NCBI RefSeq assembly: GCF_030682845.1
Contig: NZ_JAUXNK010000045.1
Location: forward strand, 1-64,000
Length of the DNA stretch: 64,000 nucleotides
Reading direction: 5' to 3'
Source of the DNA: Methanolobus sp.
GTDB lineage: Archaea; Halobacteriota; Methanosarcinia; Methanosarcinales; Methanosarcinaceae
The position numbers were made by a program, and so were the translations under genes. Below, piece after piece: positions 1 to 64,000 of this stretch. The notes under the pieces are model-generated. The model was not told where the DNA came from and did no database searches. It worked only from the letters and a program-made list of their open reading frames with translations. Positions within the stretch are counted from its first letter, which is position 1. Every line of letters starts with the position of its first letter.

Positions 1-93
1 CACGGGACTGCGGTCTTTCACCAGAGGGCCTTTCACGGGACTGCGGTCTTTCACCAGAGGGCCTTTCACGGGACTGCGGTCTTTCGCGGGTTT
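1..93 (-). repeat. 33-bp in-frame tandem repeat in the dnaG tail
   Basis: The 33-bp unit begins at 1, 34 and 67. The first two copies are identical and the third diverges after about 26 bases. Since 33 is a multiple of three, each unit encodes the same eleven residues, [11 protein letters not shown] on the minus strand. Further degenerate RP/RE-rich repeats continue to about 140. The array runs off the window edge, so its copy number is unknown. Confidence 0.9.
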
Positions 94-1159
94 GCGGCCT
101 CTCTACAGGTATCCTCTCACGGGACTGTGGCACCTGCTCTTCTTCTGTAGCTGGCTGAGGTTCTTTCTCATCTGCTTTTTGCACCTTTACAGGGCTTATT
201 CTTTTTACTTCAGCAGGACCTGACCTTGAAACTTCAGGCGGAGCTATTCTTTTTACATCAGAAGTACGCCTTTCCTTGCGTTTTGGCAGGCGCCCAATGG
301 GGGATGCGTTATCTGATTCAGAATCCTTTATACTGTACTTATCGAGCACCTGTTCAACGGGGACTTTCTGCCTGAGGGCTCTTATAACCTCTTTTTGCAC
401 AAGGTCTTCAACACTCTTTCCATCAGGAGCACGTGCAATATAATCTACATTGGCCACCTGGACCAATTCCTTGACAATGAGCTCTCCGCCGCGGTCACCA
501 TCAGTGAACACTGTGACTGTCTCTTTCTTCTTGGTAAGCTCCGCAACCTCAGGAGGGACATTGGTGCCTCCCACACAAATTGTGTTCTTGATGCCGTAAC
601 GAAGGAGGTTAAGAACATCTGCACGTCCCTCTACAACTATGATCGCGTCAGAATCAAACACTGCAGGACCGCAAGGTATCTTGTTCTTTCCGAAGTATTC
701 CATTTCTTCGACCCTTACAGACTGGCGCACCTGGTCTGCAATTTCCTGGGACTCCGGCAGGTTCTCGTCAAACATGCCTGTAAGGATGAACTTTGCTCTC
801 TCGATGATCTGGTGCCTCTTTGTGGCCCTGACATCCTCCATCTGGGTTATCTCTATCTTTGCACTGCAGGGACCTACCCTGTCAATGGTTTCAAGAGATG
901 CTGCCAGAATGGATGTTTCGACCTTGTCGAGGCTTGAAGGGATAAGGATAGTGCCTTTGGTCTTCCCGGCCTTGGCACTTACAACAACCTCGATCCTTCC
1001 TATCCTGCCTGTCTTCTGGAGGTCACGCAGGTCAAGGTCGGAGCCAAGGAGCCCCTCCGTCTGGCCGAATATAGCGCCTACTATGTCGGGACGTTCGATT
1101 ATTCCTTCAGCGCTGATCTTTGAATGAATGATATATTTTGTAGTGTCTGCATTTTGCAT
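1..1159 (-). CDS. dnaG: Archaeal DnaG-type primase, 3' end outside the window
   Basis: The visible 386 residues match archaeal DnaG, a Toprim-domain protein linked to RNA primer synthesis and to the archaeal exosome. The N-terminal region (about 1-165) is typical of the family and starts [16 protein letters not shown]. The Toprim core follows, with the acidic motifs [12 protein letters not shown] and [11 protein letters not shown] around residues 175-235. The tail from about residue 285 is charged and low in complexity, rich in R, P, E and S, and ends in tandem copies of [11 protein letters not shown] up to the window edge. The start is the ATG at 1159, which gives the family-like N terminus. 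What this window lacks is only the C-terminal end. The repetitive tail is the odd feature; a charged tail before the C-terminal domain is common, but the exact repeat is a local expansion. Confidence 0.93.
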
Positions 1160-1875
1160 TTGGATTCTCCTAGAGTTTATGATGATATGCGTATAGTCGA
1201 AAGCCTCTCAAGCCTTCAGCCCAATGCAAAAATAGTATACTACCCGCTACACTACATGTATACAGGACAGGCAGTAATGACATCAGAGAAGATTTTTCTC
1301 ATTTAAATTATAAATCAGGGCTTATAAAATGCAGCGTTATGTATGATCGTAAAACTACATTCACTAACAGGCGTACCAATGTGCAGCAAGCAATTTCCCG
1401 CGGGCACCAGCCCGTTGCTATGACCACTCAAACATCTTCTGGCAGACATGATTAGCAGTTTCCAAATCCCTCATCTGATTCCCAATCAATCTTTACTATG
1501 CCGTGTACCTTTATTTTTCGCTACTCCTTTATCTGTGAGATAGGTTTTTACATGTAATGAATAAGGATTATGATTAAACTATATTTGCATTAGTGGAAAT
1601 GCCCTTGCGTAAGGACATTTCTGTGATCTTGATCGAATTTCAAGTATGGATCGTAACCATAACAGGATGGTTACATAAACTAATAGAATTCAAAGTCTTA
1701 TAAACTTATGGGTAACACGGGCAGGGAAGGCTCTGAAACTAGTAAAGCAAGTGAACTTGATTTAGCTTTCCCTTTATAAGGCCTTCATCCTTCCGGAGTT
1801 ATGTGCGGGGAAATATCTGACAGGAAGATCTTCGCGCAAGGAACTATGATATAAATTAACTGCATTTGTAATATT
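1160..1875. other. 716-bp intergenic region with hairpins and one possible small gene
   Basis: No large gene is visible between dnaG and the flavoprotein. The stretch holds a possible 38-codon gene at 1339-1455. It also holds an imperfect hairpin at 1595-1622 (arms AAATGCCCTT and AAGGACATTT, one mismatch) and a perfect 8-bp inverted repeat at 1653-1674 (GTAACCAT, 6-nt loop, ATGGTTAC). The rest is AT-rich and shows nothing recognisable. The two hairpins could be regulatory or part of an untranslated RNA; the sequence alone does not decide. Confidence 0.5.
1339..1455 (+). CDS. Possible small basic protein, 38 aa, unknown function
   Basis: A 38-codon frame starts at ATG 1339 and ends with TAG at 1453-1455. 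It reads MYDRKTTFTNRRTNVQQA followed by a polar, His/Thr/Ser/Gln-rich half ending SSGRHD. Its GC content is higher than in the flanking AT-rich DNA. A TATA-like element (TTTAAATTATAAAT, about 1302-1315) lies roughly 25-30 bp upstream of the ATG, the spacing expected for a leaderless archaeal transcript; no Shine-Dalgarno is seen. I do not recognise a family. It could equally be a chance frame. Confidence 0.3.
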   Translation: MYDRKTTFTNRRTNVQQAISRGHQPVAMTTQTSSGRHD

Positions 1876-3252
1876 ATGAATGACAGAGATCCGGCTGACA
1901 GAAAGAAAATTATCATTATAGGTGGAGGGGCAGTGGGACTGGCTGTGGCAACAAGTGTAAAACGCCATAGTGACCACGAGATCCTTGTATTCTCCTCGGA
2001 TTCCCATGCATCCTACAGCCAGTGTGGCATACCGTTTGTAATAGCAAAGGAGATCAATGATTTCAATTCCCTTCTCCTCAGGAAGAAAGAATTCTTCGAA
2101 GAAGCAGGAATAGACCTGCGCACAGGCACTGTGGTCAAGTCTATTGACATAGCGGCCCGTACGGTCCTTGCTGAAGGAAAAGAATACCGCTTTGACAGGC
2201 TTGTGATAGCCACCGGTAGCACTCCGTCAATCCCGGAGAAACTCGAATCAGGAGCTTTACTGAAGAATGTTTTTACCGTACGCACCCTTGAGGACGCCAT
2301 AAGGCTTGAAAAGGCCCTTCAGGATGTATCCAGTGTGGCGATAATCGGAGGAGGGGCAATCGGAGCTGAACTTGCTGTGGCATGTTCTAAAAGGAGATTG
2401 AATACACTTCTTATCAACCGGAGCAGTTCCCTGCTCTCACATAATATCGACCCTGATATGGCAGATATAGTCCGGGAGCATCTTGAATCCATGGGAGTGC
2501 AAATACTTACCGACTACACCCCGCAGGCTCTCAATGGGGAAGGCAGCGTCAGGTCCGTGACCATTGGAGAAAAGGAATTCCCGGCTGACGTGGTCATAAT
2601 ATCTGCAGGGGTAAAGCCAGAAACACAGATTGCTGCTGATGCCGGGATAATGATAGGCCCCACGGGAGGGATCATTGTCAACGACGATCTGCAGGTAAAG
2701 CTGACTAACGGTACTTTTGACCCCGATGTCTACTGCGGGGGAGAGTGCGCACAACTTCAGGATCTCATAACAGGCAGACCTATGTTAAGCCAGCTTGCAA
2801 GCACAGCAAGAAGAATGGCAGGAGTGATACGGGATAACCTGATAGATGAACAGAGCAGCTTCGGTCCGGTTATCAGCCCCTGGGTGGCTCTCATCGGCGA
2901 ACTGGAAGTAGGGACAGTAGGTATTACCACCCGGATAGCCCGTCTTAATGGAATAGACGTAGTAAGCGGTCTTGCCACAGGCACCACCCGTGCAGGCTAC
3001 TACCCGGGTTCAGCCCAGCTGTACATAAAGCTTCTTTTCAGGAACAGGATCCTCGTCGGAGCACAGGCTATCGGCGGCAAGGGTGTCAAAGAGAGGATTG
3101 ACGGGCTTTCCCTTGCTATCAGCAAAAGAACTACAGTGGACGAGATCCTTAACATGGAAACCTGCTATACACCACCACTTGGAACACTTGTGGATCCGCT
3201 CACCTATGCGGCAAAAGGTGCACTCCGGAAAATGTCAAAGGTCCGGAAATGA
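1876..3252 (+). CDS. FAD/NAD(P)-dependent pyridine nucleotide-disulfide oxidoreductase (CoA-disulfide reductase/NADH oxidase type)
   Basis: This 458-residue protein has the two-nucleotide-domain architecture of the family. The FAD-binding loop GGGAVG is at residues 16-21, the NAD(P) loop GGGAIG near 158-163, and the second FAD motif ends in YCGGECAQ around 285. The single active-site cysteine of CoA-disulfide reductases and NADH oxidases is C50 in SYSQCGIPF; there is no CxxxxC pair as in glutathione-type reductases. A dimerisation domain fills the C-terminal 120 residues. Likely reactions are NAD(P)H-dependent reduction of CoA disulfide, polysulfide or oxygen; the substrate cannot be fixed from sequence. 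Its stop overlaps the rtcA start (ATGA), so the two are probably cotranscribed. Confidence 0.85.
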   Translation: MNDRDPADRKKIIIIGGGAVGLAVATSVKRHSDHEILVFSSDSHASYSQCGIPFVIAKEINDFNSLLLRKKEFFEEAGIDLRTGTVVKSIDIAARTVLAEGKEYRFDRLVIATGSTPSIPEKLESGALLKNVFTVRTLEDAIRLEKALQDVSSVAIIGGGAIGAELAVACSKRRLNTLLINRSSSLLSHNIDPDMADIVREHLESMGVQILTDYTPQALNGEGSVRSVTIGEKEFPADVVIISAGVKPETQIAADAGIMIGPTGGIIVNDDLQVKLTNGTFDPDVYCGGECAQLQDLITGRPMLSQLASTARRMAGVIRDNLIDEQSSFGPVISPWVALIGELEVGTVGITTRIARLNGIDVVSGLATGTTRAGYYPGSAQLYIKLLFRNRILVGAQAIGGKGVKERIDGLSLAISKRTTVDEILNMETCYTPPLGTLVDPLTYAAKGALRKMSKVRK

Positions 3253-4244
3253 TAGTCATCGACGGCTCATATGGAGAGGGAGGGGGACAGATACTGCGGA
3301 CTGCGGTATCCCTCTCAGCAGTAATAGGAGAGGAAGTAACCGTTACAGATATCCGCAAAGCTAGACCCCAGCCCGGGCTGAAGATGCAGCATCTCACATC
3401 AATAAAAGCAGCCGCTCTCTTATGTGATGCAAAGGTGGAAGGGCTTTTTCCGGGCTCAACTGAGATCCGGTTCTTTCCACTGGAAATAAAGGGGTTAAGT
3501 GCCGAAATAGACATTGGTACCGCAGGGAGCATCCCATTACTTATCCAGAGTATCATGCCTGCTGCCGCTTATGCAAGCAGTGGCGTCAGGCTCATGCTCA
3601 AAGGAGGGACTGATGTCACCTGGTCCCCTACCATAGACTATCTTGAGAATGTGACATTCAAAGCCCTGGCGAGAATGGGCTACAGCTCACATCTGAAAAC
3701 CATTAGCAGAGGCTACTACCCCAGAGGTGGGGGACTAATCGAGCTGGAAATCAAGCCATCAAAGCTTCAGGGATATGATTTTCTCAGAGAGGATGGAGAT
3801 GTTTCAGGCATATCCCATAGCTCCGGGCTGCCCGAACATGTGGCACAGAGACAGGCCGCATCTGCAAAGGAGATCCTGGACGAGAAGGGATATGAATGTG
3901 ATATCCTTACAGAGGTCTCGCAATATGCTTCCACTGGAAGCGGGATAAGCCTGTGGTCAGGTTTTAAGGGTGCAGTCTCCATTGGAAAAAAAGGCTTGCC
4001 TGCAGAGGAGGTGGGAGCCAGGGCTGCAGAGGAAATGATAACATACCTGGAGTCGGCGGCAGCTGTCGACCAGCATCTTGCCGACCAGCTGATACCTTAC
4101 ATGGGACTTGCAGGCAGCGGCTCTTTCACAACCGTTGCCCTGTCAGATCACACAACGACCAATATATGGGTCACTGAACAATTCCTTGATGTCAGGTTCG
4201 GCATAAAAAGAGGGAATGGGGTTGTCGAGGTTTACGTGCAATGA
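3249..4244 (+). CDS. rtcA: RNA 3'-terminal phosphate cyclase
   Basis: RtcA converts RNA 3'-phosphates to 2',3'-cyclic phosphates through an AMP-RNA intermediate. The 331-residue length is standard. The N terminus IDGSYGEGGGQILRTAV is the family hallmark, the signature RGYYPRGGG lies near residues 156-164, and H301 in the C-terminal segment LSDHTTTNIW sits where the catalytic His that is adenylylated is expected. It is coupled by a 4-bp overlap to the flavoprotein upstream. It converges stop-to-stop on kptA with no spacer (TGATCA), placing two RNA end-modifying enzymes side by side. Confidence 0.95.
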   Translation: MIVIDGSYGEGGGQILRTAVSLSAVIGEEVTVTDIRKARPQPGLKMQHLTSIKAAALLCDAKVEGLFPGSTEIRFFPLEIKGLSAEIDIGTAGSIPLLIQSIMPAAAYASSGVRLMLKGGTDVTWSPTIDYLENVTFKALARMGYSSHLKTISRGYYPRGGGLIELEIKPSKLQGYDFLREDGDVSGISHSSGLPEHVAQRQAASAKEILDEKGYECDILTEVSQYASTGSGISLWSGFKGAVSIGKKGLPAEEVGARAAEEMITYLESAAAVDQHLADQLIPYMGLAGSGSFTTVALSDHTTTNIWVTEQFLDVRFGIKRGNGVVEVYVQ

Positions 4245-4880
4245 TCATTCCTGTGTGTCAGCGATGCTTATGTACTCTGAGGGAATGCTCTTTGCAAGCA
4301 CAATATCCCCATTAACAACCACAATATCAATCCCGTCGTCCTGCGCCGATGCGGCATCGATTTCAAATATCACAGGGTTGTCAGTGTGGATAGAAGCGGC
4401 CTGCATTGCTTTTTCCAGTGAGGTGCTCAGGTGCACATAGCACTGCCTGACAGGAGTGATCCCGTTCTCAAGAAGCATGTCCGCTTCTTCCTGGCTTACA
4501 CCATAGTAGAGGTAAGGGAGTTCATTCTCAGGATAATCGGATATAAGATCGATCTCTACTGAATGGCCGTAACGAGCCCTGATAAAAGATCCGTCTATCT
4601 CATAGCGGCCTTTCACGTCGGACTCTACCAGAGACACAAGGCGCTCCATGGTGCCCCATTTGTAGCGCTTCATCATAATTTCACAGAGCACATCCATATC
4701 AACCCAGCCCTGCTGGTCCATTTCCAGGCCAACATCCTCCGGGAAGTGCCTCAATGCACCGGAAATGAATCTTCCAAGCCTCTCTTCCCGGTCATCATCC
4801 AGCACATAACGTCCTTCTTCGCCGCATTCCGGGCATACATCGCCCCTGAAGTACCCATGCTGTATACATTTACGGATCAT
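4245..4880 (-). CDS. kptA: RNA 2'-phosphotransferase (Tpt1/KptA family) with N-terminal zinc ribbon
   Basis: KptA removes an internal RNA 2'-phosphate by transferring it to NAD+. Residues 1-30 form a small zinc-ribbon-like segment (CIQHGYF, then CPEC). The catalytic region follows, with LRHFPEDVGLEMD near 45, RYGHSVEIDL near 105, LYYGVSQEE near 125 and YVHLSTSLEKA near 150; these align with the LRH, QGHS, LYHGT and HVHLS motifs of the family. The His of LYHGT is Tyr here. The gene converges on rtcA. Its physiological substrate in archaea, which lack the fungal tRNA splicing route, is not known from sequence. Confidence 0.9.
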   Translation of the reverse strand: MIRKCIQHGYFRGDVCPECGEEGRYVLDDDREERLGRFISGALRHFPEDVGLEMDQQGWVDMDVLCEIMMKRYKWGTMERLVSLVESDVKGRYEIDGSFIRARYGHSVEIDLISDYPENELPYLYYGVSQEEADMLLENGITPVRQCYVHLSTSLEKAMQAASIHTDNPVIFEIDAASAQDDGIDIVVVNGDIVLAKSIPSEYISIADTQE

Positions 4881-5022
4881 GATATCTGTCAGATATATCT
4901 TATAATTAATATAAGTTGTTAAAATGGCCTGTATTCACAGTTCGCTTGAACCGGCAGTTATCTTCACTGAGGAACAAATGATTTAAGATGTATTATGTAT
5001 GTAAGTCTTTCAGGTATATAAC

Positions 5023-6168
5023 ATGGATGAAATTATAGAGATATACAAAAAGCAAAAGCTTAGCGGGACAATCACCCAGGAGGACTTCCTGGAAAGGGTC
5101 GGGGAAAAAGTGAACCAGATGGGCGGACTTTGTGACACAAGAACGGCAGCAATGCTTGTGGCACATGACCTTGGGGCCGGTGACACACATGGAGAAGGTG
5201 CCGGGAATGAGATACAAAAGGTTGCAGATATCGCCCCCGGCACAGGTAATGTCAGGCTCATTGCCAAGGTCATGTCTGTGTTCCCGGCCAAGGAGTTCAA
5301 CCGCAATGACGGCACCATCGGAAGAGTTGCAAATCTTCTCGTTGCTGACGAAACGGGTTCCATACGCCTGACACTGTGGGACGATAAGGCAGATCTTGTG
5401 AAGACAGGAGATATCACTATCGGGCAGACATTCCAGATAAGCGGTTATGTGAAAGAAGGATATTCCGGTGTTGAAGTGAATATAGGTAACAACGGTGTGC
5501 TGTGCGAGACAGACGAAAAGATCGAGGCCTCTGTTGCCACCACAAAGGTCGCAGATATAAAGAACGGCATGGGTGACATTAACCTCAAAGCCAGGGTGCT
5601 GGACATAGCCGATATAAAGACCTTTAACCGCAAGGATGGCTCAACAGGCAGGGTTTCGAATATAACTGTGGGAGACAACACCGGAAAGATCAGGGTCACC
5701 CTGTGGGATGAGAAAACAGACCTGCTGCCCGAATTAAATATCAATGACTCCATTGAGATAATCAACGCTTACGCCCGGGAGAATAACTTCAGCCAGCAGG
5801 TCGAAGTGCAGGTAGGCAACCGCACCATTCTGAAGAAAACAGACAAGCCAGTCGACTATTCAGAGAATTTCACACCCATATCCGATATAATACCAGGGGA
5901 ATCATACTCTATCAAAGGATCTGTCTCGGGGATAGGGGACCGCCGGGACTTCACACGCGATGACGGTACAGAGAACAGCGTCTCAAATATCTATGTTTCC
6001 GATGACACAGGCAGGATAAGGATAGCGCTCTGGGGTGAACATGCCGGCCTTATAGAGGATGTTGATATTGACACCGAAATAGAGATAATCGATGCCTTCT
6101 CAAAATCAGGGTTCAATGATGAGATAGAGCTCAGCGCAGGAAACAGGACAAGGATAATTGTCCTTTGA
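5023..6168 (+). CDS. Replication protein A-like single-stranded DNA-binding protein with three OB folds
   Basis: The 381-residue protein contains three tandem OB folds built from the same repeat. Each carries a near-identical core: FNRNDGTIGRVANLLVADE near residue 90, FNRKDGSTGRVSNITVGD near 205 and FTRDDGTENSVSNIYVSD near 310, each followed by a TG(S/K/R)IR(L/V/I)(T/A)LW strand. The first 60 residues are a helical extension. This is the architecture of euryarchaeal multi-OB RPA proteins, which protect ssDNA in replication and repair. No C-terminal zinc finger is visible, unlike some RPA homologues. ATG 5023 is taken as start. A perfect inverted repeat follows the gene. Confidence 0.88.
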   Translation: MDEIIEIYKKQKLSGTITQEDFLERVGEKVNQMGGLCDTRTAAMLVAHDLGAGDTHGEGAGNEIQKVADIAPGTGNVRLIAKVMSVFPAKEFNRNDGTIGRVANLLVADETGSIRLTLWDDKADLVKTGDITIGQTFQISGYVKEGYSGVEVNIGNNGVLCETDEKIEASVATTKVADIKNGMGDINLKARVLDIADIKTFNRKDGSTGRVSNITVGDNTGKIRVTLWDEKTDLLPELNINDSIEIINAYARENNFSQQVEVQVGNRTILKKTDKPVDYSENFTPISDIIPGESYSIKGSVSGIGDRRDFTRDDGTENSVSNIYVSDDTGRIRIALWGEHAGLIEDVDIDTEIEIIDAFSKSGFNDEIELSAGNRTRIIVL

Positions 6169-6188
6169 GTAAGAGATCAGCGGTTATC

Positions 6189-6224
6189 GTATGGAACACT
6201 CACCAGGACTACGGTGTTCCATAC
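6189..6224 (+). terminator. Perfect 11-bp inverted repeat downstream of the RPA gene
   Basis: GTATGGAACAC at 6189-6199 is exactly complementary to GTGTTCCATAC at 6214-6224 with a 14-nt loop. It begins 20 bp after the RPA stop. No long T-run follows, so it could be a transcript-stabilising 3' hairpin, a weak terminator or a protein-binding site. Confidence 0.5.
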
Positions 6225-6451
6225 TCTTACCTGATTGCAGGATATTTACCGGGTTTTATTTATCTGGGTGTTGTCCTTCACCTTCCGTGTCCTGATTTTC
6301 TACCAGGTGGAACATTTTGTTCATCCCATCTGAGCCCTTTTACCATGGAAAGAAATGCATGAACACCTATAAATACAATTAACTCGACATTTTAACTGTG
6401 GACTATTAGTGACCAATTCTTAACTCCTGGCTTTAAAGGAAGGTAAGGGTC

Positions 6452-7054
6452 TTGAACGCACAAAGGGATTTGGAAACCGACGTTTCGATAAAAGAGATAC
6501 AGAACGAGATGTCTGTCAAAGAATTGATGACAAGGGATATCTTTGTCATGGATGCTGACACTACCGTACTTGAAGTTGCCCGGGAGATGACTGACCGCAA
6601 TGCAGACAGTGTTATTGTGGTGGATGATGGTGACATCGTCGGCATAATCACCGAGAAGGATGTTGTTTCCAAGACTGTTGCAAAGAACAGGCTTCCCGGA
6701 GAGATGAATGCCAGGAGCATTATGTCCTCCCCGATAATATCCATCAAACCCTCTACAGGAATGATCGAAGCAGCTGAGCTTATGGTCAAGTCGGATATAC
6801 GCAGGCTTGCAGTGATGGATGGTAACATAATACTGGGAATGATCACATACAGGGATATCATGGCAATCTCCCCGGGACTGAACACCATCCTCCAGAACCT
6901 GATAGAATTGCACCGTGAAGGAGACTTCCTGAGGGAGACCGATGTGGAGCGTGGCATCTGCCAGCGTTGCGGTGCCACGGCTGACAACCTGAGAGAGGTC
7001 AACGGGCTCAACCTGTGTGAGGACTGCAGTGAGGAAGAAGGTTACTATGACTAG
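6452..7054 (+). CDS. CBS-domain protein with C-terminal zinc ribbon
   Basis: The protein has two CBS motifs forming one Bateman module (about residues 20-150; MTRDIFVMDADTTVLEVA and IMSSPIISIKPSTGM mark the repeats). A C-terminal zinc ribbon follows, with CQRCG near 170 and CEDCSEEE near 191. CBS pairs bind adenine nucleotides and act as energy sensors; the ribbon may contact nucleic acid or a partner. The start drawn is TTG 6452, preceded by a purine-rich AAGGAAGGT. ATG 6509 (MSVKELMTRD) would give a shorter protein that still keeps both CBS motifs. It is the first of three CBS genes in 3 kb. Confidence 0.85.
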   Translation: MNAQRDLETDVSIKEIQNEMSVKELMTRDIFVMDADTTVLEVAREMTDRNADSVIVVDDGDIVGIITEKDVVSKTVAKNRLPGEMNARSIMSSPIISIKPSTGMIEAAELMVKSDIRRLAVMDGNIILGMITYRDIMAISPGLNTILQNLIELHREGDFLRETDVERGICQRCGATADNLREVNGLNLCEDCSEEEGYYD

Positions 7055-7779
7055 TTTTATGCTGGTCAGAAAATAAGTACACACGAAAGCTGGTGAAATG
7101 AATGTCTGTCCCGATATATGATGGAAAAAGGTATGTATCGATTTTTAAAGCAGTGGAAAGTAGCTTTGCGGACCTTACAGGAAAAGCATTATTCGTGCTT
7201 ACAAAAAGCACATGCTTAGACAGGCATTATTATTCATATGCACACTAAAAGAGCTCTTTAGCAAAAGACCGTTGCTCCGGGACCACAGGAACTATCTGAT
7301 GTCTGGATTGCCGTTGACAGAACAGTGCAATATTATACATATGACATCTTATTAATTTCCTCTAGTCTGTTTAAGGAATTGGCCTTTTGGAATCACAGAG
7401 GATAGCAAAATGCCTGATATGTGTGGTTTAAACAATGGAAAAGAAACTCCAAAGAATTAACCATATACTAAAAAGACGAGAAGCATGCCGGCAACTACTG
7501 ATGTACTGAATCTCAACCTGCTGTGGCTATCTTATTCCCGATGATCATGCTTAGTGAGAATAGTGGAGGTAGTACTGTTGTAAATGAAAAACAATCTCCC
7601 AGTAACAGGCTGTCCGGAAAGGATCTGTCATAGCCCTTAACGGGACTATGAGAATGGTTCTGCCTGCCAGTGCATGAACAGAATGATATGGGAAGCACCT
7701 TCAAAATCAATGTCGGTGTTTTCTGCGCACGATATTAGAAAGAACGAGGATATTCAAAACATTTAGATGGAGGAACACC
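7055..7779. other. 725-bp intergenic region with no recognisable gene
   Basis: Both strands were read between the first and second CBS genes. Only very short frames occur, none with a convincing start signal. A palindrome AAAGAGCTCTTT lies near 7248. The 11-mer CAGGCTGTCCG at about 7603 recurs near 27549 and 42375 in other intergenic regions. I see no tRNA-like or obviously structured RNA here. Confidence 0.5.
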
Positions 7780-8622
7780 ATGAATGTTAGAGACATTATG
7801 AGTTCACCGGTATTCACAATAGCACCGGAAGAGAACGTGGCACATGCAAGGAACCTAATGCTGAAACATAAGATAAGCACCCTTGTGGTGGCCAAGGACG
7901 GGAAGATGGTCGGTATAGTCACAAAGACCGACCTGAGCAGAAAGCTTGCACAGGCAGAACCGATGTGGCGCAGAAGACCGATAGACAAAATCCCGGTCAA
8001 CATGGTGATGAATGATGCCCCTATATCGATCTATCCGGATGCCTCGATTTCCCAGGCAAGCAACCTGATGCTGGAGAATGGTATCAACTCACTTGTTGTT
8101 GTGAAGGATAATATAGTTGGAATAGTCACGGGAACAGACATCATGAAATATGTATCCCAACAACCGGATATTAAAATGCGGGTATCGGACGTAATGGGAG
8201 ATGACATTATCTTTGTGCACAGGCACCACACGATAAACCATGTTGTCCAGGAGATGGAAAAATACGAGGTCAACAGGGTGATAGTCACCGATGATTCCAA
8301 CGAGGCCGTCGGGATAATCACCACAAGCAACGTGGCACTGAACATCATGGTGGATAATGAGGGTAATATGCAGTCAAAGAGCATAAAGATGGCACGCAGA
8401 TCTACTCCCGCCGGCCAGAAGACATACAGGTACATCAAAGACGTCCCGCTCGTGGCCGAAGACATTATGATGGACCTGCCATCCGGCGTAGCTGTCGACG
8501 ACCTGTTGGTCGATGCTGCAAAGGTCATGCTGGATGAGCATGTTATCAGCCTTCCTGTTGTTAATAAGGATGAGATCGTGAGCATGATAGGCAGGAAAGA
8601 TATACTCCGGGCCGCTCAATAA
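7780..8622 (+). CDS. Four-CBS-domain protein
   Basis: Four CBS motifs in 280 residues make two Bateman modules: MSSPVFTIAPEENVAHA near 5, MNDAPISIYPDASI near 75, VMGDDIIFVHRHHT near 135 and MMDLPSGVAVDDLL near 225. A basic linker (KMARRSTPAGQKTYRY) separates the third and fourth motifs. There is no fused catalytic domain, so it is presumably a stand-alone nucleotide- or ligand-sensing regulator. The ATG at 7780 is preceded by GATGGAGG, a good ribosome-binding site. It is followed after 70 bp by another four-CBS protein, which suggests a duplicated pair. Confidence 0.88.
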   Translation: MNVRDIMSSPVFTIAPEENVAHARNLMLKHKISTLVVAKDGKMVGIVTKTDLSRKLAQAEPMWRRRPIDKIPVNMVMNDAPISIYPDASISQASNLMLENGINSLVVVKDNIVGIVTGTDIMKYVSQQPDIKMRVSDVMGDDIIFVHRHHTINHVVQEMEKYEVNRVIVTDDSNEAVGIITTSNVALNIMVDNEGNMQSKSIKMARRSTPAGQKTYRYIKDVPLVAEDIMMDLPSGVAVDDLLVDAAKVMLDEHVISLPVVNKDEIVSMIGRKDILRAAQ

Positions 8623-8692
8623 ACGCCGGAACAGAAGCGTACAAGCTAAAAATGTTAGATCATACAGAATTTAATACATAGAGGGAAAAATT

Positions 8693-9469
8693 ATGGAAGT
8701 AAAGGACATCATGACAGAACCTGTAAATATAGATAAGTCAGCTACCATCTCTCATGCACTTGACATCATGGAAAAGAAGGGAACAAGGCGCCTCCTTGTC
8801 ACGCATGATCACAAGATCATGGGCGTGCTCACCATGAGAAACCTTACAAAAGAGCTCGGGACCCGCAAGAAGGGAAGTATGCCGGCATCTGCCCTGCATG
8901 TTGCAACAGCTGTCTCTGACAATTACGTAAAAGTGCTCCCGGATACCAAGGTAACAGATGCCGTCACCCTCATGGCCCGCAACGGCGGGGTGATGATCGT
9001 AGTTGAGAACGAAAAGGTCCTTGGCTGGGTGACTCCGACAGAACTTCTCAGGAACAACGACCTGAAGGGATATGTGGCTGAAGTGATGCAAAAGAACCCT
9101 ATTGTCGCACACCCCGCTGACCGTGTGAGCCATGTAAGACGCCTCATGCTGGACAATAATATCGGAAGGGTGCCTGTGATAGATGACGACAAGCTGGTAG
9201 GGATAGTCACAGAGAAGGACATTGCCAAAGCAATGCGTTCGTTCCGTGACATTGTCGATGGCAATAAGCAGGATGCACGTATCAAGAACCTCATTGTCGA
9301 GGATATAATGAAAATGGGTGTCAAGACCGTCTATACCAATACACCCGTAAAGGACGTCGCAAAACTCATGCTTGATGAGAATATAGGCGGTGTGCCGGTC
9401 GTAAACCTTGAAGAACAGATGGTAGGGCTTGTTACAAGGAGAAATATCGTCAATGGGCTTGCGCAGTAA
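8693..9469 (+). CDS. Four-CBS-domain protein
   Basis: The 258-residue protein consists almost entirely of four CBS motifs: [16 protein letters not shown] near 6, [14 protein letters not shown] near 80, [14 protein letters not shown] near 138 and [17 protein letters not shown] near 210. Glycine-rich GVLT/GIVTEKD/GLVTRRN strands close the individual repeats. It resembles the preceding gene in layout but is a distinct sequence. Like it, it has no catalytic domain and probably senses adenylates. The ATG at 8693 is preceded by AGAGGGAAAAATT. The RNA ligase begins 21 bp downstream, so cotranscription with it is likely. Confidence 0.88.
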
Positions 9470-9490
9470 GCAGTGCCTTAACAGAAAGAT

Positions 9491-10648
9491 ATGGATAATG
9501 GGACTGAAATGGATATAAAAGAGGCGGCAGAGCTTTTGGGCCTGTCGCCATCCAGATTTTCAGAACTTCTCGAAAAGAAGGTGTTACTGCAGGACTGGGG
9601 AGAATATGAGGATTTCTTCCGATTCAGCAGCAATGTGGGGAAAATCGATGAGGGCAGTGTACTGGTCAAAAAAGGAGATGCCTTTGAGTTCGTACAGGGG
9701 TTCCCGAAGATAAAAAGGGCCATTATGCTTGCTCCTGCCATCAAGAGTCATTTTGCGGATATCGATGCTGTTGCTGTTGAAGAGAAGATGAATGGCTACA
9801 ATGTCCGTGTCATCGAACATAAAGGGGAACTGATTGCTTTTACTCGCAGCGGCCACGTCTGCCCATACTCCAGCGAGCGTGCCAACCACCTGCTTGAACA
9901 TGATCTTTTTAAGGATCATCCTGAATACGTGATCTACGGTGAGATGGTGGGACCTGATAACCCCTATGTGCCAAAGCATATTTATGAAGTTGATTCGCTC
10001 GAGTTCTTTGCTTTTGACATCCGGTCCAAAGAGGGGATTCCCCTGCCTGTTCATGAGAGACGGGAGCTTGCTGCTGATTATGGTTTGACCCAGGTCGAAC
10101 TTCTTGGCGAGTTCGAAGTATCTGAAGCTGCTGAAGGGATACGGGATATAATTCTGGAACTGGGTAAAAAGGAACGTGAAGGCGTAATAATCAAAGATCC
10201 TGCAATGGTATTGCAACCATTGAAATACACAACCTCCGAAACTAATTGTGCGGATCTGCGCCACGGGTTCAGGTTCTATAACGAATCGGGTAAGGATTAC
10301 CTCTTTGCAAGAGTTGTGAGAGAAGGTTTCCAATCAGTGGAATGGAACGAGAGCGAGGAAGATCTTGAGAAAAGATGCCTCATGCTCGGTAAAAGCATAC
10401 TCATGCCCATGAGAGAATCGATTATGCATGTGCAGGAAGGCGAACGCCTATGGGAGGATGTACAGATAAGGGTGAGAGAAGTGAGCACTATCGACAAATT
10501 CAGGATGTATCTTGAAAGGCTTGGTCTTGATATCATCTTCGGCTCACCAGAGCTCATCGGGGATGAATATGTTGTCAAGATCAGGAAGATGAACAAGAGC
10601 ACAACAGACAAGACCCTCGGTATAATCGAAGGCCAGCTCTGGTCGTGA
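9491..10648 (+). CDS. ATP-dependent RNA ligase, archaeal Rnl3 type
   Basis: The 385-residue protein carries the nucleotidyltransferase motifs of covalent ligases. Motif I is EEKMNGYNVRV near residues 98-108 with the adenylylated lysine, motif III is LEFFAFDIRS near 173, motif IV is EGVIIKDP near 230 and motif V is LKYTTS near 243. A C-terminal alpha-helical domain of about 130 residues follows, as in the homodimeric archaeal Rnl3 ligases that join or circularise RNA. A leading helix-turn-like segment (IKEAAELLGLSPSRFSELL) precedes the catalytic core. With RtcA and KptA a few kilobases upstream, the area is rich in RNA-end enzymes. ATG 9509 is an alternative start. Confidence 0.88.
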   Translation: MDNGTEMDIKEAAELLGLSPSRFSELLEKKVLLQDWGEYEDFFRFSSNVGKIDEGSVLVKKGDAFEFVQGFPKIKRAIMLAPAIKSHFADIDAVAVEEKMNGYNVRVIEHKGELIAFTRSGHVCPYSSERANHLLEHDLFKDHPEYVIYGEMVGPDNPYVPKHIYEVDSLEFFAFDIRSKEGIPLPVHERRELAADYGLTQVELLGEFEVSEAAEGIRDIILELGKKEREGVIIKDPAMVLQPLKYTTSETNCADLRHGFRFYNESGKDYLFARVVREGFQSVEWNESEEDLEKRCLMLGKSILMPMRESIMHVQEGERLWEDVQIRVREVSTIDKFRMYLERLGLDIIFGSPELIGDEYVVKIRKMNKSTTDKTLGIIEGQLWS

Positions 10649-10703
10649 AAAAGAAATATATGCATAAACATTTATTCGTAAGACCATACTGGAGGATACT
10701 CAC

Positions 10704-11741
10704 ATGACTAAAATTGCCATCATTGGAAGTGAAAAGAGCGGGAAGACCACTCTTGCCGGGAAACTGGGCAAAAAGGGCAGTGTTACTGACATCACGATGT
10801 ACGACTATGCCAAGAATGACCGGGTGCTCACGACCATTGATGCTACCGGGTATCCGGCATCTGTGAAATCCCTCCTGACAGCACTTAACCTTTCAGACAT
10901 AGCCATACTGTGCATACCTCCACAGGGGCTCGACCCTCTTGCGGCCGAATGTATCATTTCCCTTGACCTTTTAGGGTATAAGCATGGTATCGTTGTCCAG
11001 ACCAAAGCAGACCTCTCATATCCGCTGGCTCTTGAGGAAATGAAAGAGAAACTCAAAAAGATTACAAAAGGAACAGCGCTTGAGAACTGGCAGTACCATA
11101 CCATTTCCACAACTAGCTTTGAGGGCATGGAAGAGCTCAAGGAACTCATCTTCTCCATGGGAGACATGGTGGGCGCCGAGCAAAGGAGCCTGGACAGCCT
11201 TCCTGCACGGGTTGTCATCGACCAGTCCTTCAACGTAACCGGAATCGGATGTGTGGTACTGGGAGTCGTGTCACAGGGAACCATACATGCCAAGGATAAG
11301 ATGGTGGCCTATCCGGCCAAAAAGGACCTGGAGATCCGCTCCATCCAGATGCATGATGTGGACGTTAAAACAGCTCCGGCTGGTGCAAGGGTCGGCCTTG
11401 CGCTCAAGAATGTACAGTCAAAGGATATAGACAGAGGATTTGTTCTGTCCGCTCAGGAAAATGTCTCAGAGGACCTCAATATTGAATGCACCCTGTCTCA
11501 ACTGGCAAAGGATTTCGCAGTAGGAGACATGCTTCACGTCTACGTTGGTCTGCAATCGGCACCGCTAAAAGTTAAGAGCATAAAACAGGAAGGGCAAAGT
11601 GTGGAAAAAGCAAAGCCCGGGAAAAAGTACCTGTTGGAACTGGCAGGGACAAAGGAAATAGCCTATAGCAAAAATGACAGGTTCGTCCTGGCAAACCTCG
11701 ATGGCAAGCAGAGATTCGTTGCCTTCGGATATAGCCAGTGA
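10704..11741 (+). CDS. Archaeal SelB-like translational GTPase family protein (aSelBL), divergent G domain
   Basis: The protein has an EF-Tu-like layout: a small G domain (about 1-165) and two beta-barrel domains (about 170-345). The P-loop GSEKSGKTT is at residues 8-16. The switch II motif, DCPGH in EF-Tu, reads DATGY at 46-50, so the catalytic His position holds Tyr. The NKxD position is TKAD (100-103). The domain of true SelB that reads the selenocysteine element is absent. This fits the aSelBL family, known from published work to be widespread in archaea, often with a disrupted GTPase, and once proposed as a pyrrolysyl-tRNA elongation factor. That role is unproven. ATG 10704 is preceded by GGAGGATACTCAC, a strong ribosome-binding site. 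Confidence 0.78.
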   Translation: MTKIAIIGSEKSGKTTLAGKLGKKGSVTDITMYDYAKNDRVLTTIDATGYPASVKSLLTALNLSDIAILCIPPQGLDPLAAECIISLDLLGYKHGIVVQTKADLSYPLALEEMKEKLKKITKGTALENWQYHTISTTSFEGMEELKELIFSMGDMVGAEQRSLDSLPARVVIDQSFNVTGIGCVVLGVVSQGTIHAKDKMVAYPAKKDLEIRSIQMHDVDVKTAPAGARVGLALKNVQSKDIDRGFVLSAQENVSEDLNIECTLSQLAKDFAVGDMLHVYVGLQSAPLKVKSIKQEGQSVEKAKPGKKYLLELAGTKEIAYSKNDRFVLANLDGKQRFVAFGYSQ

Positions 11742-11742
11742 A

Positions 11743-12258
11743 CTACTTTTTGGGCAGAAGGTGTTTGGAGCCTTCCAGCACGGAAGGCATTTCAACCGCT
11801 TTTGTGAGCTTCACGTTTTCAGGCAGGTCCACCATAGTGGGCTGTTGTATGGCAGCAGGGGACGCCTCTATAGTAGCTCTCTGAACCTTGTAGCCAGAGT
11901 CACTGCGTGAGAAGGATGCAGGTGCAGTTGTAGATGGGCGCTCCGTCGAGAAGACCACGGATGTATCTTCGGTTGTGCTGTCTGAACCGGAGCCCCTTAA
12001 TCCGGATTTTGTGTCTCTTTCTTTTGCCTTTGATCCTTCTTCTTTTCCACGCAGATAGTTCTCACGTGCAAAATCCCGGAGATCATATTCATCGGCAAAT
12101 CCGTAAAGCCTGGAGAGCTGCTCCTGGACCCAGCCTATCTCCGAGTGCCTGTGATAACCAACTTCAAATCCAAGTTTCCGGGAAACCTCAGCAAGATGAG
12201 CCCTGTCGGCCTCGGATATTACCTTACTCTCCTTTTCCTTTTTGAATAGTGCGACCAT
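11743..12258 (-). CDS. Conserved hypothetical protein with low-complexity C-terminal half
   Basis: I do not recognise this 171-residue protein. Residues 1-75 are charged and helical (ISEADRAHLAEVSRKLG, then LSRLYGFADEYDLRDFAR). Residues 80-140 are rich in Ser, Thr, Gly and Lys and look disordered, and the end (VDLPENVKLTKAVEMPS) is again more ordered. There is no signal peptide or membrane segment. It begins 10 bp after the KaiC-like ATPase gene on the same strand, so it is probably in the same operon and may be a partner of that ATPase. It converges on the SelB-like gene with one base between stop codons. Confidence 0.72.
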   Translation of the reverse strand: MVALFKKEKESKVISEADRAHLAEVSRKLGFEVGYHRHSEIGWVQEQLSRLYGFADEYDLRDFARENYLRGKEEGSKAKERDTKSGLRGSGSDSTTEDTSVVFSTERPSTTAPASFSRSDSGYKVQRATIEASPAAIQQPTMVDLPENVKLTKAVEMPSVLEGSKHLLPKK

Positions 12259-12268
12259 AGGACAACCA

Positions 12269-13012
12269 TCATTCCAGATAACCTTCGATCTTCAGGCCTT
12301 TTTCCGTAAAACTGACAGAGCGCATGTTGCAATCATGCCTTGTGCCACGCATTTTGATTACCTGGATGGCACGTGTCATTGTCTTGTCATACAGGAAATT
12401 GTGCATGAAAATGACACCATGTGCTGCAAACTGCTCTGTGGAATACGCAGTCGGGTCTGTCATCTCAGACAACAGTACGGTAGTACAGCCAAGCTTCTTG
12501 AGGTTGCGTATGAACCTGCTCATCTCCTTTTCCTGAAGGGAGAAATCGTTTGTAGTGAACCTTATGGCCGATACTGAATCTATGACAAGGCGCTTGACGT
12601 CATATTCTGAAACGTATGCAGCTATTTCCTTAAAGACCATGGAAGGAGACGGCGCCTCACTCTCAATGGATGCCCTGCCTACGTTATAGTCCGTTGTCAC
12701 AAACTCGTTCATCTCATCCATATACCCGTACTCCATCCTCGGACCCAGATCTGCAAAGAGAAGTTTCTGCATTTTGATAAGAGGAGCAATGTTTATCGTA
12801 TAATTGGACATGTCATTGATGATGTTCTGCGGGCATTCAAGCAGTGTCGCGTATAACCCAACCTCACCCTTGGAAGCGCCATGTGCAAGGAACTGTACGC
12901 CAAAGGTGGTTTTCCCGCTGCCTGGCGGACCGCTCAGTACATAGACCCTTTCGGACAAGAAACCGCCCTGTACCAGATCATCAAATCCTTCTATTCCTGT
13001 AGGTATTCTCAT
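12269..13012 (-). CDS. KaiC-like RecA-superfamily ATPase
   Basis: The 247-residue protein is a single KaiC/RecA domain. It starts with RIPTGIEGFDDLVQGGF and has the Walker A motif SGPPGSGKTTFG near residues 28-39 and the Walker B-like strand VKRLVIDSVSAIRF near 135-148. Such single-domain archaeal KaiC homologues bind ATP and act in signalling or regulation; the partner is unknown. The start chosen is ATG 13012, because GAGGTAG stands a few bases upstream and the family begins there. An upstream in-frame ATG at 13072 lacks a ribosome-binding site. The downstream unknown gene follows after 10 bp. The spoIIM-like gene is divergent. Confidence 0.82.
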   Translation of the reverse strand: MRIPTGIEGFDDLVQGGFLSERVYVLSGPPGSGKTTFGVQFLAHGASKGEVGLYATLLECPQNIINDMSNYTINIAPLIKMQKLLFADLGPRMEYGYMDEMNEFVTTDYNVGRASIESEAPSPSMVFKEIAAYVSEYDVKRLVIDSVSAIRFTTNDFSLQEKEMSRFIRNLKKLGCTTVLLSEMTDPTAYSTEQFAAHGVIFMHNFLYDKTMTRAIQVIKMRGTRHDCNMRSVSFTEKGLKIEGYLE

Positions 13013-13121
13013 AGATACTACCTCTGTATATAAGTAGGATAATATACTTTTATGAGTATTATAAAACTGCAATATATTTTAATGCATCGATTGGATATTA
13101 TAAAAACAACATTAAATAAAT

Positions 13122-14177
13122 ATGCCACTAAACACTCTGCTAAATAATCACATACATCACCCAACCATGCCAGACACCGCCAGCCATTCTTTCTCCATAA
13201 GGTATAAAGACCTCCTGTGGTCGGTAAAGACCTTCTCCTTGTCAGTAGTGACAGCATTCGTCTGCAGCATGTTCCTTTACACCTTCATGTTTATCATAGC
13301 AGAGCCTGCCCCGGTGAACCAGGCCATAATTTCTACGGCCACTGCCGCAACAGCCAAGGTTGTTGTAACCGCCCAATATATCAGTCCGATGTGGGCCATA
13401 TTTATATTCAATTCCATAGCTGCCCTGAGCGCATCCGTGGGCACGGGTCTGTTCCTGTTTATCCATCTCCTGCTGATGTCAGATATCCGGCTCAGGCCGA
13501 ATAACCGCATATACGCTTCTTTTTCAATTGCTTTTGAAAGGATGCTGATGCCTGCCAACAGGGTACTTCAGAAACTTGCACATCATCTGGATGATGATTT
13601 CCCTTACCCCGAAATAAGTGACCCTGCAAAAGAAGGTATCTGGAAATACTGCGGATATACCCGGGAAGACTACCGGATGTTCGCCTATATGCTCCCATAC
13701 ACGATACCCTTCATGATAATGACAGTGAACGGTCTTCTCATGGGGATACTGCTGGCCTTCTTCCTTTTCAACGGGTCTCTGACGGGCTATGAAATGCTCG
13801 GGATAAAAGGAATGGCTATCGGGATAGCCTACAATCTCACCTATTTCTTCATATCTATTGTGCCTCACGGAATTATTGAGATACCTGCATTATTGCTGGC
13901 TGCAGCACTTGGTTACAGATTTGCCAGGATCCAGTCCCTTGAAGTTACAGGCAAAGGATTATTTCTCGGGGACAGTCCTGAAAGTTTAAAGAAAGATGTA
14001 TCCGAGGTCCTTGCAACTGCCAAACTGTATCTCACTTCCCGATACATGTGGAAGATTTCTGCATTTATTGTTATGACACTGCTGGCTGCTGCATACATCG
14101 AGGCTCATCTGACATCAGGTATCGTGGACATAGTAATGCAGGAACTTGACACGATCATCGAAAACCTTCCGGTTTAG
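13122..14177 (+). CDS. SpoIIM-like (DUF95) integral membrane protein
   Basis: Several hydrophobic segments are visible in 351 residues, near 35-60, 90-120, 190-235, 238-270 and 305-325. The segment SIVPHGIIEIPALLLAAALGYR matches the conserved core of the stage II sporulation protein M family, membrane proteins found widely in archaea with no established function outside sporulation. A soluble loop of about 70 residues (130-185) precedes the core. ATG 13122 is used; ATG 13167 (MPDTASHSFS) is equally possible, and neither has a clear Shine-Dalgarno. AT-rich TATA-like sequences at 13096-13121 fit a leaderless or short-leader transcript. The gene is divergent from the KaiC-like gene. Confidence 0.75.
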   Translation: MPLNTLLNNHIHHPTMPDTASHSFSIRYKDLLWSVKTFSLSVVTAFVCSMFLYTFMFIIAEPAPVNQAIISTATAATAKVVVTAQYISPMWAIFIFNSIAALSASVGTGLFLFIHLLLMSDIRLRPNNRIYASFSIAFERMLMPANRVLQKLAHHLDDDFPYPEISDPAKEGIWKYCGYTREDYRMFAYMLPYTIPFMIMTVNGLLMGILLAFFLFNGSLTGYEMLGIKGMAIGIAYNLTYFFISIVPHGIIEIPALLLAAALGYRFARIQSLEVTGKGLFLGDSPESLKKDVSEVLATAKLYLTSRYMWKISAFIVMTLLAAAYIEAHLTSGIVDIVMQELDTIIENLPV

Positions 14178-14220
14178 AACAATGGCAGGATTGACTATGA
14201 ACTAACCTGTTAGCCAGGAC

Positions 14221-15255
14221 TTACAGCCCTTTGTTAAAACCGGCCATCGATGTTGCCACATTTTTCAGCAATTGTGCAGCTATCCCTTGGCCTGGCCATG
14301 AACCAAGACCACAGTCCGGGCCTGCGTACCTGATGCATTCACCGAACATGGAATACGCCTTCTCCAGTCTCTTTGTGATTAATGCAGGAGTTTCCATCTG
14401 TGTCACGATATCCGTCATATGAGCCTGGTCCTTCCAGACATTGGTGTCATATTTTTCATTGAGGGTGGCAACAAGGTTGAAAACATCAGTGCGGGCGATG
14501 CCCACGCGCAGGAATGTGTCACTGTCCTCAAGCTCCTTGCGGTCTATCAGCTCAAGATATGAGGGGGTGGCCGCAGATTCCACACCTACGACCCCGATGT
14601 TATCAGATTGGCATGCCAGGGTGTAGTGCAGGGGCGAATGCAGATGTACTTCCACATCACAACCTCCCTTCTTCGCGGACCTGCAGGCGATATCCATTGC
14701 CTTTATAAGTTCATTGTTATCGAACATAACCTGCGGGTTGATGCCTATGCTGGGCTCATCGATAGAGACTGTCCTGATGTTGAAGTTGCGGGCATTGGAG
14801 ATGGAATTACTGACAAAGCGGTCCACGCTCTCTGCTAACAGATCAAGTATATCCGTATACTCGGTGCCGCCGAATTCCTTGAGATAGAGTTCCAGAGGAC
14901 CCGTGACACAGACACGCACATCCGGCTTTTTGCCGTGCTCCTCCCTGTACTCTTTGGCGACTGCCTCAATGGCCTCAAGCTCCATTATGCGGGCAGCAAA
15001 CTTCTTTACTTTGAAAGGCTCTTCTGACTTCTCCGGATTCCTTATGACAGAAAGGAACTGCTCGTTCATATCCTGATACTGGGGATAGGTGGGCACATCC
15101 ACACCTGCTTCCACTTTCTGCCTGAAGGCATCACTGATGACCGCAAACAATTCCTCATTATTCTTTCCCATGGAGAAACTCTCCTTTATCCATTCCCTGG
15201 ATATGCCCTGAGGCAGGGGAAAACTGCCAATGTCGTCAAAAAGTATCCCTGTCAT
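14221..15255 (-). CDS. Core MetE-like (cobalamin-independent methionine synthase C-terminal domain) methyltransferase
   Basis: This 344-residue TIM-barrel protein matches the catalytic C-terminal half of MetE and lacks the N-terminal half, as in archaeal core-MetE proteins. Such proteins probably take a methyl group from a corrinoid protein and give it to homocysteine. The N terminus DDIGSFPLP, the segment VHLHSPLHYTLA, GVVGVESAAT and the C-terminal GPDCGLGSWPGQ carry the expected zinc-ligand regions. In MetE the ligand pair is His-x-Cys; here the residue two after the His is another His. Function as methionine synthase is therefore likely but not certain. The SSS transporter gene lies upstream on the same strand but is separated by a strong terminator. 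Confidence 0.78.
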   Translation of the reverse strand: MTGILFDDIGSFPLPQGISREWIKESFSMGKNNEELFAVISDAFRQKVEAGVDVPTYPQYQDMNEQFLSVIRNPEKSEEPFKVKKFAARIMELEAIEAVAKEYREEHGKKPDVRVCVTGPLELYLKEFGGTEYTDILDLLAESVDRFVSNSISNARNFNIRTVSIDEPSIGINPQVMFDNNELIKAMDIACRSAKKGGCDVEVHLHSPLHYTLACQSDNIGVVGVESAATPSYLELIDRKELEDSDTFLRVGIARTDVFNLVATLNEKYDTNVWKDQAHMTDIVTQMETPALITKRLEKAYSMFGECIRYAGPDCGLGSWPGQGIAAQLLKNVATSMAGFNKGL

Positions 15256-15451
15256 GACAGGTTGATTGTCCTGTATTTCACTTATAAGTTTTGACTGATG
15301 ATGAGTCCGGTATCCGGAAGTTCAGGGATTATTTTGAATCTCGCTCCCGTCTTATTCCCTCTTTATTTTTTGATAGCAGAGGAGATCTTTGAAACATAAT
15401 AGTTGATACACATCCGGCAAATTAAAACTGGCAGAACAAAAACAGATAGGA

Positions 15452-15476
15452 GCTTTGGAGGACTGCCCTCCAAAGC
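15452..15476 (-). terminator. Hairpin terminator of the SSS transporter gene
   Basis: GCTTTGGAGG (15452-15461) pairs perfectly with CCTCCAAAGC (15467-15476) across a 5-nt loop, 25 bp beyond the transporter stop. On the minus strand a T-rich stretch containing TTTTTG follows shortly after, as expected for transcription termination. Confidence 0.75.
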
Positions 15477-15501
15477 AGCAAAACTCATTCCTGTGCTTAA
15501 T

Positions 15502-17451
15502 TCAGGCTTCCTGAGGCTTTGGCAGTGTCAGCATGATACCGATATTGTCAAGAGCCTCTGCAACCTGCTTGAAAGCTGTGAACAATTCCTTTGAGGCATT
15601 TTCCACATCTTTTGTCCTTGGCTCTGAAGAGAACCATATCTCTTTTTCCGTGTGCCCGCGGCTAAGGGAGACACATGCAAGCATATCGCCTTTTGTCAGC
15701 CAGTATACAGCATTGACACCTGTGGGTGTGACCCAGGAAGGGTGCACGGATTTGAGCTCGTTCACGAACCTTTCCCAGTTGACGGTTGCAGATGCCTCGA
15801 GGTTGAGCTTGAGGCTGGCACGGTCACCGGTGATCTCCTTCTCAAGGCTGCCAAGAAGCTTTTTGTACTGGACGTCGGAGTCCTGGACAGTGATCTCTTC
15901 CTTGATAAGTTTCTCTGCCTCGTCAGCGAAGAAAGGAGCCAGGTTCACAAGGCTGGAAGGCTTGGTGGCAAGTGAAACACTCACAAATGCCACACCGCTG
16001 AGAAGCATACCAAGAATGACACCGTGGTTTGAGAGCAGCGGGCTGATGGGTGCGAGGGCCGGTACAAGGGCTGGCAAGGACTGCAAAGGAGTGCTTGTGT
16101 AGTCGATTATAGTAAAGGATATCTGTGCGACTGCTCCTACTATAAGTCCTGCCATAGCACCTTCCTTTGTTGCACGCTTCCAGTACAGGCCACCCATGAG
16201 CGGGAAGAAGTAGGAAGCACTGGCAATGAAGGTCGCAATGTGGATGGCTTCTATGATGCCCTTGATGTAGAATGAGAAGAATGTTGCCGCAAGCACAATT
16301 ATCAGTACACTGACCCTGTTGACAGCCATCATCTCTTTCATTGTTGCATCCTGCTTTATGAACCGCTGGTAGATGTCACGGGAAAGGCATGAACCGCCGG
16401 ATGTTGCAAAGGTATCTGCGGAAGACATTGCCGCTGCAGCAAGACCGACACCTGCCAGGCCAAGTGCAAGGGGAGACAGGTTCTCAACTATAAAGAACAA
16501 CAGTGCGGGCTCAGCTTGTGCCATGGCACCCATGCCTATCTCTGCAAACGAAGCCGGGATCTCAGGATAAAGATAGCTAAGTCCGACAGCTATTATCGTA
16601 CATGCCACACCGAATACCAGGAATATCAGGAACGAACCCATGATCATACCGTTACGTGCTGCTTTTTCATCCCTGGAAGCCCATATTCTCTGCCATGGGT
16701 CCTGTTCTGTTACCCATCCCGGAATGATGGCAAAGATAAAGATCATAACAGCAGGTATACCGATGATAAATGGATTCCACCAGTCAGAGGAAACCGTTCC
16801 GAAGAGCTCAGTTGTACTGATCGCCGGAATCTCAGCAGTACCGGCAGTAGCTGCATTCACAACTATGAAAGCCATTAAGAGCGCAAAAGTGGATAGCAGA
16901 ACGAATTGGACCATATCTGTCCAGACCACAGCTGAAAAGCCTCCCAGGGTCACGTACAGAGAAATGGCGACAGCGACTATAGCTGCAGCATAGATGGGTG
17001 GCATACCAAAGAATATTTCCAGAACCAGCGAGAGACCTCTGATATCTGCAACAGCGAAGAGGATCATCACAATTGCAATAATGATAGCTACAGGACCACG
17101 CAGGGCGCCGCTATATCTCTGCTCAAGGAGTTCCGGCTGTGTGATGGCAGGAAGGTGCTTTATCTTACCCACAAGAAGGGCGATCAGCAGTAGTGCCAGG
17201 ATGTTAGGGGCCACAAAACTCCAGATGGAGCCCATGCCCAGTACCATGTAAAGGCCAATGACAGCTAGTATCCCACCTGCTGTCATCCACGAGGATGCCG
17301 CTGAGAAACCGATAGCTATTGAGCCTATCCTGCGCCCTGCAAGCCAGAAATCAGTCACAGACTTTTGTTTTTTTGAGAAGTACAATCCGATGGATATCAA
17401 ACCAAGAAGGTAAATCACCATCAATAAAAGGAATATCTGATAATTCTGCAT
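15502..17451 (-). CDS. Sodium:solute symporter (SSS family) with C-terminal cytosolic extension
   Basis: The 649-residue protein has about 13 hydrophobic helices in residues 1-510 and the SSS-family N-terminal core FWLAGRRIGSIAIGFSAASSW with the conserved ASSWMTAGG stretch. The last 130 residues (from about 520) are soluble and end in a helical regulatory-type domain. It should couple sodium influx to uptake of an organic solute, for example an amino acid or betaine; the substrate cannot be read from sequence. ATG 17451 is preceded by AAAGAGGTTGTAGTT, and a TATA-like CACTTATAAAC lies near 17506-17516 on the minus strand. Confidence 0.88.
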   Translation of the reverse strand: MQNYQIFLLLMVIYLLGLISIGLYFSKKQKSVTDFWLAGRRIGSIAIGFSAASSWMTAGGILAVIGLYMVLGMGSIWSFVAPNILALLLIALLVGKIKHLPAITQPELLEQRYSGALRGPVAIIIAIVMILFAVADIRGLSLVLEIFFGMPPIYAAAIVAVAISLYVTLGGFSAVVWTDMVQFVLLSTFALLMAFIVVNAATAGTAEIPAISTTELFGTVSSDWWNPFIIGIPAVMIFIFAIIPGWVTEQDPWQRIWASRDEKAARNGMIMGSFLIFLVFGVACTIIAVGLSYLYPEIPASFAEIGMGAMAQAEPALLFFIVENLSPLALGLAGVGLAAAAMSSADTFATSGGSCLSRDIYQRFIKQDATMKEMMAVNRVSVLIIVLAATFFSFYIKGIIEAIHIATFIASASYFFPLMGGLYWKRATKEGAMAGLIVGAVAQISFTIIDYTSTPLQSLPALVPALAPISPLLSNHGVILGMLLSGVAFVSVSLATKPSSLVNLAPFFADEAEKLIKEEITVQDSDVQYKKLLGSLEKEITGDRASLKLNLEASATVNWERFVNELKSVHPSWVTPTGVNAVYWLTKGDMLACVSLSRGHTEKEIWFSSEPRTKDVENASKELFTAFKQVAEALDNIGIMLTLPKPQEA

Positions 17452-17746
17452 AACTACAACCTCTTTTATCTATGAGGCTTCTGTAGAATGACACATAGAA
17501 GCCGTGTTTATAAGTGATATATGTTATCAAGGTTCCTATATAAGGGTTTTTAAAAAATGGACTTTATCAGCAGGAAAGTTAACTTGATTCTTCATTCAAG
17601 AAAAGCACTCGATGAGACTAAATGAAAATCCTTGAGCGATAGAAAATATTAAATTAAGTTTACAATTTCACCTAAATGGGCCCTGGAAGTAATATCCACC
17701 TGCCGGGCCACAATGATATTATACTACGCGGAAACTATCCTATTCC

Positions 17747-19030
17747 ATGACCCTTGAGCCGGTTCATATAAAAGAGATGCATGATCTTGTGTCACGTATA
17801 GACTCCTGTCTTAAAAAGGAGGATCCTGAGAGTGATGACAATGATTCTGTATCCGATATCCTGGGCCTGCTTAAGGAATTAAGGTACGATGGCAAGATCA
17901 TCCTTAAGGCTATCGGAAAAGTGAAAAGGGGCAGAGCAAGCATCGAGAGGATGACAGGCTCCAAAGACCCCTTTAATATCTGTTATGCCTGTGACAGTGG
18001 AAGTACGACCGCAAAGACATTCGATAACGGACTGTACGTCGATTTTTGTCACTGCGCCATGACATCGACACCTACCAACCTGGATACACATAATATGCGC
18101 ACCATAGTGGCAGCTACATACACTGCCAGCCAGAAGGTCGCGATCAGCACTATCCCGGAATGGGAATATTTCGATTCCGGGGCGGGGCGCAAGAAGATAA
18201 TACGCATCCAGCCGGGCACACTGAACAAGAAGGTCAACGATATGCTGCATGATATCGCGCTGTATCTCTGCGAATCCGAGCATATATTATGGATGCGTGA
18301 GCGGATGGAGGATGGCAGTTTCTTCATCATGGACGGCCCCATATATCCCAAGAGACTGATGTACTGGATGGTTGTGCCATCGGAAGATATCCAGGTACGC
18401 ACCGATCCCCACTGCACGAAGATCATGCAGAACTACATTGATATCATGGACCATCACATGGAGAAGCGCAGGCCCTTGGTGGGCTTTGTCAAGAACCCCG
18501 AGGACATGCAGGTGATGCAGGCCCTGAAAAAACAGGAAAAGGAACTTGATCTGCCATGGCTGCTGGATGCGCAATTCTTCAAGAATGCGCTTTCTCCGGA
18601 GAGGGCAGGCATGAAGGGCTCTGATTCAAGAAAATATATCATGTATAGTAACTGGTTCATGCAGCCAAATCAGTTCTACGAGAAAATGCTGAATGCCACA
18701 TCCCCTCTTGTCAGGGATAAGCTTAACCACAAGTTCCCTGCAGAGGACTATGCACTTGCTTTCTTTATGGTGCTGGTGCCTTCCATGAACACGATATTCA
18801 AGATAGAGTCTCCCTACGGCCTTGTGAAGGACGAGGAAATGAGGAACCTTATCACAAGAAAAGTACTCTATGACATAGCACTGAACGGCATACCAAGGAC
18901 CCTGGCAAAGGCTGATTCCCTGGCAAAGATACAGATATCTGAGAAACGCCTGATAATTGACAGGTTCAGGAATTCAAGGATAGATACAACCTATAACGAT
19001 ACAAGATGGGGCGAAACGGATGAGAGATGA
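17747..19030 (+). CDS. nurA: NurA-domain 5'-3' nuclease
   Basis: NurA is the nuclease partner of the HerA translocase in archaeal DNA end resection. The 427-residue protein has the metal-binding aspartate of the NurA core in CYACDSGSTTAK (D83), and acidic residues recur in the C-terminal part (DRFRNSRIDTTYNDTRW). About 80 residues of helical sequence precede the core. Its last 11 bp overlap the start of the adjacent herA gene, which strongly supports the assignment and implies translational coupling. The usual archaeal Mre11-Rad50 neighbours are not in the window. Confidence 0.8.
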   Translation: MTLEPVHIKEMHDLVSRIDSCLKKEDPESDDNDSVSDILGLLKELRYDGKIILKAIGKVKRGRASIERMTGSKDPFNICYACDSGSTTAKTFDNGLYVDFCHCAMTSTPTNLDTHNMRTIVAATYTASQKVAISTIPEWEYFDSGAGRKKIIRIQPGTLNKKVNDMLHDIALYLCESEHILWMRERMEDGSFFIMDGPIYPKRLMYWMVVPSEDIQVRTDPHCTKIMQNYIDIMDHHMEKRRPLVGFVKNPEDMQVMQALKKQEKELDLPWLLDAQFFKNALSPERAGMKGSDSRKYIMYSNWFMQPNQFYEKMLNATSPLVRDKLNHKFPAEDYALAFFMVLVPSMNTIFKIESPYGLVKDEEMRNLITRKVLYDIALNGIPRTLAKADSLAKIQISEKRLIIDRFRNSRIDTTYNDTRWGETDER

Positions 19031-20876
19031 GGATATACTTTCTTTTGTTTCCAGGGTCAGCAGCGGCACGGGAACAACAAAAGTGGTTATAAGGACCAAT
19101 GAAAACAATCCCAGGGAAAAAGATCTTCCCGTCGAGAATAAACAGCACTCTTTTGAGGATTATGAGCCCTGTGACAGTGTCACAGAAAGTGCATCAGGCA
19201 ATGGATCGGAAAGCGCCCTTGGGATTATCACAACCGGTTTTGAGCCCCTGGAAATAACAGACACCGGAGCAAGGATAACAGGGTATATCACAACTTCCTG
19301 CCGCAGGAACGTGCGCCTTGGGACCTATGTCATAGTACCTTACGGAGACGAGGACCTTTTTGCCAGGATATGGAAACTGCAATACGTCCAGGAATATTCA
19401 GTGGATGATGCCACTGAGATCCACTCACGGAGAATGCTTCAGTTCAACGATACGGACGAGGTCGACTACAAATTCCTGGCCTGCCTTGATCCTATATGCA
19501 TACTCTACGAGCAGAAAACAAAGAATGGAAGTTTCCTTGCAAGAAGGATGGGAGACAGAATACCACGTCCTAACACACCCATAATGCCCGTTACCGAGAA
19601 GGCCAGGATACAGACCGGGCTTAACATTCCCGGAGAAGGCATATTCCTTGGACACCTGAGCGTGGGAGGGGAGCTTGTCAAGACCCATGCAGTACCGCCA
19701 ACTGTCCCTTATTATCTCAGGAACGATTATTCCATGGGCGACCCCCTGATATTCAGGCACATGCTGGTCTGCGGCAGTACCGGTACCGGAAAGACCTTCC
19801 TTACCAAAAACATCCTGCGCCAGTTCATGAACGATGACAACAGGTACAAACTGCGGGGCTCGGAGGAAAGGAAGAATCCCTGTCTTGTAATCATGGACCC
19901 TCAGGATGAATATTCTCAGATGTTCGAGGACAATCCCGAGCTGGCCACAGATGATAATTTCAATTTCAGGGCAGAGAAAGTTAATTTCGGAGCCTGCAAA
20001 AACACGCGGACCTTCGTGGCAAAGGTGGATGGAGAGGCCTATAAAGGCAGGTCGAGAGCGGAGCAGGTAGAGTTCACCATACCTTTTGAGATGGTGCGCT
20101 ACAATTCATGGCTCATCGCACCGGTGGGCATGACCGAGCTCCAGTACGTTGGTGTTGACCTGCTGCTGGATGATTACTTCAAGAAGAACGGTCAGCATAC
20201 TTACAACGGCTTCACAGACTTTATCGGGGACGACAGTACCAGGGATCATTACGTGGAAAGCGGTAAGATACACGAATCCTCCTTTGACGGCATTGTCCGC
20301 AGGGTGAAGAACCGCACCCTTGCAAGGGTGTTCGACCAGCCGGCAAGACCCATCAGCGAGATACTGGGCCAGATATTCAAGCCCGGCCAGGTAAGCGTCT
20401 TCCCAACAGAATACATCACGAGCTCCCGCATACGCGACCTGATAACCCTCACCCTGATGAGCACGATAGTGGATAACAAACTGAGCACATCCGGAGATGC
20501 TGCGGTCAAGGAAACGCCCATAATCCTGGGCCTTGACGAAGCTCACCGCTACCTTGCCGGCGCATCCGGTGAGCATTCAAGGAAACTCATCTCCAAGTTT
20601 GCCGATGCTGCCCGCCAGGGTAGAAAGGAAGGCTTAGGACTCTTCCTTATTACCCAGGACCCGCAGGACATTGATGATACAGTCTTCAAGCAAATTAACA
20701 CGCGCATCATCCTTAATCTCAGCAATGACGCAGCCATCGGTACAATGAAAGTCAAAAAGGAGTTCGAGAAGCGCATCCCCTACCTCAAGAAGGGCCAAAT
20801 GATAGTGCAGAGCCCCGATAACAGCGATATGGTAGAGATCATCGGACTGTCAAGGTGTGTGGTGAGGCATGTTTGA
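19020..20876 (+). CDS. herA: HerA-type DNA translocase ATPase
   Basis: The 618-residue protein is a hexameric FtsK/HerA-family ATPase that drives NurA along DNA ends. An N-terminal beta-rich HAS-like domain (about 60-200) includes GFEPLEITDTGARITGY. The Walker A motif GSTGTGKT is at residues 252-259 and the Walker B motif ILGLDEAHRYL near 500-510. It is followed by a sensor-like segment LGLFLITQDPQDIDD and an arginine-containing end. The start ATG 19020 lies inside the nurA coding region (11-bp overlap). It is the last gene of the pair; a TATA box for the tRNA gene follows. Confidence 0.88.
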   Translation: MRDEDILSFVSRVSSGTGTTKVVIRTNENNPREKDLPVENKQHSFEDYEPCDSVTESASGNGSESALGIITTGFEPLEITDTGARITGYITTSCRRNVRLGTYVIVPYGDEDLFARIWKLQYVQEYSVDDATEIHSRRMLQFNDTDEVDYKFLACLDPICILYEQKTKNGSFLARRMGDRIPRPNTPIMPVTEKARIQTGLNIPGEGIFLGHLSVGGELVKTHAVPPTVPYYLRNDYSMGDPLIFRHMLVCGSTGTGKTFLTKNILRQFMNDDNRYKLRGSEERKNPCLVIMDPQDEYSQMFEDNPELATDDNFNFRAEKVNFGACKNTRTFVAKVDGEAYKGRSRAEQVEFTIPFEMVRYNSWLIAPVGMTELQYVGVDLLLDDYFKKNGQHTYNGFTDFIGDDSTRDHYVESGKIHESSFDGIVRRVKNRTLARVFDQPARPISEILGQIFKPGQVSVFPTEYITSSRIRDLITLTLMSTIVDNKLSTSGDAAVKETPIILGLDEAHRYLAGASGEHSRKLISKFADAARQGRKEGLGLFLITQDPQDIDDTVFKQINTRIILNLSNDAAIGTMKVKKEFEKRIPYLKKGQMIVQSPDNSDMVEIIGLSRCVVRHV

Positions 20877-20959
20877 AATTAATGCCTCATTCATCTTTAC
20901 CGAAACGTATATATGAGGAAAGTACGTATGGAAGTCTCGCTCAGTTAGTTATTCAACGC

Positions 20960-21033
20960 GGGCCGGTAGCTTAGCCAGGCAGAGCGACGGACTCTTAATC
21001 CGTAGGCCAAGGGTTCAACTCCCTTCCGGCTCG
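20960..21033 (+). tRNA. tRNA-Lys (anticodon CUU)
   Basis: The 74-nt cloverleaf has acceptor arms GGGCCGG and CCGGCTC (one G-U pair), the D-arm segment TAGCTTAGCCAGGCAGAGC, an anticodon stem ACGGA/TCCGT with loop CTCTTAA (anticodon CTT) and the T-arm GGGTTCAACTCCC. The discriminator is G and a CCA end is not encoded. A TATA-like element CGTATATATG at 20906-20915 lies about 50 bp upstream. Confidence 0.95.
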
Positions 21034-21177
21034 CATTAAAATTATAATATATAATACCAGATTTTTGTTTCTTGTTTTCTTCTTCAGTGATATCCTTACT
21101 ATCATTTCTTAACGTGGTTGCTAAGCATTAAATCCAATCAGTTCAATGTAGTTCATTTTCTTGAAAAAGGTGAGAAC

Positions 21178-21357
21178 ATGCCAAAAGTAAGTCTTGATAT
21201 TCCTCAGGAACTCCTTGACGACCTCAACCGTCATGTCGGCAATGATAAGAAATTCGTGTCTCAGGCAGATGCCATAAGGACAGCCGTCCGCAAGATGCTG
21301 GATATGATGGATGAGATAGACAGAAGGCACGGCAGGCTGGAAGAAGAGAACAAATAA
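21178..21357 (+). CDS. Ribbon-helix-helix (CopG-type) DNA-binding protein
   Basis: The 59-residue protein begins MPKVSLDIPQELLDDLNRHV, the beta strand plus first helix of a ribbon-helix-helix fold. A second helix (SQADAIRTAVRKMLDMM) and a charged tail follow. Such proteins bind operator DNA as dimers and are often repressors or antitoxins; no toxin gene is adjacent. The start at 21178 is chosen because AAGGTGAG stands just upstream. A longer frame from 21118 lacks both homology and a ribosome-binding site. The gene is alone between the tRNA and a convergent operon. Confidence 0.85.
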   Translation: MPKVSLDIPQELLDDLNRHVGNDKKFVSQADAIRTAVRKMLDMMDEIDRRHGRLEEENK

Positions 21358-21379
21358 ACTAACAGGTAGATCTTATTTT

Positions 21380-22159
21380 CTATGATCTGATGTTACTGAG
21401 ATATTCTATGCACTGTGCGCCTTCCTCGACGCTGCTCATCTCAGTGACCATCAGGCCCTTATAGTCGGAAAGTTTTCCCATGACTTTTTTCCAGTCGATA
21501 CTGCCCTGTCCCAGAGGAAGGTGCTCGTCATGACCGCCGTGGTTGTCATGGATATGCATGTGAACAACCCTGTCCAGGCACTTCTCAAGGAACCCGTCTA
21601 CCAGACCCATGGTATTGGCATGTCCAAGGTCAAGTGTCATACCTGCATTCTTCCTGTCCACCCGGTCGATCATATCCACCATCTCGTCTGGATATTTGCC
21701 AAATATTTTGGGAATGTTAGGCATATTCTCAATGGCAATCATGATATCCAGATCCGCTGCAAAATCGCACAGGGCCTGCATGGAGGATATGCTTGTCTGC
21801 CAGCATCTCTCAGGCAGCCTTGCACCGTATGGGGAAAGGTAGCCGGGGTGCAGTACGGCAATCCCGGCAATCCCGGAGGCAAGTTCCAGGTGACCTTGCA
21901 TCTGGCGCATGATCTCAGCCAAGATGCCGGGATTGAGAGTTGCAAGGTTCATATCGGAAAAAGGCAGGTGGATACTCAGCCTCAGACCTGTGGTTTCCAG
22001 AATATCCCGGACGTGTCCGAGATTCTCGGGAGTCAGGCATTGGGAGCCTTCCTGGACCATCTCCCAGCCGGAGTAACCCATATCCTCAAGCTCAGCTACC
22101 CATTCAAAGGACGGACCCACAACCGAACGGGTGGAGAAGCTCAGGTTCCTTATCCTCAT
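21380..22159 (-). CDS. Xylose isomerase-like TIM-barrel protein (sugar phosphate isomerase/epimerase family)
   Basis: The 259-residue sequence is an AP-endonuclease-2/xylose-isomerase TIM barrel. Metal-ligand type residues are seen in LRLSIHLPF, IAIENMPN, GMTLDLGHA and VVHMHIHDNHGGHDEHLPLG, the usual His/Glu/Asp pattern. Substrates in this family range from sugars to damaged DNA, so the reaction is open. It is the last gene of a minus-strand operon with the UPF0200 and UPF0201 genes, starting 12 bp after the stop of the latter. Confidence 0.82.
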   Translation of the reverse strand: MRIRNLSFSTRSVVGPSFEWVAELEDMGYSGWEMVQEGSQCLTPENLGHVRDILETTGLRLSIHLPFSDMNLATLNPGILAEIMRQMQGHLELASGIAGIAVLHPGYLSPYGARLPERCWQTSISSMQALCDFAADLDIMIAIENMPNIPKIFGKYPDEMVDMIDRVDRKNAGMTLDLGHANTMGLVDGFLEKCLDRVVHMHIHDNHGGHDEHLPLGQGSIDWKKVMGKLSDYKGLMVTEMSSVEEGAQCIEYLSNIRS

Positions 22160-22171
22160 GATCAGTATGCC

Positions 22172-22615
22172 TCAAACACTTGTTATATCTAACTCAAAAT
22201 CGGGTATGCCATTCTCCGTGGGAGGCGTCAGCCAGTCAAAGAACCTCACAAGCTCTTCAGGGGAGTCGGCCTCGATGCTTATTTCTATTGAACCCAGTGG
22301 TTCCTTCTGTGCAGGAAAATTCAGGCGCCCTACAGTAGCCACCTGCTTGCTGAGGATAAAAAAGGTCGATTTCCCATCTCTTGACACGCTCTTGGACAAC
22401 TGGGTGCGTGCCGTATCGATGATCTGTTCCTGTCTTATCTGGTAGTGGATATTCACAAGAGAATGAATATCGCCTTCCAGTGAGAAAGTGCCGCTGTGCT
22501 CGGACAGTTCCTCATACACAGGCTCATTTTCCGGGAACATCTTCTTTATAGCTTCATACACCACTTCCCGGTCTTCGGTTGGATTGACCTTTGCTGCAGC
22601 TGTGGTTTTTATCAT
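22172..22615 (-). CDS. UPF0201 family protein, probable RNA-binding
   Basis: This 147-residue protein matches the archaeal UPF0201 family. It starts with the KTTAAAKVNPTEDREVVYEA segment and has IHSLVNIHYQIRQEQIIDTAR in the centre and SIEISIEADSPEELVRFFDW near the end. The fold is a ferredoxin-like domain related to ribosomal protein L5, from which an RNA-binding role has been inferred; no reaction is known. The gene overlaps the upstream UPF0200 gene by 4 bp (ATGA), so translation is coupled. The same pairing is common in archaeal genomes. Confidence 0.85.
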   Translation of the reverse strand: MIKTTAAAKVNPTEDREVVYEAIKKMFPENEPVYEELSEHSGTFSLEGDIHSLVNIHYQIRQEQIIDTARTQLSKSVSRDGKSTFFILSKQVATVGRLNFPAQKEPLGSIEISIEADSPEELVRFFDWLTPPTENGIPDFELDITSV

Positions 22616-23157
22616 TGCGCCTGTCCCACCAGTGCTGTGATCTTTTCCCTGAACTCTTCCAAGGTATCATTATTGGTGATCACCACATCAGCTATTTTCA
22701 TAGCTTCTCCCATACCCCAGCCAAGTTCGCGCTCGTCTCTCACTTTCAGGGCACTGATATCCTTCATATCGTCGCTCCTGCCACGTGCTTTCACCCGCAT
22801 GAAGCGCGTATCAAGGTCGGAATCAATGGAAACCAGTGTGAAATCATTTCCGAAGGCCTCTTTGAAGCATTCGACCTCAGGAACACTCCTTACACCGTCT
22901 ATAGCAATGAGGTCCTCACCTGTAGCCCTGATCTTCGGGACACAGCGTCTGGCTACCACTGCACGGCCTTCCTTTTCACGCATCTCGGTGCCAATACCTC
23001 CTGTGTTCACATCCGTGGGTTCAAGGCCCCTGCGCACTACTTCCTCCCGGATGACATCGCCCATGTTTATCACGGTGATACCTTTATTGCGCAATACAGA
23101 AGATGCCTCTGACTTTCCTGAAGCCGGCATACCTACAAAAGCTAAGATCTTCGTCAT
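22612..23157 (-). CDS. UPF0200 family P-loop nucleoside kinase-like protein
   Basis: The 181-residue protein has a Walker A motif GMPASGKSEASS near residues 8-19. The strand-helix VINMGDVIREEVVRRGLEP follows, then an acidic/Arg lid region (SDLDTRFMRVKARGRSDD). It resembles adenylate and dephospho-CoA kinases and belongs to the archaeal UPF0200 group; the phosphate acceptor is unknown. It is first in the operon with UPF0201 and the TIM-barrel protein. A divergent promoter region of about 200 bp separates it from the Dus gene. Confidence 0.85.
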   Translation of the reverse strand: MTKILAFVGMPASGKSEASSVLRNKGITVINMGDVIREEVVRRGLEPTDVNTGGIGTEMREKEGRAVVARRCVPKIRATGEDLIAIDGVRSVPEVECFKEAFGNDFTLVSIDSDLDTRFMRVKARGRSDDMKDISALKVRDERELGWGMGEAMKIADVVITNNDTLEEFREKITALVGQAQ

Positions 23158-23355
23158 TTAGTAACCTGTCATAATTTATGGATAGTAATCTGCAAAAGAA
23201 TTTTCCGATATCCTGTTGTATAGGTCTTTTCCCATACATTCTACTTATATATTAGTATCCCCATCGATACAACATTCACAGGTACTCTGTCATCTTGCCG
23301 GGATACCTTACAAGTGAGATTACTATAAAAAAATTAAAGGACAAAACAGGACCGC

Positions 23356-24324
23356 ATGAAGATAGAAAAAGTGCACTTTCCCGGAAATGTCTTCCTTGCC
23401 CCCATGGCAAATGTTACAAACATCCCTTTTCGCCTGATGTGCAGGAACTACGGCGCATCCATGGCCTATTCAGAAATGATAAGCTCTGATGCTGTTATCC
23501 ATGATAGCTCAAAAGCCTTCAGCCGGGGCTTAAGCTGTAAGAACGAAAAGCCTTTCGGGATACAGATATTTGGCAATTCTCCTGACATCATATCCAAGGC
23601 AGCCCTGAAGATAGAGGAAACATATCAGCCCGACATAATAGATGTCAACTTCGGCTGCCCTGCCCATCTGCTCGTAAAAGACGGGTCCGGTTCAGCCCTG
23701 TTACGGTCACCTGACCTTATCTACAGTATCGTGAAGGAACTCTGCGAAACAGTCTCCACGCCCGTGACAGCAAAGATACGCGTGCTGAAAGATATAGAGA
23801 GAACGGTACAGATAGCAGGCCTTATCGAAAAAGCAGGAGCATGTGCAATAACTGTCCATGGCAGAACCCAACAGCAGCACTATGCAGGAAAGGCCAGCCA
23901 TGAATATGCTAAGAGGATCAAGTGTGAAGTAACCATACCCGTCATCGCCAATGGTGATATCATTGACGAGATATCGGCAAAGGATACTCTGGAATATACC
24001 GGCTGTGACGGGATCATGATAGGAAGGGCGGCAATGGGGAATCCTTTCCTCTTCAGGAGGATCTCTCACTACCTGAAGACAGGGGAAATACTGGACTATA
24101 ATGAGTGTCGCCAGAGGACTGCGGACCTTGAGGAATACCTGGGGCTGCTTGAAAAATATGATCTGACAGATACGGTCAATCTGAGGTCTCATGCCCAATG
24201 GTTCACGAAGGGAATCCGCGGAGGTAAGAACATCAGGAACAGGATTGCAGATGCAAAGGACATTGATGAAATTATAGATAGTGTGAGACAAATGTGTGGT
24301 GTTGCCCATGAAAAGCCAGTTTAG
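23356..24324 (+). CDS. tRNA-dihydrouridine synthase family protein
   Basis: The 322-residue FMN-binding TIM barrel shows the Dus signature: VFLAPMANVTNIPFRLMCR at the N terminus, then VNFGCPAHLLVKDGSGSALL near 97-116, where the Cys is the catalytic proton donor. ITVHGRTQQQHYAG follows near 165 and GIMIGRAAMGNPFLF near 222. It reduces uridine in tRNA using NAD(P)H. ATG 23356 follows the family N terminus. A TATA-like ACTTATATATTA lies near 23242-23253. The stop is followed by AT-rich DNA leading to the por promoter region. Confidence 0.9.
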   Translation: MKIEKVHFPGNVFLAPMANVTNIPFRLMCRNYGASMAYSEMISSDAVIHDSSKAFSRGLSCKNEKPFGIQIFGNSPDIISKAALKIEETYQPDIIDVNFGCPAHLLVKDGSGSALLRSPDLIYSIVKELCETVSTPVTAKIRVLKDIERTVQIAGLIEKAGACAITVHGRTQQQHYAGKASHEYAKRIKCEVTIPVIANGDIIDEISAKDTLEYTGCDGIMIGRAAMGNPFLFRRISHYLKTGEILDYNECRQRTADLEEYLGLLEKYDLTDTVNLRSHAQWFTKGIRGGKNIRNRIADAKDIDEIIDSVRQMCGVAHEKPV

Positions 24325-24576
24325 TATTTTAACTAGTTTTAAATAAAAATAATTTTAATTAAATTCACGCTGTAAATTACCGAAAGACTAAATAGTCATT
24401 AATCGATTCTACACAATTAAACATGGCATTTGGCGGCAGATGGCGAAAAAAAGTGTACGGTAAGCCACATTGCCTAAAACCTGTGATTGTGCGGGAGCTT
24501 GAAGAGAGCAACCTGTCCAAAAAATTGCCTTGCCATATCACTTATTTGTCATCATACCAAGATGGAGAATTCTACA

Positions 24577-25122
24577 ATGAAAGAAATAAGAATACACGGC
24601 CGGGGAGGTCAGGGTTCGGTCACTGCTGCTGAACTTCTGGCTGTTGCTGCTTTTGCGGACGGCAAGTTCAGCCAGGCTTTCCCAGCTTTCGGAGTGGAAA
24701 GAAGAGGAGCACCTGTCCAGGCTTTCACCAGGATCAACGATACTCCAATAAGACTTAGAAGCCAGATCTACGAGCCTGACTATGTGATCGTGCAGGACCC
24801 GACATTACTGGAATCTGTCGACGTGGCCAGTGGCCTGAAGGATGATGGGGTCCTCATCATTAACAGTGACTTTGATCCGGAAAAATTCAAGCTTGATACA
24901 AAGGCAAAGATAATGACAGTGAATGCTACAAAGATAGCACTCGATATCATTGGAATGCCAATCGTCAACACAGTGCTGCTTGGAGCTTTTGCCGGTGCCA
25001 CCGGCGAGATAAGACCGGAGTCCATTATGGAAGCTGTCAGGGAAAGATTCCCGGGCAAAGTCGGAGATAGGAACGCACAGGCAATTATGAAAGCATATGA
25101 GATGATGGAGGGACAGAAGTGA
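24577..25122 (+). CDS. porG: Pyruvate:ferredoxin oxidoreductase, gamma subunit
   Basis: PorG begins [20 protein letters not shown], the hallmark of the family, and continues with [20 protein letters not shown], the conserved heart of gamma subunits. At 181 residues it has the usual length. The start ATG 24577 is chosen because GGAG stands about 9 bp upstream and homology begins there. It heads porGDAB, the four-subunit archaeal enzyme that interconverts pyruvate with acetyl-CoA and CO2; in methylotrophic methanogens it mainly makes pyruvate for biosynthesis. Its stop overlaps the porD start codon. Confidence 0.95.
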
Positions 25123-25379
25123 AGATAGTACCCGGAGCCGTTTGCGAGGCAGGTACCAGCAGGGTCAACAAGACCGGCGGCTGGAGGACCTTCAAGCCTG
25201 TCTACGATTACGACAAATGCATTAAATGTAAGTTATGCGAATTGCTATGCCCTGACAGCTCAGTGCTGCCAAAAGAGGACGGCTACTTCGAGTTCGATTA
25301 TGATTACTGCAAGGGATGTGGCATATGTGCCAACGAATGCCCCAAGAGCGCTATCACAATGGTCCTGGAGGAAAAATAA
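25119..25379 (+). CDS. porD: Pyruvate:ferredoxin oxidoreductase, delta (ferredoxin) subunit
   Basis: The 86-residue protein has two [4Fe-4S] motifs, [13 protein letters not shown] and [13 protein letters not shown], in residues 32-75, preceded by the delta-subunit segment [15 protein letters not shown]. It carries electrons between the thiamine-bearing PorB and external ferredoxin. The start is GTG 25119, which overlaps the porG stop; GAGGGACAG just upstream serves as ribosome-binding site. Its TAA shares one base with the porA ATG (TAATG). Confidence 0.95.
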
Positions 25380-26593
25380 TGGCTCATGAAATGAAGATGA
25401 ATAAGAAAAACATGGTCGTTGTGGAAGGTTCCTATGCTGTTGCACATGCAGTCAAGACCTGCAGGCCAAATGTGATCTCCGCATACCCTATCACCCCGCA
25501 GACACACATCGTGGAAGATCTTTCCAAGTTCATGGCAGACGGAGAGATACCAAACTGCGAGTATATCAACGTCGAGTCTGAATTCTCAGCACTTTCAGCA
25601 CTAGTGGGCTCCTCAGCAGTCGGAGCAAGATCCTACTCAGCCACAACGTCTCAGGGACTTGAACTCATGCATGAGGTCCTGTTCAACGTGGCCGGCATGA
25701 GACTTCCAATCGTCATGACAGTGACCAACAGGGCCGTCAGTGCTCCGATCAACATCTGGAACGACCAGCAGGACTCGATATCCCAGAGAGATACCGGATG
25801 GATCCAGCTCTACGCCGAAAACATTCAGGAAGTTTCAGATATGACCGCACAGGCTTTCAAGATATCCGAAGACAGGGATATAATGATGCCTTCAATGACC
25901 TGTATGGACGGTTTCATCCTGTCACATGTTTACGAGCCGCTGATACTGCTTGAACAGGATATCACCGATGAGTTCCTGCCCCCTTTCAAACCGGAACGTA
26001 CACTTGACCCGAAGAACCCGCTGACATTTGGCGCATTCGCAGACCCTCACTTCTATACGGAGTTCAGGTACCAGCAGGAGTGTGCTATGCAGAAGGCACT
26101 TAAGAAGATAGAGTCCGTTGCTGACGAGTTCTACGATATGTATGGAAGGTACTTCGGCGGACTTATCGATGAATACCATACCGAGGACGCAGATATCATC
26201 ATAATGGCAATGGGTTCCATCATCGGGACCATCAAGGATGTCATCGACCGTCTCAGGGAGAAGAACGTGAAGGTAGGACTGCTCAAGGTCAGGGCGTTCA
26301 GGCCTTTCCCTGCAGAAGCTATCATGAAGGTCATCAGGGATGCTAAGGTCGTTGTTGTGCTTGATAAGAACATATCTCTGGGTATGAACGCTGGAGCGCT
26401 GTTCATTGAGACAAAATCGATCCTCTATAACACAGATATCACTGTACCTGTCATAGGATACATGATAGGCCAGGGAGGACGCGACATACCCATGAGCACT
26501 ATCGAAAGGATAATCGCCGAAGCAGAGGAAGTAATCATATCTGGTATCAAGAAAGAGAGCCAGTTCACTGACCTGAAGGAGGAACTGATATGA
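25379..26593 (+). CDS. porA: Pyruvate:ferredoxin oxidoreductase, alpha subunit
   Basis: PorA (404 residues) shows [33 protein letters not shown] at its N-terminal core (cited as the ends EGSYAVAHA and [12 protein letters not shown]). The later segments [16 protein letters not shown] and [19 protein letters not shown] are typical of 2-oxoacid oxidoreductase alpha subunits. ATG 25379 is selected because it follows the porD stop directly, is preceded by TGGAGGAAAAATA and starts where homology begins; a longer frame from 25316 overlaps porD without support. It lies third in porGDAB and overlaps porB by 4 bp. Confidence 0.95.
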
Positions 26594-27462
26594 AATCACT
26601 TTTAGCCCCGGGACACAGGGGATGTGCAGGCTGCTGTGATGCAATGGCTGCAAAGTTCACCCTCATGGCTGCCGGAGAGGACTGCATTGTAGTGACCCCC
26701 ACCGGATGTCTTGAGGTCATGACCACACCCTACCCTGAGACTTCATGGGATGTACCCTGGATACACTCACTTTTCGAGAACGCAAGTGCTGTTGCCTCAG
26801 GCATAGAGGCCGGACTTAAAGCTCTTGGTAAACAGGGTACAAAGGTAATTGCAATGGGAGGCGACGGTGCCACCATGGACATCGGGCTTCAGGCACTGTC
26901 CGGTGCCTTTGAGCGGGGACATAACATCACTTACGTGTGTATTGACAACGAGGCCTACATGAACACCGGTGTGCAGAGGAGTGGAGGAACGCCTTATAAC
27001 GCTTCCACCACCACCAGCCCTGCCGGAAAGGTATCTTTCGGGAACCCCAGGCCAAAGAAGAACATGCCTGCGATCATAGTCGCACACGGCTCACCTTATG
27101 TTGCTACAACGTCCCTTGCATACCCCAAGGATATGATCGCCAAGGTCAAGAAAGCCATCGAGATAGAAGGCCCGACATACATACACTGCCATGCACCATG
27201 CACTACAGGCTGGGGATACGACACTTCCAAGACAGTCGAGGTTGCCAGGATGGCTGTTCAGACAGGGCTCTGGCCACTGTATGAAGTCGAGGACGGCAAG
27301 GTTACAAAGGTCCGCAAGATAGGCAACAATAAGAGGCCTGTTGAAGAATACCTTAAGATGCAGCGCCGTTTCAAGCATCTCTTCACCATGGAAGGCGGTG
27401 CTGACGAGATCGCGAAGATCCAGGCTATTGCTGACAAGAACATTGAAGAGTTCAGCCTCTAA
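26590..27462 (+). CDS. porB: Pyruvate:ferredoxin oxidoreductase, beta subunit
   Basis: PorB (290 residues) binds thiamine diphosphate, as shown by [19 protein letters not shown] followed by [19 protein letters not shown]. The N-terminal CxxC pair ([13 protein letters not shown]) and further cysteines ([15 protein letters not shown]) ligate its [4Fe-4S] cluster. ATG 26590 overlaps the porA stop (ATGA). It ends the operon. About 210 bp without a gene separate it from nth. Confidence 0.95.
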
Positions 27463-27674
27463 AAGGCCACTCTTCAACCACACTTTTTTATACCTGTACT
27501 ACTTCTTTACATACTGTCTGGATCTATGTTGCTTTTACATGCATCACTGCAGGCTGTCCGGCCTTCTCGTTCGTAAATAAGAGTGAATATATAGAGGCAT
27601 TATTATTTTATTTTCGAGTGGAAGCAAACGGGTTCTGAAAAACTCATAAGAACTATTATTTCATATATGGATGC

Positions 27675-28334
27675 ATGACCTCTGAGCTCCCGGCGACTGT
27701 GCCTGACAATACTAAAAATTTCGAGCTTATCTTCGAGATACTGAAAAAGGAATACCCCGGTGCTGCCCCTGCCCTGCATTTCAGCAATCCGCTGGAATTG
27801 CTTGTAGCCACCATCCTCTCGGCCCAGTGTACAGACCGCCAGGTGAATGTTGTCACGCAATCCCTTTTCAGGAATTACCACACCGTAGAAGATTATGCCG
27901 CAGCAGACGTCCGGGAGTTCGGAAAGGAGATCTACTCAACTGGTTTCTACCATCAGAAAGCAAAGCACATCATTGCCAGCGCACAGCTGATGCTTTCGGA
28001 ATTCAACGGTCAGGTGCCAGATACTATGGAAGGCCTGCTGAAACTACCCGGGGTGGGCCGCAAAACAGCCAATATAGTGCTCTCAAGGGCCTTTGGCAAA
28101 ATAGAGGGAATTGCAGTGGACACCCATGTGAAGCGCCTGTCCCGCCGCCTGGGCTTCACCCGGAATGAGGACCCGGAGATAATCGAGAAGGACCTGATGG
28201 CCATCGCAAAAAGAGAAGAACTGGAGGCACTCTCCATGACATTGATACTGCACGGGCGCAATGTTTGTGTGGCGCGCAAGCCAAAGTGCGAGGTATGTGT
28301 GGTCAACAGGCTGTGTCCATCGAGCAGAGTTTAA
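27675..28334 (+). CDS. nth: Endonuclease III (HhH-GPD DNA glycosylase/AP lyase)
   Basis: The 219-residue protein excises oxidised pyrimidines and cleaves the abasic site. Visible are LLVATILSAQCTDRQVN, the helix-hairpin-helix LPGVGRKTANIVL with the catalytic Lys, the catalytic Asp in VDTHVKRLSRRLG, and the C-terminal [4Fe-4S] motif C198-x6-C205-x2-C208-x5-C214. ATG 27675 gives a family-typical length. It is a single gene; the SulP transporter starts about 150 bp downstream. Confidence 0.95.
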   Translation: MTSELPATVPDNTKNFELIFEILKKEYPGAAPALHFSNPLELLVATILSAQCTDRQVNVVTQSLFRNYHTVEDYAAADVREFGKEIYSTGFYHQKAKHIIASAQLMLSEFNGQVPDTMEGLLKLPGVGRKTANIVLSRAFGKIEGIAVDTHVKRLSRRLGFTRNEDPEIIEKDLMAIAKREELEALSMTLILHGRNVCVARKPKCEVCVVNRLCPSSRV

Positions 28335-28489
28335 ATGTACGTTCAAAGCTTTTTGACCTAGCTCAGCCATCCAGTAATGACACGGCAGTTTCTCATAAAT
28401 TTTCATATGTAACAAAGTATATATACAGGGTCTTGGCTCTAATGCGCTTTATCAGTCGAATTTTGACTTTGGTCAGCTGGCTTGATATA

Positions 28490-30154
28490 ATGCAAACAAC
28501 AAAAACAATTACCCGATATTTCAAAGAGTCGTTCTCCAGCGATCTCAAGGCCGGTTTTATTACCGCCATCGTAGCGCTTCCTCTTGCCATTGCCTTTGCT
28601 ATGGCTTCAGGTGTCGAACCTGTTCTCGGACTATACACGGCCGTGATAGCGGGAATACTGGCTTCTTCTGTGGGCGGTTCGAGATACTCCATCACCGGGC
28701 CTACCGGTGCCATGACAGTTATCATCCTTTCAACAGTGCACAGCTTCGGACTTGAAGGGCTGCTGCTTGCAGGTTTCCTGGCAGGCATTTTCCAGATACT
28801 CTTCGGGCTTCTCAGGCTTGGGAAGGTCGTCAAGTACATACCACTGCCTGTTATTTCGGGATTCACCAGCGGTATCGGTGCTATAATACTCATAGGGCAG
28901 ATACCCAACGCTCTTGGCATGGTCATTCCGGCAAGAGAACGTGTCTGGGAAACTGCCTATGAGATATACACCAGGCTCGATATAATAGACATAACAGCAG
29001 TGCTGATATGCATCGGAACTATCCTGCTACTGATGCGCCTGCCAGGACTCCTGGCAAAGATGCGATATTTAAGCAGTCTGCCTGCTTCAATAATAGCTCT
29101 GTTCCTGGCAGTGTTGCTGACATACAACCTTAAGCTGGAAGTACCCCTTGTCGGAACGATACCCACAGAGCTTCCCAGCATAAATATGATAGCTCTGAAT
29201 GTTGACCTGGTCATGGCCGTACTGCCCGCAGCTCTCACTATTGCGCTGCTTGGTGCCATCGAAGCTCTTCTTTGCGCAGTAGTCTGTGACGGCATGACTA
29301 ACACCAAACACGATAGCAACAGGGAACTACTGGGACAGGGAATCGCGAACATAATACTGCCCTTTTTCTCAGGTATCCCTTGTACGGCCGCCATTGCAAG
29401 GAGTGCTGTCAATATAAGGGAAGGTGCAAAGACCCAGATGTCAGGTATCATACACGCATTGATCCTGCTGGCAGTGTTGCTTTTCCTCGGACCGATAGCT
29501 GCTTTCATACCAAAGGCGTACCTTGCAGGTGTGTTGATACTGGTATCTGTCAGGATGATCAACCTGACCGAGTTCAGGACCATTATGAATATCAGTAAGA
29601 TGGACACGGCCGTACTGCTTGCCACCTTCCTGCTCACTGTGTTCACAGACCTGGTATTTGCCGTGCAGATGGGTATGTTCCTGTCAATAATCCTGCTCTT
29701 CATCAGGATGACGAATATCATCGACATCCACAGCATGGAGAACTACGACAGGACAAAAGGGATCAATGCAACCATCTTTGCAGATCCGTATCTTGAGAAG
29801 AACGTCTCGGTCTATACAATTAATGGCCCCTTCTTCTTCGGTGCCATGAACGTGTTCGAGAACAAGATCAACGAACACATCAGCATCAGTAAGCCCCACA
29901 TTATCCTGCGCATGCGTTATGTCCCGTTCATAGATACCACAGGTCTTGAGCGGCTGAGAAGTTTCATCCACTCCAGCAGGAAGATGAAACAGAAGGTCTA
30001 CATCACATCGGTACAACCCAAGGTCATGAGCAAGCTGGATATTGACAAGGAGTTCAGGCATATGATAAAGAATAAAGAGGTCCTTATCTTTGATAGCACA
30101 CAGGAAGCTCTTGCTTACCTGAAGAAAGAGAACGGGGACTTAAAGACAACATGA
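28490..30154 (+). CDS. SulP family anion permease with STAS domain
   Basis: The protein has the N-terminal SulP core DLKAGFITAIVALPLAIAFAMASG and a dozen or more hydrophobic segments to about residue 430. A cytoplasmic STAS domain follows (VYTINGPFFFGAMNVFENK, then MRYVPFIDTTGLERL). Family members carry sulfate, bicarbonate or other anions, commonly with sodium or protons; the substrate is open. The start drawn is ATG 28490, which gives an 18-residue leader before the core as usual. ATG 28442 is an alternative, about 25 bp from a TATA-like GTATATATAC at 28417-28426. The gene ends at a bidirectional hairpin. Confidence 0.9.
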   Translation: MQTTKTITRYFKESFSSDLKAGFITAIVALPLAIAFAMASGVEPVLGLYTAVIAGILASSVGGSRYSITGPTGAMTVIILSTVHSFGLEGLLLAGFLAGIFQILFGLLRLGKVVKYIPLPVISGFTSGIGAIILIGQIPNALGMVIPARERVWETAYEIYTRLDIIDITAVLICIGTILLLMRLPGLLAKMRYLSSLPASIIALFLAVLLTYNLKLEVPLVGTIPTELPSINMIALNVDLVMAVLPAALTIALLGAIEALLCAVVCDGMTNTKHDSNRELLGQGIANIILPFFSGIPCTAAIARSAVNIREGAKTQMSGIIHALILLAVLLFLGPIAAFIPKAYLAGVLILVSVRMINLTEFRTIMNISKMDTAVLLATFLLTVFTDLVFAVQMGMFLSIILLFIRMTNIIDIHSMENYDRTKGINATIFADPYLEKNVSVYTINGPFFFGAMNVFENKINEHISISKPHIILRMRYVPFIDTTGLERLRSFIHSSRKMKQKVYITSVQPKVMSKLDIDKEFRHMIKNKEVLIFDSTQEALAYLKKENGDLKTT

Positions 30155-30161
30155 CGGATAA

Positions 30162-30192
30162 TGAGATAGTTGAGTTCTATACAACTATCTCA
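30162..30192. terminator. Bidirectional hairpin between sulP and the GNAT gene
   Basis: TGAGATAGTTG (30162-30172) pairs perfectly with CAACTATCTCA (30182-30192) with a 9-nt loop. It lies between two convergent genes and its right arm contains the stop codon of the GNAT gene, so it can serve both transcripts. Confidence 0.7.
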
Positions 30193-30600
30193 CAATTCCA
30201 ACATCATCCCGTAACCATACTCCCCCGTAGGCCTTTTGAAAAAACCGAACTTCTCGTAAAAGGCCTCTTTCCCTTTGGCTGACATCAGGGTTATGTACGA
30301 ATAATCCTGCACATTCTCCTCTAGATAGGACATTATCCGCTCCATCAAAGCGGTGCCGATGCCCTGGTCCTGGTACTCAGGCAATACGATGACATCAGCA
30401 ACGAAATAGATAAAACTGTGGTCCCCTACCAGACGGGACATGCCTGTGACCCTGCCATTCTCAACAGCGCAAACGCAATATGTGGAATTACTGAGACTGT
30501 TCTCTATTGACTTGTTGCCGGGGCAGGGCCAGCCTACCGATTGCCGCAGGTGGATGTACTCTTCAATTGACGGGAGCTTTTCTTCGATGGTATAGCTCAT
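30190..30600 (-). CDS. GNAT family N-acetyltransferase
   Basis: This 136-residue protein shows the GNAT acetyl-CoA motif in IVLPEYQDQGIGTALMERIMSY (the QDQGIGTALM turn) and the later strand YSYITLMSAKGKEAFYEKFGF typical of the fold. The acceptor amine, small molecule or protein, cannot be assigned. It starts 12 bp after the aldo/keto reductase gene on the same strand and probably belongs to that transcript. Confidence 0.88.
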   Translation of the reverse strand: MSYTIEEKLPSIEEYIHLRQSVGWPCPGNKSIENSLSNSTYCVCAVENGRVTGMSRLVGDHSFIYFVADVIVLPEYQDQGIGTALMERIMSYLEENVQDYSYITLMSAKGKEAFYEKFGFFKRPTGEYGYGMMLEL

Positions 30601-30612
30601 AAAATCCGTCCT

Positions 30613-31812
30613 TTATTCTTTCATGAACAGCTGCCTTGCAAGTTCCATCCTCTCTCCCAGTCCCGGCCCTTCGAACTCCTCCGCGACCTTCCCAAGCAGA
30701 GCGGGTATATCCAGATGTTGCGGGCAGACTTCCAGGCATTCTCCGCATTGCACGCACTGTGAGGCAAAATTAGTATCACTGCCTCTGAAGATGCCGCCAA
30801 GCTTGGCTACATACATCATTTTCAGCCTGTCCTCACCACCGAACATGTAGAGTTTGTTATAAGTTTCAAAGCAGCCGGGGATATCCACTCCCTCAGGGCA
30901 CGGCATACAATATCCGCATCCTGTGCAATCGATCTGCATGAGCTCTTTGTATTTTTTAGCCACCCTCTTTATGAGCTCAAGCTCTTTCCCGGTAAGAGTG
31001 TTCGGATAAGCCATATCAGCAACCTTCAGGTTCTCCTCTACCTGTGACTGCTCATTCATACCTGAAAGCACGACCGTGACCTCCGGATGATCCCATACCC
31101 AGAGCAGCGCCCATTCCGCAGGACTGCGCCTGATATCCGCCTCGCCCCATATCTCTTCCACTGCAGACGGTACATCTCCCGCCAGACTGCCGCCGCGCAG
31201 AGGCTCCATTATGATGACACCAAGTCCACGGAATGCTGCATACTCAAGCCCTTCACGACCTGCCTGGATGTTCTCGTCCAGGAAATTATATTGTATCTGG
31301 CAGCAATCCCAATCGTAGCCGTCCACAACCTCCTTGAAATCCTCAGCAGCGCCATGGTAGGAAAAACCTGCATCGATGATGCGTCCGTCGGCTTTGGCCC
31401 GGTCAAGGAATTCGGTAACACCCAGATCCCGGATAGTTTTCCAGCTGCTGCCCACCAGGCTGTGGATAAGATAATAATCTATATGATCGGTATTCAGTTT
31501 TTCAAGCTGGCCATTAAGGAAGCTGTCCATGTCCTCATGCTTGCGAACCATCCACTGGGGCAGTTTTGTTGCAATTCTCACTTTTTCCCTGTAACCATCC
31601 GCAAGTGCACGTGAAAGGAAGGGCTCACTTTCCCCCATGTGATATGGCCACGCAGTGTCAATATAGTTCACACCATGGTCTATTGCATAACGCACCTGTG
31701 CCATGGCCTTTTCCTCATCGATGGTCCCGTCCTTGTTCATCGGCAGACGCATGGCGCCAAAACCCAGTACTGATAACCTTTCTCCGTTCTTTGGCATTGT
31801 CCTGTATAACAT
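30613..31812 (-). CDS. Aldo/keto reductase with C-terminal [4Fe-4S] ferredoxin domain
   Basis: Residues 1-270 form an aldo/keto reductase barrel. It has GFGAMRLPMNKDG at the start, the catalytic segment VNYIDTAWPYHMGESE with Asp and Tyr, then KLPQWMVRK with Lys and YYLIHSL with His. The last 110 residues carry two iron-sulfur motifs, CTGCGYCMPCPEGVDIPGC and CVQCGECLEVCPQHLDIP. This fusion is common in anaerobic archaea and bacteria; the substrate is unknown, and electron transfer between ferredoxin and NAD(P)H chemistry is inferred. The start is ATG 31812. Confidence 0.9.
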   Translation of the reverse strand: MLYRTMPKNGERLSVLGFGAMRLPMNKDGTIDEEKAMAQVRYAIDHGVNYIDTAWPYHMGESEPFLSRALADGYREKVRIATKLPQWMVRKHEDMDSFLNGQLEKLNTDHIDYYLIHSLVGSSWKTIRDLGVTEFLDRAKADGRIIDAGFSYHGAAEDFKEVVDGYDWDCCQIQYNFLDENIQAGREGLEYAAFRGLGVIIMEPLRGGSLAGDVPSAVEEIWGEADIRRSPAEWALLWVWDHPEVTVVLSGMNEQSQVEENLKVADMAYPNTLTGKELELIKRVAKKYKELMQIDCTGCGYCMPCPEGVDIPGCFETYNKLYMFGGEDRLKMMYVAKLGGIFRGSDTNFASQCVQCGECLEVCPQHLDIPALLGKVAEEFEGPGLGERMELARQLFMKE

Positions 31813-31998
31813 ATTTCATGTTCCTGCTGATTCTTTAATAGATTTAGTCACTCTTTGGTTATTAAATGATTATTTACAGACTTTCCGTAATAATCTTTGT
31901 TTTACCCGGATTCTGTCTGATATGCCTAGGGACGGGAATAGGAGAAGCACGGATGTGCTTCAGGAAAAAAAGATATGCGTGGATACTGAAAGAGTAAT

Positions 31999-32355
31999 TC
32001 AGTTCAGTTTCCTGAAATTGTATTCCCCTTTTCTTTTCTCGATAATGTCGCCTACTTTCCATTCCGGGCCGAGTTCCATTTTTTTGACCTTGCCGTTGTC
32101 CTGCCTGATGTATGCATAGGTCTTGTATGCTTCGTAAGTTGTGGCATTGTTGTTGGAATCATATTCCTTCTGCAGATATTTTTCCTCTTTCAGTTCTGTG
32201 ATGGTGCCTTTCCAGCTGTCGTTGAGGTTCTTGTAATAGAACAGGACCCCGATGGATAATGCAATTGTGGCTCCCAGGGCAGCGAGCGGTTCTTGTGTAA
32301 GCAGATACACGGCCCCGACAAAGACTGCTGCAAAGATTATTGCGTATTTTGACAT
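31999..32355 (-). CDS. Small membrane protein of unknown function
   Basis: The 118-residue protein begins with two hydrophobic segments (IIFAAVFVGAVYLL and PLAALGATIALSIGVLFYY, residues 5-42). A soluble beta-rich domain follows (SWKGTITELKEEKY, TYAYIRQDNGKVKKM, WKVGDIIEKRKGEYNF). I recognise no function; the soluble part resembles small membrane-anchored domains common in archaea. A hairpin GAAGCAC-GGAT-GTGCTTC lies at 31944-31961 downstream of it. The MBL-fold gene is divergent, about 300 bp away. Confidence 0.72.
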   Translation of the reverse strand: MSKYAIIFAAVFVGAVYLLTQEPLAALGATIALSIGVLFYYKNLNDSWKGTITELKEEKYLQKEYDSNNNATTYEAYKTYAYIRQDNGKVKKMELGPEWKVGDIIEKRKGEYNFRKLN

Positions 32356-32652
32356 GATATCGCCTTTCCGATAACAGATTAGAAATGCCTTAAATTAGTA
32401 TTTATTTAATAAAATATAATTTTTTGCATTTGCTATTTACATCATAGCTGCCATTGTGTAGAAACTGATTTTCCGGTGTCCGAATATTGAAAGACTGTGA
32501 AACCTCACTCGAAAACTGTGCGCTCATAATCGATCATTGTAGATCTCGGGATATTGAACCAAATTTATTATTTGAAATATGTTAGTGCTTTTTATGTAAG
32601 CAGGAATAATAATGAAAAAGATCAGAGATAAATGGGTTTATAGAGGTGGGGA
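32356..32652. other. 297-bp divergent intergenic region
   Basis: This very AT-rich stretch separates the small membrane protein gene from the MBL-fold gene and must hold both promoters. I see no structured RNA or convincing small gene in it. Confidence 0.4.
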
Positions 32653-33780
32653 ATGAACAAGATTAAAAAATCTGCGGCATATATATTCTGCTTTTTGCTT
32701 TTATCGGGTGTTGGTATTATCCTATTCATGAACATACACCCGGCTTTCGGCGGGATTCCGACGACAGAACAAAAAGAAACATATCAGGAATTAAATAATT
32801 ATGTTGACGGCAATTTTGTTAATGACATCCCAACAAGAGTATTCGTAAATCGCTCAAATAATTCAGCAATGAATGAGGTTTCCGCTTCAGATGTCAAAAA
32901 CCGCAATCCTGCTGGCCCGATCCCTGTTTCTGCCATTGACTGGAAGTTAATAGAAAGCGGGAATGATAGCCTGACCTGGTTCGGACACTCTGCTTTTCTG
33001 CTTAGCGTAGATAATAAGAAATTATTGATAGATCCTATGCTGAGTCCTGTTGCCTCACCTGTCTCACTTGTGGGAATAAACAGATATGAATACAGCGAAG
33101 ATATCATGCTGCATCTCATTGATGATATGCCGCCAATCGATGCAGTTTTCATTACACATGACCATTATGATCACCTGGATTACCGATCCGCTGTAAAGCT
33201 GAACAGTAAAGTATCGCATTTCTTTGTCCCTCTTGGGTGCAGTGCTCATCTGATCCGATGGGGTATTCCGGAAGAAAAGATCACCGAACTCAACTGGTGG
33301 GAAGAAACGGAGTATGAGGGTCTGACCGTTGCTTTGACACCATCCAGACACGGCTCAGGAAGAAATCCACTCAATATCGACACCACGCTCTGGGGAGGAT
33401 GGGTCATCCTGGGAAACAGGACCCGGATATACATAAGTGGAGATGGAGGATATGGTCCTCATTTCAAGGAGATCGGAGACAAATACGAACCTTTTGATAT
33501 CGCCCTGATCGAAGGCGCCCAGTATGACCGTAAATGGCCGGATATCCATATGGTACCCGAACAGGCTGTCCAGGCTAATCTGGATGTGAATGGTAAGACA
33601 ATGATGCTGATGCATTGGGGAGCATTTACACTGGCCAATCATGCCTGGAATGAGCCAATAGAAAGGGCACTAAAGGAGGCAAATGAAAGGGAAGTGAACA
33701 TCATTGCCCCTCATATCGGTGAAACCATTCTATTGGATGCAGACCTGCAAATGCCTCCAACTGCATGGTGGGATCTCTGA
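32653..33780 (+). CDS. Membrane-anchored metallo-beta-lactamase-fold hydrolase (NAPE-PLD/UlaG-like)
   Basis: An N-terminal hydrophobic segment (AAYIFCFLLLSGVGIILFM, residues 9-27) anchors or exports this 375-residue protein. The MBL-fold metal site reads FITHDHYDHLDY near 168-180, with further His residues in SRHGSGRN, GALIEGAQYD-type and MLMHWGAFTLANHAW segments. The layout WFGHSAFLLSVDNKKLLIDP is typical of the UlaG/NAPE-phospholipase D branch, which acts on phosphodiester or lactone bonds; the substrate is unknown. ATG 32653 is preceded by GAGGTGGGGA, a strong ribosome-binding site. Confidence 0.85.
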   Translation: MNKIKKSAAYIFCFLLLSGVGIILFMNIHPAFGGIPTTEQKETYQELNNYVDGNFVNDIPTRVFVNRSNNSAMNEVSASDVKNRNPAGPIPVSAIDWKLIESGNDSLTWFGHSAFLLSVDNKKLLIDPMLSPVASPVSLVGINRYEYSEDIMLHLIDDMPPIDAVFITHDHYDHLDYRSAVKLNSKVSHFFVPLGCSAHLIRWGIPEEKITELNWWEETEYEGLTVALTPSRHGSGRNPLNIDTTLWGGWVILGNRTRIYISGDGGYGPHFKEIGDKYEPFDIALIEGAQYDRKWPDIHMVPEQAVQANLDVNGKTMMLMHWGAFTLANHAWNEPIERALKEANEREVNIIAPHIGETILLDADLQMPPTAWWDL

Positions 33781-33798
33781 CATGGAACAAAACCCTTA

Positions 33799-36510
33799 TC
33801 AGCTCTCTGCCACACTCTGCGATATCTGTTCAAGCAGAGTGTACACCTGTTCCATTTCCTGTCCGTATCCCGCCCAGTCACCATTCCTTAAATGCCCCTG
33901 CGCATTGTTATAATGCTCAAGCGCCCTTTCTGCCAGTTCTCTTGCATCCTCTGACACATATACGGGTTCTCCGTCGTAATCGACAGCTTCACCCCGGAGC
34001 AGCACCTGCAGGGATGTGACCAGGTCAATGCCCATATAGACAGTTTCTCCGGAAGATACTATCACTCTTCTCAGTTCAGGCATCTCACCCTCATCTGCAC
34101 TTATGAACACCGGCTCAACGTAAAGTATTGAGTTGTCAAGAGGAACCACAAGCAGATTCCCCCGGATCACACTGGATCCCTGCTGTCCCCAGAGTGTGAA
34201 CAATTCCGATATATGCGGATCCTGGTCTATTCTGGATTCTATCTGGTTTGGTCCGTATATCATCCTGTCCTTTGGGAGTTCGTAATGTATCAGCTCCCCG
34301 TAATTTGGTCCGTCACATCTTGCAGCAATCCATGAGATCATATTCTGCCTGTTCCTTGGCGTGAACGGCTGCATGAGTATATACTCAACACCTTCTCCTT
34401 CAGGAAGCCGGGTCATGATGTAATATGGCTCCAGAGGTATTGTGCTCCCACGGTAATATTCCTTTGGGATCTGCCATGCATCCTCTTTATTGTAGAAGGT
34501 CTCGACATTTGTCATATGATAGTTCCGGTAGATGTCCATCTGGACCCTGAAATATTCCTTCGGGTACCTTATGTGCTGTTTAAGACCATCAGGCATTTCT
34601 TCATGCGTTTTGAAAAGGTCCGGGAATATCCTGGAATATGCATTAATCAAAGGCTCATCATCCATTACATAATAATCCACAGTGCCGTCATAGGCATCAA
34701 TTATCACCTTGACCGAATTGCGGATATAGTTGAGTTCACCGGCTCCAACCCTGTATTTCTCTGAATATGGGAATTTATCGGATACAGTATAAGCATCAAT
34801 GATCCAGAATATCTTGCCATCATATATCACTGGATAAGGGTCACTTTCATAAACCAGGAACGGAGCGATCTTGTGAGCCCTCTGGTTTATCTGCTGGTCA
34901 TACATAACACGGCTTCCCTCGGTCATATACTGGCTCAGTATGAAGTTCACATCTCCAAAACGTATCGCATATGCCAGTCTCTTGAATATGGAATCCAGCT
35001 GTACGCCACCTTCCCCCTCGTACCTGGCATATACGTTCCCTGCTGCACTGGGATAGTCGAGCTCTTCTAATCCGCTATTTACGATCTTGTAATCCCTTGT
35101 CAGTTCTCCGTAGTAGATCCTGGGATTTGCAAGATCAAAGTCACCCTGCGGTGGTATGTCCCGAAGCACAAGCGCGGGCCTTCCGTCATCTGTTTTTTCG
35201 CTGACACTGTTCATTACTGCCCCGAATCCATGAGTATAGACAAGCCGTTCATTCACCCATGTCCTGGCCGAGGGATCAAGATGAGTTATGTCCATTTCCC
35301 TGACAGATATCATGAACTGCCTGTATTCTCCATTAACGTAGTACCTGTCCGTATCCACGTCATTGAACTCATAATATGTCCTTATCTGCTGGGTTTGCCT
35401 GTATGTATTCTGAAGAGCCCGCTCATCCCATATCCTGATATTCGAGATGATATCCTCATTATTTGCAACCGCAGAGCGGGTAAGTTCGGGGTTATATTCA
35501 AAAGGTCTTACATCGATATCCGAAAGTCCGAAACCTGCCCTGGTATATTCGATATTGTATAAGAGATAAGGCTCCTCAAGCTGGAGTTCGGTAGGCTCTA
35601 CCTTGATCTGCTGATAGGCCGCAGGGGCAAAGGACGTAAGAAGGATCATGATCACAACTGCACTGATTCCCAGCAATGGGATCCTGATATTTCTCAATCT
35701 GGTATTTACTATAATTCCAGCTGCTGCTATAACGCAAACCAGTGACGTTATGGTGAGCAGAGGTAACCTTACATGGACATCTGTATATCCTGCACCCGTT
35801 ACGATGCCCTGCTGTGAGAATAAGATCTCAAATCTGCTCAGGTAAAAACTGAAAGCTATTATTGCAAAAATGAGTCCCAGAAGCACTGAAATGTGCATGA
35901 GCACCTTGGCAGGGACCCTGTCCATAAGATTTGCCAGGTCACTGTTATTTGTCACATATTCAGAGGAATCTATAGTGTATTGCGGGCTCAGTATGTGCTC
36001 CAGCTTGTCCAGATAGATGATCCCGGCAAGTATCAGGGCTAAAGTTGTAAGTGAAAGTGATATGTTTTTGACCAGTTCCATTAAAGGAAGCTGGAATAAA
36101 TAAAATGAAACATCTCTGAAAAAGATAGGGTCTTCCATACCTGTTGGCGCCATGTTCAAATACAGGAGGATTGTCTCCCATTGATTGCTCAGATACAGGC
36201 CAAATATCAGCGATAGTATGATCGCTGCTGGCATAATTAGTCCATCAGTATCAGTATATTTATATTTGCTTTCACCCAGGGCATTCTTTGTGTATGTCCG
36301 TGCCAGACGTATATTCAAATAAATGAATATGAATATCAGCAAGAAGCTTGCCAGAAATATCAATACTTTCCAGCTCAGAACGGTTAAAAAGACAGACAGA
36401 TATCCGATCATATCAAACCAGAGGTATTCAGTTAAATAACCCATCCCGGGACCAATACCAAAAAAGATTGCTGCCAGTGCAAGCAAAGTATATTTTGTTT
36501 TTGAGAACAT
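33799..36510 (-). CDS. UPF0182 family large membrane protein
   Basis: The 903-residue protein has about seven hydrophobic helices in residues 1-310. A large extracytoplasmic domain of about 550 residues follows, with conserved stretches such as RIWDERALQNTYRQTQQIR and YTHGFGAVMN and DIPPQGDFDL. This is the COG1615/UPF0182 architecture; function is unknown. The tail (after about 850) is a short helical segment. It converges on the MBL-fold gene with an 18-bp gap. ATG 36510 is the start used. Confidence 0.9.
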   Translation of the reverse strand: MFSKTKYTLLALAAIFFGIGPGMGYLTEYLWFDMIGYLSVFLTVLSWKVLIFLASFLLIFIFIYLNIRLARTYTKNALGESKYKYTDTDGLIMPAAIILSLIFGLYLSNQWETILLYLNMAPTGMEDPIFFRDVSFYLFQLPLMELVKNISLSLTTLALILAGIIYLDKLEHILSPQYTIDSSEYVTNNSDLANLMDRVPAKVLMHISVLLGLIFAIIAFSFYLSRFEILFSQQGIVTGAGYTDVHVRLPLLTITSLVCVIAAAGIIVNTRLRNIRIPLLGISAVVIMILLTSFAPAAYQQIKVEPTELQLEEPYLLYNIEYTRAGFGLSDIDVRPFEYNPELTRSAVANNEDIISNIRIWDERALQNTYRQTQQIRTYYEFNDVDTDRYYVNGEYRQFMISVREMDITHLDPSARTWVNERLVYTHGFGAVMNSVSEKTDDGRPALVLRDIPPQGDFDLANPRIYYGELTRDYKIVNSGLEELDYPSAAGNVYARYEGEGGVQLDSIFKRLAYAIRFGDVNFILSQYMTEGSRVMYDQQINQRAHKIAPFLVYESDPYPVIYDGKIFWIIDAYTVSDKFPYSEKYRVGAGELNYIRNSVKVIIDAYDGTVDYYVMDDEPLINAYSRIFPDLFKTHEEMPDGLKQHIRYPKEYFRVQMDIYRNYHMTNVETFYNKEDAWQIPKEYYRGSTIPLEPYYIMTRLPEGEGVEYILMQPFTPRNRQNMISWIAARCDGPNYGELIHYELPKDRMIYGPNQIESRIDQDPHISELFTLWGQQGSSVIRGNLLVVPLDNSILYVEPVFISADEGEMPELRRVIVSSGETVYMGIDLVTSLQVLLRGEAVDYDGEPVYVSEDARELAERALEHYNNAQGHLRNGDWAGYGQEMEQVYTLLEQISQSVAES

Positions 36511-36732
36511 CAGTTTACCACACAGATAATTAATTATCAGTCTTAAACAGGGATTTTAATCCCTTCCTTTATCAGGGGGGCATTTTACACTAAAGTCTTT
36601 CCCTGCAACCCTCGCAACATGGCGTGAAATCTATTGCTTTCTTCACATTTCAATTACCCTGACATCTCAGGTCAAAAACTTACCAAAAAAAAGATATGCT
36701 TCTTACGCCCTAATTATTATTGGGGTATATGT

Positions 36733-37173
36733 ATGAATACAAAAATAAAAAAGATAGTGGTAGCTACAGATGGCTCTGAGAACGTAAAGAATGCGGTAGA
36801 ATGGGGTATCGAACTTGCAAAAGCGAACAGTGCTAAAGTCAGTGCCCTTTATGTTATTCCACCCTCAGGTATTGCTCTTGCTATGCGCGGCGAAATGTGG
36901 TCAAAGGCAATGGAAAGTCACCAAAGGGATATAGGTAAGAAGGCTACCGAACATGTGGTGGACATGGGCAGGAAAGAAGGTGTCGTAGTGGACCCCGTGA
37001 TCATTGACGGCAAAACTCCTACAGACGGCATCGTGGATTTTGCCGCGCAGAACGATATAGACCTCATAGTGATGGGGACACTGGGAATAACGGGGATCAG
37101 TCATATCCTGCTCGGAAGTGTTGCAGAAAATGTGGTAAGGCATGCAAAAAGACCGGTGCTTGTCATTCCATAG
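36733..37173 (+). CDS. Universal stress protein (UspA family)
   Basis: This 146-residue protein begins KKIVVATDGSENVKNAVEWG and ends with the nucleotide-binding motif GTLGITGISHILLGSVAENVV (G-x2-G-x9-G-S type), so it belongs to the ATP-binding subgroup. A following strand RPVLVIP closes the fold. The start is ATG 36733, at the family N terminus; an upstream frame beginning at 36634 has no homology. It is a single gene and its role is presumably stress or energy response. Confidence 0.92.
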   Translation: MNTKIKKIVVATDGSENVKNAVEWGIELAKANSAKVSALYVIPPSGIALAMRGEMWSKAMESHQRDIGKKATEHVVDMGRKEGVVVDPVIIDGKTPTDGIVDFAAQNDIDLIVMGTLGITGISHILLGSVAENVVRHAKRPVLVIP

Positions 37174-37421
37174 AGCATGAAAAACAGAGAACAGGCAGAC
37201 TGATAATTAACTATCTCATTCAGGGATAATTTCAGATATAGTTTACTTTTTAAATCCCCTGTCTTTTTCAGGCTTACTACAAAACCCTTTTTTGATTTCA
37301 ACTGTTATCGGTAAAACAAGATAAGAAAACTTATCTCATTTGGCTGCCAAAGTTGATAATGAGCATCCGGATAGGATTGCCTAAGGAGGCATCCCCGGAG
37401 AGTGGATATGATTAGGGGGAA

Positions 37422-37598
37422 ATGATAGTGGGAAAAATGAAAGACCTTCCGCCAGGATTTGAGAAGATAAAGCAGTTTATCTTGGTGGATGCCCTGCTCG
37501 GGCGAAGAGCAAGGGAATTTACAATAGGGTGGCAACTGTGGAAGATGAGACATGCAAAACCGAAAAGATTAAAGAAGATATTGCCGATGTTCCTCTGA
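37422..37598 (+). CDS. Short frame that may be the 5' part of the DUF4346 gene or a separate small gene
   Basis: The frame starts at ATG 37422 after TAGGGGGAA (a second start, ATG 37437, is possible) and reads MIVGKMKDLPPGFEKIKQFI, then LVDALLGRRAREFTIG. It ends at TGA 37596-37598. The last 70 bp overlap the DUF4346 frame in another register. Up to about residue 37 the composition is that of a real protein; after that it becomes Lys/Arg/Trp-rich and less protein-like. A frameshift near 37525 would fuse REFTIG directly to VATVEDE of the next frame. So this is either a frameshifted N terminus or a small overlapping gene. Confidence 0.45.
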   Translation: MIVGKMKDLPPGFEKIKQFILVDALLGRRAREFTIGWQLWKMRHAKPKRLKKILPMFL

Positions 37599-37870
37599 TA
37601 AAGGCTGAAGAGCCGGGAAAGCTTGAGCTTGACAGCGCCGGATATTTCGTAATACTACCGCAGCCTGAAAAAAGGACAATCCTTGCAAAACACTATTCCT
37701 ACGACAAAGAACTCCTGAGGATCATCGAAGGCCCGGATGCACGTTCCATCTACCGGACCATCATCAGGCACGAATGGGTAAGTACGCTTAACCATGCAGC
37801 CTACCTCGGACAGGAACTGACAAGAGCTGAGATTGCCATGAAGGCAGGCTTTATGTATGTTCAGAAGTGA
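37529..37870 (+). CDS. DUF4346 domain protein
   Basis: This 113-residue frame contains the DUF4346 core: GKLELDSAGYFVILPQPEKRTI, ending in WVSTLNHAAYLGQELTRAEIAMKAG, a domain found in methanogens and cyanobacteria with unknown function (the stretches LELDSAGYFVI and NHAAYLGQELTRAEIA are diagnostic). The frame opens at GTG 37529 with no ribosome-binding site of its own, which is one reason to suspect that the true start lies in the upstream frame at 37422 or 37437. A divergent stop context is absent; the next gene starts 120 bp downstream. Confidence 0.7.
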   Translation: MATVEDETCKTEKIKEDIADVPLIKAEEPGKLELDSAGYFVILPQPEKRTILAKHYSYDKELLRIIEGPDARSIYRTIIRHEWVSTLNHAAYLGQELTRAEIAMKAGFMYVQK

Positions 37871-37990
37871 ACACTTGTTTAAAATAGAAGCACAAAAGTT
37901 CACAGTTAACTTTGTTACTGTGCTTTTTACAAACATTTCTGCAGGACTGACCTGAACAAGATTTAAATCCACCCATTCCAAGTCTCAGTT

Positions 37991-38692
37991 ATGCAACCTG
38001 CACAGCCACAAAATGACACCACGTCTCACCTGCCGGAGGATTTTGATGCAAGGGTAGTCAGTACCATTCCCTACTATCAGGCTTTTCACAGGGAGGTCAT
38101 CAATCTTGTCAGGGCACTGCCCTTCAAGCCAGATGTATGGCTGGATACCGGCTGCGGGACAGGGTCACTGGTTCATAAGGCCGCTGAAGAGTTTCCTGAC
38201 ACCAGGTTCCTGCTAATGGATCCTTCAGAGAACATGCTGGAACAGGCGAAAATAAAATTGTCTTCCCTTTCCCGGGAACAACTAGTGTTTCTTGAGCCCT
38301 CCCCGACTCAGGGGTTCTCAGGGATAACGGGGGAGAGACCCGATATCATCACTGCCATCCAGTGCCACCATTACCTCAGCCGCGAAGAGAGGGCAGAGGC
38401 CATTGATGTTTGTTACAGGCTTTTAAAGGATGACGGGATTTATATCACTTTCGAGAACATCAGACCTTTTACTGATAGAGGCATCATCATCGGGAAAAAT
38501 TATGTGAGGAACTTCCAGCTGGCTCTGGAAAGAGACCCTGATGATGTTGAAAAGAACCTCGCCCGTTTTGATGTGGAATATTTTCCCATAACCGTGGGAG
38601 AGCATCTTGAACTGCTGAGAGGGTCAGGTTTTAAGGTCGTGGAACTGCTTTGGTATTCCTATATGCAGGCCGGTTTCTACTGCATCAAGTGA
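37991..38692 (+). CDS. SAM-dependent class I methyltransferase
   Basis: The 233-residue protein has the SAM-binding motif I DVWLDTGCGTGSLVHKAAEEF near residues 46-66, with the acidic end of strand 2 in RFLLMDPSENMLEQA. Motif III-like sequence is in YRLLKDDGIYITFENIRP. The substrate is not evident. The start ATG 37991 lacks a Shine-Dalgarno; an AT-rich TATA-like AAGATTTAAATCC at 37959-37971 sits about 25 bp upstream, compatible with a leaderless transcript. Confidence 0.85.
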   Translation: MQPAQPQNDTTSHLPEDFDARVVSTIPYYQAFHREVINLVRALPFKPDVWLDTGCGTGSLVHKAAEEFPDTRFLLMDPSENMLEQAKIKLSSLSREQLVFLEPSPTQGFSGITGERPDIITAIQCHHYLSREERAEAIDVCYRLLKDDGIYITFENIRPFTDRGIIIGKNYVRNFQLALERDPDDVEKNLARFDVEYFPITVGEHLELLRGSGFKVVELLWYSYMQAGFYCIK

Positions 38693-38879
38693 AATACAGG
38701 AGCATAGGATTCTGCTCAAAGCTCTTAAATGCGATTACCAATAATGTGTATGTGAAGACTGGGTAGAAGGGATACAGTTTTTGAAAAGCATGCTTCGCCG
38801 GTGGGATCACATCGAACTTTTGCGGTTGAAGGGAATTGAGGGTCATAATTGCAGGAAAAGATAGGTTAAGTGTCTGAAG

Positions 38880-38900
38880 AATGTTAACAGCGTTAACATT
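38880..38900. promoter_or_regulatory. Palindromic operator-like site upstream of cysE
   Basis: AATGTTAAC (38880-38888) and GTTAACATT (38892-38900) form a perfect 9-bp inverted repeat around AGC. The right arm runs into TATA-like TTATAAGATA (38899-38908), 35-45 bp upstream of the cysE start. A dimeric regulator bound here would cover the promoter. The regulator is not identified. Confidence 0.5.
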
Positions 38901-38944
38901 ATAAGATACTATGCTGATACATATTCTTTAACAGGTAACTTATC

Positions 38945-39925
38945 ATGGCAGGAAAGAACATGGTCAATGGATCAGAAACAGAACAGAGAAGATGCGCTAT
39001 CCTGAAATCTCTGGTTGATAACAGGTACCGCTCCCAGATACCGCGTATAGTTGATTCAGTTGTTGACAGTTGCTATGACAGCAATTGTTTTGACCATGTG
39101 GATGCGGCTGTGATACCTTCAAAGGAAGCACTTATAGAAATAATAGGCCTGGTCAAGGATATCCTCTTTCCGGGTTATTTCGGGGAGCAGACCCTGGACA
39201 GGAATAACCTGCGATACCACCTTGGAAGTGAGATAACAAAGCTCTTTGAGCAGCTCTCGGAGCAGATTAGCAACAGCATCATTCATGATTGCAACCGCTA
39301 CGAGGAGGACTGCGCAGAATGCATAGACCGGGGACAGGCAGAAACTATAGCCTTCCTGGAGAAGATACCCATGATACGCTCCCTTCTGGCTTCCGATGTA
39401 GTGGCAGCCTATGATGGGGACCCTGCGGCCAAAAGCTACGACGAGATCATCTTCAGCTATCCCGGAATCTTTGCCCTGACGGTCTACAGGGTAGCCCATG
39501 AGCTGCACAAGCAGAAAATAGCGATACTTCCACGCATAATGACAGAATATGCTCACAGTGCAGTAGGCATCGATATACATCCGGGAGCAAAGATCGGCAG
39601 AGGGCTGTTCATCGATCATGGCACCGGAGTGGTCATTGGAGAGACCTGCCAGATCGGAGACAATGTCCGCATCTACCAGGGAGTTACCCTGGGTTCGCTC
39701 AGTTTCCCAAAAGATGAGAGCGGAGAGCTGATCCGTGGAAAGAAGAGACATCCGACCATAGAAGATGACGTTATAATATACTCCAATGCCACCATATTGG
39801 GAGGAGAAACTGTGATTGGTGCGCGTTCAGTGATCGGTGGAAGCGCGTGGATCACCAGATCGGTCCCTCCGGATACGAAGGTAATTATTGAGGAACCAAG
39901 GCTCATCATTAAAGAGAAGCACTGA
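38945..39925 (+). CDS. cysE: Serine O-acetyltransferase
   Basis: The protein (326 residues) makes O-acetylserine, the substrate of cysteine synthase. The N-terminal half is a helical domain (about 1-175). The C-terminal half is a left-handed beta helix of hexapeptide repeats with DIHPGAKIGRGLFIDHGTGV, then IGETCQIGDNVRIYQGVTLG and ATILGGETVIGARSVIGG. It resembles the longer EpsC-type serine acetyltransferases. It is followed after 33 bp by cysK and preceded by a palindromic operator-like site, so the pair is probably a regulated cysteine operon. Confidence 0.92.
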   Translation: MAGKNMVNGSETEQRRCAILKSLVDNRYRSQIPRIVDSVVDSCYDSNCFDHVDAAVIPSKEALIEIIGLVKDILFPGYFGEQTLDRNNLRYHLGSEITKLFEQLSEQISNSIIHDCNRYEEDCAECIDRGQAETIAFLEKIPMIRSLLASDVVAAYDGDPAAKSYDEIIFSYPGIFALTVYRVAHELHKQKIAILPRIMTEYAHSAVGIDIHPGAKIGRGLFIDHGTGVVIGETCQIGDNVRIYQGVTLGSLSFPKDESGELIRGKKRHPTIEDDVIIYSNATILGGETVIGARSVIGGSAWITRSVPPDTKVIIEEPRLIIKEKH

Positions 39926-39958
39926 TACAAGAATTGATTAACTTCAGGGGATGGTAAG

Positions 39959-40882
39959 ATCGGGAAAATATATAGTGATATTACAAAAACGGTTGGTAAC
40001 ACACCACTTGTACGCCTGAACAGGATAACTGAAGGCTGCTATGCAACAGTTGTGGGAAAAGTGGAGGCTTTTAATCCGCTTGGCTCTGTTAAGGACCGTA
40101 TTGCCCTGAGTATGATAGAAAAGGCCGAAGAGCAAGGGCTTCTGAGCAAGGATACTGTCGTCATAGAACCCACATCAGGCAATACAGGCATTGGCCTGGC
40201 TTTTGTGTGTGCATCCAGAGGATATCGCCTCATTCTCACAATGCCTGAAACAATGACGGAGGAAAGAAGGAAAATACTCAAAATGCTGGGTGCCGAAATG
40301 GTGCTTACTCCAGGCCCTAAAGGAATGATAGGCGCCATCGAAAAAGCTGAGGAGCTGGCCAGGGAGACACCCGGCTCATTTGTGCCTCACCAGTTCATGA
40401 ACCCTGCAAATCCTGAGATCCATCGTCGCACGACCGCCGAGGAGATATGGAATGACACGGACGGCGCTGTGGATATCCTGGTTGCGGGTGTCGGTACGGG
40501 CGGGACTATCACGGGAGTATCGGAAGTCATCAAATCCCGCAAGCCTGGTTTCAAGGCAGTTGCAGTCGAACCTAAAGATTCGCCGGTGCTTTCCGGAGGA
40601 AAACCAGGGCCCCATAAGATACAGGGGATAGGAGCCGGTTTTGTGCCAAGTGTCCTTAATATGGATATCATTGATGAAATAATCCAGGTCAGCAATGAGG
40701 ATTCATTCGAAACCGCCAGGAAGCTTGCGAAAATGGAGGGGATACTTTGCGGAATATCATGCGGTGCAGCACTTCACGCAGCCCTGGAGGTAGCCAGGAG
40801 GCAGGAGAATAAAGGCAAACTCATTGTAGTCGTGCTGCCTGATACAGGTGAGAGGTATCTGAGCACAGCTCTTGCAGAATAA
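39959..40882 (+). CDS. cysK: Cysteine synthase, with a non-canonical ATC at the expected start
   Basis: O-acetylserine sulfhydrylase, PLP-dependent. The frame reads (M)[19 protein letters not shown], then [10 protein letters not shown] with the PLP lysine (K45), [22 protein letters not shown] and [10 protein letters not shown]. Counted from ATC 39959 the length is 307 residues, the family standard. No ATG, GTG or TTG is in frame between the upstream stop (TGA 39935-39937) and GTG 40052. Starting at GTG 40052 would drop the conserved GNTPLVRL region. AGGGGATG, a Shine-Dalgarno-like run, lies 5-9 bp upstream of the ATC. Either ATC (or a nearby ATA) initiates, or the base is mutated or misread. 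It follows cysE. Confidence 0.85.
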
Positions 40883-41005
40883 GCTTAAGTTAACGTCAAA
40901 AGATAGTCAACCTGGGTCAACATAGTACAATATTGCAGATGGCTGCAAATGACTTGAAAATAAGTGAGAGTTAACCATAAAAAGTCTCCCGCCCAAATAA
41001 GTTCA

Positions 41006-42100
41006 ATGCAACGTGTGATAATCCATGTGGATATGGACTACTTCTATGCAGCCATTGAAGAGCGGGAAGATCCTTCTATAAGGGATAAGGCGGTGGTGGT
41101 GTGCATGTACTCCAACCGCGGCGAAGAAGGCGGGGCTGTGAGCACATGTAATTATGCTGCCAGGAGAGCAGGCATACGTGCAGCCATGCCCTGCCGGCAG
41201 GCCAGGTCCCTTAAACCTGATGCGGTTTTCCTCCCGGTGCGCAAGGGATTCTACGAAGAAGTGTCAAAGAACTTAATGGCAATACTGCACTCCTATGCTG
41301 ACAGCGAGGAGGCTTTTGAGAGAACCAGCATAGATGAGGCTTTCCTCGATATAACCCGCTCCTGCAATTCTGACTTTGACATTGCCAGGGAGATAGGCAT
41401 GCGCATCAAGGAAGAAGTGAAGGCACAGGAAAAGCTTACCTGTTCTGTGGGTATAGGTCCCAACAAGCTCATAGCCAAGATGGCATCCTCTTTCCGCAAA
41501 CCTGATGGCATTACCATTGTAAGGACAGAGGAAGTGCAGGACTTTCTCCGACCTATGCCTGTGGGCAAATTGTGGGGCATAGGCAAAGTAACAGAAGACA
41601 AGCTTGCACAAATGGGAATCATGACAGTCGCCGACCTGGAGGAACATGACATAATGGAGCTTGTCAGGGTATTCGGGAAGAACAAGGGTACATGGCTCAG
41701 GCATGCAGCTTCCGGGATCGATGAAACGCCTGTAAGGGAAAGGTCTGCAAGTGATCAGATTGGTAGGATGGCCTCGCTTAAACATGACACACACGACGAG
41801 CAGATAGTCTTTTCACTTCTTACCGAGCTTGCAGACGATGTGATGAACAGGGCGCAGGCCCGAAAAGTCGGTTTCAGGTCTGTTACAGTCACAGTCATCT
41901 TTTCAAATTTCAAAACATCCACAAAGAGCAGGACCCTGAGCCATCCGGTATCCGACAGGCAGGCGCTCCATGATACTGCCAGGGAGATGATGGGCCAGTT
42001 CCTCGGGGAGACCACAATGAACTTCAGGCGTATTGGAGTGATGGTCGGTAACCTTAGTGAGAAGACCGGACAGAAGAGCCTGTTCGATTTTGCGGAGTGA
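41006..42100 (+). CDS. dinB: DNA polymerase IV (Y-family, DinB)
   Basis: The 364-residue translesion polymerase begins MQRVIIHVDMDYFYAAIEER, with the metal-binding Asp residues. Further motifs are GGAVSTCNYAARRAGIRAAM and the catalytic SIDEAFLDIT near 106-115. CSVGIGPNKLIAKMAS, the thumb helix-hairpin-helix LWGIGKVTEDKLAQMGI and a little-finger domain follow. The end SLFDF resembles a PCNA-interacting motif (QKSLFDFAE). The start ATG 41006 fits the family; an upstream GTG 40964 would add 14 residues. A truncated ion-channel frame starts 4 bp after its stop. Confidence 0.93.
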   Translation: MQRVIIHVDMDYFYAAIEEREDPSIRDKAVVVCMYSNRGEEGGAVSTCNYAARRAGIRAAMPCRQARSLKPDAVFLPVRKGFYEEVSKNLMAILHSYADSEEAFERTSIDEAFLDITRSCNSDFDIAREIGMRIKEEVKAQEKLTCSVGIGPNKLIAKMASSFRKPDGITIVRTEEVQDFLRPMPVGKLWGIGKVTEDKLAQMGIMTVADLEEHDIMELVRVFGKNKGTWLRHAASGIDETPVRERSASDQIGRMASLKHDTHDEQIVFSLLTELADDVMNRAQARKVGFRSVTVTVIFSNFKTSTKSRTLSHPVSDRQALHDTAREMMGQFLGETTMNFRRIGVMVGNLSEKTGQKSLFDFAE

Positions 42101-42104
42101 TGTC

Positions 42105-42353
42105 ATGCCTCTTCCATATAGTAAGGTTCCGGATAACAGGCCACCGGGTGATAACTGGAGAGCACGGATATATGATATCATATTTGAGGCCGACACTCCT
42201 GCCGGAAAAGCCTTCGATGTCCTTCTCAGCGTGAGTATCCTTTTCAGCGTGCTTGTTGTCATAATGGATAGCTCTGCTCCTATCAGAAGCGAGTATGGCG
42301 AATCGCTGCACATGCTGGAGTGGTTCTTCACGATAATCTTCACGATAAATTGA
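42105..42353 (+). pseudogene. Truncated voltage-gated ion channel (S1 to start of S2 only)
   Basis: The 82-residue frame has the N-terminal part of a voltage-gated potassium channel type protein: a soluble leader, WRARIYDIIFEADTPAGKAF, a first membrane helix (VLLSVSILFSVLVVIMDS), then YGESLHMLEWFFTIIFTI, where homologues continue into the second helix with glutamate. Here Asn and then TGA 42351-42353 follow. No further channel sequence (pore GYG, S4) is seen in the next 450 bp on either strand. The stop is TGA, so pyrrolysine read-through does not explain it. It is most simply a gene remnant left after a deletion or insertion. Confidence 0.7.
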
Positions 42354-42563
42354 GGAAGGATGCTTGCAACTTCACAGGCTGTCCGACAATTCCAATTTTT
42401 TTGGTCATAGATACTATAAAGTCCCATAAGATATGACTTTATTAATTACACCTTTACTTTTGTGCTGAGTAGGTATATTTTTTAAGTTTACTGCTGTACA
42501 GATCAGGTTGAACTCGTTTTTCACGGTATCTATTCTGTGCCTACCGGGATTGTGACAGCAGAG
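42354..42563. other. Non-coding stretch after the channel remnant
   Basis: This AT-rich stretch contains CAGGCTGTCCGACAA at about 42375, resembling the end of some insertion sequences. It also holds an 8-bp inverted repeat ATAAAGTC/GACTTTAT at 42416-42442. No transposase is present. Confidence 0.35.
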
Positions 42564-42695
42564 ATGAGTTTCGCTTCTATGGAAAAAAGGAAAAAGCTCA
42601 GTTCAACAAAGGAGTGCAGCAGATGCAGATATAATGGGCACGATCAGGAGGCACTATTCTGTAAGTTCTGTGGTGGTGAGCTTAAAAAGCTTTGA
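42564..42695 (+). CDS. Small zinc-ribbon protein, 43 aa
   Basis: The frame MSFASMEKRKKLSSTKECSR continues with a second half that contains CSRC and, 13 residues later, CKFCGGELKKL. Two CxxC knuckles make a plausible zinc ribbon of a type common in small archaeal proteins. The length and position before a histidine kinase suit a regulator or nucleic-acid-binding protein, but no partner is evident. A GTG 12 bp further upstream (42552) and an ATG at 42579 are alternative starts. No strong ribosome-binding site is seen, which limits confidence. Confidence 0.6.
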   Translation: MSFASMEKRKKLSSTKECSRCRYNGHDQEALFCKFCGGELKKL

Positions 42696-42818
42696 ACTGA
42701 TTTTTGAGCATTTCTTGGAGTTTCTTCTGGTAAAACTGGTAATGATGATAATTATCATCTTTTTGTTGCATGGATACTTATAAATAAAATAACAGGAGAG
42801 ATTTTCCACATTGACTGT

Positions 42819-44453
42819 ATGACATGTTCAACCCAAAGAGGGATCGATATTCCAGGCTATGAAGTAAAAAACGAAGAGGAAAAAGATTTCCAGCTTGACC
42901 TGCTCAGGAAAGTGCTGGGGTCGGTCCAGGATCACATCGTTGTGATCGACAGGAGCATGAGGATCGTCATGAGCAACTGGAAGCACTGTGATTCTGTTCC
43001 CGCCAGGGATAAGCAGGGTCATCCTTACTGCTATAGCTGCCTTATGAAACGTTCCACTCCCTGTGAACCGTGCTACATGCTGGAAGTGCTGACGACCGGA
43101 AGATGTCGCAAGTATGAGATCGAAGATCCCCTTGATGGAAAAACAAAGTCTGTCGAGTTATCCCCCATCCTTGATGAAGAACATAATGTTGTCATGGTGG
43201 TAAGACATACCAAGGATGTCAGCGAGCGGAAGAACGTTGAGAGAATCCTGAAGATGCGGGAAAGCCAGCACGCTGCGGTTGCAAGACTTGGACAGCAGGG
43301 ACTTTCAGATGGTGACCTGGACAGCCTTATGAAAGAAGCGGTCAGGCTTGTCGCACTGACCCTTAATGTGGAATACTGCAGGATAATGAGACAGGAGAAG
43401 GCTGGGAACACTGTCATGATCGCAGGAGTAGGATGGGAGGATGAGACAAAAGACAGTGATATTGATGCCCACATTGATGATTCCAGCAACATACTCTGTT
43501 ATACCCTCTACTCAGGTGAACCGGCAGTTGTCATGGACAGAGAAACAAAAGACAGGTTCAGCGGCTATTCTCTGCTCAGGGATCATGGACTTGTAAGCGG
43601 GATGGACGTGCTCATCGGACGTAAGGACAGGCCTTTTGGGACCCTGAGCGTTCATACCGCACAGAGCAGAGTGTTCACGGAGGACGATATCCATTTCATG
43701 CAGTCTGTCGCCAACGTGCTTGCGGAATCCATCAACCGCAGGGAAAATGAAGAGAACCTGCACAGATACACCAGGGTGCTTGAGTCAAGCACTGAACTGA
43801 AAGTACTGTTCACGGATATACTCACCCACGACCTTCTTAATCCTGCAAATATCATCCGCGGTTTCACAGAGGAACTTCTCATAATTGAGGATGACAAGGA
43901 TAAGATAAGGTTGCTTGATAAGGTTCACAGCAACAACGAAAAACTGATAGATATGATTGAGTCGGCTACAAAATTCATCAAGCTGGAATCAGTATCTGAT
44001 GTAAAGTTCCAGGAGCAGGACATCGTCCCGATAATTGAGAGAGCTATAAGGTCTTTAAGGGACTATATCGATAAAAAGGGTCTTACGCTTGTTTTCAATC
44101 CTGTCCCCGGTTGCGTTGTTCATGCCAGTCCTCTAATGGAAGAGGTATTCATCAACCTTCTGTCCAATGCTATCAAGTACAGCCCTGAAAAAGAGAAGAT
44201 AATTGTCAGCATCCGGGACCTTGGAAATGAATACAGGATACAGGTAACTGATTTTGGTTCTGGTATAAGCAACCAGGACAAACCCATGATATTTGATAGA
44301 TTCAAAAGAGCGGATAAGGGCAGTGTAAAAGGGAGCGGCCTCGGGCTTGCCATTGTAAAGAGGATAATAGATCTCCACAAGGGAAAAGCAGGTGTTGATG
44401 ACAATCCTCTTGGCAGAGGCAGCATATTCTGGGTCTCCCTGAAAAAAGCCTGA
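42819..44453 (+). CDS. Sensor histidine kinase with PAS-like and GAF domains
   Basis: Residues 25-140 form a PAS-like domain with a cysteine-rich insertion (HCDSVPARD, YCYSCLMKRSTPCEPCYML). A GAF domain follows (about 150-310; VSGMDVLIGRKDRPFGTLSVH). The kinase core has the phospho-accepting His in ILTHDLLNPANIIRGF, the N box SNAIKYSP, the G boxes DFGSGI and GSGLGLAIVKRI, and ends near 540. No membrane segment is visible, so it is probably cytoplasmic. The cysteines could ligate a metal or FeS cluster and sense redox state. No response regulator is adjacent. Confidence 0.88.
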   Translation: MTCSTQRGIDIPGYEVKNEEEKDFQLDLLRKVLGSVQDHIVVIDRSMRIVMSNWKHCDSVPARDKQGHPYCYSCLMKRSTPCEPCYMLEVLTTGRCRKYEIEDPLDGKTKSVELSPILDEEHNVVMVVRHTKDVSERKNVERILKMRESQHAAVARLGQQGLSDGDLDSLMKEAVRLVALTLNVEYCRIMRQEKAGNTVMIAGVGWEDETKDSDIDAHIDDSSNILCYTLYSGEPAVVMDRETKDRFSGYSLLRDHGLVSGMDVLIGRKDRPFGTLSVHTAQSRVFTEDDIHFMQSVANVLAESINRRENEENLHRYTRVLESSTELKVLFTDILTHDLLNPANIIRGFTEELLIIEDDKDKIRLLDKVHSNNEKLIDMIESATKFIKLESVSDVKFQEQDIVPIIERAIRSLRDYIDKKGLTLVFNPVPGCVVHASPLMEEVFINLLSNAIKYSPEKEKIIVSIRDLGNEYRIQVTDFGSGISNQDKPMIFDRFKRADKGSVKGSGLGLAIVKRIIDLHKGKAGVDDNPLGRGSIFWVSLKKA

Positions 44454-44478
44454 TCGTGGGACAGTGTCTACCAGGCCC

Positions 44479-44808
44479 TTATTTACTTTTAGCCAGTATC
44501 GTGGCCCAGGAACGCTTGCTGCAGTTTGGGCATTTCAGATACTTCTTTGTACCGCCATTGGGACCTAAGAAATCAGCAGCAAGAGATATCTCGAATACCT
44601 CACCGCAGTTAGGGCAGCGATAGGCAAAATTCTTTGCATGCCAGGAAACCAGCTGGAATGTGCCCAAGGCAATTATCAATACCCACAGATACCAGTTCTC
44701 CGGTAACAAAACAAAAGAAGCTGCTACGATTATAGCTGAAAATGATACAATATACAGGATTGTCCTGCGCCAGTCAGAATCTGTGACTTCCCTGTAATTA
44801 CTATCCAT
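44479..44808 (-). CDS. Small membrane protein with C-terminal zinc ribbon
   Basis: The protein (about 109 residues) has two hydrophobic segments (ILYIVSFSAIIVAASFVLL and LWVLIIALGTFQLVSW, roughly residues 18-60). A zinc ribbon with YRCPNCGEVFEIS and LKCPNCSKRSW follows. I do not recognise a family function; the layout recurs in archaeal membrane-anchored zinc-ribbon proteins. The start is placed at ATG 44808 because GGAG lies 6 bp upstream; ATG 44820 adds four residues. It converges on the histidine kinase gene. Confidence 0.75.
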   Translation of the reverse strand: MDSNYREVTDSDWRRTILYIVSFSAIIVAASFVLLPENWYLWVLIIALGTFQLVSWHAKNFAYRCPNCGEVFEISLAADFLGPNGGTKKYLKCPNCSKRSWATILAKSK

Positions 44809-45058
44809 GAAACTCTCCATGACCTTACAAAAAAGAGATCATCTAAGAAAAAAGAGCTTTTGAATAATGTTCTCAATTTACTGTTGTGTGAATATTGATA
44901 AAGGTTTCTGTATCTGTCTGTGATATAAAGAAATGTTATCTTTGATTTGCCATTTCTAATAGCACAGATATATTTGAAGGCAGACAGCCTGCTAAAAAGG
45001 GAGTTGATGGATATCTTTTCAGCATATATATATAAATAAAAATGACAGATATAGTCCT

Positions 45059-46735
45059 ATGCAGATCCTGATCATAAATATCATTGACACTGCGCTGGTA
45101 ATAGGCGTGATAGCCGTCTTCCTGCTCATTGATATTATTGCAAAGAACAATCTGAAGATAGGCCATAAGGATATAGGTGCAGACCTGGCCATCGGTGCAC
45201 TTGCCATACAGCTTGCATTCGTGATCACGCTGCTTACAAACCGGGAAATGGAGTTCTTTTACAGCAATATAGTGCTTGCTGTTTGTTTTGCTTCTATCTG
45301 GGCAGTGTGCCTCTGGCTCCCGGACAAGAAAGATGTCCTTGGAAACATGTTCTCCTACACCCTGGGAACTTTTGCACTCTCACTGTCAATACTGCATATC
45401 CTAGGAGCATCCGGTATTACCGGCATAGGAATGGTAGTTGCCGCGTCCCTTGTACTTTCTGTTTCTGGATTTCTCTTTGCCGATTATCTCAATAATGAAA
45501 GGATAAGCCAAAGGTTCCTTGCCATTACCAGGGAACTGAATGCCTATGAAATGAGCGAGCATTACAGAAAGATGGATAGCGGAAAATCGGTCTTTGATCC
45601 TCTTCAGTTTGTTGTCGATATAATCAGGGGTGCTTTAAGGAATGACGACGACCTCACGGCAGTAAAAGGAATACATTCTCTTGGAAGATTCGGTTCCCAA
45701 GTCCTTATGGCAGGCGGGAACAGTTCTTTGATAGTCAGTCATTTGAGCTCACATCTTTATAGGCTGGGTGTGCTTGCAGAGAGCGAAAAGAAAATAGATA
45801 TCGTTAACGAGATCACAAAAGCTATGGCCACTATCGGCAGTGATTGCGCTGAAAAGAATATGAGTGGTTCCACACTGCAGATAATAGAGCACATGCACAA
45901 TCTCTTTACTCTTCACAAAGGAAGAAACTATGTTCTTCCCGGGGGCAGGGTATCACAGATCAGAAGAGCAAATACAATAAAAGACCTTTACAATGCATTG
46001 AATAATAATTATATTTCCACTCCAATGTATGAGTTTGCACTATCTGCAGGCAAAGTGGGCCAGACAGCCGCTACGCATAAAATGATAGAACCTGTTGAAA
46101 AAGCTGTCTATCTTCTGAAGATCATCGCTCTGGATGCCGCCTCAAATAAAGATATCCATACACTTGAGCATGTACGCAAAGCCATGGTGAATGTTGCAGT
46201 CACGGTCAGGGAGAACAGGCTTGAAACTTTTGAGAAGCAGATAATCATAGCTCTTCGGGATATCTGCATAAAGACCGTCCAGGAGTCGCCTGACAGGAAG
46301 AAGAATGATGCCCTCCGTAAGGTCGTTGCGGCATTCAGGGATATAGGGGACATATTCGGTGAGCGGTCCTACCTTGAGATCACAGGCTCCTTAAAAGATA
46401 TAGGCGTTACTGCTGCAAGAAAACATTCCGATGAGAAAGTCGTTGATGTTATAGGCCATATTGAATATTTCTGTGTGCTTGCTGCAGAAAAGAACCTAGA
46501 TGAAGAGGCTTCACTCTCAGTAAATGCGCTCGTACAGGTGTGTGAAGCTTCCATAAAGGAACAGATGGTGGAATCAACTGCCCTCTCCTCAAAGACCCTT
46601 GCAGGCTTGTCACAAAAGGAAGAGCTGATGGTTTTTGTCAATGATGCAGTTTTTGAAATTGGCAAATATAAGGAAATTGACAGGGAGATGTTTGCACTCT
46701 TTGAAAAGACCTATAATAATTCAGGTGGACGATAG
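45059..46735 (+). CDS. Membrane protein with large helical cytoplasmic domain, unknown function
   Basis: Residues 1-150 contain about five hydrophobic helices (LIINIIDTALVIGVIAVFLL first). From about 160 the protein is alpha-helical and repetitive (AMVNVAVTVRENRLETFEKQ and ALRKVVAAFRDIGDIFGERS lie in successive helices), resembling HEAT-like stacks. No catalytic motif is seen. TATA-like ATATATATAAATAAAA at 45020-45035 lies about 25-35 bp upstream of ATG 45059, so a leaderless transcript is plausible. It stands alone between a convergent pair and ftr. Confidence 0.75.
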   Translation: MQILIINIIDTALVIGVIAVFLLIDIIAKNNLKIGHKDIGADLAIGALAIQLAFVITLLTNREMEFFYSNIVLAVCFASIWAVCLWLPDKKDVLGNMFSYTLGTFALSLSILHILGASGITGIGMVVAASLVLSVSGFLFADYLNNERISQRFLAITRELNAYEMSEHYRKMDSGKSVFDPLQFVVDIIRGALRNDDDLTAVKGIHSLGRFGSQVLMAGGNSSLIVSHLSSHLYRLGVLAESEKKIDIVNEITKAMATIGSDCAEKNMSGSTLQIIEHMHNLFTLHKGRNYVLPGGRVSQIRRANTIKDLYNALNNNYISTPMYEFALSAGKVGQTAATHKMIEPVEKAVYLLKIIALDAASNKDIHTLEHVRKAMVNVAVTVRENRLETFEKQIIIALRDICIKTVQESPDRKKNDALRKVVAAFRDIGDIFGERSYLEITGSLKDIGVTAARKHSDEKVVDVIGHIEYFCVLAAEKNLDEEASLSVNALVQVCEASIKEQMVESTALSSKTLAGLSQKEELMVFVNDAVFEIGKYKEIDREMFALFEKTYNNSGGR

Positions 46736-46894
46736 TTCGGCTTTTAGCCTCTTTAGGTCTGCTTTTCGAAGGATATATGTACTGCGATTGTATTCTTATA
46801 TGCTGTAGTGCTTACGTTCACACGTAAAGCAATATGACAAATTCCGTACACTATATAATTAAACCTGAGGATCAGGCTTTAAAAAGGGATCATT

Positions 46895-47791
46895 ATGGAA
46901 ATCAACGGAGTAGAAATAGAAGATACTTTTGCTGAAGCGTTTTCGATCAAGATCGCAAGAGTGCTCATCACTGCAGCAACAAAGCGCTGGGCAGAGGTTG
47001 CAGCGCTGGAAGCAACAGGATTTGGTACATCTGTTATCATGTGTCCGGCTGAGGCAGGCATCGAAAGATATGCAAGCCCGCAGGAGACACCCGACGGCAG
47101 GCCGGGATACTATATCCAGATATGCACTTTCGGATACGATGCACTGGAACACCAGCTCCTTGAGCGCCTCGGGCAGTGTGTGCTCACAGCCCCGACCACA
47201 GCGGTCTTTAACGGCCTCCCTGCTGCTGAGAAGCAGTTCAATGTCGGTTTCAAGCTGAAGTTCTTCGGTGACGGCATGGAATCCGTAAAAGAGATCGCAG
47301 GCCGCAAGATGCACAGCATACCCATCATGGGCGGAGACTTCCTGGTTGAGGAGAACATCGGCGCAATACCCGGTATCGCAGGCGGTAACTTCTTCATCTT
47401 CGGTGACAGCCAGATGACCGCGCTTACAGCTGCAGAGTTAGCCGTGGACACCATCAAGGAACTTGAAGGCACCATCACTCCCTTCCCCGGAGGCATAGTA
47501 GCCAGCGGCTCCAAGGCAGGTTCCCACAAGTACGCCAAGTTCATGAAGGCAACAGCCAACGAAAAGTTCTGCCCCACCATCAGGGACAAGGTCGAAGGAA
47601 CCGAGATCCCCGCTGACGTGAAAGCAGTATTCGAGCTGGTCATCAACGGCCTTGACGAAGCCTCAATAAAGAAGGCAATGCAGATAGGCATCAAAGCAGC
47701 CACCACAGTCCCCGGTGTCAAGAAGATCACTGCAGGAAACTACGGCGGCAAGCTCGGCAAATTCCAGTTCCACCTGAAAGACCTCGTCTGA
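46895..47791 (+). CDS. ftr: Formylmethanofuran:tetrahydromethanopterin formyltransferase
   Basis: Ftr transfers the formyl group from formylmethanofuran to H4MPT, a reversible step of the C1 pathway. In methylotrophic methanogens it runs in the oxidative direction to CO2. The 298-residue sequence begins EINGVEIEDTFAEAFSIKIAR and has GTSVIMCPAEAGIERYA near 47 and IPIMGGDFLVEENIGA near 140, with the family length. A TATA-like CTATATAATTAAA at 46848-46860 precedes it by about 35 bp, and GGGATC lies just upstream of the ATG. Its own strong terminator follows. Confidence 0.97.
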   Translation: MEINGVEIEDTFAEAFSIKIARVLITAATKRWAEVAALEATGFGTSVIMCPAEAGIERYASPQETPDGRPGYYIQICTFGYDALEHQLLERLGQCVLTAPTTAVFNGLPAAEKQFNVGFKLKFFGDGMESVKEIAGRKMHSIPIMGGDFLVEENIGAIPGIAGGNFFIFGDSQMTALTAAELAVDTIKELEGTITPFPGGIVASGSKAGSHKYAKFMKATANEKFCPTIRDKVEGTEIPADVKAVFELVINGLDEASIKKAMQIGIKAATTVPGVKKITAGNYGGKLGKFQFHLKDLV

Positions 47792-47798
47792 GGTCTTT
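47777..47798 (+). terminator. Terminator hairpin of ftr
   Basis: AAAGACCTC (47777-47785) pairs with GAGGTCTTT (47790-47798) over a 4-nt loop and is followed by a T-run. The ftr stop codon lies in the hairpin. Confidence 0.85.
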
Positions 47799-47863
47799 TT
47801 TCTTTTCTGTTTTCATGCTCATATCGATCAGTATTATCTACCAGCTCTTTTCTCTATGTTTAG

Positions 47864-48474
47864 ATGAAAATGACACAAATGCAAGATTATCTAAGGCCAA
47901 CATACGTTATTGATTTTGATTACCCGGCCGTCATGAAGAAGGCAAAGGAACTTGCAGGAAATAGCAAAAACTCTGTTGAGATAACAAGAATCTGCTTTGA
48001 GTTTGTCAGGGATGAGATACTGCACAGCCATGACCACCTGATGAACCCGGTCACCCTGAAAGCCTCCGAAGTCCTGAAGTACGGCACAGGTTATTGCTAT
48101 GCCAAGAGTCACCTTCTGGCAGCCCTTCTCAGGGCAAACTCCATACCTGCGGGTCTTTGCTACCAGCGCCTGAGCAGGAATGATGATGGAGCTCCATTTT
48201 GCCTCCACGGGCTCAATGCTGTATATCTCGAAGAGATAGGATGGTATCGTATCGATGCCAGAGGGAACAGGGAAGGAGTGAATGCACATTCAACCCGCCT
48301 CAAGAACAGCTGGCCTATGAGGTAAAGATTGACGGAGAGGCCGACCTGCCGGAAATTTGGCCAGATCCACTTCCGGTTGTTGCTGAATCTTTAAGTGAAT
48401 ACAGAACATATGATGAAGTCTATGATAACTTGCCTGATATTCAGTTGATAGCGGGAAAGAAAAATAGAAGATGA
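47864..48474 (+). pseudogene. Transglutaminase-like protease-fold gene with a -1 frameshift
   Basis: The first 140 residues (from ATG 47864) match the transglutaminase-like superfamily: EVLKYGTGYCYAKSHLLAAL contains the active-site Cys, and FCLHGLNAVYLEEIGWYRID has the His and Asp region. After NAH the frame turns into STRLKNSWPMR and stops at 48323-48325. The family-like continuation is in the other register from 48289: FNPPQEQLAYEV, then LPEIWPDPLPVVAESL, ending at TGA 48472-48474. One missing base near 48287-48289 explains this. It is either a real mutation in a pseudogene or a sequencing or assembly error. The stop shares bases with a terminator. Confidence 0.8.
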
Positions 48475-48492
48475 AGACCAGCTTTTGGTCTT
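48474..48492 (+). terminator. Terminator hairpin after the transglutaminase-like gene
   Basis: AAGACCA (48474-48480) pairs with TGGTCTT (48486-48492) and a T-run follows. The convergent TraB gene ends just beyond it. Confidence 0.75.
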
Positions 48493-48514
48493 TTTCATTT
48501 GTTCTTGTTCAGAT

Positions 48515-49912
48515 TTATCCCAGTCCCAGAGCGAGGAACCCTGCACTTATTCCTGCCTGGATCATCTCCTTGGGGTTAACTCCTGTGACCTCAAGCATCA
48601 CATACACTCCCAGGAATGTGCCGGCCATGCTACCGAGGTTTGCCAGGGCTGCCACCAATATTACCCTGAAGAGATTGTTCTTCATCATATCCCCGGTATT
48701 TTCGGCATCTATAAGCTTCTTGAAATCATCTGTTGTGGGATTGCGGTACTTTGCCTCGGTGAGTCCTGCGAACCAGCCAGCGGCCATCATGGGGTTTAAG
48801 GATGTCAGCCAGGCTACAGAGAAGGCCGTGAGCACTGAGTATGGATGTCCCCTGGCAAGCAGGGCACCTGCGCCACTAAGTACACCGTTTATGATGAACC
48901 ACCAGGCAAAGGCTACCATCATCGTCTCGAATGGAACGCCTGATAACAGAAGCAAACCAAATGTCGCAATGGCAATGCCTACAACTGCAAAACCCAGCAG
49001 CTTGGCCAGGCTGAAGCGCTTTTTTGGGGTTTCCACGGAGTAATCGACCTTAGGGAGAGAGGCCGGATTCTCAAGATAGCGCTGTATGCCGGCTCTGTGA
49101 CCTGCCCCGACCACAGCAACGATCTTTTTTCCTCCGCTACCGGCAGCCCTTAACAGGTTTCTGGCCATGTAGGCGTCCCTTTCATCGATAAGGACTTTGA
49201 CAGCATTGGGAGAAGTTACCCTGAATTCCTCCACAAGGACTGAAACAATATCCTGGTTGGTGATGGTATCCATATCTATATCCTTGGTGCCGCCAATACC
49301 AAGCACTGCAGCCAGGAGGCCTCCCATCATCTTGATCTTTTCAATGAATCCCATTTCATTCCAGAAGCGCTGGAGAGTGACCTGGACATTCCTGTCTATC
49401 AGCAGGACCTGCGCACCGCTTGCTTCCGCCGCTTCGATGGCTCCGATCATCTCGGCACCCGGCTGGATACCCATCTGGTCAGCGAACTTCTTCTGTATAT
49501 GGGCAAGCAGCATGTGCACGATATAGAAATAGATCTTGCCTTCCTTCAGCAGTTCTTTAACAGGCACCTGGGTGTTTTGCACATTGCCCTTGATAGCTTC
49601 ATACCTGGGACTACATAGCTCCACGGCCACAATATCAGGTTTTTCCCGGCTGATAGCATTATTTACTTCCCGGACACTCTTCTCCGATACATGGGCAGTT
49701 CCCACAATTATGATCTCTGTGGGCGGGAGAGCCCCGGCTTCAGTTGTTGACTGGGGAATTATCTCTTTGACAAGCTCGATCCCCGTTTCCCTGTCAGAAG
49801 AGACTGTATGACCTGTCTCAATGCTGCCGGGATCAAGGCCACCGCTTGCACTGGTAGAAGCATAGGCATAAGGCGTCTCCTGGGAATCGTCGTAATTGCT
49901 GGATTGATTCAA
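48515..49912 (-). CDS. TraB/PrgY family protein
   Basis: Residues 65-310 form the TraB domain: EIIIVGTAHVSEKSVREVNN, VAVELCSPRYEAI and KIVAVVGAGHRAGI carry the conserved Gly-His and Glu residues. This fold is related to the erythromycin esterase/TIKI protease superfamily. The C-terminal 140 residues are four or five hydrophobic helices. Functions proposed for homologues include pheromone shutdown and membrane-linked proteolysis; none is certain here. A disordered N terminus of about 60 residues is Ser/Thr-rich. The M50 gene lies upstream on the same strand, 29 bp away, suggesting an operon. Confidence 0.88.
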   Translation of the reverse strand: MNQSSNYDDSQETPYAYASTSASGGLDPGSIETGHTVSSDRETGIELVKEIIPQSTTEAGALPPTEIIIVGTAHVSEKSVREVNNAISREKPDIVAVELCSPRYEAIKGNVQNTQVPVKELLKEGKIYFYIVHMLLAHIQKKFADQMGIQPGAEMIGAIEAAEASGAQVLLIDRNVQVTLQRFWNEMGFIEKIKMMGGLLAAVLGIGGTKDIDMDTITNQDIVSVLVEEFRVTSPNAVKVLIDERDAYMARNLLRAAGSGGKKIVAVVGAGHRAGIQRYLENPASLPKVDYSVETPKKRFSLAKLLGFAVVGIAIATFGLLLLSGVPFETMMVAFAWWFIINGVLSGAGALLARGHPYSVLTAFSVAWLTSLNPMMAAGWFAGLTEAKYRNPTTDDFKKLIDAENTGDMMKNNLFRVILVAALANLGSMAGTFLGVYVMLEVTGVNPKEMIQAGISAGFLALGLG

Positions 49913-49941
49913 TTCTTATCCTCTTGGAATCCTTTTTTGGA

Positions 49942-51033
49942 TCATTCGTTTAGCAACGTCATGGCCCGCATGAGATCAGACCTTGAAAGTATACCTACAA
50001 GCTCTCCTTTGTCCATTACCAGTACACGGCCGATGTTATTCCGGGTCATCACCTTAAAAGCCTCAGACGCGGGATCCTGGGGAGATACCGAGATAACGTC
50101 GCTGATCATGATATCAGACACAAGTTTTGCGTAGCGTTCATGCGGAAGGATATTGCGTATATCCGTAAATGTCACAATCCCTTTTAAAGAATTACCCTTG
50201 ACCACCGGATAACCCAGGTGCTTTTTCTCGAACATGAGTTTAGAGAGATCTTCCACATTAATATCAGGAGAAACAGAAACAACATCTGCTGTCATAATAT
50301 CCTTTACGCTGTACCTTTCCAGCAGCACTGTGATAGTGGTAGACCTGTCCTCTTCTGAAGCCCCGATATAAACAAAGAAAGCTATCAGGATAAGCCAGGG
50401 ATTGAAGAACAGGCCTATTATTCCCATAAGGAAAGCAAACAGTTTCCCAAAGGAAGCCGCATAGTGAGTAGCTTTGACATAGCTCATTCTTTTTGCATAC
50501 CATGCCCTGAGAAGACGGCCGCCGTCCATGGGAAATGCAGGCAGGAGGTTAAAGAGAGCAAGTACTATATTGATAGAACCCAGGATATTGAGCATTAGGA
50601 ATATTGAGGTATCCGAATAACCTGCCACAGAGGAGGAAACCAGTACGTTGAGGGCCAGCAATGTAACACCAATCACAAAGCTGACGAAGGGACCGGCAAA
50701 GGCCATCTTCAGTTCCTGGGACGGAACCCTGGGAATTTCCTCCATGGAAGAAACGCCGCCAAAAAGCAGAAGGGTTATGTCCCTGATCTCAACGCCATAA
50801 CCTTTGGCAATGTATGAATGCCCGGCCTCATGCAGAAGCACGCAGACAAAGAGCAGGATAGTTGTTATGAGGGACAGGGCGTAGACCATAAGCCCTGATG
50901 GCGTCCCGGCAAAACCCAGAGGTGGTTCCGTGGTCGCGAAAACAAAAGCAAATACAGGCAATATCAGTAAAAATGTAATGTGCAGTTTTACCGGTATCCC
51001 TATTATAGTCCCGATCTTAAATGAGGTCCTCAT
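49942..51033 (-). CDS. Site-2 protease family (M50) metalloprotease with CBS domains
   Basis: This 363-residue protein has about six hydrophobic segments in residues 1-230. The metalloprotease motif HEAGH is in VLLHEAGHSYIAKGYG near 68, and the third ligand motif in NLLPAFPMDGGRLLRAWYA near 162-180. Two CBS motifs occupy 245-363 (MTADVVSVSPDINVEDL, MISDVISVSPQDPASEA). It cleaves within membranes; CBS fusions respond to adenylates. The start ATG 51033 is the first in frame. It is probably cotranscribed with the downstream TraB gene. Confidence 0.92.
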   Translation of the reverse strand: MRTSFKIGTIIGIPVKLHITFLLILPVFAFVFATTEPPLGFAGTPSGLMVYALSLITTILLFVCVLLHEAGHSYIAKGYGVEIRDITLLLFGGVSSMEEIPRVPSQELKMAFAGPFVSFVIGVTLLALNVLVSSSVAGYSDTSIFLMLNILGSINIVLALFNLLPAFPMDGGRLLRAWYAKRMSYVKATHYAASFGKLFAFLMGIIGLFFNPWLILIAFFVYIGASEEDRSTTITVLLERYSVKDIMTADVVSVSPDINVEDLSKLMFEKKHLGYPVVKGNSLKGIVTFTDIRNILPHERYAKLVSDIMISDVISVSPQDPASEAFKVMTRNNIGRVLVMDKGELVGILSRSDLMRAMTLLNE

Positions 51034-51209
51034 AACGTGATGTTAGATTACGTTCTTATTTAGTTTTATCGAAAGTCAAATGCTTTGGAGAACACTTTCA
51101 CCTTGCTTGGCTCATGTGTATATATCTGCGATATATATTCATATCTAATGCAGGCTGGATGTACAGATGCCTTACACGCTTCAAGGCAAGGTACTATCAG
51201 CCTCACCCC

Positions 51210-52397
51210 TCACTTTTGCTCGTTTTCCCACTTTTGCTCACTTTTTGAACTACTTACAGGACCCAGCACTTTGGTCAGATCGGCCATGAACATGTCGATC
51301 ATTTCACAGCTCATATGAGGCATTATGACCAGGCGCAGAGCCTTTGGATCCTGTGTGATTGAAACATGCCAGTTATATTCCCTGGAAAGAGTGGCCCTCA
51401 TCACAGCAGGTTCAGGAACTTTGAGAGCTACAACGTTAATCACCGGATCAATAACAGGTTCGACACCTATCTCTGCAGCTTTTCTTAAAAGATACCGCGT
51501 CATTTCCATACATTTGCTGACCGTTTCAGTATAGCCTTCCTTCCCAAGGAATTTCATGACAGCAAAGGTAGCTGCAACAGCAGCTCCGCTGCGTGTTCCT
51601 GTCATGGTGTACTGGCTGTCCACAGTAAGATAAGGAGTATGTGCTTTAAGGCATCTCAGATGCTTGAATTCCCTGAATAGCAGGATACCTGAAGGAATAG
51701 TACTCAGACCCATTTTATGTGGGTCTATTGCAATGGAGGTCACTCCAGGCAGGGAAAAGTCAAACACATGTTCCTGCTCAAGGAAGGGAAGAACAAAACC
51801 GCCAAATGCTGCATCTATATGCAAAGGGAGAACCTTTTCAAGTGCAAGTTCGGAAATCTTCCTGATAGGATCGACCTGGCCAAATTCCGTGGAGCCGGCT
51901 ACCGCAACAAGCCCCACAGTGTTCTCATCTATAAGAGATCTCATTGCCTCAATCGAAACTTTGAGATCACTGTCAAGAGGAGCCTTCCTTACATCAATAT
52001 CAAGAATATCAGATACTTTGTCAAAAGAGAAGTGCGCTGATATTGGGACAACGACATTGAGTCTTGATCCGGAATGTTTTCGTTCATGCAAATTACGCAT
52101 GGAGCGGACAGCCTGGATATTGGATTCGGTTCCTCCTGTTGTAAGATAACCTTCTGTGAAGGGGCAATGAAGCATATTCCCTGTCATCCTGATGACTTCT
52201 TTTTCCATTTCATGAGTGCCCCTAAAAAGACCAAAATCTCCCATATTGGATTCAATGAATTGCATGTGAGCTTTAACAGCAATCCTGTGAGGAGCAGTAC
52301 ACATGGAACTCAGGACACGATCATAGCTGAAGTCCTTTGTTTTTGCATCATTCAGAAGAGAGAGGATTTCTTCTTCACTCAATCCGGTTTCATTCAT
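51210..52397 (-). CDS. mfnA: Tyrosine/aspartate decarboxylase MfnA
   Basis: This PLP-dependent group II decarboxylase has 395 residues. It shows [19 protein letters not shown], the PLP-pocket [17 protein letters not shown] and the Schiff-base lysine in [18 protein letters not shown] near 232-249. MfnA makes tyramine for methanofuran in methanogens; some homologues also decarboxylate aspartate to beta-alanine for CoA. Its presence agrees with the C1 pathway enzyme Ftr. The start ATG 52397 lies just upstream of the origin-like region, from which the gene reads away. Confidence 0.9.
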
Positions 52398-52533
52398 TTG
52401 GAAAGATGAATATTAGAGGATATTTAAAAGAATTGTGTTCCAAGAATTGTATTGCAGGAATTGTATTGCAGAAAATATTAAAGAGAGAGAAAGAGAGATT
52501 TGGAAAAATTGGGATCAGTTTGTAGCCCTGAGA

Positions 52534-52558
52534 GCTACCCCATGGTTTCTACTGGAAT
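52534..52558 (-). repeat. ORB-like motif 1
   Basis: Read on the minus strand it is TTCCAGTAGAAACCATGGGG followed by TAGC. It is the only copy of this orientation and lies on the far side of the AT-rich stretch from the other three. Confidence 0.7.
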
Positions 52559-52686
52559 TGAGTTGAGGATTTTTCCTTCGTACAATTTGTATTAAACAAA
52601 AAGAAAATTATATATACTAACAAGTTCATACTTACACTGCCAGGTTTTTTTAGAATGTTAAAAAAGTTGTTTGCATCTTTTTTTAG

Positions 52687-52710
52687 GTTTCCATTTGAAA
52701 TCATGGGGTC
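52687..52710 (+). repeat. ORB-like motif 2
   Basis: GTTTCCATTTGAAATCATGG, then GGTC. It is the most divergent copy in the core (ATTTGAAAT) but shares the CATGGGGT end with motif 1. Confidence 0.65.
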
Positions 52711-52726
52711 TCTCTCCTTTATAAAA

Positions 52727-52750
52727 GCTCCAGTTGAAACAAAGGGGTTT
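52727..52750 (+). repeat. ORB-like motif 3
   Basis: GCTCCAGTTGAAACAAAGGG, then GTTT. The first 15 bases are identical to motif 4. Confidence 0.7.
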
Positions 52751-52860
52751 AACTCCATATGAAACACTGATGCTTATCAATCACTGATCAATCATTGTTC
52801 CCGGAAAAAATTTAGCGTCTCTTAACATGCTTTTTTCGGTCCATTTTTATTCTTTCCATT

Positions 52861-52884
52861 GCTCCAGTTGAAACAGGGGGGTCT
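52861..52884 (+). repeat. ORB-like motif 4
   Basis: GCTCCAGTTGAAACAGGGGG, then GTCT. It is the copy nearest to cdc6, whose start lies about 140 bp downstream. Confidence 0.7.
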
Positions 52885-53025
52885 TAACCATAACCATTAA
52901 TAACCTACCCTTCCTATGTATCCTTTGGAACAAAAAAGGAAACTGATAAGAAACTATTATTATAGCGCTTTGTTCCTGAAAAATAATACTGTGTTTATTA
53001 TTGATATTATTAGGGTGACGCAAAA

Positions 53026-54261
53026 ATGCAAAATAAGTCGTTGGATGGTTTATTTCAGGAGTTATTGGAAAATGAACCTATTTTTAAAAACAAAGAAGTT
53101 TTAAGGCATTCTTACACCCCGGATTCTCTTGTTCACAGGGACGATCAGATAAACGGTCTTGCTTCTATCCTGGTTTCAGCTTTAAGGGGGGATACTCCCT
53201 CAAATATACTGATATATGGTAAAACAGGCACTGGAAAGACAGCTGTTACACGTCATGTGGGAATCGAGCTTGAAAGAAAAGGTGAATCGCTGGGGATTTC
53301 CTGTAAAGTGGTCTATCTGAACTGTGAGGTAATAGACACCCAGTACCGGCTTCTTGCAAATCTGTCAAGGCAGTTTGGCGAGGATGTGCCAATGACTGGC
53401 TGGCCCACCGACCAGGTCTTTGCAAAGTTCAAGGAAGCAATTGACTCTGAAAAACAGGTTATCATTATAATTCTTGATGAGATAGATAAACTGATCAAAA
53501 AAGGCGATGATGTTCTTTACAATCTTTCCAGGATAAACACTGATCTGGAGCAGGCTAAAGTTAGCATGATAGGAGTTTCCAACGACCTGAAGTTCACAGA
53601 GTTCCTGGATCCCAGAGTAAAAAGCTCCCTTGGGGAGGAAGAGATCATATTCCCTCCATACGATGCTGAACAGATAAGTGATATCCTCCGTGAGAGAGCC
53701 CAGATAGCCTATAAGGAACATGCCCTTGATGAAATGGTCATCCCGCTGTGTGCTGCATTTGCAGCCCAGGAACATGGTGATGCGAGGCGTGCTCTGGACC
53801 TTCTCAGGGTTGCAGGTGAAATTGCTGAACGTGAGAACCAATCTCGTGTTGATGAACATCATGTCAAGATTGCACAGGAGAAGATCGAGATCGACCGTGT
53901 TGTTGAGGTCGTGCGCACGCTTCCCACCCAGTCCAAGTTGTCCCTCTACAGTGTCATGCTGTTGAGGAACAACGGCTACAGGAATGTCACCACCGGCGAG
54001 GTCTACAATGTGTACCGTCAGTTATGCATGCACGTGGATATGGATATCCTTACTCAGCGCAGGGTCACTGACCTTATGTCCGAGCTTGACATGCTTGGAA
54101 TTGTCAATGCGGTCGTCGTAAGCAAAGGCAGGTACGGCAGGACAAAGGAGATCGTCCTGAGCGTTCCCATAACAAGCACAAAAAAAGTGTTATTTGAGGA
54201 TTACAGGCTCAAACCCCTTGATGGTTTTAAGCCTGTGATGACGACCCAGTTGCATCTGTAA
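53026..54261 (+). CDS. cdc6: Orc1/Cdc6 replication initiator
   Basis: The 411-residue AAA+ ATPase has Walker A GKTGTGKT at residues 65-72, Walker B IIIILDEIDKLIK near 145-157 and the sensor 1 segment KVSMIGVSNDLKF. Sensor 2 is in GDARRALDLLRVAGE, and a C-terminal winged helix covers about 300-411. It binds ORB elements and loads the MCM helicase. ATG 53026 has GGGTGACG 8 bp upstream. The four ORB-like motifs lie just upstream, so it likely recognises its own origin and may autoregulate. Confidence 0.95.
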   Translation: MQNKSLDGLFQELLENEPIFKNKEVLRHSYTPDSLVHRDDQINGLASILVSALRGDTPSNILIYGKTGTGKTAVTRHVGIELERKGESLGISCKVVYLNCEVIDTQYRLLANLSRQFGEDVPMTGWPTDQVFAKFKEAIDSEKQVIIIILDEIDKLIKKGDDVLYNLSRINTDLEQAKVSMIGVSNDLKFTEFLDPRVKSSLGEEEIIFPPYDAEQISDILRERAQIAYKEHALDEMVIPLCAAFAAQEHGDARRALDLLRVAGEIAERENQSRVDEHHVKIAQEKIEIDRVVEVVRTLPTQSKLSLYSVMLLRNNGYRNVTTGEVYNVYRQLCMHVDMDILTQRRVTDLMSELDMLGIVNAVVVSKGRYGRTKEIVLSVPITSTKKVLFEDYRLKPLDGFKPVMTTQLHL

Positions 54262-54289
54262 TAGCTGCATCTGTAATCAGAAGTTTGGA

Positions 54290-54880
54290 TCAGAAGCTGG
54301 GCAGCATGAGTCTGAGGTACCCTATGTATGGTATCCTGTATTTTGCAACCCCGATCACCCATTCTTCCTTTACAGGCAACATATAGCTGACCTGTCCCTG
54401 CTGGTCATAATACCTGTTCGTTACCTCGTTGTCTCCCTTGGTAATGTAACCTGCATGAGGCGCCGCTGGTCCGCCTTCCCACATGGGCTCTCCCTCTTCC
54501 ACATGGTACATGGCTCTGTGGATAATAGGGGTGACCCCGTCTCTTCCATAGGGTTTGTACAGGATGACATTTCCATAGCTGTTAAAGGAAGTATAACTGT
54601 TCGTGCCTTCCTCATATGTTATGACCTGGGTCCTGTCGATGCTCTGGATAAAAACAATGTCTCCGACATTCATATGAGGTTCCATACTTCCTGATTCCAC
54701 GGCGACCATAGGTGTCCACATCCCGAAAACGAGATAAGAGAAAGATGCAAATACAAGAACGGCTAACAATACCGATGTAAGATCGCGGGCGAGTGAAATA
54801 AAGAAATCATCACTCTCTTTGAAAGCTTTATAAGCGCCTTTTAAGTTCATTATATATCCTGCCTGTGTTCGAGCACGCAA
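54290..54880 (-). CDS. Signal peptidase I, archaeal/ER (Sec11) type
   Basis: The 196-residue membrane protein has a hydrophobic segment in LARDLTSVLLAVLVFASFSY followed by VESGSMEPHMNVGDIVFIQS, in which the Ser of SGSMEP is the nucleophile. The second box has VTPIIHRAMYH, with His instead of the bacterial Lys, which marks the Ser-His ER/archaeal type. The third box GDNEVTNRYYDQQG carries the conserved Gly-Asp. It removes signal peptides at the outer face of the membrane. ATG 54880 is the first start; ATG 54847 (MNLKGAYKAF) is also possible. Confidence 0.9.
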   Translation of the reverse strand: MRARTQAGYIMNLKGAYKAFKESDDFFISLARDLTSVLLAVLVFASFSYLVFGMWTPMVAVESGSMEPHMNVGDIVFIQSIDRTQVITYEEGTNSYTSFNSYGNVILYKPYGRDGVTPIIHRAMYHVEEGEPMWEGGPAAPHAGYITKGDNEVTNRYYDQQGQVSYMLPVKEEWVIGVAKYRIPYIGYLRLMLPSF

Positions 54881-55015
54881 AAAGATATTTTAGCGATAAG
54901 AATATACTGAAGCCAATAAAATCTTAACGTATGGATAATTACTTCCAACTATAATTGTATTACTGACCGCATTCATAATTACATTAACGCAGATAAGCAA
55001 AAATCCCGTTCAACC

Positions 55016-56554
55016 ATGCGCATGACAGACATGAATGAAGTCGATGTCCTTACAGCCTTTATAGAAGAAGGCTATCAGATCAGTCCTGAAGCAGTGGAAC
55101 TGATATGTTCTCATTGTTCTCCTAAAGAGCTTATAAGTCACGTGCTTAAGACCATTGACATATCGGTACTGGTCATCGGTGTTGAACATGTCGATCTTGG
55201 ATCATTTGGTGACTCGCATGGCTCTAACGTTGTTACCCTGCAGTCCTCAATGCCCATATCCTCATTTGTTGTGAGTGATCAGGATTCATTATGTGAAAAC
55301 CCTATCACTATCATTTCCGATATCTCGGACAATTCCACATGTGTGGGTGAGTATATGGAGTTTGTCCAGTATTTCAGGAACCGCTACAGCAAGTTAAGTG
55401 ATATCATCCGCTCCCGTGTGAATGCAAGACCCATAGAGAGCCTGAAAAAGAAACGCTCTGCAAGTAGTTCTGTAAGCAGGCGCGGTACCGGTGAGCAAAG
55501 TGAAATATCGATAATCGGCATGGTATCTGAAATCAAAAGCACAAGCAATGGTCATAAGATCCTTGAGATTGAGGACCCCACCGGCACATTCTCGGTGCTT
55601 GTACGCACGGCTGACAAGGAACTCTTCGAGCAGGCTGCTCATCTTGTCCTGGATGAGGTCGCCGGCTTCACAGGTACTCTCACAAATGACGGCAAATTGA
55701 TGATAGTTCAGAAGATAATTCTCCCGGACCTGCCAAACACTATGTCAAGAAAAGGTGGCACTTACGGGAAGGCGGTACTGACGTCTGATGTCCATATCGG
55801 CAGTTCCACTTTCCTCGAAGAACCCTGGGAGCATTTCATTGATTTCCTGAAGGGGAATACCGATAGTGAAGCACTTGCAGACATCTCCAGGGAGGTGCGG
55901 TATCTTCTCATTGCGGGAGATCTTGTTGACGGTATCGGCATTTATCCTGGACAGGAAAAAGAACTGAGCATTCAGGATATATATGACCAGTATAAAAGAG
56001 CTGCTGAATACTGCGAAGAGATCCCAAAACATATAAGAATCGTTATTTCTCCTGGAAACCATGATGCTGTGCGCCAGGCGGAACCTCAGCCAAAACTGCC
56101 TGAACGTATCAGGGCGGATTTCCCGGACAATGTGACCTTTGTGGGCAACCCTGCGATGGTAGATCTGGATGGCGCCAGGGTCCTTCTCTACCATGGGCGT
56201 TCCATTGACGACCTTGTGGCCGCAGTCCCGGGCGTATCCTACCATGCCCCCACAAAAGGCATGGTCGAGATGATGAAGTTCAGGCACCTATCTCCTATTT
56301 ATGGAAGCCGCGTTTCCATTGCACCGGAAAAACAGGACCATTTTGTCCTGAACCAGGTGCCTGATATCCTGCACTGCGGTCATGTGCATACCATAGGAGT
56401 TGAGTGGTACAAGAATGTCCTGCTGATAAATTCAGGTACCTGGCAATCCCAGACCGAGTTCCAGAAAAGGATGAATGTCGTCCCCACACCGGCCCAGGTC
56501 CCTGTTGTAGACCTTTCCACCTTCAAGACGACGATACTGAGATTTGATGAGTGA
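55016..56554 (+). CDS. polB: DNA polymerase D (PolII) small subunit DP1
   Basis: This is the exonuclease subunit of the euryarchaeal replicative polymerase D. An N-terminal helical region (about 1-65) is followed by an OB fold (SIIGMVSEIKSTSNGHKILE near 160). The calcineurin-like phosphoesterase core has LTSDVHIGSS near 257, AGDLVDGIG near 303, SPGNHDAVRQ near 345, LLYHGRSIDD near 392 and LHCGHVHTIG near 455, the full metal-ligand set of an active 3'-5' exonuclease. The large subunit is not in the window. Its position near cdc6 and the origin agrees with a replication locus. Confidence 0.93.
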   Translation: MRMTDMNEVDVLTAFIEEGYQISPEAVELICSHCSPKELISHVLKTIDISVLVIGVEHVDLGSFGDSHGSNVVTLQSSMPISSFVVSDQDSLCENPITIISDISDNSTCVGEYMEFVQYFRNRYSKLSDIIRSRVNARPIESLKKKRSASSSVSRRGTGEQSEISIIGMVSEIKSTSNGHKILEIEDPTGTFSVLVRTADKELFEQAAHLVLDEVAGFTGTLTNDGKLMIVQKIILPDLPNTMSRKGGTYGKAVLTSDVHIGSSTFLEEPWEHFIDFLKGNTDSEALADISREVRYLLIAGDLVDGIGIYPGQEKELSIQDIYDQYKRAAEYCEEIPKHIRIVISPGNHDAVRQAEPQPKLPERIRADFPDNVTFVGNPAMVDLDGARVLLYHGRSIDDLVAAVPGVSYHAPTKGMVEMMKFRHLSPIYGSRVSIAPEKQDHFVLNQVPDILHCGHVHTIGVEWYKNVLLINSGTWQSQTEFQKRMNVVPTPAQVPVVDLSTFKTTILRFDE

Positions 56555-56577
56555 GCCTGGCCCGGAAACCGGATACT

Positions 56578-58206
56578 TTACTCTTTTTCCTTTATCTTCA
56601 GCAGGGAATGGTTGATGGCCTGCTCGGGGCAGATGGTCACGCAGCGCCTGCAGCTTGTACCAAGACAGTTCTGGCTGTCGATGTCTAGAAACCTTCCTTC
56701 CTTCTTCTCGATAATGACCAGAGCATCCTCAGGGCACTCCTCTTCGCACTGGTGGCAGAGAACGCACTTTTCCACTGGAGCTTCCAGTATTATTCCGATG
56801 TCCTTTACAATTTCAAGGCCAAGGTATCCCACATCGTCGATATCTTTTCTGACCCTTTTCTCGATCTCTACAACCTTGCGGTCCTCAGGGAACGGTGGAA
56901 TACCATACATCTGCAGCATCTGGGCATACATCTCGGCAGGCATTCCCTGTTGCCATGTGGAGAGTTCACACATGTATATCTCTTTGAATGTCTCACTGGT
57001 AGCCATCATCACATGGTCGGCCTGTATCCTTTTTGCGACCTCTGTGACCTCATCGAGCTTAGAGCGGTCGATAGCTATCTTCCGCGCAAGTCCTATAGAA
57101 GTATTCCCGAACTGGACTATTTTTTTGGAAAATCCCGGAACTGAGCCTATATGCCTTGCTTTTTCCGCATCCACATAGGTGCCAGTTGCGCCGGACATGT
57201 AAGAGTACATTAGGTCCTCGTATTTCAAGCCCGCTTCGACCATGAGTGTCATATGTGCTGCCCTTATGGCTCCTATCGCCTTTCCAACTTCCTCCACATC
57301 CCTGTCCGTGATGGAGATCCCGTCGCTAAGCGTTATCTTTCCATTGGGAAGCTTGGGAAGTTTTCTGATAAGCCCTTCCTTGAGCGCAAGCGCAATAGTG
57401 GAAATTACCCCGGTACCTGTGATGCCTTTTGGCACAGCTTCCGAATTCTCGATGGTATTCCCTGTGAGAGGGTCCACAAGAGGTCCTTTTACCGGGTTCA
57501 GGGCCGCGTCAAGCACCGTGAGTCTCCAGTAACCGTTTTCCTCGTTGACGTCGCTTATTGCTCCCGGCCCCGCAAGCATACCGCAGTCTATACCCTGTCC
57601 TTCTATGGCAGGGCCTGCTGCTGCGCTTGCTGTCATTATCCTGTCGCCTATCTTCAGGGCCATTTCTGCATTTGTACCATAGTCCGTAACTAGACATGGT
57701 TCTTTCTGGTTTATAAAGTCAGTCTCCATCATCATTGCCAGGGCATCGGCACCTATCTCGTGCTTTATGGCAGGCGGGATAATTATCTCACAGTTGTCCA
57801 TCTCAAAGATACCTTTAAATATATCATTTGCAGGAAAAACCCTCGCGTCCCTTTTGACATCCTGGACCCCTAATGCTGCCTGCTTATTCTTTCCTGCGTA
57901 TGCAAGATCCCTGATCTCTATATTCTGGAACAGGGAAAGCTGTATAGGGTTCCCGCATACTGCTATGCGGAGAATCTTTTCAGGTTCCACGTCAAACTTC
58001 TCCAATATCTTCTTCACGGTTTCCACCATGAGCCGGTGTGCAACTTCAGTTCCCGTCGAAATGGCAAAATCCAGATGGTCCATCACATTACCTCCAGGGA
58101 GCGGATGCCCCATGGTAATCACCGTCTTGATGGTCTCCTGCTTCTCAAGGTCTATCAGTTGCGACCTGAAACCGCTTGTTCCAAGGTCCAGGGATATCAC
58201 ATACAT
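56578..58206 (-). CDS. ramA: RamA, ATP-dependent reductive activase of methylamine corrinoid proteins
   Basis: RamA reduces inactive Co(II) corrinoid proteins to Co(I) with ATP. The 542-residue protein starts YVISLDLGTSGFRSQLIDLE, an ASKHA-type actin/Hsp70 nucleotide-binding fold; DYGTNAEMAL and SAAAGPAIEGQGIDCG continue the domain. The C terminus has two [4Fe-4S] motifs: C481, C484, C487 and C491, then C514, C519, C522 and C526, matching the ferredoxin-like domain of RamA. It follows pylD by 20 bp on the same strand. The start ATG 58206 has GGAGAG upstream. It links the pyl operon to methylamine growth. Confidence 0.92.
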   Translation of the reverse strand: MYVISLDLGTSGFRSQLIDLEKQETIKTVITMGHPLPGGNVMDHLDFAISTGTEVAHRLMVETVKKILEKFDVEPEKILRIAVCGNPIQLSLFQNIEIRDLAYAGKNKQAALGVQDVKRDARVFPANDIFKGIFEMDNCEIIIPPAIKHEIGADALAMMMETDFINQKEPCLVTDYGTNAEMALKIGDRIMTASAAAGPAIEGQGIDCGMLAGPGAISDVNEENGYWRLTVLDAALNPVKGPLVDPLTGNTIENSEAVPKGITGTGVISTIALALKEGLIRKLPKLPNGKITLSDGISITDRDVEEVGKAIGAIRAAHMTLMVEAGLKYEDLMYSYMSGATGTYVDAEKARHIGSVPGFSKKIVQFGNTSIGLARKIAIDRSKLDEVTEVAKRIQADHVMMATSETFKEIYMCELSTWQQGMPAEMYAQMLQMYGIPPFPEDRKVVEIEKRVRKDIDDVGYLGLEIVKDIGIILEAPVEKCVLCHQCEEECPEDALVIIEKKEGRFLDIDSQNCLGTSCRRCVTICPEQAINHSLLKIKEKE

Positions 58207-58226
58207 TTTCTACTCTCCTTTTTTAC

Positions 58227-59006
58227 TCAGATAACAGAATACAGCATAGATGCGACCCCAATGACCAGGGGTTCCATGACGAGGTCGACACGATATTTCT
58301 TACCTATCTCCGGAGGCAGGCCACATGGTATGCCGGGAGTCGACACCAGGCATCTTTCCTCGATCATGCCTTCAGATATAGTATTTGCATTGGGGGTGGC
58401 TTCAAGGACCATGGAGAACCTTTTCCTGTCCTCACTGCAGTAAGGCTTAATTCCCAGCTCTTTCACAGCTTTCTCCAGAAATCCCCTGTTAGGGTCACAT
58501 GCATAGACATTGAACCCTTTTTTCATAAGATGTGCAGCACCTGCATAGCCCACCCTTCCAAGGCCTATCACAAGGATATCTTTTGAGGATGCTTCCCTGA
58601 ATCTGGAAGCTATCTCAGCATATATAATTCCTGTAGCCACGTGGTTGCTGACTATCTTCCCCTTGCGCAGGTTATGTGCAACGAACATATGGTCATCTGC
58701 CATCAGTATTATGTCGGCACCCTGCGAGACTGCCTCATAATAGCCGGTCATATCAGAGTGTTCGGTAATGGCTCCCTCAAGTCCGAAGTATTGAGTAATA
58801 AATAGCAGGGAAGATGCAAAATTGCTGATGATGCCGTCGCCTGCAGTTATAGGGATAATACCGACCTTCAGAGAGCCGGGTTTTGTGCCGTACAGTTCTT
58901 CGCATATTCCCCGAACATCAAGCCCTGTAACCCTTTTTATAGTCTCATCGTTCTCTTCAAGCTGCATTGACAGGTTCTCAAGATCCCGGGGTGTCAGAAG
59001 CGCCAT
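58227..59006 (-). CDS. pylD: Pyrrolysine biosynthesis protein PylD (3-methylornithyl-N6-lysine dehydrogenase)
   Basis: PylD oxidises 3-methylornithyl-lysine to the semialdehyde, which cyclises to pyrrolysine. The 259-residue protein has a Rossmann dinucleotide site KDILVIGLGRVGYAGAAHLM near residue 140. LGIKPYCSEDRKRFSMVLEA follows. The family-typical segment GSLKVGIIPITAGDGIISNF is near 45-65. It starts 2 bp after the pylC stop and precedes ramA. Confidence 0.95.
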   Translation of the reverse strand: MALLTPRDLENLSMQLEENDETIKRVTGLDVRGICEELYGTKPGSLKVGIIPITAGDGIISNFASSLLFITQYFGLEGAITEHSDMTGYYEAVSQGADIILMADDHMFVAHNLRKGKIVSNHVATGIIYAEIASRFREASSKDILVIGLGRVGYAGAAHLMKKGFNVYACDPNRGFLEKAVKELGIKPYCSEDRKRFSMVLEATPNANTISEGMIEERCLVSTPGIPCGLPPEIGKKYRVDLVMEPLVIGVASMLYSVI

Positions 59007-59008
59007 AT

Positions 59009-60103
59009 TCAGGCCCCCTGACCGATGGCAAGATATTCTCTAAGCATATTCAGACCTCTCTGCCTGTTAAGGTCTGCTTCTTCTTTTTCAGAAGCCCAGC
59101 TTATGAGCGTGAACACTTTCCTTTCTCCGCTGCACTCAAAGATCTCAAGCCCTTCAGATGCATGGAACTCGTGGTAATCAGTTCCCTGTGACAATACATG
59201 CTCACCAACAGGGACGAGTTCTCCGTCCCTGAAGAGCAGGTGCTCATAGGTACAATAGTTTCTTTCCGGGATTCCCTCATTCTCCCGGACCCCTGTCACA
59301 AATGCCTGCAAAAGCAGTTCTATAAGGTTCACTCCGGAGGAATGGTAGACCACCGTGGGTGTCTGGCTCGGGAACCTTGCATCGATCTCAAGCACTTTCA
59401 ATCCTCGGGAGCTGTCTATCGCCTCGACATCCATAATACCCTTCAGGTTCAGGTTTTCTGCAAGCTTGTAGGTCAGATCCCTGAACTCAGGGTAATCGGC
59501 CAGGGGTGTCACCATGTGGCAATCATAGGTCCCGTCTATATGGATCTTAGTTTCCTTGACAACCTCAAAGCGCTCGCCGTCCCCTACGACTTCAAGGGAA
59601 ACAACGTCTCCTTCGACATATTCTTCGATGAGCATGGACGGATCAAGTCCTTCCAGGCCGCTCTGATCGTAGATGATGGAGGTACCAATGCTGCTGCTCT
59701 CGCATGGAGGCTTAATGAAATATGGGGGAGATGTCGGATTATCCAGAGGCATGGGTACGTTGATGGAGCGGAAGTACTCTTTCGATCTTTTCTTGTCCAT
59801 GCTGATGTGATAGGCATCGAAGTCAAAGAGCATGGGGCAGGCGAGCTTGTCCCTTAATGTCCTCAGGAAATTGATAGTTTCCAGGTTCTCGTTAACGGGA
59901 AGCACTGCCATTGCTGTTTTTGAGAGCTCGATGAGTTTCTCCGGCTCTTTTGTGACATCGAAACAATGGAACTCATCAACCACTTTCATTATCAAAGGGC
60001 GTTCCTTCTTATCTACCAGAACCACGCGCATCCCGGCTTTCTTCGTCAGGTAACTTGCCTCAAATCCCTGCAGTTTACCTCCGATCAGGACCAGGTTCTT
60101 CAT
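59009..60103 (-). CDS. pylC: Pyrrolysine biosynthesis protein PylC (3-methylornithine:L-lysine ligase)
   Basis: PylC joins 3-methylornithine to lysine with ATP. This ATP-grasp protein (364 residues) begins KNLVLIGGKLQGFEASYLTKKAG. Grasp-type segments are PTSPPYFIKPPCESSSIGTS, SMLIEEYVEGDVVSLEVVG and VLEIDARFPSQTPTVVYHSS with metal-binding Glu/Asp. The start is ATG 60103, where homology begins and which overlaps the pylB stop (ATGA). A longer frame reaching 60172 lies within pylB without support. Confidence 0.95.
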   Translation of the reverse strand: MKNLVLIGGKLQGFEASYLTKKAGMRVVLVDKKERPLIMKVVDEFHCFDVTKEPEKLIELSKTAMAVLPVNENLETINFLRTLRDKLACPMLFDFDAYHISMDKKRSKEYFRSINVPMPLDNPTSPPYFIKPPCESSSIGTSIIYDQSGLEGLDPSMLIEEYVEGDVVSLEVVGDGERFEVVKETKIHIDGTYDCHMVTPLADYPEFRDLTYKLAENLNLKGIMDVEAIDSSRGLKVLEIDARFPSQTPTVVYHSSGVNLIELLLQAFVTGVRENEGIPERNYCTYEHLLFRDGELVPVGEHVLSQGTDYHEFHASEGLEIFECSGERKVFTLISWASEKEEADLNRQRGLNMLREYLAIGQGA

Positions 60104-61158
60104 GCTACCAGCCCCACTATCCTGTTGAAATCGGCCTGGCTTGCAGGTTCCATCCCCATGGTCTTCAGGCACTCTACAACGCTTTTTGGGTCCCTGTGCC
60201 TCTCCTCGGCTCCTCTGTCATAGTTAACGACTCCTTCAAGCGCGGAATCCGAAGGTATTATTGATGTTACCACATTTGCCCCGGCATTGAGCCTGTGTAC
60301 CATTCCCGGAATGCCTTCAAGGTCAAGGGATGCAGGTATGAGCCTGTCAGGGAACATAAGTCTGAGAACGGCTATTATTTTCAGCTCTTCTATGCTTGAT
60401 ATACGGTTCACCTTTTCAAGAGGTGTGCCCTCCTGCGGTACGAATGTCATGACCCTTACCATGTCTGGAGTATTCGCCTCCATTCCTCTCAGTGACCTGA
60501 TGGTCGATTCGATATCATTACCGACGCCGGTAAGTATCCCGTCCTCAACGCAGTAACCGATGCTCTTGGCGAACTTACGGGCATTGACCCTGTCCTCAAA
60601 GGACTGTCCGACCCTCAGTTTCCGGTAGAGTTGCTGGTCATGTGTCTCCTGGTAGAGGGCAAGGAAGTTTGCGCCGTTGTCATGCAATTCCTTTAGCACT
60701 TCATTTCCCATGACTCCTGGAGATATCATAATGGGAAGGTCCAGTTCTGATCTTACTGCCCTCACGACATCAACAAAATTTTCAGGTCTGTCATGGAAGT
60801 AAGGGTCTTCTCCCATGGTCAGGTCAACCATGTGAATACTCTCACCTTTCAGTGCACGGCATATATTACGCACTTCTTCTATACTCAGACGATACCTGTT
60901 TATCTCATGATTCGCCCTGTAATAGCAGAAAGTGCACTTGTTCTTGCAGTAGGTGGAAAAATAAACGAAGCTGTAGAGGAAGACTTTGTTTCCGAAAAAG
61001 TGATCCTTGACCTTCCTTGATAAGTAAAAAAGCTTTTCAAGCTGCTCATTCTCATTTATCCGGAGCAGTTCCCGGAGTTCATCGTCAGAGAACTGTGCCC
61101 CCTCCAGTACCTTCCCTGCAAACTTGTCCAGGTCGTTTTGTGTCATGTTATTTAGCAA
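60100..61158 (-). CDS. pylB: Pyrrolysine biosynthesis protein PylB (3-methylornithine synthase)
   Basis: PylB is a radical-SAM mutase that turns lysine into 3-methylornithine. The FeS-SAM motif C71-x3-C75-x2-C78 is in YCKNKCTFCYYR; the 352-residue length is standard. The start is taken as TTG 61158, because GAGGTGAT lies just upstream with good spacing, overlapping the pylS stop. The first ATG, 61146, is 12 bases later and further from this site. The gene is 9 bp after pylS and overlaps pylC by 4 bp, so pylS-B-C-D form one operon. Confidence 0.95.
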   Translation of the reverse strand: MLNNMTQNDLDKFAGKVLEGAQFSDDELRELLRINENEQLEKLFYLSRKVKDHFFGNKVFLYSFVYFSTYCKNKCTFCYYRANHEINRYRLSIEEVRNICRALKGESIHMVDLTMGEDPYFHDRPENFVDVVRAVRSELDLPIMISPGVMGNEVLKELHDNGANFLALYQETHDQQLYRKLRVGQSFEDRVNARKFAKSIGYCVEDGILTGVGNDIESTIRSLRGMEANTPDMVRVMTFVPQEGTPLEKVNRISSIEELKIIAVLRLMFPDRLIPASLDLEGIPGMVHRLNAGANVVTSIIPSDSALEGVVNYDRGAEERHRDPKSVVECLKTMGMEPASQADFNRIVGLVA

Positions 61159-61167
61159 GTTATCACC

Positions 61168-62597
<1,430 letters not shown>

Positions 62598-62703
62598 ATC
62601 CGTATGCTCCTGTTTATTTTTCCTTTTCTGTTTGAAGATGATGTTTCGCCAAGATGTACCTTAGAATTCACATACAATACTATGTAGAATCTGGGTCATC
62701 GGC

Positions 62704-62717
62704 ATATATATATATTC
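62704..62717 (-). promoter_or_regulatory. TATA box candidate for the pyl operon
   Basis: The minus strand reads GAATATATATATATG here. A start about 25 bp downstream (near 62680) would give a 5' leader of about 180 nt before pylS and about 80 nt before the UAG-containing leader frame. Confidence 0.5.
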
Positions 62718-62765
62718 TCCATAATTATAGCTATTTAAACTTTACTAAAATGAGGGGAAATTATG

Positions 62766-62779
62766 CTATATATATTTAA
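62766..62779 (+). promoter_or_regulatory. TATA box candidate for a small RNA
   Basis: CTATATATATTTAA at 62766-62779 on the plus strand lies about 25 bp upstream of the structured segment beginning near 62798. Divergent to the pyl promoter candidate. Confidence 0.5.
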
Positions 62780-62797
62780 CCCATCCCTTCTCAAACC

Positions 62798-62894
62798 CAG
62801 AATGGAAGTGCTAGGGGTGTTGGCATACACCCCCACTATGGATATAGTTCTAGTGTTAGACGGAAGCCTCCGGTCTAGTGGAAAGCTCGTTTTT
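62798..62894 (+). ncRNA. Candidate structured small RNA with own promoter and T-run end
   Basis: In otherwise AT-rich DNA this segment is GC-rich and folds. GGGGTGT (62814-62820) pairs perfectly with ACACCCC (62827-62833). ACTAT (62835-62839) pairs with ATAGT (62844-62848). CTAG at 62811-62814 and near 62849-62852 can close both. AGACGGA (58-64) pairs with TCC-GTCT (69-76) with a bulged G. A T-run (TTTTT, about 62889-62893) ends it. A TATA box stands at the right distance upstream. There is no long reading frame and no tRNA cloverleaf. Family unknown. Confidence 0.45.
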
Positions 62895-63022
62895 AACACA
62901 TTACATACTACAAGAACGATTATATTTAGTATAATTCTACGTTGTTTGTCACATGACATGTGAATTTCATGCAGGTATGCTCCTGTGTAACACCTGTATG
63001 ATACCAGGAAAAATAGGTAAGG

Positions 63023-63427
63023 TCAGAGGTCCTCTCTTTTCTGCTTCCTCAACAGCTGATGATTGTACAGCGCAATCTCTATATTCGTGCGCAGGTCGTC
63101 CTCTTCGAAGGGTTTCAATATATATCCATAGGGAGTGGTCAGTTTTGCTCTTTGTAGAGTTTCATCATCTGCATAGGCTGTAAGGTATATGACGGGTATA
63201 TCCATCCTCTCGCGGATCTGTCTTGCTGCCTCAATACCGTCGATATCGCCTTTGAGCATGATGTCCATAAGTATAAGGTCAGGTGAAAAAGCTTCTGCCT
63301 TGCTGATAGCCTCCTCACCTGTTGAAGCCACACTTGGTACAAGATAGCCCAGTTTCTTTAGCCTGCTTTTTATTTCAAGTGCGACGATATTCTCATCTTC
63401 GACAACCAGAACTTTAATCTTTGTCAT
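63023..63427 (-). CDS. CheY-like response regulator receiver protein
   Basis: This single-domain receiver (134 residues) has the acidic pocket VVEDENIVALEI near 9-13, the phospho-accepting Asp in PDLILMDIMLKGDIDG (about D56), the conserved Thr in VIYLTAYADDETLQRA and the Lys in YGYILKPFEEDDL. There is no output domain, so it acts by protein contact. It begins 12 bp after the histidine kinase gene on the same strand; the two form a two-component pair. ATG 63427 is the start used. Confidence 0.92.
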   Translation of the reverse strand: MTKIKVLVVEDENIVALEIKSRLKKLGYLVPSVASTGEEAISKAEAFSPDLILMDIMLKGDIDGIEAARQIRERMDIPVIYLTAYADDETLQRAKLTTPYGYILKPFEEDDLRTNIEIALYNHQLLRKQKREDL

Positions 63428-63439
63428 TTTATCACACCT

Positions 63440-64000
63440 TTAATTAGTCATCTGCTTGAACAAAATACTGAAAACAGTACCTTTGTTCCTTTCTATTTTA
63501 ATTGTTCCCTCTAACTGCTTCACAAGTATCATCACAAGTTTCAATCCCAATGAATCATTGTTCTCAATATCAATGTCTTCAGGGAAACCTACTCCATTAT
63601 CTTTGATCTGCAGCAGGATATCCTTATCCTGCTCTTCTATAGTTACAGTGATCTCTCCCCCCTCTCCTTCAGGGAAGGCATACTTGAGAGAATTCGAGAC
63701 CAGTTCGTTTATTATCATTCCAAGCGGCAATACCTGATCTATTGAAAGCATGATATGGACACCCTTGAATTTTATCATGACCCGATCGTTTTTCATAGGA
63801 TAAGCATTCATTATATCCTGGAGAAGTTTCTGGGTGTATTCCTGAAAATCTATCTCACTGGAGCTTCCCGTCTTGTAGAGTTTCTCATGCACCAGAGCCA
63901 TCGATCTGATACGGTTCCTGCTATCACGGAAAGCCTCAACTACTCTTTTGGACCTGAACCTCTCAGATTCCAGGAACAGCAGGGATGAGATTATCTGCAG
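63440..64000 (-). CDS. Sensor histidine kinase, HisKA_2 type, 5' part outside the window
   Basis: Read from the window edge, the frame starts LQIISSLLFLESERF, in the phospho-acceptor domain of the HisKA_2 type (conserved LQIISSLL downstream of the His, which lies beyond the edge). SRNRIRSMALVHEKLYKTG follows, then the ATPase domain with the N box INELVSNSLKYAFPEG, the G boxes QIKDNGVGFP and SLGLKLVMILVKQLEG, and the end VFSILFKQ. Sensor domains and the catalytic His are in the missing part. It pairs with the receiver gene 12 bp downstream. The visible length is 186 residues. Confidence 0.9.
   Translation of the reverse strand: MQIISSLLFLESERFRSKRVVEAFRDSRNRIRSMALVHEKLYKTGSSSEIDFQEYTQKLLQDIMNAYPMKNDRVMIKFKGVHIMLSIDQVLPLGMIINELVSNSLKYAFPEGEGGEITVTIEEQDKDILLQIKDNGVGFPEDIDIENNDSLGLKLVMILVKQLEGTIKIERNKGTVFSILFKQMTN

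Follow-up and report, generated by a model that had tools for sequence, protein, structure and literature searches.

The 64,000-nucleotide stretch of Methanolobus DNA analysed here (the window) carries a gene for an EF1-type GTPase in which a tyrosine occupies the place of the catalytic histidine of translational GTPases. The sequence-only reading placed this protein in the aSelBL family (also called aEF-X or 'EF-Pyl'), pointed to a pyrrolysine (pyl) system in the same window and repeated the suggestion that the family serves as an elongation factor for pyrrolysyl-tRNA. The locus thus raises the question of whether aSelBL is a Pyl-tRNA factor, or what else an EF1-type protein with such a switch II may do.

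A Methanolobus member of the aSelBL family

The gene (10704-11741, + strand) begins with ATG, preceded by a GGAGG at 10691-10695 (+) that, read by eye, resembles a ribosome-binding site. It encodes 345 amino acids comprising the EF1-family domains I-III, without domain IV of SelB. The EF-Tu GTP-binding domain and EF-Tu domain 2 of Pfam both matched above their cut-offs. The top NCBIfam family was SelB (TIGR00475), at 133.8 bits where the cut-off is 242.25, and this score, together with the lack of domain IV in the AlphaFold2 model (pLDDT 91.1), places the protein outside SelB itself. Residues 1-345 of the model superpose on residues 5-377 of the 452-residue chain of SelB 4acb, in agreement with the earlier claim that the C-terminal domain of SelB is missing. 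Likewise, the three motifs named in the sequence-only reading are present: an intact P-loop, GSEKSGKT, at residues 8-15 (10725-10748, +), which fits the GxxxxGK[ST] pattern of classical translational GTPases; DATGY instead of DCPGH in switch II at residues 46-50 (10839-10853, +), without the His of the DxPGH motif of a classical hydrolysing translational GTPase; and TKAD as the G4 base-recognition motif (NKxD in others) at residues 100-103 (11001-11012, +).

Whole-gene dN/dS was 0.05-0.07 against the seven of 13 relatives (Methanolobus and close kin) that gave a finite dS, with dS above 2 and rough in four of the seven. Such purifying selection indicates a real gene and rules out a pseudogene or random ORF. 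ORFs antisense to aSelBL were discarded, the antisense frame examined being interrupted by stops. A scan for sigma-70 promoters and terminators, with a model ill-suited to archaea, gave nothing clear above shuffled sequences.

A phmmer search matched PDB entries 3wnb, 3wnc and 3wnd end to end (E 1.3e-121, 344 residues). The AlphaFold2 model aligned with 3wnb ('Crystal structure of EF-Pyl in complex with GMPPNP') over 345 residues at 1.5 A, with Z 49.0 and 55% identity, followed by archaeal EF1A (Z 36.6) and archaeal SelB (Z 35.7). The closest solved relative is MM1309 of M. mazei (3WNB, 3WNC, 3WND), which matches over the full length, shares Tyr50 and likewise has no domain IV. It differs from the Methanolobus protein in having Arg14 for Lys14, DAHSY for DATGY, TRSD for TKAD and His179 for Gln174 in the pocket, and the Methanolobus protein is five residues shorter near residue 136. 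The aSelB of Methanococcus maripaludis (4AC9, 4ACB; Z 35.7, E 7e-20) has the three-domain fold and the Asp and Arg of the pocket in common with aSelBL; true SelB, unlike aSelBL, possesses the switch II His, a longer switch I region and a fourth domain. Two further proteins of the same genome matched aSelBL, identified by their motifs as EF1A (E 2.9e-15) and aIF2gamma (E 3.0e-10), and no SelB was among these matches.

For the phylogeny, 80 aSelBL sequences (58 earlier ones and 22 more, identical ones dropped) were aligned with 12 outgroup proteins (EF1A, aIF2gamma, a GTPBP-like protein and one SelB). Loci L032-L061, mostly from the same genomes as named loci, and a fragment (L062) were left out, and the sample is without thermoplasmatal, methanococcal, crenarchaeal and thaumarchaeal members. 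In the tree (IQ-TREE, LG+G4, 92 sequences, 345 columns), the 80 aSelBL were monophyletic (ultrafast bootstrap 99) and joined the lone SelB with a support of 100, leaving EF1A, aIF2gamma and the GTPBP-like protein outside. The window protein fell within a clade of 15 Methanolobus-type sequences (support 90), and its nearest named loci, at 73-96% identity, are from Methanolobus. The proposed family assignment is therefore upheld by the clade support and by the 55% identity to 3wnb, with aSelBL as sister to SelB in a tree that holds one SelB; membership of another GTPase family is excluded on the same grounds. The EF1A and aIF2gamma of the same genome are homologous, but carry DxPGH and an RGITI-type switch I and lie outside the aSelBL-SelB clade.

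The protein corresponds to the 'conservative' aSelBL branch of Atkinson et al. 2011 (PMC3037878), characterised in the consulted passages of that paper by a common clade beside SelB, loss of the catalytic His, no C-terminal domain and a G-domain deletion relative to SelB. Aligned with SelB_L102 and EF1A, the deletion around switch I appears as a gap between residues 22 and 23, and aSelBL does not preserve the switch I motif RGITI. The window gene is a new Methanolobus member of an already described family, with small differences from the studied ortholog. As the Methanolobus ortholog of aSelBL/aEF-X, it would belong to an EF1-type lineage whose origin lies next to that of archaeal SelB.

Conservative aSelBL was also seen in L020, L023 and L025 (Methanophagales) and in G304, G312, G373, G401 and G409, some of the genomes of a family mostly without it; the three named copies (L020, L023, L025) nest in the Methanosarcinales-type clade, as expected of horizontal transfer. 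Locus L102 (478-2586, genome G408) is a single ORF combining a PSTK-like kinase with a true SelB, with TIGR00475 above and TIGR03574 below its cut-off. PSTK-SelB-type fusions are known from an Archaeoglobi species and from Bathyarchaeota (PMC9499178).

Tyr50, the nucleotide site and the pocket

The replacement of the catalytic His by Tyr is real, yet it belongs to the family as a whole and is not peculiar to the window gene: position 50 is Tyr in 79 of the 80 aSelBL, and each of the 12 outgroup proteins has His there. Pro51 accompanies Tyr50, also in 79 of 80. The P-loop reads GK in 24 members and GR in 35 and is deleted in 21, and Tyr50-Pro51 is present in 20 of the 21 members lacking a P-loop. 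Retention of Tyr50 where the nucleotide site is gone makes it unlikely that the residue is kept for catalysis, and its role is, judging from the alignment, probably independent of GTP. According to the consulted passages of PMC4329189, where Tyr50 of MM1309 was already noted, switches I and II of MM1309 take part in domain packing, with switch II (Tyr50-Asp65) lying against domains 2 and 3. From this packing and from the P-loop-less members we infer a structural role for Tyr50, in domain packing rather than in catalysis. The argument from the P-loop-less members is our own and is absent from the consulted passages of PMC4329189 and PMC3037878.

The same passages of PMC4329189, whose authors proposed the name aEF-X, report that MM1309 binds GTP with a Kd of 0.43 uM and GDP with a Kd of 26.2 uM, has no GTPase activity in the absence of ribosomes and guards Cys-tRNA-Cys (half-life about 300 versus 80 min). 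Cys-tRNA-Cys was the only charged tRNA for which an assay was found there, so that specificity for Cys is unproven.

Within the pocket, Asp173, Phe176, Leu186 and Arg229 (codon at 11388-11390, +; Arg234 of MM1309, Arg247 of aSelB) are identical in all 80 members. The residue after the pocket Asp (His192 in aSelB, His179 in MM1309) is Gln174 in the Methanolobus protein (Asp-Gln, codons 173-174, 11220-11225, +); of the 80 members, 47 have His at this position, 31 have Gln and two have another residue. This His was described in the consulted passages of PMC3037878 as universal apart from the longest branches (Sulfolobales, M. acidiphilum). Our wider sample contradicts that description, and the abundance of Gln shows that the His is not family-defining. 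As a marker for pyrrolysine, position 174 was rejected, His and Gln each occurring in both pyl-bearing and pyl-less groups. With Gln in place of His, the amino acid held could differ from that of MM1309.

The reading that we favour, at a probability of roughly 0.55, is that aSelBL binds GTP but is no ordinary GTP-hydrolysing switch, and that it retains an aminoacyl-tRNA that is small and labile, either to shield it or to pass it on. Nucleotide binding would most likely not be coupled to hydrolysis in the usual manner, and the pocket between domains I and II would accommodate the aminoacyl-tRNA, for which Cys-tRNA-Cys, with MM1309, is the only example shown. The tRNA so held may be protected or may be handed to the translation machinery. 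By analogy, the Methanolobus protein would behave like MM1309 in GTP binding, in the lack of GTPase activity without ribosomes and in the protection of Cys-tRNA-Cys.

Besides the pocket Gln, two points count against this reading: the retention of Lys14 and the constraint on the G domain, with a dN/dS of 0.04-0.06 against the three relatives with dS below 1 (L004, L008, L015). Together they indicate that the G domain of the Methanolobus protein is not decaying, and they also fit hydrolysis of GTP on the ribosome. aSelBL could then act as an elongation factor that hydrolyses GTP and serves Cys or a different amino acid, and on the ribosome the part of His would be played by Tyr50 or some other group. 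Asp46 and Asp103, present in all 24 members with Lys14, speak for this, and an alternative translation factor is one of the two roles offered by the authors in the consulted passages of PMC4329189. However, Tyr50 is equally strict in the P-loop-less members, MM1309 showed no GTPase activity without ribosomes and the RGITI of switch I is not conserved; a hydrolysing factor is thus unlikely, though it deserves serious consideration.

Neighbouring genes

An ATP-dependent RNA ligase gene of the Pab1020 type (9491-10648, +) ends 55 bases upstream of aSelBL; its product scored 382.2 bits with TIGR01209 (cut-off 136.9) and 130.7 with Lig_C. In the consulted passages of PMC3037878, the gene upstream of aSelBL was called an ATP-dependent DNA ligase, whereas TIGR01209 identifies it here as an RNA ligase. 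By domain search, the genes at 8693-9469 (+) and 7780-8622 (+) each encode a protein with four CBS domains. Downstream of aSelBL lie genes for a 171-residue protein without a Pfam match (11743-12258, -) and a KaiC-like ATPase (12269-13072, -), and both also occur downstream, on the opposite strand, in many Methanosarcinaceae loci.

The neighbourhood comparison comprised 68 submitted loci, of which 65 were anchored (all except L105, L111 and L116) and 64 were valid, the anchor of L022 being the wrong gene because of an in-frame TAG. This single TAG (L022 2457-2459, ANME-2 cluster archaeon WYZ-LMO14) falls between domains I and II of aSelBL, and may be read as Pyl, be an assembly error or mark a broken gene. 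The same TAG, at the same contig coordinates, is found in genome G034 (78% complete), which is not among the pylS-bearing genomes.

A TIGR01209 ligase was found within five genes upstream of aSelBL in 32 of the 35 Methanosarcinaceae loci, directly upstream in 30, and in none of the 29 loci outside that family, which have aSelBL all the same. Such a constant neighbour could mean that aSelBL acts with the ligase in tRNA or RNA repair or processing and not in elongation. Confined as it is to one family, the link carries little functional weight; furthermore, gaps of 279-407 bases separate the two genes in the four L121-L125 loci in which the ligase is directly upstream. We regard a joint role in RNA repair as quite improbable.

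aSelBL and pyrrolysine

The pyl system that the sequence-only reading had located 46 kb away was confirmed, with RamA, PylD, PylC, PylB and PylS all above curated cut-offs. The genes pylD, pylC, pylB and pylS occupy 58227-62499 (-; pylS at 61168-62499), followed by ramA at 56578-58206 (-), and 46.5 kb separate aSelBL from pylD. No tRNA-Pyl was found in the window or beside its pylS; a likely one is present on another contig (G000:C63:17768-17837, a 70-base match at 87% identity).

The tabulation took in 16 Methanolobus genomes in which a single contig carries aSelBL and pylS; in every one of them the two genes are 38-81 kb apart. The distance is mostly 127-301 kb in g13, with one genome at 1.6 Mb and one not computable; elsewhere it is 212-845 kb (g7, g9, g10), 60 kb (g11), 169 kb (g5) and 1.0 Mb (g12). 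For genome G157 the value is spurious, caused by rounding of the genome size, and several other sizes are likewise rounded. General closeness of the two genes was set aside as support for a Pyl-tRNA factor, because neighbouring genera may share an ancestral arrangement.

Among the genera compared, aSelBL adjoins pyl genes directly only in genus g6 of the Methanosarcinaceae (genomes of 1.3-1.8 Mb), where it stands beside tRNA-Pyl and pyl genes directly in four of five genomes and across a contig break in the fifth. aSelBL and pylS share a strand in G086, G087 and G088 and are 3.4-5.7 kb apart; in G089 the pyl end adjoins aSelBL, which has the opposite orientation, and in G091 the gene order was pieced together over two contig ends. 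aSelBL is missing from a sixth g6 genome with pylS, G090, which is 57% complete. The interval from aSelBL to pylS contains, in this order, a conserved ORF (about 273-281 residues) and tRNA-Pyl; the L130 copy of the ORF had no NCBIfam match. The g6 loci with aSelBL near tRNA-Pyl, pylS, pylB, pylC and pylD are L130 (5372-10218), L147 (6872-13669), L148 (7265-11713), L151 (2-4125), L149 and L150. A literature search, supplementary files aside, found no report of this adjacency, and the terms 'elongation factor' and 'SelB' are absent from the main text of PMC11362671 and PMC9723798 as far as consulted. The consulted part of PMC11362671 describes gut Methanosarcinaceae with reduced genomes (1.6-2.2 Mbp), to which g6 might, at a guess, belong.

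In some Methanosarcinaceae, a translation role of aSelBL may have been drawn into pyrrolysine decoding, with the g6 protein helping to carry or guard Pyl-tRNA and the main job of the family elsewhere. In a milder form, the EF1 fold would have become a nucleotide-independent holder of aminoacyl-tRNA, in which Tyr-Pro replaced His structurally. Both forms taken together have, in our view, a slender chance, and reduction of a shared genome region accounts for the g6 adjacency at least as well.

A dedicated Pyl-tRNA factor, as the name EF-Pyl implies, would agree with the 38-81 kb distances in Methanolobus, with the g6 adjacency and with a phylum sample of 392 genomes, in which 62 of the 64 genomes with pylS have aSelBL (the exceptions being G163 and G254). 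Presence of aSelBL was scored at a best E below 1e-28, and tallies across searches were made by hand. The true SelB of G408 reached 3.5e-31 in this search, and the weak class hits in G035, G037, G210 and G212 (1.8e-30 to 1.7e-36) are thus perhaps misjudged.

By this threshold, aSelBL is present in 207 of the 237 genomes of the class, or 208 with G103, which the search left at EF1A level and which holds a 70-residue piece of aSelBL at a contig end. pylS was counted in 102, a figure that misses the cut pylS of G089, located at a contig end. Of the 135 class genomes without pylS, 111 have aSelBL. Among the 150 good genomes (completeness 90% or more, contamination 5% or less), aSelBL occurs in 80 of 81 with pylS and in 63 of 69 without. 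Conversely, once G103 is corrected for, five of the 102 pylS genomes are without aSelBL: G090 and G002 (both below 60% complete), G020 (80%), G001 (89%) and G163 (99%), the absence from G163, an assembly of 140 contigs, being perhaps just an assembly gap. G001 and G002 are the sole genomes of their family in the search. In the phylum sample, which does not include the Methanomassiliicoccales, the most telling pyl-bearing order outside the phylum, aSelBL turned up in about 130 of the 328 genomes lacking pylS. G254 (95% complete, four contigs) has two pylS (C1:1556333-1557052 and C1:13669-14388) and no aSelBL; its two matches are at EF1A level, one being EF1A and the other GTPBP-like by motif reading.

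Found in many genomes without pylS and missing from some with it, aSelBL is not coupled in its presence to the pyrrolysine system; the consulted passages of PMC3037878, which defined the family, already remarked a distribution wider than the use of Pyl and Sec. Moreover, docking in the 2015 paper (PMC4329189, as consulted) indicated that the pocket of MM1309 has too little room for Pyl, and binding of Cys-tRNA-Cys by MM1309 was shown there. Outside g6 the distance to pylS reaches 1 Mb and more, and proximity may reflect shared ancestry of the region. The suggestion that aSelBL is the elongation factor for Pyl-tRNA is therefore disfavoured and very improbable. It is not disproved, because docking was the only approach to Pyl, and no direct Pyl-tRNA binding assay was found, in the consulted passages of PMC4329189.

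A decaying paralog heading for loss, which the missing P-loop in 21 of 80 members might suggest, has next to no likelihood given the dN/dS of 0.05-0.07 among Methanolobus and close kin and the retention of aSelBL in 143 of the 150 good class genomes.

aSelBL is thus nearly universal in the class to which the Methanolobus genome belongs. New details are Lys14 and the pocket Gln in the Methanolobus protein and the position of aSelBL beside the pyl cluster in a genus with small genomes. The survey provides natural controls for the idea of a Pyl-tRNA factor, namely genomes that have pylS but no aSelBL, and one genus that has the two side by side. Furthermore, since the Methanolobus version keeps the P-loop Lys lost in MM1309, it is the better protein for asking whether Tyr50 forbids GTP hydrolysis.
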